Virus record (IMG/VR): IMGVR_UViG_3300030118_001248
Span: 1-27,586 of that record
Strand: one strand, 5' to 3'
Source: a virus
DNA: 27,586 bases
Position numbers and translations under genes: made by a program. Below are positions 1 through 27,586 of this stretch, in pieces (positions within the stretch are counted from its first letter, which is position 1; the number at the start of each line of letters is the position of its first letter). A model generated the notes under the pieces. That model ran no database searches. It saw nothing but the letters and a program-made list of their open reading frames with translations, and had not been told where the DNA came from.

Positions 1-35
1 GATGTATAGTTTTTACCTATGCTAAATTTATTCAT
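1..35 (-). CDS. Start of an unidentified gene, truncated by the window edge
   Basis: A minus-strand ATG at 35-33 opens a frame reading MNKFSIGKNYT and running off the left edge. It begins 29 nt after the stop of the M15 peptidase gene, in the same direction, so it is placed as the next gene of the leftward operon. There is no strong ribosome-binding site (only a weak GGGAA upstream), and 11 residues are too few to assign a family. In related phages a large terminase or virion gene could follow here, but nothing visible shows that. Confidence 0.3.
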   Translation of the reverse strand, partial: MNKFSIGKNYT

Positions 36-64
36 GGCTTAAAGTTCCCATAACCCATAACACA

Positions 65-412
65 TTAGTAAGACCATACTACAGGACTAGACTTCCTGGT
101 ATCGACATGCACAAAGCTCTTAGCGACACCTATCCCATTAAATCCCATAATCATAGCAGCCTTAATAATCTTATGGCGCTGTTGACCACTCGACACCTTA
201 ATGTCCGCAGCAATACCTTGAGCATGAGTACCTGGCTTAGCTTTCTTAGCTTCTATAGAATGCTTAGGAGACCTATAGCCGCTGGTGATTACAAAAGGAA
301 AACCACAGGCTTCCCTTAGCTCATCCAGCTTCATAACAAACTCTGGGTCTATTTCGTTCTGACCAGTCTCTTGACACTTAAAGTCATCTAACTTGAAGTA
401 CTTATATATCAC
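65..412 (-). CDS. M15-family zinc peptidase, probable endolysin
   Basis: Predicted peptidoglycan-cleaving zinc peptidase of the D-Ala-D-Ala carboxypeptidase / L-Ala-D-Glu endopeptidase type (M15), about 115 residues, likely acting in the periplasm at lysis. The M15 signature is complete: SGYRSP at residues 44-49, GTHAQGIAADI with zinc ligands His63 and Asp70, and FVHVDTR with His102. The frame stays open upstream to an ATG at 535, but that would overlap the preceding gene by 134 nt. I prefer the GTG at 412-410: it follows AAGGAGAG (430-423) at 10 nt, and the conserved domain starts at once (KYFKLDDFKC). An ATG at 463 is the alternative. No signal peptide is visible, so export would need a holin; a GTA-type holin gene lies at the other end of the window. 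Confidence 0.85.
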   Translation of the reverse strand: MIYKYFKLDDFKCQETGQNEIDPEFVMKLDELREACGFPFVITSGYRSPKHSIEAKKAKPGTHAQGIAADIKVSSGQQRHKIIKAAMIMGFNGIGVAKSFVHVDTRKSSPVVWSY

Positions 413-791
413 TTTCTGTGTACTCTCCTTCAATGGTATTGTCTTGGCTTGGGTCAGAGACATTAGTGGCAACTTGTCCAACACCTGAAATAGTAATTGA
501 TACAGATTGTCTACCACTAGCTGAATCCTTCTCAAAGTAACTCAAGGGCAGCATTCTATCCATAACAAGTTTCCATGCTGCTGCTTGGTTTTTATGGTCA
601 TCGTTAAGAGCAGCATTAAAGATACTTTCCAGAACCTTGTTAGATTTAGGTGAAGCAAGCATTCTAGCCTTATATTCGTTAATAATGCTAGCGTCTCCTT
701 TAGGCCGCCCAACTTTACCCCTGTTTCCAGCGGTTTTAGAGACTACATCAGTCTTCTTTGGTCTACCTCTTTTTCTTTTAGGTTGTTCCAT
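402..791 (-). CDS. AT-hook DNA-binding protein, possible small terminase subunit
   Basis: A 129-residue basic protein with two AT-hook-like cores near its N-terminus (KRGRPKK at about residues 7-13, and VGRPKGD at about 27-33). AT-hooks bind the minor groove of A/T-rich DNA. The middle (about residues 50-85) is predicted helical with an NAALNDDHKNQAAAWKLVMD stretch that recalls phage small terminase or DNA-maturase subunits, and the C-terminus is acidic. It is the first gene of the leftward operon, directly downstream of a strong sigma70-type promoter (848-876), and ends overlapping the peptidase GTG start. Packaging subunits often sit at such a position, so small terminase is the favoured reading, but no diagnostic motif proves it. 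A DNA-binding regulator of late transcription is the alternative. Confidence 0.55.
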   Translation of the reverse strand: MEQPKRKRGRPKKTDVVSKTAGNRGKVGRPKGDASIINEYKARMLASPKSNKVLESIFNAALNDDHKNQAAAWKLVMDRMLPLSYFEKDSASGRQSVSITISGVGQVATNVSDPSQDNTIEGEYTESDI

Positions 792-801
792 AAAGTATTT
801 A

Positions 802-830
802 CTCTCCAGCTTTGCTGGCGCTCCTTAGTA
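802..830 (-). promoter_or_regulatory. Leader hairpin and ribosome-binding site of the AT-hook gene
   Basis: On the minus strand CCAGC (818-814), AAA and GCTGG (810-806) form a 5-bp stem with a triloop. Its 3' arm overlaps the probable Shine-Dalgarno GGAG (807-804), which lies 12 nt before the ATG at 791. A second AAGGAG (826-821) lies just upstream of the hairpin, 29 nt from the start. The hairpin could mask the near site or bring the far one closer; both are inferences from base pairing. Confidence 0.45.
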
Positions 831-847
831 CCTAAGAATACTTTTTG

Positions 848-876
848 ATTATAGCACACTTTTGTCTAAAAGTCAA
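848..876 (-). promoter_or_regulatory. Strong sigma70-type promoter, leftward
   Basis: Reading leftward: -35 box TTGACT (876-871), a 17-nt spacer, and -10 box TATAAT (853-848) preceded by TGC, an extended -10. Five of six -35 bases and all six -10 bases match consensus with ideal spacing. Transcription would start near 840 and read the AT-hook and peptidase genes and whatever follows. A host-type promoter fits the absence of a phage RNA polymerase gene in the window. Confidence 0.8.
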
Positions 877-942
877 GCATTATTTTAGATTATCTGCAAA
901 TAATTGGTTCCTTTTAGTGGTCTTTTGGTAAATTTGAGTTTT

Positions 943-991
943 CTTTTGAATACAAAAGGTTAGTGAGTACTAACTATTGGTCAATTTGACC
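943..991. repeat. Three consecutive inverted repeats (operator-like)
   Basis: Three dyads with 6-bp perfect arms lie almost end to end: CTTTTG-4-CAAAAG (943-958), GTTAGT-4-ACTAAC (959-974) and GGTCAA-1-TTGACC (979-991). The arms differ in sequence, so these are not copies of one site. They lie 70-115 bp behind the leftward promoter in the divergent region, where regulators or replication initiators would bind. Confidence 0.6.
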
Positions 992-1061
992 TAATTTTGG
1001 CTTATTTTGTATGTCAGCGGGTACTATAATAATACAACAGAGCGTCAGCCCTCCCCCGCCC

Positions 1062-1324
1062 CTCAAGTTTACCCCAGGCCCTTGAGGTTGTCAAGTGAAA
1101 TTTACTCAAGACAACTTGAGAATAATTCATTTGCACTCTCAAGCATTCTATGGTAGGCCTTGGGGTTGTCGCGGTACCACAGTTTGCTTGAGAAGTCAAA
1201 AGAAAACTTGAGAAAAACTTGAGAAAAACTATTGACAAAGTGTTGAGAGTGTGAGTCGCTAAAGTACCCTTTGGAGTCTTTAGCATACTCAAGCAATCAT
1301 TGCAAGTGAAATATCCTCAAGTCA
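1062..1324. repeat. Cluster of ten CTTGAG/CTCAAG hexamers, possible origin or operator array
   Basis: The hexamer CTTGAG or its complement CTCAAG occurs at 1062, 1081, 1105, 1115, 1138, 1187, 1207, 1218, 1288 and 1316: ten copies in about 260 bp where roughly 0.1 would be expected by chance. Several share the longer form ACTTGAGAA, including an 11-bp tandem pair at about 1205-1225. A 22-bp unit starting CAAGTGAAAT and containing CTCAAG occurs at 1092-1113 and 1303-1324 with 3 mismatches. No credible gene occupies the stretch. Iteron-like clustering next to A-rich DNA and ahead of the early operon fits a replication origin or a binding array for an early regulator; which of these is unknown. 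Confidence 0.65.
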
Positions 1325-1351
1325 TCTTCAGAGAACATGAGAATCTTTCAC

Positions 1352-1379
1352 TGTACAGGTTTGCTTGTGTCTATATACT
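1352..1379 (+). promoter_or_regulatory. Candidate rightward early promoter
   Basis: TGTACA (1352-1357, 4 of 6 to the -35 consensus), a 16-nt spacer and TATACT (1374-1379, 5 of 6 to the -10 consensus). A start near 1386 would leave a leader of about 30 nt before the first early gene at 1416, with GGAG at 1402-1405. It lies just right of the hexamer cluster. It is weaker than the leftward promoter and is proposed mainly from position. Confidence 0.4.
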
Positions 1380-1415
1380 GGTGGACATCAAGACAACAAA
1401 CGGAGACAAAACAAA

Positions 1416-1583
1416 ATGAAACTAACCGAAAGAAAAAGAGTTGCCACCTTAGCCCCTGAATACGTCGCCAAGGTTAAAGAAGCCCAACAGATAGTAAAAC
1501 ATCCCTTCAAGGTGTGTCTTAACCCTAACGGGATGACAGACGCTGAAGCACGCCAGGTACTAAAAGAGTTCGCAGCACTTTAA
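1416..1583 (+). CDS. Small early protein, 55 residues, unknown function
   Basis: First gene of the rightward operon. An in-frame ATG exists at 1365, but the ATG at 1416 is preferred: GGAG (1402-1405) lies 10 nt before it and the candidate promoter -10 box overlaps the longer version. The product is basic at the N-terminus (KLTERKRVATL) and predicted helical, with MTDAEARQVLKEFAAL at the C-terminus; it has no membrane segment. I recognise no family. The position suggests a host-takeover or regulatory protein. Confidence 0.65.
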   Translation: MKLTERKRVATLAPEYVAKVKEAQQIVKHPFKVCLNPNGMTDAEARQVLKEFAAL

Positions 1584-1650
1584 GTAATGTTCTATTACTG
1601 CGCTTTGGAACACTCCAGAGCGCATTTGTGGAAACATTACCAAAACCAAA
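1584..1650 (+). promoter_or_regulatory. Structured leader element, copy 1
   Basis: The gap between the first two early genes contains a 10-bp stem (1599-1608 with 1615-1624, one G-U pair, loop AACACT). An outer 8-bp pairing, GTAATGTT (1584-1591) with AACATTAC (1633-1640), encloses it. A 25-nt A/C-rich segment at 1626-1650, starting TTGTGGAAACATT, is repeated exactly in the next gap at 1945-1969. No T-run follows the hairpin, so it is not a standard terminator. The competing local pairing GTAAT (1584-1588) with ATTAC (1594-1598) excludes the outer stem. Confidence 0.6.
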
Positions 1651-1665
1651 ACGAGGATAGAAAAA

Positions 1666-1902
1666 ATGCTAATTAGTGAACAAAAATTAGGCGCGCTCCT
1701 GGAAGTAATGACCAAAGAAGTGGGCGTCTGTTCTGTGGCGAAGGCGCGACGTGCGATAAAGAGCTGGGCAATTCAGCGCGGTAGAGTTACATTCGATACA
1801 CTAGGCCAACTAGAACATATCAGCGACGAGGATTTGCTTTGTCTGCGTAGATTCGTAAACATAGCCGTGACCGAGCGCGGTCTTCTGGATGACCAGGTAT
1901 AA
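1666..1902 (+). CDS. Small early protein, 78 residues, unknown function
   Basis: The ATG at 1666 follows GAGG (about 1653-1656) and the structured leader. The product is soluble and mixed-charge with a basic centre (KARRAIKSWAIQRGR, residues 25-39) and an acidic C-terminal half. Predicted helices could form a small DNA- or protein-binding domain, but no known motif is evident. Both flanking gaps carry the same leader element, so this gene and the next are probably controlled together. Takeover protein is an inference from position only. Confidence 0.7.
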   Translation: MLISEQKLGALLEVMTKEVGVCSVAKARRAIKSWAIQRGRVTFDTLGQLEHISDEDLLCLRRFVNIAVTERGLLDDQV

Positions 1903-1919
1903 GGGAGCAATGCTCTATC

Positions 1920-1969
1920 AGTACCCATTGCATTCAGTGGGTACTTGTGGAAACATTACCAAAACCAAA
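1920..1969 (+). promoter_or_regulatory. Structured leader element, copy 2
   Basis: A hairpin of 11 bp with one G-U pair (AGTACCCATTG 1920-1930, loop CATT, CAGTGGGTACT 1935-1945) is followed at once by the same 25-nt segment found at 1626-1650 (here 1945-1969). The hairpin arms differ in sequence from copy 1 but the architecture is the same: hairpin, conserved A/C-rich strand, ribosome-binding site (AAGGA 1971-1975), ATG. Upstream, GCAATGCTCTAT (1908-1919) resembles GTAATGTTCTAT of copy 1, so the two gaps look duplicated. Confidence 0.6.
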
Positions 1970-1984
1970 TAAGGAACTAAGACA

Positions 1985-2167
1985 ATGATTAGCAGAAAAG
2001 AGTCCTTTAAGCAAGACCAAAAACTGGGAGGGACATTGCACGCCATTGTGCGCTTTGTGCAACTTGAGTGGATAAGGCGTCGGGTTTGGTTGGAGCATAA
2101 GTCATGGAAACTTGTGCTGGTCTTGTGTGCATTAGAAATTGTGGAGGTTATCCAATGGCTAAGTTAA
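1985..2167 (+). CDS. Small basic early protein with hydrophobic C-terminus, 60 residues
   Basis: Follows leader copy 2 with AAGGA about 9 nt before the ATG. The N-terminal two thirds are basic (RRRVWLEHKSWK) and the C-terminus, KLVLVLCALEIVEVIQWLS, is strongly hydrophobic, suggesting one membrane or interfacial helix. The last 13 nt overlap the next gene, consistent with coupling. No family recognised. Confidence 0.6.
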   Translation: MISRKESFKQDQKLGGTLHAIVRFVQLEWIRRRVWLEHKSWKLVLVLCALEIVEVIQWLS

Positions 2168-2907
2168 AAGGCTCTAAACTCAAGCGGCAACCATTGCCCA
2201 AATTAACTGGCGTGGTTCTGTACGATGGCCCCAGCGCATTGGACAACAAGCCAATAGTGGTGGTTGCTACATTAAACAGCGCCAATGCCAAAACAGGCAA
2301 CATGGTGCAAACCTGGATTTTGCGTAGTGATATAAAGCCATTGCAAGCGCTCGACACTGGCGCAGATTATTCTATCTGTGGCAACTGTCCACACCGCAAG
2401 GGGACTTGTTACGTTAACGTGGGCCAAGCGCCAGCAGCAGTTTACCGAGCATACAAGGCTGGTAAATATCCAACTTTTGACCCTAACTTGCACACTGGTC
2501 TGTTTATGGGTCGCAAGGTTAGACTTGGTGCCTATGGTGACCCTGCTGCTGCACCATTCGAGGTTATGCAACAAGTAGCAGCTCTGTGCATTGGTCACAC
2601 TGGCTACACTCACCAAATAGCACACAAGGCCTTTGACAAGCGTTTTTTGTCATTGTGCATGGTTAGTGCAGACTCACCCAAACAAGCGGCCAAATATCAA
2701 TCTATGGGTGCCAAGACTTTCCGTGTTGCTATGGCAGGCGACAGTCTGGCCAATGGTGAGATTGAATGCCTAGCGGATAGCCAAGGCTTACAATGCCACG
2801 AATGCGGCTTGTGTGATGGACAGCGCCAGAATGTAGCCATAACCGTGCATGGTAGCGGTGCAAGTAAGTTTAAGACTTCAATGATTCCACTAAAAGAGGT
2901 CGCATAA
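2155..2907 (+). CDS. Cysteine-rich protein, 250 residues, unknown enzyme-like family
   Basis: The largest early gene. The ATG at 2155 is chosen because GGAGG (2143-2147) lies 7 nt before it; an upstream ATG at 2104 lacks a site. The product has nine cysteines, including C75-x2-C78-x6-C85 followed by YVNVGQAP, and C214-x2-C217-x2-C220, the pattern of a metal or iron-sulfur site. Further marks are RLGAYGDPAAAP (about 123-134), GYTHQ (about 150-154) and GAKTFRVAM (about 185-193). I recall similar unnamed proteins in phages and bacteria but cannot name the family. The GxYGDP and C-rich motifs vaguely recall radical-SAM-related TIM-barrel proteins, yet the canonical CxxxCxxC is absent, so this is only a guess. 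It ends in a 1-nt overlap (TAATG) with the next gene. Confidence 0.8.
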   Translation: MAKLKGSKLKRQPLPKLTGVVLYDGPSALDNKPIVVVATLNSANAKTGNMVQTWILRSDIKPLQALDTGADYSICGNCPHRKGTCYVNVGQAPAAVYRAYKAGKYPTFDPNLHTGLFMGRKVRLGAYGDPAAAPFEVMQQVAALCIGHTGYTHQIAHKAFDKRFLSLCMVSADSPKQAAKYQSMGAKTFRVAMAGDSLANGEIECLADSQGLQCHECGLCDGQRQNVAITVHGSGASKFKTSMIPLKEVA

Positions 2908-3038
2908 TGTACGCACTACTAATCAACAACAAGCTAAACGCAACAGGTACACGTGCGCAAATGCTTGCAAAAGTTAACTGGTACCGACAGAATACTAGCA
3001 GCAAGAACTGGCAAATTAAAAACTTAGGGAGCGTCTAA
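2907..3038 (+). CDS. Small early protein, 43 residues
   Basis: Starts inside the stop of the preceding gene (TAATG) and ends 2 nt before the next ATG. The product begins MYALLINNKLNATG and continues with a basic, Trp/Tyr-containing helix (VNWYRQNTSSKNW). AGAGG lies 9-10 nt upstream. No family recognised. It is called a gene because it fills the gap exactly and has coupled junctions on both sides. Confidence 0.55.
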   Translation: MYALLINNKLNATGTRAQMLAKVNWYRQNTSSKNWQIKNLGSV

Positions 3039-3040
3039 CA

Positions 3041-3271
3041 ATGGAAAAACAAAACTTACAACTAGCGCCGGAAGGTTTCGTGCTAGGCACAATAACGCTC
3101 CACGCTGGGACTGCTGATTGGGCTATTGAGCATAAGCCCGCATGGATACGTGAAACAGAAACAGGAGCTGATGCAATACTAATCCACAGAAATGGCGACT
3201 ATAGCGGCTTATATAAGCGCGTTAGGCACGGTGAATATACACTTATCAAGCAAGAGGATGAGCAACAATGA
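3041..3271 (+). CDS. Small early protein, 76 residues
   Basis: The ATG sits in the module GGGAG-TAACAATG, where TAA is the preceding stop. The product looks like a compact alpha/beta domain with an acidic, polar C-terminus (KQEDEQQ). The segment DAILIHRNGDYSGLYKRVRHGEYTLI suggests a beta-rich fold. No catalytic motif or named family is visible. It overlaps the next gene by 4 nt (ATGA). Confidence 0.65.
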   Translation: MEKQNLQLAPEGFVLGTITLHAGTADWAIEHKPAWIRETETGADAILIHRNGDYSGLYKRVRHGEYTLIKQEDEQQ

Positions 3272-3414
3272 TACGCAAGGACTATAAACCAAAACCCATG
3301 CAACCAATGCAACAAGAGCAACCCATTAAACGCTGGCACTTTGCAGGCTTGGCTTTTCTTGTGGTTCTCTTGGCGGTGGATTGGGAAGCAACATTGACTA
3401 TTTGGGGGTTTTAA
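3268..3414 (+). CDS. Small single-pass membrane protein, 48 residues
   Basis: A 4-nt ATGA overlap links it to the upstream gene. A hydrophilic N-terminus rich in Met, Gln and Lys (residues 1-23) is followed by one membrane helix, FAGLAFLVVLLAV (about 26-38), and a short tail ending WGF. It resembles small inner-membrane proteins of phage early operons, and the next gene also encodes a membrane protein. Function unknown; host membrane interference or superinfection exclusion are possible. Confidence 0.6.
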   Translation: MIRKDYKPKPMQPMQQEQPIKRWHFAGLAFLVVLLAVDWEATLTIWGF

Positions 3415-3416
3415 CA

Positions 3417-3596
3417 ATGAAAACTTTTGAAATAATTTTCCTGGCACTTTGGGCATTGCTTGGGTCAGGCTTTGGGCTTGCCATACTCGCGCTATACTTT
3501 GCTGGTGTTTCAATGCATGGAGTGTTCCCCTTTGTGGGTGTCTGTTCTGTGGTGGCTGGCGTGCTGGCAATGGCTGGCCTGGCGAGGGAGTGTTAA
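3417..3596 (+). CDS. Small two-pass membrane protein, 59 residues
   Basis: Starts in the GGGGG-TAACAATG module 2 nt after the previous stop. Two membrane helices are evident: IIFLALWALLGSGFGLAILAL (split here as residues 6-15 and 16-26) and FPFVGVCSVVAGVLAMAGLA (about 37-56), with a short charged end REC. Too short and too early-placed to be called the lysis holin. Paired with the preceding single-pass protein it may form a membrane complex (inference). Confidence 0.6.
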   Translation: MKTFEIIFLALWALLGSGFGLAILALYFAGVSMHGVFPFVGVCSVVAGVLAMAGLAREC

Positions 3597-3598
3597 CA

Positions 3599-3814
3599 AT
3601 GCTAATGCAAGCAATAACAGCACAAAAGCGGCACCAGGCTGCCCAAGCAACCACCATACAGCGCAAGATTGTAACGGAGGACGAGAAAGAGACTATATAC
3701 GCGCTAACGCGCCAAGGTTTAGCAGTGAAAGCCATAGCGGACAAGTTAGACTTGGGATATTCCACGGTTTACAATTACCGCAGGCACGAAGTTAGAAGGA
3801 TGAACAAACTATGA
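3599..3814 (+). CDS. Helix-turn-helix protein, 71 residues
   Basis: The ATG lies in GGGAG-TAACAATG, 2 nt after the previous stop. After a basic N-terminus (residues 1-24), the segment TEDEKETIYALTRQGLAVKA and following IADKLDLGYSTVYNYRRHE (about 26-63) form a homeodomain-like helix-turn-helix of the resolvase/transposase type, with LGYSTVYNYRR as recognition helix. No catalytic domain follows, so it is probably a transcription regulator or DNA-binding accessory factor, not a recombinase. It is a candidate binder of the inverted repeats or hexamers in the control region, though no link is proven. Ends in an ATGA overlap. Confidence 0.7.
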   Translation: MLMQAITAQKRHQAAQATTIQRKIVTEDEKETIYALTRQGLAVKAIADKLDLGYSTVYNYRRHEVRRMNKL

Positions 3815-4113
3815 AAACAATAGCAGACATCGCAAAATCTGCGAACCTGGAAGAAAAGACGCTAAGGAAGTATATAACCGGCTTTGTGCCTTTTTACTTC
3901 GACGTCTTTGACATTGGCGAAGGAATATATAGCACATTCTACACCGACGGCGACGGCGGGCTTATGCTCTTTGAGGGCTATTGCGAAACGTTCGAGGAAC
4001 AAGGGGTGTCTGTGCGTCTTATAGACTGCAATTATTGTGATATATCCTATAGCCAAATGGCGACAATAATGCAACAATTGGAAGAAGCTAATAACTTAGA
4101 GGATTTGGAATAA
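3811..4113 (+). CDS. Small acidic early protein with possible N-terminal HTH, 100 residues
   Basis: Starts in a 4-nt overlap with the HTH gene and ends in a TAATG overlap with the next. The first 22 residues (TIADIAKSANLEEKTLRKYI) read like a short helix-turn-helix. The rest is acidic and aromatic (FYFDVFDIGEGIYSTFYTDG), with a helical acidic end (MQQLEEANNLEDLE). No named family. An acidic anti-host or DNA-mimic role is conceivable but not shown. Confidence 0.65.
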   Translation: MKTIADIAKSANLEEKTLRKYITGFVPFYFDVFDIGEGIYSTFYTDGDGGLMLFEGYCETFEEQGVSVRLIDCNYCDISYSQMATIMQQLEEANNLEDLE

Positions 4114-4394
4114 TGGACTTATTTGATACACTAGCAACCACGCTTTATCCCGCAACAATTACGGAGCAAATCAGCGACATGAGCAACCACTACAACAGCG
4201 ACAGAGACGAACGAATCGCAGAGTCAGTTTTTGAGATAGTCGATAGTCTGTCCGAGGAAGCCATAAGGCGACTACTGGAAGAACATCTAATCGAAGAAGC
4301 ATTGAAAGACGAAGACTTTGCTTGGGAAGTACAATACCAAACAAGTACCTTTATCCACCAAGCAGAACGCAAAGCGGAGTTAGCCAATGCTTAA
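4113..4394 (+). CDS. Small acidic helical protein, 93 residues
   Basis: Coupled to the preceding gene by TAATG. The product is strongly acidic and helical: SVFEIVDSLSEEAIRRLLEE followed by HLIEEALKDEDFAWEV covers about residues 39-75. No membrane segment or metal motif. It overlaps the next gene by 8 nt. Function unknown. Confidence 0.65.
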   Translation: MDLFDTLATTLYPATITEQISDMSNHYNSDRDERIAESVFEIVDSLSEEAIRRLLEEHLIEEALKDEDFAWEVQYQTSTFIHQAERKAELANA

Positions 4395-4518
4395 CAACAA
4401 ATGCACAAACTGTGGAACCACAAGCAAACCACGGCACAGCATGGCCTATATTGGCGGTGAGCTAGTTTGTGTTAAATGCGCTATAAAACTATTGAAGTTT
4501 AGGGAGTTGAAAAAATGA
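4387..4518 (+). CDS. Zinc-ribbon-like small protein, 43 residues
   Basis: The product has two CxxC knuckles (KCTNCG near residues 5-10 and CVKC near 28-31), the minimal layout of a zinc ribbon, and a basic C-terminus (KLLKFRELKK). It overlaps its neighbours by 8 nt and 4 nt (ATGA). It could bind nucleic acid or RNA polymerase; no family assigned. The upstream frame supplies the start region without a clear ribosome-binding site, so coupling is likely. Confidence 0.6.
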   Translation: MLNNKCTNCGTTSKPRHSMAYIGGELVCVKCAIKLLKFRELKK

Positions 4519-5000
4519 ATATATTTTATATAGACGAATGCCCAGTTAAAGCGGCACAAATGCAGTGCAACAAGCACGCTGCGGGGAAGATGGTATTGGA
4601 GTCAGCCCAAATGCTATGCACTGCACACCATGAGTTTGGCAATCATGACGTGCCGTATAAAGTAGCGTACAGGACTCACCCCAGCACTGTCTGGGCGCGT
4701 AGTGGTGCCAAACAATACAGGTGGCTCTACAGGCATTTTAAGGCTCTCTCGGACGAATATACAGAACGCTATGGTAAGGTACACCTAACCTGGCAAAAGT
4801 GCGCACAGGCTCTCTCTGAGCCGCCTATGGGCATACCTGATATTGAGTGGACAGACCCACCACAATGTATGCCCGACGAATGCAAAAGAGCTACCAGTTT
4901 AGAGGGCTATCGTGTATACTATTTCCAGTATAAACCACAGGTCATTGATATGCGGTGGCCTGAACATAGACAACCATCAATGGAGTTATTAGCAGCATGA
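4515..5000 (+). CDS. Conserved phage protein of unknown function, 161 residues
   Basis: AGGGAGT (4500-4506) lies 8 nt before the ATG. The sequence matches a pattern I recall from hypothetical proteins of many tailed phages: an N-terminal MNIFYIDECPVKAAQ, then KMVLESAQMLCTAHH (about 25-39), HPSTVWAR (about 55-62), WLYRHF and YTERYGKVH (about 69-91), and PPQCMPDECK (about 115-124) followed by a YRVYYFQYK segment. The conserved His, Asp, Glu and Arg residues suggest an enzyme or nucleotide-binding role, but I cannot name the activity. It is the best conserved member of the small-gene operon. Confidence 0.75.
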   Translation: MNIFYIDECPVKAAQMQCNKHAAGKMVLESAQMLCTAHHEFGNHDVPYKVAYRTHPSTVWARSGAKQYRWLYRHFKALSDEYTERYGKVHLTWQKCAQALSEPPMGIPDIEWTDPPQCMPDECKRATSLEGYRVYYFQYKPQVIDMRWPEHRQPSMELLAA

Positions 5001-5224
5001 GTACAACTTACCCAGACCTGGACGTGACGGACGATAACGAACCGCAGGAAATTAGCGAACGTGACAGGAAAGAAAACGAGCTAATTGAATACCAAATTAA
5101 CACCATGACAATCACGGACTTGGCGAGTGCGGCGACAAGTTGGCTTGCTCTAACTTTAGCAAACCATAGCGACGAGCAAGTGGACGAGCTACACAAGCAG
5201 TTATTCCATAGGGAGTTACACTAA
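4997..5224 (+). CDS. Small acidic protein, 75 residues
   Basis: Coupled on both sides (ATGA and TAATG). The N-terminal 30 residues are acidic and probably disordered (DLDVTDDNEPQEISERDRKE). The rest is helical (MTITDLASAATSWLALTLAN, then EQVDELHKQLFHREL). No recognised family. Confidence 0.6.
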   Translation: MSTTYPDLDVTDDNEPQEISERDRKENELIEYQINTMTITDLASAATSWLALTLANHSDEQVDELHKQLFHRELH

Positions 5225-5430
5225 TGCGCTGTAAATCATGCGACAAACTAATGGAGGACTTTGAGTTGTCCAAGGCTGACAAGATTAGGGGAGTACCTGT
5301 AGACATGTGCAGTGAATGTCTCTATGTATCTAACTTGGCACTCTTAGGTTTAGACAGTGAGCAAGAAGGTTATATAGACGACCAGGACTTAGACCATATT
5401 GTTCTAAGAGATGACCATTTTGAGTATTGA
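5224..5430 (+). CDS. Small protein with CxxC pair, 68 residues
   Basis: Preceded by AGGGAGT (5211-5217) and overlapping the upstream stop (TAATG). CKSC (residues 3-6) and CSEC (about 29-32) form a zinc-ribbon-like pair. The C-terminal half is acidic (GYIDDQDLDHIVLRDDHFEY). It is the last gene of the early small-gene operon; a 120-nt gap with promoter-like features follows. Function unknown. Confidence 0.65.
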   Translation: MRCKSCDKLMEDFELSKADKIRGVPVDMCSECLYVSNLALLGLDSEQEGYIDDQDLDHIVLRDDHFEY

Positions 5431-5460
5431 TGTTTGTCTGAAACTATGCTACTGTTCTCT

Positions 5461-5550
5461 ACAGATTCTTTAGGTTATGTTTAATAAATACTTTAAGCAT
5501 ATACTTAAAGAGTCTTTAGTAAACTTTAGTAACTATTGGAGTGAAAACTT
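5461..5550 (+). promoter_or_regulatory. Candidate middle promoter/operator before the replication genes
   Basis: The gap before the ssDNA-binding protein gene contains a 7-bp dyad, CTTTAAG (5491-5497), 6 nt, CTTAAAG (5504-5510). It overlaps TATACT (5500-5505), a good -10 match. No clear -35 box lies at the right distance. CTTTAGTA occurs twice just downstream (from 5514 and 5524), and TTGGAGTG (5536-5543) gives the ribosome-binding site. A promoter activated or repressed at the dyad is plausible. Confidence 0.4.
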
Positions 5551-5922
5551 ATGGCAGTATTAACTGGCAAAGCCGCTTTTGTTAACCTAACTGAGACTGA
5601 ACAGTATCAAGGACAAGATACTGGAAAGTACACTTTAACTGTCACTTTGGACGATAGCACTGCACAGATGTTGTCTGAACAGGGTGTCAAGCTACGAAAC
5701 TACGAAGGTACAGCCCAGCGTAAGTTTAGTAGTAAATACCCCGTCAAGGTCATTGATGCAGAGGACAACCCGTTTATTGGCCCTATCACTAGGGGTTCAA
5801 CGGTACGTCTTAGCTACAAACTCAGCCCAGAACCACATCCCATTCACGGTATGTCTACTTACCTGAATGCTGTACGGGTTGTTGAGCTTGCCGAAGATAC
5901 GAGCATAGATGACGAGCTTTAA
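5551..5922 (+). CDS. Single-stranded-DNA-binding protein (short gp2.5-like)
   Basis: Predicted to coat single-stranded DNA at the phage replication fork. The 123-residue protein has beta-rich OB-fold-like segments (VLTGKAAFVNL, GKYTLTVTLDD, SYKLSPEPHP, STYLNAVRVVEL) and an acidic C-terminal tail, EDTSIDDEL, the feature by which such proteins contact polymerase and helicase. It is much shorter than T7 gp2.5 (about 230 residues), like the reduced versions in marine phages. Position, directly before the primase-helicase with a 14-nt overlap, supports the call. The family cannot be proved by a single motif. Confidence 0.7.
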   Translation: MAVLTGKAAFVNLTETEQYQGQDTGKYTLTVTLDDSTAQMLSEQGVKLRNYEGTAQRKFSSKYPVKVIDAEDNPFIGPITRGSTVRLSYKLSPEPHPIHGMSTYLNAVRVVELAEDTSIDDEL

Positions 5923-7543
5923 GGACTCACAGTTTGTCAAGCACGAGCCTTGTCCTAAGTGTCAATCCTCTGATGCTTTGGCAAGGTACTCTGACGGTCA
6001 CGCCCACTGCTTTGCGGTGGGTTGTGGCTACCGTGAGTCAAGTAAAGGTGAAGTTATGGCAGAAGTAGAACCAGCGGTAACTATCAAGCGGCCACTAGAG
6101 GTTGCTGGGGTAGTCGCTGACATACCGGACAGGCGAATATCAGCTAAGACTTGTCGAAAGTTTAACGTAACGGTTGAGTACGCCAGCGACGGTAGCATAA
6201 GCAAGCATCACTACCCTTACTACTCCACAGACACTGATGATGTCAAAGGTAGCAAGGTTAGAATGGTGCAGAGCAAGAACTTCTTTGCCACAGGTACTCT
6301 ACAGGGTACAGGCTTGTTTGGTCAGCAAACTTGCAGAGGTAAAGGTAAATACATAACCATAACGGAAGGTGAGCTTGACGCTCTGTCCGTAAGTGAGATA
6401 TTTGAAAACAAGTGGGACGTAGTGTCTCTACGCTCTGGTGCGTCAGCCGCAGCCAAAGAGATTAAAGAGCAACTGGAGTGGCTTGAGGGCTATGAGAATG
6501 TTGTGCTTTGCTTTGATGGTGACAAGGCAGGACAAGCCGCGATTGATGAAGTCAAGGACGTATTCAGCCCTGGCAAGCTAAAGATATGTAAGCTGCCATT
6601 GAAGGACGCCAGTGACATGCTCCAGAGTGGTAGAGTACGTGAGTTTGTGTCCGCATGGTGGGACGCTAAACCGTACCAGCCAGACGGTATTGTGTCGGGT
6701 AACGAGACTTGGGAAGCCATTACAGGCAAGATGAAGGTCAAGTCTATACCTTACCCTTGGCAAGGTCTTAACATGATGACCAAGGGTTTCCGACCATACG
6801 AGCTAGTGACCATCACCAGCGGCTCAGGCATGGGTAAGTCACAGATGGTCAGGGAGCTAGAGTACTACTTCCTTAACGCTACTGAGGACAACATAGGCAT
6901 ACTGGCCTTAGAGGAAGACGTAGCAAGGACTGCTTTGGGTATCATGTCAGTAGCCGCTGACTGTCCATTGCACCTAGAGGAAGACCTAGACGAGAAACTA
7001 GCGTTCCCATACTGGGAGCAAACGCTAGGCACTGGTCGCTACTATCTCTTTGACCACTGGGGCAGTACCAGTGAGGACAACTTGCTTGCTAGAGTACGCT
7101 ACATGGCGAAGGCTCTGGACTGCAAGTGGATTGTCCTTGACCACCTGTCCATTGTAGTGTCGGCACAGGACAATGGTGACGAGCGTAAAGCCATTGATGG
7201 TATTATGACTAAGCTACGTGCCTTGGTGCAGGAAACTGGTGTTGGGTTGTTCTTGGTGTCTCACCTACGTAGGACACAAGGCAAGCCCCATGAGGACGGT
7301 GGTAAAATTAGCCTTGGTGAGCTACGTGGCTCTCAGGCGATAGCACAACTGTCGGACATGGTGATAGGCTTGGAACGTAACCAGCAGCATGAAGACCCAG
7401 AGATTAGAAACACTACAACTGTACGTGTTCTCAAGAACCGCTATGCAGGGTTAACTGGTGCAGCATGTTGGCTGAAGTACGACAACTTTACTGGTAGAAT
7501 GCTGGAGACAAGCAAGCCAAAGGAGCATGACAGTGACCTCTAG
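5909..7543 (+). CDS. Bifunctional primase-helicase (T7 gp4-like)
   Basis: Replicative helicase that unwinds duplex DNA and lays down RNA primers. All T7 gp4-type parts are present in 544 residues. The N-terminal zinc finger has Cys15, Cys18, Cys34 and Cys39. The TOPRIM primase core has ITEGELDALS (Glu153) and CFDGDKAG (Asp203, Asp205). The RecA-like helicase has Walker A GSGMGKS (305-311), Walker B WIVLDH (Asp411) and a sensor-like LFLVSHLRR. Length is close to the 566 residues of T7 gp4. It overlaps the SSB gene by 14 nt and the polymerase gene by 17 nt, so the replisome genes are probably co-translated. Confidence 0.95.
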   Translation: MTSFKDSQFVKHEPCPKCQSSDALARYSDGHAHCFAVGCGYRESSKGEVMAEVEPAVTIKRPLEVAGVVADIPDRRISAKTCRKFNVTVEYASDGSISKHHYPYYSTDTDDVKGSKVRMVQSKNFFATGTLQGTGLFGQQTCRGKGKYITITEGELDALSVSEIFENKWDVVSLRSGASAAAKEIKEQLEWLEGYENVVLCFDGDKAGQAAIDEVKDVFSPGKLKICKLPLKDASDMLQSGRVREFVSAWWDAKPYQPDGIVSGNETWEAITGKMKVKSIPYPWQGLNMMTKGFRPYELVTITSGSGMGKSQMVRELEYYFLNATEDNIGILALEEDVARTALGIMSVAADCPLHLEEDLDEKLAFPYWEQTLGTGRYYLFDHWGSTSEDNLLARVRYMAKALDCKWIVLDHLSIVVSAQDNGDERKAIDGIMTKLRALVQETGVGLFLVSHLRRTQGKPHEDGGKISLGELRGSQAIAQLSDMVIGLERNQQHEDPEIRNTTTVRVLKNRYAGLTGAACWLKYDNFTGRMLETSKPKEHDSDL

Positions 7544-9263
7544 TCCTCTTTTCCTTGACATTGAGACTGACGGACTTGACCCCAACACTATCTGGATGGC
7601 TGTAACACGCCAAGATGGGCAGTCTAAGGTACACTATAGTGCAGATACGCTCTCAGACGCCCTACAAGGCTCTTTCAGCGTGATTGGACATAACCTAATA
7701 GGGTTTGACCTCCCTGTACTAAAACGTCTGTGGGGGCTTTCTGTGGCTTCTGAGAGGGTGCAGGATACTTTGGTACTTTCCAGGCTTTCTGACCCAGCCC
7801 GTGAAGGTGGGCATAGATTAGCTAACTGGGGTGAGATTCTGGGGTATCCCAAGGGCGACCACAGTGACTGGACACGCTACTCCAAGGAGATGGAAGAATA
7901 CTGTATACGTGATGTAGAAGTTACGGAGAAGGCTTACAACAAACTTAGGATTGAGTTGCTAAAGTTTAGTAAGGAGTCCATTGAACTAGAGCATCAAGTA
8001 CAGTGCATAATACAGCAGCAAGTACGCAATGGCTGGCTGTTGGACATACGCCACGCTATGGACTTACTGGCTACACTGAAAGAGCGCCAGATGGCTCTGG
8101 AGGATGAAGTACAGCAAGTCTTTAAGCCTAAGTGGGTTGACGTTAAGGAAGTTACACCAAAGACCAAGAAGGATGGTAGCCTGTCCAAGGTTGGCTTGAC
8201 TGACGACGAGTACGCAAAGATACAGGAGACAGGTGACAGGTCGCCATTCATGCGTAAGCATCTAAAGCCATTCAATCTAGGTTCACGAAGACAGATAGGT
8301 GAGTATCTAAAAGACTTTGGCTGGGAGCCGAAGGTGCTGACACCCACAGGTCAGCCTGTAGTGGATGAAGCTACACTGTCCACAGTCGAGGGTATACCAC
8401 AGGCACAACTGATAGCTGAGTACCTGATGGTGCAAAAGCGTGTTGCACAGGTAGACTCTTGGATTGAAGCAGCCGATGAGGACACTGGTAGAGTGCATGG
8501 CTACGTCAACAGCAACGGCGCTGTAACTGGCAGGATGACACACTCTAAACCTAATGTGGCTCAAGTCCCAGCTAGTCGTGCGCCCTATGGTGAGCAGTGC
8601 AGAGCTTGTTGGACTGTTCCTAAAAACAAAGTGCTGGTAGGCTTTGACGCCAGTGGCCTAGAGCTACGTATGCTTGCACACTACATGAACGACAAGGAGT
8701 ACACTAATGAAATTCTCCACGGAGACATTCACACAGCTAATCAACAGCTTGCAGGACTTAAATCGAGAGACCAGGCTAAAACTTTCATATATGCCTTCCT
8801 ATACGGAGCAGGAGATGGAAAACTTGGCACGATTGTCGGGGGAAATGCGCGTACTGGCGCTGCGCTTAGAGCAAGATTCCTTGATGGTCTCCCAGCACTT
8901 AGGACTCTTACAGAAAGAGTGCAAAGAGATGCTGAAAGAGAAGTTCTCGAAGGACTAGACGGTAGACTGCTTCATGTCCGTAGCGCCCACGCTGCACTTA
9001 ACACTTTGTTACAAGGTGCTGGTGCTATTGTTATGAAAAAAGCATTGACAATACTTGACGAGTACGCTAGACTATGGAATCTTAACTATAGCTTTATAGG
9101 TAACATCCATGATGAAGTCCAGTCGGAAGTCGCACCAGAACAAGCAGACAAGTTTGGAAGACTCGCAGTTAGTTGCTTGGAAGCAGCAGGACTTGCCTTT
9201 GACCTCAACTGTCCACTCACAGGAGAGTACAAAGTTGGAAGAAACTGGTCAGAAACCCACTGA
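7527..9263 (+). CDS. Family A DNA polymerase with 3'-5' exonuclease
   Basis: Replicative polymerase of 578 residues. Proofreading domain: ExoI DIETDGL (Asp11, Glu13), ExoII HNLIGFD (Asp61), ExoIII YCIRD (Tyr125, Asp129). Polymerase domain: motif A GFDASGLELR (Asp374), motif B with Arg414, Lys418 and Tyr426-Gly427, and motif C HDE (528-530). All catalytic residues are intact. The motif B position equivalent to E. coli Pol I 762 is Tyr422, as in T7; published marine-virus surveys link Tyr at this site with lytic phages carrying gp4 helicase and ribonucleotide reductase, which fits this window. It is shorter than T7 gp5 (704). Codon usage changes sharply near residue 392. Confidence 0.95.
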   Translation: MTVTSSPLFLDIETDGLDPNTIWMAVTRQDGQSKVHYSADTLSDALQGSFSVIGHNLIGFDLPVLKRLWGLSVASERVQDTLVLSRLSDPAREGGHRLANWGEILGYPKGDHSDWTRYSKEMEEYCIRDVEVTEKAYNKLRIELLKFSKESIELEHQVQCIIQQQVRNGWLLDIRHAMDLLATLKERQMALEDEVQQVFKPKWVDVKEVTPKTKKDGSLSKVGLTDDEYAKIQETGDRSPFMRKHLKPFNLGSRRQIGEYLKDFGWEPKVLTPTGQPVVDEATLSTVEGIPQAQLIAEYLMVQKRVAQVDSWIEAADEDTGRVHGYVNSNGAVTGRMTHSKPNVAQVPASRAPYGEQCRACWTVPKNKVLVGFDASGLELRMLAHYMNDKEYTNEILHGDIHTANQQLAGLKSRDQAKTFIYAFLYGAGDGKLGTIVGGNARTGAALRARFLDGLPALRTLTERVQRDAEREVLEGLDGRLLHVRSAHAALNTLLQGAGAIVMKKALTILDEYARLWNLNYSFIGNIHDEVQSEVAPEQADKFGRLAVSCLEAAGLAFDLNCPLTGEYKVGRNWSETH

Positions 9264-9274
9264 GAGAGGACGCT

Positions 9275-9688
9275 ATGAAGCCTAGTGTACAAGACAGGAA
9301 AAAGTTTGATTTAGATTTAGCCTATGGTTCCATCAGAGAAGATAGGGTAGCTGAAATGCTACAAGACAAAAAGATAGAAGTTAAATCTGAAAAAGACTTG
9401 TGGCAAAAGACAGGGAATATCTGCATTGAATACGAATCTTGGGGTAAGCCTTCTGGAATTGCCGCTACTGAATCAGACTATTGGTTCCACAATCTTTGTA
9501 TTGGAGATAATGAGTATTGTACTCTAGTATTTAAGACAGATGTTTTAAGAAAGATTGTAAACAAGTTAGATAAATTTAGAACAGTGGCGGGTGGCGACCA
9601 CAATGCAAGCCGAATGTATCTAGTTAATTTACAGAAACTTTTTTCAACTGACGTTATAAAAGCCTTCAAGGATATAGACAATGAGTAA
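9275..9688 (+). CDS. Predicted PD-(D/E)XK-type nuclease, 137 residues
   Basis: GAGAGGA lies 5 nt before the ATG. The sequence begins KFDLDLAYG, has a helical EDRVAEML (about 22-29), then the core IEVKSEKD (about 34-41) and TGNICIEYESWGKPSGIA, then ATESDYW (about 46-70). This is the Glu-x-Lys and following strand of a restriction-endonuclease-like fold, as in conserved phage proteins annotated as endonucleases. It probably trims or resolves DNA during replication or host degradation; the substrate is unknown. The gene is A/T-rich and prefers AAA, GAA and AGA codons, unlike the genes on either side but like the 3' part of the polymerase gene. It overlaps the next gene by 8 nt. Confidence 0.65.
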   Translation: MKPSVQDRKKFDLDLAYGSIREDRVAEMLQDKKIEVKSEKDLWQKTGNICIEYESWGKPSGIAATESDYWFHNLCIGDNEYCTLVFKTDVLRKIVNKLDKFRTVAGGDHNASRMYLVNLQKLFSTDVIKAFKDIDNE

Positions 9689-10550
9689 TAAGACAGTGAA
9701 CACACTGGTTGATGACATCTATATGTTGATGAAAACCAAAAACGTCGACAGGTCTGTGGATGCTGAAGCTGAGATAGACAGGTTTGGTGAAGCTGTCAAG
9801 GACTTAATGCGTAAGGAGTTTATCAACCGTGGTGGCTTTGATGCACGTAAGCTGCGTATGTCAAACATTGGCAGGGACGATAGATACCTATGGAACCACT
9901 ACAATAACGTAGGGCCGAAGGAGCCTTTGCAGCCGCATAACTTAGTCAAGTTTCTGTATGGTCATTTGATTGAGGAAATGCTGTTGTTACTGGTCAGGCT
10001 GTCAGGACACACAGTTACCCATGAGCAAGCCCAAGCGGAAGTAGAAGGCATTGTGGGTAGCATGGACTGTAAGATTGATGGAGTACTAACGGATGTCAAG
10101 TCTACGAGTAGCTTTGGATTTAAGAAGTTCAAAAACGCAACGCTGGCTTTTGATGACCCTTTTGGTTATATAGACCAGATTAAGGGCTACGCTAAGTCTG
10201 AAGGTGACACACAGGTAGGCTGGCTTGCAATGGACAAGCAAAACGGACACCTGACTTTCCTAAAGTATGACCTAGAGGACACTCAAGCGCCTGTGTATGA
10301 AGTCTTGAAGGAAGACATTGTAGAGCGTATCCGACACGTAAAGGAGATTGTGGAGCAACCAGAGCCGCCTGAGTTTTGTAATGACCCTGTGCCGGACGGT
10401 AAGTCAGGTAACATGAAGCTACCAATAGGTTGTTCTTACTGTCATTTCAAACATGCTTGCTATCCAGAGCTACGCACATTCCTGTACTCTACAGGCCCAC
10501 GATACTTAACAGAGGTGGTAAATGAGCCTAAAGTCCAAGAGATTACGTAA
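9681..10550 (+). CDS. RecB/Cas4-like PD-(D/E)XK exonuclease
   Basis: Predicted single-strand or 5'-3' exonuclease that stands where T7 has gp6. Of 289 residues, the N-terminal part is helical with GHLIEE (94-99). The nuclease core follows: GSMDCKIDG (Asp129, Asp133), TDVKSTSS (Asp138, Lys140) and QIKGY (Gln166, Tyr170), the motif II/III and QxxxY signature of RecB-type nucleases. Four C-terminal cysteines (233, 251, 254, 260; CSYCHFKHAC) resemble the iron-sulfur clasp of Cas4/AddB proteins. The likely role is degrading host DNA and processing ends for recombination. It ends in a 29-nt overlap with endonuclease I. Confidence 0.8.
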   Translation: MSNKTVNTLVDDIYMLMKTKNVDRSVDAEAEIDRFGEAVKDLMRKEFINRGGFDARKLRMSNIGRDDRYLWNHYNNVGPKEPLQPHNLVKFLYGHLIEEMLLLLVRLSGHTVTHEQAQAEVEGIVGSMDCKIDGVLTDVKSTSSFGFKKFKNATLAFDDPFGYIDQIKGYAKSEGDTQVGWLAMDKQNGHLTFLKYDLEDTQAPVYEVLKEDIVERIRHVKEIVEQPEPPEFCNDPVPDGKSGNMKLPIGCSYCHFKHACYPELRTFLYSTGPRYLTEVVNEPKVQEIT

Positions 10551-10914
10551 GGACAGCATCTACAGGTCTGGGCTTGAAGCATCCTTTGCAGCCGTAGCAC
10601 CCAAGCGTAAGTTTAAGTATGAACCATTTGATGTCCCCTACGTTATGCACAGGAAGTACAAACCAGACTTCGTACATACACGCACAGGGATACTCTTGGA
10701 ACTAAAGGGCTTCTTCAGGCCTGGCGACACAATGAAGTACAAGGCCATCAGGGACTGCATAGACAAAGAGCTAATCTTTGTGCTGTCAGACCCCAACAAG
10801 AAGCTGCGTAAAGGTGCTAAGATGACTATGGGACAGTGGTGCGAGAAGGAAGGCTTTAAGTACTACACACTAAATGACTTTGACAAGTTGATGCAATATG
10901 TTGACTCACAATAA
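10522..10914 (+). CDS. Endonuclease I, Holliday-junction resolvase (T7 gp3-like)
   Basis: Cuts branched DNA and helps break down host DNA before packaging. The 130-residue length and all catalytic positions match T7 endonuclease I: Glu19 (RSGLEA), Glu34 (KYEPF), Asp49 (YKPDF), Glu60 and Lys62 (LELKG), equivalent to T7 Glu20, Glu35, Asp55, Glu65 and Lys67. The C-terminus (KMTMGQWCEKEGFKYY) also fits the family. AGAGG lies about 9 nt before the ATG. It lies among the nuclease genes, as in T7-like genomes. Confidence 0.92.
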   Translation: MSLKSKRLRKDSIYRSGLEASFAAVAPKRKFKYEPFDVPYVMHRKYKPDFVHTRTGILLELKGFFRPGDTMKYKAIRDCIDKELIFVLSDPNKKLRKGAKMTMGQWCEKEGFKYYTLNDFDKLMQYVDSQ

Positions 10915-10921
10915 TTTAACA

Positions 10922-11104
10922 ATGGATGAGATTAGGGAAATGATATTGAAAAGATACGACCCTGATGATTTGATAGACTACTTGGAACTAACCAGTGAAG
11001 AAATACTTGACAGGTTTGAAGACAAGCTAATTAACCGCCTAGAAATGTTTGAGGAAGAATTACAAGATGACACAAGAGCAGAAGACACAGAAGACGAGTA
11101 TTGA
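10922..11104 (+). CDS. Small acidic conserved phage protein, 60 residues
   Basis: The product is acidic and helical: MDEIREMILKRYDPDDLIDY followed by LELTSEEILDRFEDKL, a pattern I have met in hypothetical proteins beside phage replication genes. The ATG at 10922 (in TAACAATG) starts exactly at this conserved part. An ATG at 10898 would add eight residues and overlap the endonuclease gene. Neither has a good ribosome-binding site. The C-terminus is very acidic (EEELQDDTRAEDTEDEY) and overlaps the next gene. Function unknown. Confidence 0.65.
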   Translation: MDEIREMILKRYDPDDLIDYLELTSEEILDRFEDKLINRLEMFEEELQDDTRAEDTEDEY

Positions 11105-11468
11105 TGACATAACTCCAGAGCAGTGGGACTCTCTCAGAGCCAAAGAAGTAGGCAGAGACTCTAAGTTTCAAGTGCAGTGGCTAGATGAAGAAGAAGAAGA
11201 AGACGTACCCAATGAGCATCCTGTGTTTGGCAAACCTGTGGATATGGTGGAGAACCCACCGCACTACAACAATGGAAGCATAGAGTGCATAGAAGCCATA
11301 GAAGCTATGCTGTCCAGGGATGAGTACATAGGTTATCTCAGGGGTAATGCACTCAAGTATATGTGGAGATTCAGATACAAGAGCAAGCCCTTTGAAGACC
11401 TACGCAAAGCACGTTGGTACGAAGAACGATTGATTAAGTTTTTGTTGGACAATCAAGATGCAGTATAA
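11067..11468 (+). CDS. DUF3310 (T7 gp1.7-like) protein
   Basis: After a 55-residue acidic, probably disordered N-terminus (poly-Glu DEEEEEDVPNE), the C-terminal half carries the DUF3310 pattern: NPPHYN (63-68), SIECIEAIEAM (71-81), YLRGNALKYMWRFRYK (90-105) and DLRKARWYEERL (111-122). T7 gp1.7, of this family, is reported to be a nucleotide kinase affecting dideoxythymidine sensitivity. A nucleotide-metabolism role fits its place just before nrdA (11-nt overlap). The ATG at 11067, with GAGGA upstream, is preferred to one at 11049, which only lengthens the overlap with the preceding gene. Confidence 0.8.
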   Translation: MTQEQKTQKTSIDDITPEQWDSLRAKEVGRDSKFQVQWLDEEEEEDVPNEHPVFGKPVDMVENPPHYNNGSIECIEAIEAMLSRDEYIGYLRGNALKYMWRFRYKSKPFEDLRKARWYEERLIKFLLDNQDAV

Positions 11469-13338
11469 GACAGGCACCCAAGACTACCTTGGGATTACTA
11501 TAGACTACGATAGAGAGAAAGACCTAAACGACTTCTCTCTAAATACCCTGAAGGACAGATACTTCTGGAAGGACGAAACATACGCACAGGAAGCCTTTGC
11601 TCGTGCGTCAGTGTACAGTGCTACCTACCGTGGCGTCACTGACTTTGACCTAGCACAGCGCCTGTATGACTACGCCAGTAAAAGCTGGTTTATGTTCAGT
11701 ACACCGATACTGAGTAATGGAGGAACTACCCGTGGTTTACCTATCTCTTGCTTTCTTAATTTTGTGCCTGATTCCAGAGGTGGTCTATCGGCTCACTATG
11801 ATGAAAACATTTGGCTTACTTCCAGCGGAGGTGGGCTTGGCGGTTATTGGGGCGATGTTCGCAGTAACGGTGTGGCTACTTCTAATGGGAGTCAGTCAAC
11901 TGGGAGCATTCCCTTTATGCATGTAGTTGATAGTCAGATGCTGGCTTTCAACCAAGGAGTAACCAGGAGAGGTGCTTATGCAGCGTATATGGACATCAGT
12001 CACCCAGAGATTGAAGAATTTATTGCAATGCGAAAGACTACTGGTGGCGACCTCAATCGTAAGTGCCTTAACTTGCATAACGGTATCGTTTTATCTGATG
12101 AATACCTATATGCGGTAGAGCATGATTTACCTTGGCGTCTAATTGACCCTAAGTCAAAGCAGGCAGTCAAGACTATCTCAGCTAGGGACTTGTGGTGGCA
12201 GCTAGTACACACTAGGGCAGAGACAGGCGAGCCGTACATAGTCAACACAGACCGCTGTAACGAGTATCTACCACAGCAGCAGAAGGACTTAGGGCTGTCT
12301 GTGCGACAGAGTAACCTATGCTCTGAGATTACCTTACCTACAAGTGAGGAACGTACAGCAGTTTGCTGCTTGTCAAGTGTTAATTTAGAATACTTTGACG
12401 AGTGGAAAGAGGAAGAAAATTTTATATCAGACCTAGTTACCATGCTAGACAACACACTGGAGCATTTCATTGACAATGCAGTAGAGGAACATCCACAATC
12501 ACCTGTGGATACATTAGAGGGGTTTATGGAATATGTGGGACAGGATAAAACAGGCTTTGCAAAAGCCGCTTATAGTGCATATAGAGAACGTGCGATTGGC
12601 CTTGGTGCAATGGGCTTTCATAGTTATCTTCAACGTAATGGACTCTCTTTCGAAGGAATGTACGCTGCCAGTTTTAACAACAGAGCCTTCAAACACATCA
12701 AGGAAAGAGCTACAGAGGCTAGTCGTGTCTTGGCTGGACTTAGGGGTCAAGCTCCTGATATGGATGGCAGTGGTCTTCGTAACTCACATCTACTTGCTAT
12801 TGCTCCTAACGCCAGCAGCAGTATTATATGTGGTGGAACGAGTCCTAGTATTGAGCCTACGAGGGCTAACATATTTACGCACAAGACTCTGAGTGGAAGC
12901 TACCGTGTCAAGAACAAGTACCTAGAAAAACTATTGGAGAGTAAAGGTATAAACAATGAGAAAACATGGAAGGATATTTCTGCTGCTGAAGGCTCTGTTG
13001 CAGGCATTGCGGCGCTATCTGAGGAAGAAAAAGACACCTTTAAGACCGCACCAGAGATTAACCAGATATGGGTCATAGAACACGCCTACCAGCGTCAGCC
13101 CTATGTGTGTCAGTCTCAGTCAGTCAATACGTTCTTTGAGCCCCCACCGTCCAATGCACCACAGGAGACGCATGACGAGTACCTAGAGTACGTCAACAAT
13201 GTACATTGGGTTGGTGCAAACAAGTTGAAGTCTATGTACTACTACAGGACAACCGCCGCAAGAAATGCGGAGAATGTCAACGTAAAGATACCAAGGATTA
13301 ACTTAGAAGACGGGGAGTGCCTAAGCTGTGAAGGTTAA
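11458..13338 (+). CDS. nrdA: Class I ribonucleotide reductase, alpha subunit
   Basis: Reduces ribonucleotides to deoxyribonucleotides with the beta subunit encoded at 13843-14814. Of 626 residues, the essential parts are present: Cys98 (LPISCFLNF), the thiyl-radical site NLCSE (Asn286, Cys288, Glu290), the partner cysteines AVCCLSS (303-304), the glycine-rich SSGGGLGGYWG loop (122-132), and a C-terminal redox pair CLSC (621, 624). No N-terminal ATP-cone is present (E. coli NrdA has about 761 residues), so dATP feedback inhibition is probably absent, as in many phage enzymes. No intein is seen. Codon use is uneven along the gene, with patches rich in CTT and GTT. Confidence 0.95.
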   Translation: MQYKTGTQDYLGITIDYDREKDLNDFSLNTLKDRYFWKDETYAQEAFARASVYSATYRGVTDFDLAQRLYDYASKSWFMFSTPILSNGGTTRGLPISCFLNFVPDSRGGLSAHYDENIWLTSSGGGLGGYWGDVRSNGVATSNGSQSTGSIPFMHVVDSQMLAFNQGVTRRGAYAAYMDISHPEIEEFIAMRKTTGGDLNRKCLNLHNGIVLSDEYLYAVEHDLPWRLIDPKSKQAVKTISARDLWWQLVHTRAETGEPYIVNTDRCNEYLPQQQKDLGLSVRQSNLCSEITLPTSEERTAVCCLSSVNLEYFDEWKEEENFISDLVTMLDNTLEHFIDNAVEEHPQSPVDTLEGFMEYVGQDKTGFAKAAYSAYRERAIGLGAMGFHSYLQRNGLSFEGMYAASFNNRAFKHIKERATEASRVLAGLRGQAPDMDGSGLRNSHLLAIAPNASSSIICGGTSPSIEPTRANIFTHKTLSGSYRVKNKYLEKLLESKGINNEKTWKDISAAEGSVAGIAALSEEEKDTFKTAPEINQIWVIEHAYQRQPYVCQSQSVNTFFEPPPSNAPQETHDEYLEYVNNVHWVGANKLKSMYYYRTTAARNAENVNVKIPRINLEDGECLSCEG

Positions 13339-13522
13339 ATTATTTGTAGCAACGTTACTACTAACTAGCTGTGCTTCTGATGGCACACAACGAAGCCAGT
13401 GGGACTACTACAAGCCTGAGCATGTCAAGTGTAAATCTTATGAGATAAAAGTTTGTAGACAGTTTGGCCCACATTTGATATGTGAATGTGTTAAGAAAAG
13501 AGACTTTAGGGCTTATGTATGA
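13328..13522 (+). CDS. Small predicted lipoprotein, 64 residues
   Basis: The GTG start at 13328 overlaps the nrdA stop by 11 nt. The N-terminus KVKLFVATLLLTSCAS is a type II signal peptide with the lipobox LTSC and Cys at residue 15. The mature part is short, with WDYYKPEHVKCKSYEIKVC and ECVKKRDF containing four more cysteines that could form disulfides in the periplasm. Membrane anchoring of a phage protein made with the nucleotide genes suggests a host-envelope role such as superinfection exclusion (inference). It lacks the proline-rich body of an Rz1 spanin. It ends in an ATGA overlap. Confidence 0.7.
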   Translation: MKVKLFVATLLLTSCASDGTQRSQWDYYKPEHVKCKSYEIKVCRQFGPHLICECVKKRDFRAYV

Positions 13523-13698
13523 TAAAGGATAATAACAAACATCCCATATACGACTGCTTGTATTATATATGGGAAGAAAACTTACTGACTTCTTATGAAG
13601 ACTGGATTAAATACTACGAGGAACTAGAACATGACCAACAGACTGTACAGCGCACTACGGGCCAGGTACAAAGCACAGATAGCCGAAGCTATTGCTGA
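13519..13698 (+). CDS. Small overlapping gene, 59 residues
   Basis: Starts in a 4-nt ATGA overlap with the lipoprotein gene and fills the otherwise empty 108 nt before the next ATG, then runs on 68 nt into that gene in another frame. The non-overlapping part reads MIKDNNKHPIYDCLYYIWEE and continues LLTSYEDWIKYYEELE, aromatic and acidic as in a real small protein. The last 22 residues, in the overlap, are of low character. No family recognised. Confidence 0.5.
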   Translation: MIKDNNKHPIYDCLYYIWEENLLTSYEDWIKYYEELEHDQQTVQRTTGQVQSTDSRSYC

Positions 13699-13846
13699 CA
13701 TACTGAACTTCTTTGATAACCCTGTGGCTGTCGCTGAGCATCCTAGCATGGTGGACACTGTTGATGGGTTAGTTATAAAACTGTCGGAAGCTGAAGACAG
13801 ACTAGAGACACTTGAACTGAACTTTGGGAGAGACTACGCAGAATGA
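13631..13846 (+). CDS. Small conserved helical protein, 71 residues
   Basis: GAGGAA (13618-13623) lies 7 nt before the ATG. The product is helical: ALRARYKAQIAEAIADILNF (residues 8-27) and GLVIKLSEAEDRLETLELNF (about 46-65), so a short coiled coil is likely. It overlaps nrdB by 4 nt (ATGA), and lying between the reductase subunits suggests a link with nucleotide supply, though none is shown. Confidence 0.65.
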   Translation: MTNRLYSALRARYKAQIAEAIADILNFFDNPVAVAEHPSMVDTVDGLVIKLSEAEDRLETLELNFGRDYAE

Positions 13847-14814
13847 GCCTATTAGACACTAGAGATTACTATAAACCATTTGACCACCCGTGGATGTTCG
13901 ACTACTACTCACAGCAGAACCAAATGCACTGGTTCCCTGAAGATGTACCATTGCACAATGACGTAAAGGACTGGCAGAACATGACGGAGCAGGAGAAGAA
14001 CCTTCTGACTCAGATATTCCGCCTGTTTACACAGTCCGACGTAGACGTAGGCTCTGGGTACGTAGACAGATACATGAGGATATTTAAGAAGCCTGAAGCA
14101 CGTATGATGATGTCCAGCTTTGCCAACATGGAAAGCATACACCAACACGCCTATAGTCTTCTATTGGACACCGTAGGAATGCCGGAGGTTGAGTATAAGG
14201 CGTTTGCAGAGTACGAAGCTATGGCGGACAAGCATGAGTACATCGACGCTGTACGGGTCGCTAAGGGCGATAAACAGTCCATTGCTAAAGCCCTGGCTAT
14301 CTACTCTGGATTCACTGAGGGTCTACAGTTATTCTCCAGCTTCATCATCCTGCTAAACTTCCCACGGTTCGGTAAGATGAAAGGCATGGGACAGATTATC
14401 ACGTACAGCATACGCGACGAATCTCTGCACGTTGAAGCAATGACTAAGCTGTTCAGGGAGTTTATTCAGGAGAACATTGACATCTGGACTGATGACTTCA
14501 AGAAGGAGATTTATGAAGCCTGTAGGACTATGGTGGAACTAGAGGATAGATTCCTAGACCTGGTGTTTGAGCAAGGTGACATAGAAGGACTGACCAAGAA
14601 GGAGATGCAGAAGTACATCAGGTACATTGCAGACCGTAGGCTGCTACAGTTAGGTCTAAAGCCCAACTACAACGTCAAGGACAACCCGCTGGGCTGGTTA
14701 GACGAAGTACTAGGGGTAGAACACCAGAACTTCTTTGAAGGCCGTGCAACGGCTTATATGAAGGCTGGGCTACGGGGTGACATGCAGAAGGTTAAGTTTG
14801 CTAATGTAGCTTGA
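13843..14814 (+). CDS. nrdB: Class I ribonucleotide reductase, beta subunit
   Basis: Generates and holds the tyrosyl radical needed by the alpha subunit. In 323 residues the metal ligands are visible: Asp66 (FTQSDVDV), Glu97 and His100 (MESIHQHAY), Glu159 (FTEGLQLF), Glu193 and His196 (RDESLH), equivalent to E. coli Asp84, Glu115, His118, Glu204, Glu238 and His241. The radical tyrosine is Tyr104, at the E. coli Tyr122 position, so this looks like a standard tyrosyl-radical enzyme. It is the last gene of the rightward operon; a terminator hairpin follows 7 nt after the stop. Confidence 0.95.
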   Translation: MSLLDTRDYYKPFDHPWMFDYYSQQNQMHWFPEDVPLHNDVKDWQNMTEQEKNLLTQIFRLFTQSDVDVGSGYVDRYMRIFKKPEARMMMSSFANMESIHQHAYSLLLDTVGMPEVEYKAFAEYEAMADKHEYIDAVRVAKGDKQSIAKALAIYSGFTEGLQLFSSFIILLNFPRFGKMKGMGQIITYSIRDESLHVEAMTKLFREFIQENIDIWTDDFKKEIYEACRTMVELEDRFLDLVFEQGDIEGLTKKEMQKYIRYIADRRLLQLGLKPNYNVKDNPLGWLDEVLGVEHQNFFEGRATAYMKAGLRGDMQKVKFANVA

Positions 14815-14821
14815 GGGAACT

Positions 14822-14847
14822 GGGGGCTTAACGGCCCCCTTGTTTTC
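14822..14847 (+). terminator. Rho-independent-type terminator between converging operons
   Basis: GGGGGC (14822-14827), loop TTAACG, GCCCCC (14834-14839), followed by TTGTTTTC. The T-rich run is on the plus strand, so it mainly ends rightward transcription after nrdB. Read leftward, the same hairpin lies just beyond the last late gene but is followed by no T-run, so leftward termination would be weaker. The whole gap is only 32 nt. Confidence 0.85.
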
Positions 14848-17624
14848 TATAGACTAGACGCTTTTCTTTTTTGTTCTTTTTCTTCTTCAGTCGCATCTAT
14901 ACCCGCTACGTACAAATACCCTCTCAATGTAGATTCGTAAGAAGGTAAGTCTGCTGCTTTAGGAAGTCTGATTAAATCTATTAAGTAATCAGGCTCCATC
15001 AAAGCTCTTTCTAAGACAGCTTGAGTTTGGGCTTGGCTAAGTCCTGACAAAACTTTGTCTACTGTTCCCATTATTCTAGCAGTCAATATCAAGTTAGACT
15101 TTGCTCCTGTTAATCCTGCTGCTGTTGAACCTAACCAAGCAGAGACTATCTTTGAACCTAAAGGAGATTGTTTTAGTTGAGCAGAAGTACTAGAATCTAC
15201 TTTTTTGGTAGCATCCAAAACAATACTAGCTACTCTGTCTACTTTTCTCAAAGATTGTTGCTGTTGCTTACTTAAAACATTGTCAAACAGTATTCTCATT
15301 CCAGGGTCATTAGCGCCGCCTAAAATACCATCAAGAGAAGTTTTACCTGTCTTATATCCTTCAGTGCCTGTTAAACGCATCATTCTCATAAACTCACGCA
15401 TTACTAAAGACTGAAGCCCGTTGTTGACCCCTTGCTTTTTCATAACTTCGACTAAATTTTTAGCTTCTTTTGCAGACAGAGCTTTTAGTTTAGGCATTAT
15501 CCTATCAGGGTCATCTCCTAACAAAGAAACTGCTTTTACTTTTTCAACATCAAGCGGTGTTGCAGTACGTCCTTCAAGAGAAGCTACTTTTTCAGCCGCT
15601 ACATTAATTTCACTATTTATAGCGTCTAAATCATTAGCTAGTTTAGGGAACAGTCTAAATGTAGGCCCGTAGTCTTTAAGAAATTTAGCTTTGTCTTTGA
15701 CATCAAAAAACATATCCCTTAGAGCAACCTGTATAGGTGCTGTAAGTCCTTCAGCAGCAGGCAAAGGAGTACCTTCAATTAATTTACCATCATCTCCTAC
15801 AGAATAAGAGACAGGCGTACCTTCTTCTGCTTGAACAAATCTACTCACTTGAGCAGACCCTGCTCCTTTAGGACTCAAAACAGTTTCTAAAGCAGCGTCA
15901 GGTTCTATCCTAGCGGCTCCAGTAGCATCATTTTTTAGTATCCGTCCTAAAGCTCCTTGATAATAGGCTTGTCTAAACGCTCTAGTGTAAGCCGCTGCTT
16001 CTCTATACTGTGGGCTTGTACCCGCGGTGTCTATGTAATTATCTACATTACTTAACATTCTTTCGTAATTACGCCCTAAAGTTTCATCTCCATTATTATA
16101 TGCTTGACGTTGCTTGCTTAACAAATTACTTCTAAAATCTTCTAAAGCATTAAAGTTGTTGTTTTCTTTATTACCTAACTTTTTTATCAAATCAAGAACA
16201 TTAGGAATATCACCACCAACAGTCATTCCTTTCTTCATTGACTTATGTAAATCTAATAGTTCTGCTCTAAGTGGTTTAAGGTCTAAAGGCTCTGTTCTTT
16301 CTACAGCTTCCCAAACTTTTCTTTGTACTTCTTTAGCTCTTTCAAATGCTCTTTTAGTGGCGCTTACTAAGGCATTAGATTGTTCTTCTATTCTAAACTC
16401 AGGGTCTGGATTAGTGTTTAGTTTTTTAAGGGATTCTCTGGCTAAATCTGCTTCAGCTTCCATGTTGCTTCTAAGCCCTAAGACAGCATTGCTTTGAACT
16501 TCAGCTTCCGCTGCCCTAACCGCTGTTTCAGCACCAATCAAAACTTCAGGAGTAGCGTCCCCAGCAGGAGCAGACTTTTCAAGTACATCTATTAATTGAG
16601 CGTTATTTTTCTCTGCGCCTGTTGCTATTTTCTGAGCAAGTCTGGGAGAGTCTTGCGCTGCAAGAGAAAGAGCGCGGTCTACAGCAGCATTGTTAGCTAA
16701 TCCTAAAGTAGTCGTTTCACCTTCAGGCAATACGTCTTCAACAAGTAGCCTATTTGATTTTATATTGTTTACAGTTCCTTCAGGGTCTACAATGTTATCG
16801 GACAAAAAAGTAGCTACTCTGCGCTCAACCGCTTGTTCTCTACCTTGTTTTGTCAAAGCAGCTTTAACAGTTTCTTTACCCGCTGTAAAAATATCTTTTC
16901 TTACTCTTAAACCAGCACCACCTAGCTCAGTTAAAGTTCCTCCTGTTAGAGCAGCGCCTAATTGCAAGTAAGGGTTATCTGTGTACTCCGCTGTAATTCC
17001 AGCAGCACCGCCTGCCCCAGCACCTAAAACACTTTCTTTACCCGCTATGCGCTCTATAGTTTTAGAAGCATAAGGGATTGTTTTAGCTAAAACAGGAGCT
17101 AAAGCAGCACTACCCCCCATAAATTCACCTATGGTTCCTGTTACTCTTTCAGCCGCTGTGTCTCCTACTCCTTCTATTTGAGAGCGTTGTGTTTCAAAAG
17201 GCTTAAAACCTGTGGCTTTTCCTGAAACTATATCAACTACTTCACTAACTTTAGCAGCTTTAGGAATTTGAAAATTTGAGCCTTGGCCTTTCAATATAAA
17301 GTTTAGAGAACCTATCAGAACATTAGCTACGTTGGGTATAAGGTCTAAAGTAGTGTCTATAACACCTGTGTTCACGCCTTGAATAAAAGACATGGCTAAA
17401 CCTTCTGGGTCTGTCTCAGCTAAGTTAGTTAGCTCTGCTCTTGTGTCATCTTTAGAAGGTTTAGCAGGCTGAACTCTGTCCCATTGAGAGCCTAACACTT
17501 TAATTTGGTTTGTTAATCTAGCTACTTCTTTAGGGTCAGGATTGGCTTTGCTCTTTTCAGCTTGCAGCTTACCGTTTAGAGCTATAATTCCTTCCGCTAG
17601 CTCCTGTTTTGTTTGTTTAGCCAT
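14847..17624 (-). CDS. Large internal virion / DNA-ejection-type protein, 925 residues
   Basis: Last gene of the leftward late operon, where T7-like phages keep internal core proteins. The N-terminus is polar and helical (residues 1-70). Hydrophobic, Gly/Ala-rich stretches follow at about 88-111 (VIDTTLDLIPNVANVLIGSL) and 163-240 (GAGAGGAAGITAEY), which could cross the host membrane during ejection. The rest is a long, mostly helical body rich in Lys, Glu and Ala. No lysozyme or transglycosylase motif (as in T7 gp16) is visible. The product is therefore assigned by position, size and composition, not by a family motif. Confidence 0.65.
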   Translation of the reverse strand: MAKQTKQELAEGIIALNGKLQAEKSKANPDPKEVARLTNQIKVLGSQWDRVQPAKPSKDDTRAELTNLAETDPEGLAMSFIQGVNTGVIDTTLDLIPNVANVLIGSLNFILKGQGSNFQIPKAAKVSEVVDIVSGKATGFKPFETQRSQIEGVGDTAAERVTGTIGEFMGGSAALAPVLAKTIPYASKTIERIAGKESVLGAGAGGAAGITAEYTDNPYLQLGAALTGGTLTELGGAGLRVRKDIFTAGKETVKAALTKQGREQAVERRVATFLSDNIVDPEGTVNNIKSNRLLVEDVLPEGETTTLGLANNAAVDRALSLAAQDSPRLAQKIATGAEKNNAQLIDVLEKSAPAGDATPEVLIGAETAVRAAEAEVQSNAVLGLRSNMEAEADLARESLKKLNTNPDPEFRIEEQSNALVSATKRAFERAKEVQRKVWEAVERTEPLDLKPLRAELLDLHKSMKKGMTVGGDIPNVLDLIKKLGNKENNNFNALEDFRSNLLSKQRQAYNNGDETLGRNYERMLSNVDNYIDTAGTSPQYREAAAYTRAFRQAYYQGALGRILKNDATGAARIEPDAALETVLSPKGAGSAQVSRFVQAEEGTPVSYSVGDDGKLIEGTPLPAAEGLTAPIQVALRDMFFDVKDKAKFLKDYGPTFRLFPKLANDLDAINSEINVAAEKVASLEGRTATPLDVEKVKAVSLLGDDPDRIMPKLKALSAKEAKNLVEVMKKQGVNNGLQSLVMREFMRMMRLTGTEGYKTGKTSLDGILGGANDPGMRILFDNVLSKQQQQSLRKVDRVASIVLDATKKVDSSTSAQLKQSPLGSKIVSAWLGSTAAGLTGAKSNLILTARIMGTVDKVLSGLSQAQTQAVLERALMEPDYLIDLIRLPKAADLPSYESTLRGYLYVAGIDATEEEKEQKRKASSL

Positions 17625-17636
17625 TTATAGTGCCTA

Positions 17637-19115
17637 TTAGAATTGTGATAAAATATCGGCTACTTGTGCGTCTAGGTCGTTTTCCCTTGCACCTGTTCGC
17701 AGTTCTACAGCTTTCCTATAGTCTCCTTCAGCTATCGCAGCAGCAACTTCATTTGTAATGGGGTCAGCAGCAATACTTGAAGTTCTAGCGGAAATAAAAT
17801 CAACCGCTGCTTTTCCTTCTAACTCAAATTGAGTCATTTCATCAAGAATAGCATAAGTGTTTATCATTTTTTCCACAAAAGCATTAGGCGTCGCAAAATC
17901 AGTAAAAACAGGGTTGAGTAGCTTCATTGCTCTTTCGTACTCATCATCTTTAATAGCTGCGCCTGATAAAGCTCTAGCAATGCCTTCAGTAATAGCATCT
18001 CTACTCTGTTGAATTACAGAAGCTCTAGTCGCTGCTTCCTCGCCACCCGCTAAAGCTGCTGCAAGCCTAACTGGGTCAGAAGCCGCTAAAAGAAAATCAG
18101 CAGCAAGCTGTTCAGGGCTTCCTGATTCAGACATAACATCAGCAAGCCTAGAGACTCCACCTTTAGCTCTGTTGAGTGCTGCTCTTTTTACAGCTGCGCC
18201 TTTAGGAGTAAAAGGGCTTGTTCTAGTACCGCCAGCAGCGCCAGCTTTTCTTACTAAATTTATACCAAATTTGTTGTCAAGCTGAGATGGAGTGTACAAT
18301 TTATCATCACCAGTTAAGTCAACTCTGTACTTCCCTGTTTTACTTTCAAATTCAAGACCTATTTCTTGTTCATCTCCACCGTCTTTTGTTATTACCCAGT
18401 TCTGAGTAGTGAAACTTGAGTCAGCTTGTTCATTAGCTCCTTTACCTAAACCTTCAACATCTTCAAGGTATTTTTGAAAATCTTTAGCGTTATAGTCATC
18501 AAAATCTCCATCAAACACCCGTGTTATAAACTCAGTGCTTGCTTTCATACTATCAGCTATAGCAATTTTAGTTTGCCTAGAGGTAAAAGTTCCTTGTTGT
18601 TCTGTTTTTTCTAACGCTCTACGCTCTAATTCTTTTTGTATTTCTTCTTGAGCGTCTTCTACATCAAGACCACCGCCTGTAAATAAATCACGTTGTTTCT
18701 TTAATCCTAGCTCTCCAAGAGTTTTTGTAATCTGGACTCTGGTTTTTCTAAGAGCTTCAGCATCTAATTGTGTTTTTCTTAAAGTTGATGCTCTGTCCTG
18801 TAGCTGTAAAGCTAACTCAATAGCTTGTGGAGTACCTAAGTTTGCGAATATCTGAGCCTGTTGTTGTAGTCCCTCTACTGAAGTTTTATCTTCAACGCCT
18901 TTTAACTCAGCTTGCAGCTTCTCAGCAGGAGTCCTCATGTCCCTACCAAGCAAGCCACCAACATTACGTGCCAGCATACCACCAAGGCTTGCAGGGGCAG
19001 CACCAGCGCCCGTAAGTGAACTACGAGCAGCAGCTTGAGCAGGAGAGTCAGTTAGAGTTGAACCAAACTCTCTTATGGAGCTTAATAGCCCTGGACTAAA
19101 TCTTAAACTTGCCAT
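17637..19115 (-). CDS. Probable internal virion protein, 492 residues
   Basis: The N-terminal region is flexible and Gly/Ala/Ser-rich and includes GGMLARNVGGLLGRDMRTP (about 45-63). A helical segment follows (EKLQAELKGVEDKTSVEGL, about 64-82, then QQAQIFANLGTPQAIELALQ, about 84-103), a pattern I recall from internal virion proteins of marine podoviruses. A long coiled-coil stretch, a beta-like middle segment (WVITKDGGDEQEIGLEFESK) and a helical C-terminus complete it. It overlaps the upstream gene by TAATG and lies 12 nt before the last late gene. Confidence 0.6.
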   Translation of the reverse strand: MASLRFSPGLLSSIREFGSTLTDSPAQAAARSSLTGAGAAPASLGGMLARNVGGLLGRDMRTPAEKLQAELKGVEDKTSVEGLQQQAQIFANLGTPQAIELALQLQDRASTLRKTQLDAEALRKTRVQITKTLGELGLKKQRDLFTGGGLDVEDAQEEIQKELERRALEKTEQQGTFTSRQTKIAIADSMKASTEFITRVFDGDFDDYNAKDFQKYLEDVEGLGKGANEQADSSFTTQNWVITKDGGDEQEIGLEFESKTGKYRVDLTGDDKLYTPSQLDNKFGINLVRKAGAAGGTRTSPFTPKGAAVKRAALNRAKGGVSRLADVMSESGSPEQLAADFLLAASDPVRLAAALAGGEEAATRASVIQQSRDAITEGIARALSGAAIKDDEYERAMKLLNPVFTDFATPNAFVEKMINTYAILDEMTQFELEGKAAVDFISARTSSIAADPITNEVAAAIAEGDYRKAVELRTGARENDLDAQVADILSQF

Positions 19116-20164
19116 TATTCGTCACCTCTTAAAGCGCCAAAAAATTTCTCAAATAGGCTTGTAGCGTCCCCTGCTGGAGAACTTCCACCTGCCCCTAGAA
19201 CACCTGTGTACAAGTCACGTAATGCACTTGCTCTGCCTAGCTCAGTCTGTGCTAAGGCTTCCAAGCCAGAGATACCAGCTTCAGCAGCTAACCCAGCACC
19301 ACCACGGCGACCTACGTCAGCCAAGGATGCTATATTAATTGCTGGTGCTAGTGTTGACAATAGTTGCTGTTCTGGAGTTGCTTCTAATCCCAACCCTGCA
19401 CCAATGTTCTGTAACTGTGCAGCCTGTAGGGTAGCAGGAAGACCAGCAGCAGCAGTACCCAAACCAAATAAGCCTTGTGCAGTAGCTAGTTCTTGCTCTC
19501 GTTCTGCCCCTGCTTGCTGTATTGCTGCTAACGCTGCTCTGTTCTTAGCTTCCTCTTGAGCCTGTGCTAGTGCAAACTGCTCAGGAGAACCACCAAACTG
19601 TGCTGTGCGCAGTCCTGTGCGTCCCTGTGCTTGTAGCTGCTCTTGTAGTGCTAAGCGTTGTCTTTCTTCTTCAGGACGCTGTACTGCACGTATACGTTCA
19701 AATAAACCAGCCTCTCTATCAGCCATAGGAGCTTGAGCAGCCGTGAGAGCGCCTGTAACGCCGCCTAACGCCTGTTGCTGTATACCCGATACATCTGGTA
19801 CCCCTGCGCCTGTAAAGCCGCCTAGAAGCCCTCCTGTGATGCCTGAGAGTGCTTCTTGTCTAGCTTGCTGCTGTGGAGACAGTGCAGTTGTAAAACCACC
19901 TTCAGGTGTTGCCTGTACACCACCAAATCCTGTAGTTACAGTAAAGGGTCTAAACTGAGTAGCTGCTTGGGCTTCCTCTCCTATCTCTCTAGCGCCTGTG
20001 GCTAGGCCAGCACCTACGTCACCTAAACGGTCTAAAAGGTCATTGTAAGCTGCTATATTTAGCCCTGTGGTTGCTAGGTCTGATAAACCTCCGCTATCTA
20101 AGAATCTAGTAAAAAAATTACCAGTAGATTTAGCAACTGGATACTGGATAGTTGAATCCGACAT
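19115..20164 (-). CDS. Ala/Gly/Gln-rich probable internal virion protein, 349 residues
   Basis: Composition is dominated by Ala, Gly, Gln and Leu. Hydrophobic glycine-rich segments (ALSGITGGLLGGFTGAGV at about 128-145, and GLFGLGTAAAGLPATLQAAQ around 235-254) alternate with charged helices (EERQRLALQEQLQAQGR). Such amphipathic, low-complexity proteins are typical of ejected core proteins like T7 gp14. It overlaps the next late gene by TAATG. Structural role is inferred from composition and neighbours; tail assembly is an alternative. Confidence 0.55.
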   Translation of the reverse strand: MSDSTIQYPVAKSTGNFFTRFLDSGGLSDLATTGLNIAAYNDLLDRLGDVGAGLATGAREIGEEAQAATQFRPFTVTTGFGGVQATPEGGFTTALSPQQQARQEALSGITGGLLGGFTGAGVPDVSGIQQQALGGVTGALTAAQAPMADREAGLFERIRAVQRPEEERQRLALQEQLQAQGRTGLRTAQFGGSPEQFALAQAQEEAKNRAALAAIQQAGAEREQELATAQGLFGLGTAAAGLPATLQAAQLQNIGAGLGLEATPEQQLLSTLAPAINIASLADVGRRGGAGLAAEAGISGLEALAQTELGRASALRDLYTGVLGAGGSSPAGDATSLFEKFFGALRGDE

Positions 20165-20176
20165 TATTCTTTCTCT

Positions 20177-20398
20177 CTATATCAATAAACTTGTTATTAC
20201 TGTTGCTGCTGTTGTACCTACTACAGTAACAACAAGCCATGCCAGTTTTTCCCATCTGGCTGCATGGCTGTCAGCCACCTTACGAAGTTCACGTAACTCT
20301 ATTACAGCTTCAGCCCAACGCTCACCACATTCTCTCTCATGTTCAGCTATGCGGTCTAAGGCTTCTAAAGCTACTTCCATTTCAGTTTTGACAGTCAT
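20177..20398 (-). CDS. Small coiled-coil protein with C-terminal membrane anchor, 73 residues
   Basis: The ATG at 20398, with AGGTGA 8 nt upstream, is preferred to a GTG at 20410. Residues 1-50 are an acidic/basic coiled coil (EMEVALEALDRIAEHERECG then AEAVIELRELRKVADSHAAR). Residues about 53-73 are a membrane helix (LAWLVVTVVGTTAATVITSL) at the very end. The layout recalls XhlA-like or holin-accessory proteins, or half of a spanin pair turned round. It neighbours another small membrane-type gene, so the two may assist lysis. Confidence 0.6.
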   Translation of the reverse strand: MTVKTEMEVALEALDRIAEHERECGERWAEAVIELRELRKVADSHAARWEKLAWLVVTVVGTTAATVITSLLI

Positions 20399-20410
20399 AC
20401 TTGTCTTCAC

Positions 20411-20572
20411 CTATTGCTTAGCTTTGCCAACAACTAAGGCGAAGTACTCAAGGACTTTATATGCTTTAGCAACCATAGCATCATCCTTGGGTGTTGGGGT
20501 TACTGCTGTAATTGCTGATGCTAATGCAACGGCTGCTGTAGCAATGTTAAAAATGTTGAGTAGTAGTTCCAT
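20411..20572 (-). CDS. Small membrane-associated protein, 53 residues
   Basis: The minus-strand ATG at 20572 overlaps the tail-fibre stop (TAATG) and the frame ends 12 nt before the next ATG. The N-terminus LLLNIFNIATAAVALASAIT (residues 3-22) is one hydrophobic helix. It is followed by VTPTPKDDAMVAKAYKVLEY (24-43), a soluble tail that I recall from short unnamed phage proteins. A holin-like or lysis-accessory role is possible; there is no direct evidence. Confidence 0.65.
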   Translation of the reverse strand: MELLLNIFNIATAAVALASAITAVTPTPKDDAMVAKAYKVLEYFALVVGKAKQ

Positions 20573-22707
20573 TAAGGTAGCTCCGGTTCTTCTGGCTTAA
20601 GGGGTTCAACAATTACTTTTCCGTTGTCATCAGTCCACCCTGTATTTAGCATGTGCTGGTCTTTTCTATCACCAACAACCATCCAAGAAACAGTGTCAGT
20701 GCAGGTATTATCTTGCGCTGTAATAGTCAGTGTATTTCCAGATACAGAACCTTTGACTGCTGTCCATCCTGATTCGTTAGAAGTAAAACACTGAACATCA
20801 TCACAAAGAACATCAAAGGTTCCTTCAGTCATTCCTGCTTCGGTGTCGATATTTACCGTTGCAGAACCCGCGACCAAATCCACTGTGCCGCGATAGATGA
20901 GGTCGGCTTTCGGGCCTTCGATGAAAGAGTGGACAAGATGATGGGTATCAGTCTTTGCAGGCAATGGATGGTCAATTTTGAACGTACCACCGCCTTTGGA
21001 AATATCGCCAACGATGGTTAAGTCCCCATCACCGTTCAGAATCATTCGACCACTGTTTCCGCCAGTATTGAAATACATTTGGTCAATCGAATGGTAATAG
21101 TAAACAGCCCCCGCACCGCGAGTTGTATCTGAAAACTGGATACCGCCTGCGTTGCTAGTTCCACTACGGACATCTATCAGAGTCGTACCGCTGTTTTCCA
21201 AGATAAACATATCCGACGCATCTGTAGAGTAAGTACCGGCAAACGCTGCTTTTTTGACATGAAGAAGATTATCCGGCGCTGTCTCGCCTATGCCGACTTG
21301 TTCTGAACTATTTATAGTTATGGCAATAGCATCTGCGTTATCGTCAATTCCGTTACTGGTGAACGTAGTAAACGTACCCGCCGCAGCAGTTGAGCCACCA
21401 ATAACTGTGCCATCAATCGTGCCTCCATCTATATCAGGCGTATTGATGTCTGGGCTTGTCAGAGTCTTATTCGTAAGAGTCTGTGAGCCAGTGAGCGTTG
21501 CTACTGTACTATCAATAGCAAAAGTCACAGCATTACCAGAGCCACTAGTATCAATACCAGTACCACCAGTAAACGTCAGAGTCTCTGAGTCTAGGTCTAT
21601 GCTCAGTGCGCCACCAGAGTCTGCTTGGAAGTCTAAGTCCTGTGCAGTTACTTGAGAGTCTACATAGGCTTTGATAGACTGCTGAGAAGCAATACCTGTA
21701 GCACTGTTGGAAGACATATCGTCTTCATCAAGGAATGCTTTACCGTCTAGGATATTTAGCTCTGCTGCTGTAGACGTAACACCATCCATAATGTTCAGTT
21801 CTGCTGTAGTTGCAGTAACTCCGTCCATTATGTTTAGTTCAGCAGTAGTCGCTGTAACACCATCTAAGATATTTAGTTCTGCCGCAGTGCTAGTGACACC
21901 ATCTAAAATGTTAAGTTCAGCAGTAGTGGACGTTACACCGTCAAGTATATTTAACTCAGCGGCAGTAGACGTTACTCCGTCCAGAATGTTTAGTTCTGCG
22001 GCTGTACTGGTTACTGTAGTACCGTTGATAGACAGTGCATCAGTTTCTAGAGTACCGTCAACATCTACATCACCTGAGATGTCTAAAGAAGCTACCACTG
22101 CTGTACCTGTGAGAGTAGGAGCAGTTAGTGTCTTATTAGTCAGCGTCTGAGAGCCTGTAAGGGTCGCTACAGTGCTGTCTATTGTTAGGGTTACTCCAGT
22201 GCCTGATGCAGTAGAATCAATCCCTGTGCCGCCTAGAATGCCCAGAGACTCGCTGTCTAAGTCAATGTCAATGCTGGACGAACCGTCAGTAACATCTAAG
22301 TCTTGCGCAGTTACTTGGCTGTCAACGTATGCCTTGATTGACTGTTGAGTAGCCAGTTTAGTGGCACTATTGGAAGACATGTCATCTTCATCTTTAATGC
22401 CAGTTACAGTAGCTCCATCACCCGCAATGTTGATGCTGGTGTTTGCTACAATGGTTGTACCTACGATACTGGAAGCACTGGATGCACCAATGGTCGTACC
22501 GTCTACAGCACCACCGTTAATGTCCGCTGTGGGTATAGTTACTGTGCCAGTGAACGTAGGGCCAGCAATGTTTGCCTTAGTTGCTGACGCTGTTGCAATG
22601 TTATTAAACTCTGTATCAATCTCAGTGCCTTTGACAATCTTGTTAGCGTTGCCTGAAGGTAAGGAGTCCTTAGATGCAAAGTTAGTTGTTTTTGTATAAT
22701 CAGTCAT
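20572..22707 (-). CDS. Repeat-built tail fibre / host-recognition protein, 711 residues
   Basis: Probable receptor-binding fibre. The N-terminus (MTDYTKTTNFASKDSLPSGN) is of the kind that attaches to the tail. A block of about 93 residues (DEDDMSSNSAT... to ...TLTNKTLTAP, 106-196) appears a second time from residue 327. Between the copies lie seven consecutive 13-residue repeats of T-S/A-T-A/T-AELNI-L/M-DGV (233-323), common in marine phage fibres. The C-terminal part has GGGTFKIDHPLPAKTDTHHL, a segment seen at the ends of many phage fibres, then a beta-rich tip ending PEEPELP. The C-terminal third is richer in CG than the rest, which suggests an acquired tip. Confidence 0.85.
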   Translation of the reverse strand: MTDYTKTTNFASKDSLPSGNANKIVKGTEIDTEFNNIATASATKANIAGPTFTGTVTIPTADINGGAVDGTTIGASSASSIVGTTIVANTSINIAGDGATVTGIKDEDDMSSNSATKLATQQSIKAYVDSQVTAQDLDVTDGSSSIDIDLDSESLGILGGTGIDSTASGTGVTLTIDSTVATLTGSQTLTNKTLTAPTLTGTAVVASLDISGDVDVDGTLETDALSINGTTVTSTAAELNILDGVTSTAAELNILDGVTSTTAELNILDGVTSTAAELNILDGVTATTAELNIMDGVTATTAELNIMDGVTSTAAELNILDGKAFLDEDDMSSNSATGIASQQSIKAYVDSQVTAQDLDFQADSGGALSIDLDSETLTFTGGTGIDTSGSGNAVTFAIDSTVATLTGSQTLTNKTLTSPDINTPDIDGGTIDGTVIGGSTAAAGTFTTFTSNGIDDNADAIAITINSSEQVGIGETAPDNLLHVKKAAFAGTYSTDASDMFILENSGTTLIDVRSGTSNAGGIQFSDTTRGAGAVYYYHSIDQMYFNTGGNSGRMILNGDGDLTIVGDISKGGGTFKIDHPLPAKTDTHHLVHSFIEGPKADLIYRGTVDLVAGSATVNIDTEAGMTEGTFDVLCDDVQCFTSNESGWTAVKGSVSGNTLTITAQDNTCTDTVSWMVVGDRKDQHMLNTGWTDDNGKVIVEPLKPEEPELP
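21739..22011 (-). repeat. Seven 39-bp tandem repeats inside the tail-fibre gene
   Basis: Each unit encodes one 13-residue T-S/A-T-A/T-AELNI-L/M-DGV repeat; the seventh ends in GK instead of GV. The copies agree closely as protein but differ at many third-codon positions, so the array is not a recent slip duplication. Copies 5 and 6 share ATT and IM, suggesting one later duplication. Copy number could change by recombination and alter fibre length. Confidence 0.85.
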
Positions 22708-24218
22708 TATATAAGTCTACCTATAACTGCTTCAGTATTTAGCTCTTGTATTGACAAGGCTCTCTGGTCTATTGTTGCTTCTATGCCTATGGTTGCTACT
22801 TTGCCTGACCCTGTTGCTTTTAGCCTAGCAACGTCAATAACAATAGTAGCACTGTATTCTGATGTGCTTACGTTGTACTCAGATGTTCCGTACTCTGCGA
22901 TAAGGCTTGTAGCAACAGTGAACGCTTGCTTACTGTAACCTTCCGTGTAGTCATACGCCCAGTTGCCTACTATCTCACTACCTGAGCCGCCTATAACTGT
23001 AAAGCTAATCTCCTTGAGCATCTTAACTCTGGCTGGGTCGCCAAAGGACAGTGGATTAGTAAAGTACTTAAATGTGTACGTGCTGGTGTCATCTAAGTAA
23101 TCACTGTAGTCGTTAATACCATTAGAGTTACCAAAGTACAGAGTACCGTCATCTGCTCTTGCGCCACATAGCAAAGCATTACCTAACCATGTGGTTGCTC
23201 TGTAGCTACCGTCTTCTAGTGTACCTCGCATGTCAAATACGTACACCTCAAGAGTATCGGGCAAGAACAACAGGTAGAAGGCTTCCTCTGGGCTGTACAC
23301 TGACTTAATGTCACTTGTCTGTGTGTTTACAGCCAGCATCATAGTGTCACGCACATTCTTGGATACGTTGCCAATAGGGTTAGACTTCTCTTGGATAACT
23401 CTACCTAAGCTACGTAAACCTGAGTCAGACAAGAATATAAGGTCTGTACCGTTGCTTTGTACGCTGTCTCTAGCAATACAGCCGATACCAGTGATAGTAT
23501 CAGCCAATGTCATACTGGACGGTGAGGAAGCGCCTTGGTACAGTAGAATGCTACGCTTACCAAAGATAACTAGAAAGTCATTGAACTCCGCTAGTGCTAC
23601 AGTTTCATCAAAACCAGTGGGCCATACAGTAGTCAAATCTAAAGAACCTGAAGTTCCGCCTGTCCACGCATCGCCATCTAAAGTATCAGACCAGTAAAGA
23701 GTATAGTTATTATTGGCAACATCAGTTGCCCAAAGTCTACCAAAAGAAGCCAGTACTTCATTGGCATCTGGACAAGAGTTACCTACTGCTGTAAGAGTAG
23801 TACCCCCTGCAACGCTAACTAATGCTGCGTGTCCTCTCTGGAAAAAGTAAACGTCATTGTTAAAACTGACTATCTTCCAGTTGTTTGCAGTAATGGAGTA
23901 ACCGCCTGGTAGGGTTACTTCAGTTAGTGTAGATGTGCCTGTGAATATCTTATTGTTGCCAGCAGAGAATACTGTTTTAGTTCCGTCTCTTTTAACAAAC
24001 TCAAAGATAGTCTCTATACCGGCACTAGAACCCAGTGGTGTTGCTGAGCTAGTCAGCTTGTTAATACCTTTACGTGCTGCAATACGTCCATACTTGTCAA
24101 TGACAGCGTTCTCTGCTATAGAAGCAAAGGACGGGTCTTGTCCCACAGGAGAGTCCTGAGTGTTTAACCCACGAAACCCTGGCGCACCAATGTATATGTT
24201 CTGACGTTGCTCAGCCAT
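22707..24218 (-). CDS. Tail nozzle / tail tubular protein B-like, 503 residues
   Basis: Beta-rich protein without membrane segments. It starts NIYIGAPGFRGLNTQDSPVG (residues 7-26), followed by AENAVIDKYGRIAARKGINK, a start typical of podovirus tail nozzle / stabilisation proteins. The repeated short strands (VYFFQRGHAALVSV, FLVIFGKRSILLYQG, LIFLSDSGLRSLG, AFYLLFLPDTLEVYVFDM) suggest a beta-propeller. Its position directly after the tail adaptor gene and before the fibre matches T7 gp11-gp12. TAATG overlaps on both sides show tight coupling. P22 gp10-like stabilisation protein is an equivalent name. Confidence 0.8.
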   Translation of the reverse strand: MAEQRQNIYIGAPGFRGLNTQDSPVGQDPSFASIAENAVIDKYGRIAARKGINKLTSSATPLGSSAGIETIFEFVKRDGTKTVFSAGNNKIFTGTSTLTEVTLPGGYSITANNWKIVSFNNDVYFFQRGHAALVSVAGGTTLTAVGNSCPDANEVLASFGRLWATDVANNNYTLYWSDTLDGDAWTGGTSGSLDLTTVWPTGFDETVALAEFNDFLVIFGKRSILLYQGASSPSSMTLADTITGIGCIARDSVQSNGTDLIFLSDSGLRSLGRVIQEKSNPIGNVSKNVRDTMMLAVNTQTSDIKSVYSPEEAFYLLFLPDTLEVYVFDMRGTLEDGSYRATTWLGNALLCGARADDGTLYFGNSNGINDYSDYLDDTSTYTFKYFTNPLSFGDPARVKMLKEISFTVIGGSGSEIVGNWAYDYTEGYSKQAFTVATSLIAEYGTSEYNVSTSEYSATIVIDVARLKATGSGKVATIGIEATIDQRALSIQELNTEAVIGRLI

Positions 24219-24871
24219 TATGGGACTCTAAAAATAAATTCTTCAGGGTTCTTATATGCGTCTAGCGCAATCTCGTCTGATAAATGACGGTCTGCAATGA
24301 GGAAGTAGTCTTGTGCAGTCGTGCCGCCAGTCTCTCCGCGCTCTCTTGCGAGTAAGGCAACTGCTGTGTGAATAATAGGACTAGCAGGCAGTGCAGTCGT
24401 ATCTGTGTCATTGCTTAGTTCGTTTTCCCTCGCTATTAAGTCAAAGCGTATAGAGTACACACCGTCAGGTGTAGGGTAAAGTGTAACCTGTGTATCTTGT
24501 GAGCCATCTACTCCTGAGTACGTAAAGTAAGAAGGTTGACTGCTAACGGCCCCAGTATTATATACTGCATTGTTGACCCATGTTGGGGTTTGATAAGTAA
24601 GAAAACAATTAGAAGTATCATTAATGACACTATACACTTTAATGCGTTCACCAGCCCCTGTTAAGCTATATTCTGAAGTACCTGAAGATGTAGTGACAAC
24701 TACTGTAGTCCTAAGAGCAGACCAGTCATGTGCGTTTTCTACTTGTCTCTTTGCGTCGTTTACAAAGTCGCCTACCATCTTAGAGTACGCTGTGTTAGCT
24801 ACTGCGGACACCTCGTCTTCACGTAAGCGTCTAAGTACGCTGTTTACTAATGTTAAGTATTGTGTACTCAT
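24218..24871 (-). CDS. Tail adaptor / tail tubular protein A-like (gp11 type), 217 residues
   Basis: Predicted to form the ring joining portal to tail nozzle. The N-terminus is helical with TLVNSVLRRLREDEVSAV (residues 7-24) and DFVNDAKRQVENAHDWSALR (about 35-54), the pattern of gp11-type adaptors, then a beta-rich middle (TSEYSLTGAGERIKVYSVI) and a helical C-terminus (HTAVALLARERGETGGTTAQ, DYFLIADRHLSDEIALDAYK). Length is like T7 gp11 (196). TAATG overlaps link it to both neighbours. Confidence 0.8.
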   Translation of the reverse strand: MSTQYLTLVNSVLRRLREDEVSAVANTAYSKMVGDFVNDAKRQVENAHDWSALRTTVVVTTSSGTSEYSLTGAGERIKVYSVINDTSNCFLTYQTPTWVNNAVYNTGAVSSQPSYFTYSGVDGSQDTQVTLYPTPDGVYSIRFDLIARENELSNDTDTTALPASPIIHTAVALLARERGETGGTTAQDYFLIADRHLSDEIALDAYKNPEEFIFRVP

Positions 24872-27351
24872 TAAATTTCTGTTCCATATAATCTTTGTAA
24901 CACTGCTTCGCTAAACAAAGAATCATTGTATCCTTGGTCTAACCTACCTCTGACTGTCTCAGGAGCTAACAAAGGAAACCCTCTAAGGTTTCTTATTTGG
25001 TCTGCTACTAAAGAAGCAGAATCTTCTACAGGTGTATAATCACCATACTGTGTTGCTTTCTCTACAGGTTCGGGAGCTTGGTACATAGGTCTAAAAGTAT
25101 AGTCTTCAAATAAAGTATTTGTAACCGCTTGTGGTCTTAACATGCCTGCTGCAAGTCCCACACCAAGCCCTCTGCCTAACCCTGTACCTGTTCCTGTTCC
25201 TGTACCGTCACCACCACCAGTGCCAGTGTCTCCAACTCCTGTTCCTGTGTCTGCTGCTCCGCCTACAGGGTCTTCTACAGGGTCTACAGGGTCTTCTATA
25301 GGGTCTCCAGGGTCAAAAGTTGGTGGGTCAACTTTAGGCGTAACAAAGTCATCTTCATCGTCATCGTCAAAAGGAGAAGGAACAATAGGTAAGTCTTTGT
25401 CTTCTTCTTCTTCACCAGAAGACTTTGGCCCTGAATAAAAAGAACCTACAACATAATTAGGGTTTTCTTCTGCCTGTTCATCATAAAGTTCTTCACCTGT
25501 TTTAGAGTGCCTAAAAACACCGTTGCCTAAGTATACCCAAGGAAACTCAGGGTCATCTCCTGCTATTGGGTCTTCAAAGTCATCTACAGGCTCTACAGGC
25601 TCTGTTGCAGGAGTTCCTTCGTCACCACTACTGCCTGTAGTGGGGTCTTCTATTGGCTCAATTATCGGCTCAGGTATATCTAATGGAGGGTCTTCTGGTG
25701 GTTCTATTGGCTCAACAGGGACTACAACTTTTTCTTGTTCTTCTTCTGCTTCTCTAGCTTTCCTAGCTTCTTCTTCTAAGCGTTGACGCTCTAGTTCAGC
25801 TAATCTATTTTGCTCCGCTGCTTCTTCAATAGCCCGTTGTCTAGCTTCTTCTTCAAGTGCCTGGGCTATGTCCCCCACACCATCACCATCAGAATCTGAC
25901 CACTCATTAGGGTCATCGGGAAATAAGTCATATATATCTTTAATCCCGTCACCGTCAGTATCAGCTTCTTGACGTATTCTTTCTTGTTCTTTACGCTCTG
26001 CTATACGTTGCTGTACGTCTGCTTCAGCGTCTCTACGTGCTTTTACCTGAGCTACTTTGTAAGCATCTTGAGCGTCCCTATAGGTGCCTTGCTGTAGCTT
26101 TATAGAATCTTCATACTTTGTTTTAGCTGCGCTTTCTGCTGTCTTCGCTTGGTTTACTTTGTCCCGTGCGTCTTGTTTTGCTTTCTTTTCTAATTGTCTA
26201 GCTCGCTTAGCTTGAGCGCTTGCACCTCCATAAGTACGCAGCATGTACTGTGTACGGGCTTCTGCACTAGCTACAGCCGAATCTGTTTGTTCTATAACAG
26301 TAGCTACATTGTCTGATGCAGTTTGTGCTGCTGTTTGAGCCGCAGTTACTGCATCGTTTGCAGCAATAACGTCAGGGTTATCTTCAGGGACTGTTATTGC
26401 GTCTACAGCAGTAGATACCGCAGCAGCGATGTCTATAGCGTCTTGTTCGCTTTGTTCTTCTTCTTCCTCATCTTTTATTTGCTGCGTTGCATCAGCTATA
26501 TTATAAATAACATTTAAGTCAGCTTCGCCCCAATCGTCTTTAGCTATTTCACTTACAACGTCTAATACCCTAGCTGTTTTAGTTAAACCTCCTGCTGTAT
26601 CCGCAGCTCTGCCTGATTCCGCAATAACTTCTCCAATATCTCCTGGAAGTACGTTGCCTATTGTTTTTGTAATAGCATCTCCTGCTACTGCGGCCACTAC
26701 ATCTAGTACATTTATATCATTACCCGTAGCTGCTTTTGCTGCTAGTAGGGCTAACTGTCCTCCAGGAACAAAAGACGCTATTAAACCAGTTACAGGGTTG
26801 TTAAGAAAAGCGTCTACTTTGCTTTGATTAGGAGCGTCAACATTGACTATAGAATAAGAGCCTACAGGAGAACTAAAGTCTGTAAAACTTTGAGTGTTTA
26901 TGTCTGCTGATTTGAAATTCTGAGTGTATACCTCATTTCTGTATTCTTCGGCATCCTCTGGACTTAACAGAGACTCTATAGATATACCTTGCGGAGTTTT
27001 TAAGTAAACTTTTTTGCCGTTAACTACTTTATACGGCTCAATACCTAGCTCTTTTACCTTGTCTACAAAGGCTTGCCCTAATACGCTTTTCTCAGCTTCT
27101 TCTCTAAATGTACCTCTGCCACCTCTACCAGGGTCAAACTCATTTATGTTTTTTAGTGTTTGAGCGTTTACAGCGTCTTTGTTTTCTTCAACAAAGTTAG
27201 CATACCAAGTCATCAAATCAAAGACAGCTTTTTCTTCTTCTTTAGAAGATTTAGGTTCGCTACTTTCAGTTGCTACACCGCCTGTAAAATCAGCAGGCAT
27301 ATCAAAGCTAGAGCCAAAAGGGTCTTCGTAGTCGAAAGTTGCTTCAGCCAT
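24871..27351 (-). CDS. Large coiled-coil virion protein with calcium-binding type repeats, 826 residues
   Basis: The N-terminal 300 residues are mixed, with a Gly/Ala-rich hydrophobic patch (LIASFVPGGQLALLAAKAAT, about 194-213). Long Ala/Glu/Lys coiled-coil segments follow at about 340-460 and 495-550, split by two thrombospondin-type-3-like calcium loops at 464-494 (DTDGDGIKD and DSDGDGVGD, with FPDDPNEW between). Then come a Pro/Glu/Asp-rich stretch (about 550-705), a GTG-repeat linker (about 707-737) and a conserved-looking C-terminus of about 85 residues ending LFSEAVLQRLYGTEI. It lies between holin and tail adaptor genes, so it is probably a virion structural protein (long appendage, scaffold or ejected protein). 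No family recognised. Confidence 0.65.
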   Translation of the reverse strand: MAEATFDYEDPFGSSFDMPADFTGGVATESSEPKSSKEEEKAVFDLMTWYANFVEENKDAVNAQTLKNINEFDPGRGGRGTFREEAEKSVLGQAFVDKVKELGIEPYKVVNGKKVYLKTPQGISIESLLSPEDAEEYRNEVYTQNFKSADINTQSFTDFSSPVGSYSIVNVDAPNQSKVDAFLNNPVTGLIASFVPGGQLALLAAKAATGNDINVLDVVAAVAGDAITKTIGNVLPGDIGEVIAESGRAADTAGGLTKTARVLDVVSEIAKDDWGEADLNVIYNIADATQQIKDEEEEEQSEQDAIDIAAAVSTAVDAITVPEDNPDVIAANDAVTAAQTAAQTASDNVATVIEQTDSAVASAEARTQYMLRTYGGASAQAKRARQLEKKAKQDARDKVNQAKTAESAAKTKYEDSIKLQQGTYRDAQDAYKVAQVKARRDAEADVQQRIAERKEQERIRQEADTDGDGIKDIYDLFPDDPNEWSDSDGDGVGDIAQALEEEARQRAIEEAAEQNRLAELERQRLEEEARKAREAEEEQEKVVVPVEPIEPPEDPPLDIPEPIIEPIEDPTTGSSGDEGTPATEPVEPVDDFEDPIAGDDPEFPWVYLGNGVFRHSKTGEELYDEQAEENPNYVVGSFYSGPKSSGEEEEDKDLPIVPSPFDDDDEDDFVTPKVDPPTFDPGDPIEDPVDPVEDPVGGAADTGTGVGDTGTGGGDGTGTGTGTGLGRGLGVGLAAGMLRPQAVTNTLFEDYTFRPMYQAPEPVEKATQYGDYTPVEDSASLVADQIRNLRGFPLLAPETVRGRLDQGYNDSLFSEAVLQRLYGTEI
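25870..25962 (-). other. Thrombospondin-type-3-like calcium-binding loops
   Basis: The DNA encodes residues 464-494 of the 826-residue protein: two DxDGDGxxD loops (DTDGDGIKD and DSDGDGVGD) joined by IYDLFPDDPNEWS. Asp at loop positions 1, 3, 5 and 9 is the calcium-binding pattern. This pair is common in surface proteins of marine bacteria and unusual in the middle of a phage coiled coil. Confidence 0.75.
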
Positions 27352-27586
27352 TACTTGCTACCCCAGTTAGATAGGGTTTTAATACCAAAGCTGGCAGCTA
27401 TAGCGCCACCAAGGAATGCTTTGTAGTAGTCCGGCATTGTAGACAAGACAGTGAACCCCTGCTCAACGTATGGAACCATTGACGGTATAAACGCACCTAT
27501 CAATGGTAAACTTAGGATAATAGCAAACCACTCGTCCTTCCAAGAGGACTGTGATGCTGCGGCTTGTTGAGTTTCCCAGTCAGCAT
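27351..27586 (-). CDS. Holin of GTA 3-TM type, 5' end outside the window
   Basis: The visible 77 C-terminal residues match the GTA_holin_3TM pattern: SWKDEWFAIILSLPLIGAFI (about 14-33 of the visible part), YVEQGFTVLSTMPDYYKAFL and GGAIAASFGIKTLSNWGSK. Two hydrophobic segments are seen and a third would lie upstream, beyond the right edge. Such holins open the inner membrane and let an endolysin out; the M15 peptidase at 65-412 is the obvious partner. The stop overlaps the start of the 826-residue gene (TAATG), so the holin sits inside the structural operon. Confidence 0.75.
   Translation of the reverse strand, partial: ADWETQQAAASQSSWKDEWFAIILSLPLIGAFIPSMVPYVEQGFTVLSTMPDYYKAFLGGAIAASFGIKTLSNWGSK

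Follow-up and report, generated by a model that had tools for sequence, protein, structure and literature searches.

Two intercistronic hairpins in the early transcript of an IMG/VR virus, each of which contains the same 25-nt repeat, are probably RNase III-type processing sites of a variant resembling the R sites of T7. The window (the whole stretch of DNA that was analysed) covers 27.6 kb of a 33.6-kb IMG/VR record. Its early and replication genes are encoded on the + strand, and the large ORFs that follow one another on the − strand, one with a phage adaptor domain, are taken to be structural genes. The DNA polymerase A is nearest to those of Pelagibacter phage HTVC103P (48%) and other marine phages. 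The early operon lies on the + strand upstream of the replication genes, behind a promoter-like site TGTACA-16-TATACT (1352–1379, +) from a consensus scan whose match count equals chance expectation, and a search of the record for a phage RNA polymerase returned no match but is uninformative, since its control returned none either. Early gene 1 (55 aa, 1416–1583, +) ends in a TAA stop at 1583, one base before the first hairpin, and is followed by early gene 2 (78 aa, 1666–1902, +) and early gene 3 (60 aa, 1985–2167, +), both without a family, and by a gene-88-like gene of phrog_2554 (2158–2907, +). Upstream of the operon, the divergent intergenic region at 1062–1316 contains ten CTCAAG/CTTGAG hexamers, among them three copies of ACTTGAGAA and two of CAAGTGAAAT that are found nowhere else in the window, and these are possible operator or origin repeats.

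The 25-nt repeat TTGTGGAAACATTACCAAAACCAAA is exact at 1626–1650 and 1945–1969, as the first-pass annotation had reported; no third copy was found in the window with up to three mismatches allowed, and shuffled sequences gave no chance copies. The same annotation placed a strong hairpin of unrelated sequence before each copy, which holds true, with stems of 10 and 11 bp, which should be corrected to 11 bp in both. It further described the repeat as a conserved single strand following the hairpin, a model that fails: about half of the segment pairs back upstream of the hairpin, and most of it serves as the 3′ arm of a longer hairpin. Each element is a single interrupted hairpin of about 20–23 bp spanning 54–58 nt, built from the base as a lower stem, a bulged A, a GU-rich step of 4 bp, a small mismatch, an 11-bp upper stem, and a 4-nt loop. 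In element 1, 12 of the 25 repeat nucleotides (1628–1631 and 1633–1640) are predicted by folding to pair with 1584–1595, which contradicts a single-stranded segment; the 5′ arm of the lower stem is GTAATGTTCTAT (1584–1595, +), and the 3′ arm consists of GTGG (1628–1631) and AACATTAC (1633–1640) on either side of the bulged A1632. Its upper hairpin (1599–1624, +) pairs 1599–1609 with 1614–1624 around the loop ACAC (1610–1613). Element 2 (1907–1960, +), a covariance model hit of 75 bits, follows the same plan with a less perfect lower stem, whose 5′ arm GCAATGCTCTAT (1907–1918) has two C.A mismatches and whose 3′ arm is made of GTGG (1947–1950) and AACATTAC (1952–1959) flanking the bulged A1951. 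The upper hairpin of this element (1920–1945) pairs 1920–1930 with 1935–1945 around the loop CATT (1931–1934), giving the apex TTG....CAG, and the two upper stems are unrelated in sequence.

Only the last ∼10 nt of the repeat, CAAAACCAAA, are free, as an A/C-rich leader at 1641–1650 in element 1 and at 1960–1969 in element 2 (both +). The starts of the elements at 1584 and 1907 form the hairpin base just 3′ of the upstream stop codon, and the ribosome-binding sites (CGAGGA and AAGGA) lie unpaired a few bases past each element. For both elements, every one of 200 dinucleotide-shuffled sequences was less stable (z −8.8 and −4.8), and the 60-mer at 1583 is the most stable across the whole 27.6 kb.

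The conserved fold is that of the mRNA strand. In an alignment of 34 distinct copies, 93.2% of the cells are paired, and the covariation score is 0.332 compared with 0.157 ± 0.010 after shuffling and no more than 0.106 with the partner shifted; both members have changed in 9 of the 23 pairs. U.G pairs are conserved at columns 12–41 (34/34), 22–31 (32/34), and 10–43 (23/34), and the reverse strand forms a much poorer hairpin because these pairs become A.C mismatches there; the main-family covariance model scores the gene strand at about 40–78 bits and the reverse strand at 17–37 bits. Function, with RNA processing among the candidates, had been proposed in the first-pass annotation from the single-strand model; a functional RNA, and processing above all, is supported by covariation, mRNA-strand specificity, intercistronic placement in many phages, and equivalence to T7 sites, while that model is not.

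Dozens of marine phage contigs in IMG/VR carry the same element, between the stop codon of the upstream gene and the ribosome-binding site of the next. An exact 16-nt scan of IMG/VR recovered several intercistronic copies of like architecture, and the 25-nt segment, which the first-pass annotation had suggested seeking in other phages, is present there, with a hairpin preceding its intercistronic copies. The family comprises 54 rows (42 non-duplicate) obtained with covariance model R1 and looser patterns; an upstream ORF stops at −24 to +7 nt of the element start in 43 of the 54, frequently with the stop codon within the lower stem, and the next start is at most 75 nt away in nearly all. The downstream genes belong to many unrelated families, so no particular gene accompanies the element. 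Paired elements 260–450 nt apart were seen in seven distinct phages including the one in the window, and the one to two copies seen per phage are lower bounds because the contigs are fragments. The element pattern was absent from 84,980 cellular genomes, blastn of the region against isolates gave one short coding match only, and Rfam covariance models gave no relevant match to the element. The family is new and without an Rfam entry, and it is most likely a T7 R-site-like variant of RNase III-type processing sites. An unusual upper stem, TGCGCTYTGGWACACWYCAGAGCGCA, is common to element 1 of the window (1584–1641) and one copy in a different phage (L227, 1353–1410), and this second upper-stem type may have been exchanged between phages.

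RNase III processing sites of T7 and T3 (R0.3, R0.5, R1, R1.1, R1.3, and others) reportedly go back to the work of Dunn and Studier, and most known intercistronic processing sites in the T7 style come from T7-like phages of enterobacteria. A study that set 22 nt as the minimum length of a double-stranded target (PMC5371410) cites the cleavage of T7 early RNA by RNase III. Like T7-type sites, the window elements have an interrupted stem of at least about 20 bp with an upper stem of ∼10 bp and a small loop, and they lie between the cistrons of an early transcript, 5′ of the following ribosome-binding site. The T7 and T3 sites have interrupted stems of about 18–25 bp and upper stems of 9–13 bp with a small loop, and they too lie between early genes with a ribosome-binding site just 3′ and occur as several related copies per genome. 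In contrast, the window copies do not have the signature ACTC .. TTTATGAT, the interruption in their family is a 1×1 (or 3×3) mismatch plus the bulged A whereas that of T7 is an asymmetric loop, the conserved apex TTG..CAG belongs to the window family, and one to two copies were seen per phage compared with about ten in T7.

As a positive control, the element descriptor matched 8 of 10 T7 intercistronic gaps, which we take to be the RNase III sites R0.3, R0.5, R1, R1.1, R1.3, R3.8, R4.7, and R18.5; the T7 record carries no annotation of these. The descriptor also matched 9 of 16 gaps in Pseudoalteromonas phage Slicky01, where most of the matches carry the T7 signature ACTC..stem..CTTTTATGATTAT, and 8 of 25 gaps in CHOED. 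Not all relatives share the feature, as the counts in HTVC103P (1/11 gaps), HTVC115P (0/7), and CRP-2 (0/6) indicate. Slicky01 and CHOED (DNA polymerase 45% and 40%) have early intercistronic hairpins of equal position and geometry, and the lower stem of one Slicky01 site (CTAGTGTTAT..ATAACATTA) resembles that of the window family, but their hairpins have a T7-type internal loop; they are unannotated in the records. A literature search on RNase III sites in marine phages found nothing useful.

A second covariance model (R2), built from 11 T7, Slicky01, and CHOED sites, mainly those of T7 and Slicky01, recovered a T7 site absent from its training set (18502–18574, in the gap before gene 6.5) and matched early hairpins between genes in the relatives L192, L203 (E 1.2e-5), L194 (1.5e-5), and L304 (5e-4). 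R2 did not match the window elements up to E 5, and these are therefore not filed as T7-type members, the claim being one of similar working; R1 likewise gave no match to T7 or Slicky01. The matches in L192, L194, and L203 directly precede homologues of the gene behind a related hairpin in L160/L165; that hairpin precedes the gene-88-like gene in L162, and the same gene follows a window-type element in L001, L256, L228, and L232, with the element or an equivalent hairpin also directly 5′ of the homologue in L290. In L304 (614–667), the family apex CCCATTG..CAGTGGG is combined with a T7-type match.

If the elements are processing sites, host RNase III would be the most likely enzyme to bind and cut them, on the 3′ side close to the interruption just below the upper stem, around 1625–1632 and 1944–1951. 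Such cutting would divide the early transcript into separate messages, with one break following gene 1 and another following gene 2, and would give genes 2 and 3 a defined short A/C-rich 5′ leader, AAACAUUACCAAAACC...AAGGA, as in T7, with possible effects on stability or translation. Hairpins next to tRNA genes, at 4008–4140 in L171 (a distant family-like hairpin separated by 8 nt from a downstream phage gene for tRNA-Cys) and at 28759–29125 in Slicky01 (L275; unannotated T7-type processing hairpins on both sides of a tRNA-Arg gene), would suit a processing role.

The apex is the observation that sits least easily with RNase III alone, since TTG-N4/5-CAG is conserved across several subfamilies and a pure double-strand enzyme does not require it. 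Scanning with the apex alone added more subfamilies, which differ in the lower stem and keep the geometry and placement. It is conceivable, if rather doubtful, that the elements represent a novel RNA family of marine phages in which a specific factor, from the phage or the host, recognizes the conserved apex UUG-N4/5-CAG and the bulged A; if true, a portable 54-nt module would supply whichever early gene is inserted with a regulated message of its own, and processing by RNase III would account for no more than a part of this. A sequence-specific regulatory RNA, in which a phage or host protein binds the apex, the bulged A, and the GU-rich step on a stem serving as scaffold, or a nut- or put-like antiterminator acting on RNA polymerase, would account for the conservation of the apex, the bulge, and the U.G pairs and for one to two copies early in the operon. 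This is unlikely, however, as the equivalent intercistronic hairpins of further relatives (L160 at 955, L217 at 1347, and L192) lack the apex and keep the geometry, copies lie between genes and not solely at the operon head, and T7-type sites occupy the place of the element in relatives. Relatives with 58–70% identical polymerases similarly have early intercistronic hairpins of equal size with different apex sequences, which suggests that such sites evolve by replacing sequence while keeping shape. Shape alone is not specific and is not used as proof because stable loose hairpins also occur inside genes; when strong hairpins between and inside genes were compared over 79 loci, same-strand coding matches were nearly as frequent per base.

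The elements could also be hairpins that are never cut and that block 3′ exonucleases, shield the 5′ end, or separate the translation of neighbouring genes, consistent with a stop codon that lies within the lower stem or at its base, a ribosome-binding site just outside, and the lack of a terminator U-tract 3′ of the stem. This too is improbable, as it leaves the fixed 11-bp upper stem, the conserved interruption, and the equivalence with T7 cleavage sites unexplained. Different flanking genes on both sides across phages recall gene cassettes and would fit a linker acting as DNA, a recombination boundary for small early gene cassettes with the hairpin incidental or formed in single-stranded DNA, but U.G pairs conserved on the mRNA strand, together with compensatory changes, indicate pairing in RNA, and any conserved linker can yield cassette exchange as a by-product, making this explanation highly improbable. 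Processing remains the preferred reading and suggests that T7-type processing is widespread in ocean phages, bringing a large group of uncultured ones within the range of T7-style intercistronic sites. A portable linker before unrelated early genes could help explain how accessory genes are gained without loss of expression. The covariance model and the many aligned copies provide a resource, and the cultured relatives Slicky01 and CHOED make the processing idea directly testable.

Several other known systems were compared and set aside. The put antitermination RNA of HK022 has two adjacent stem-loops and each element has a single hairpin. The promoter hairpin of the N4 virion RNA polymerase has a stem of about 5 bp and a 3-nt loop in DNA, whereas the element has an 11-bp stem, a 4-nt loop, and strand-specific U.G pairs. 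An intrinsic terminator was rejected as the hairpin is followed by CAAAACCAAA with no U-tract and is absent from the terminator scan. The ESAS of cluster K mycobacteriophages, whose function is unknown (PMC3203893), resembles the element in being an inverted repeat with a variable spacer just upstream of start sites in a subset of genes, but it has its own 13-bp start sequence GGGATAGGAGCCC and 17-bp imperfect repeats of other sequence; membership in ESAS/SAS was rejected, as the 13-bp sequence is absent by the start codons, where the leaders are ACGAGGATAGAAAAA and TAAGGAACTAAGACA.

Repeats of other kinds were observed elsewhere in the window. The large − strand ORF at 20572–22707 contains tandem 39-nt repeats (13 codons) at 21742–22053, a 98-nt repeat is found at 21632 and 22295, and the product of this ORF is likely a repetitive structural protein. 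A run of short repeats resembling ACTTTAAG / CTTTAGTAA occupies the intergenic stretch 5485–5540, before the gene at 5551.
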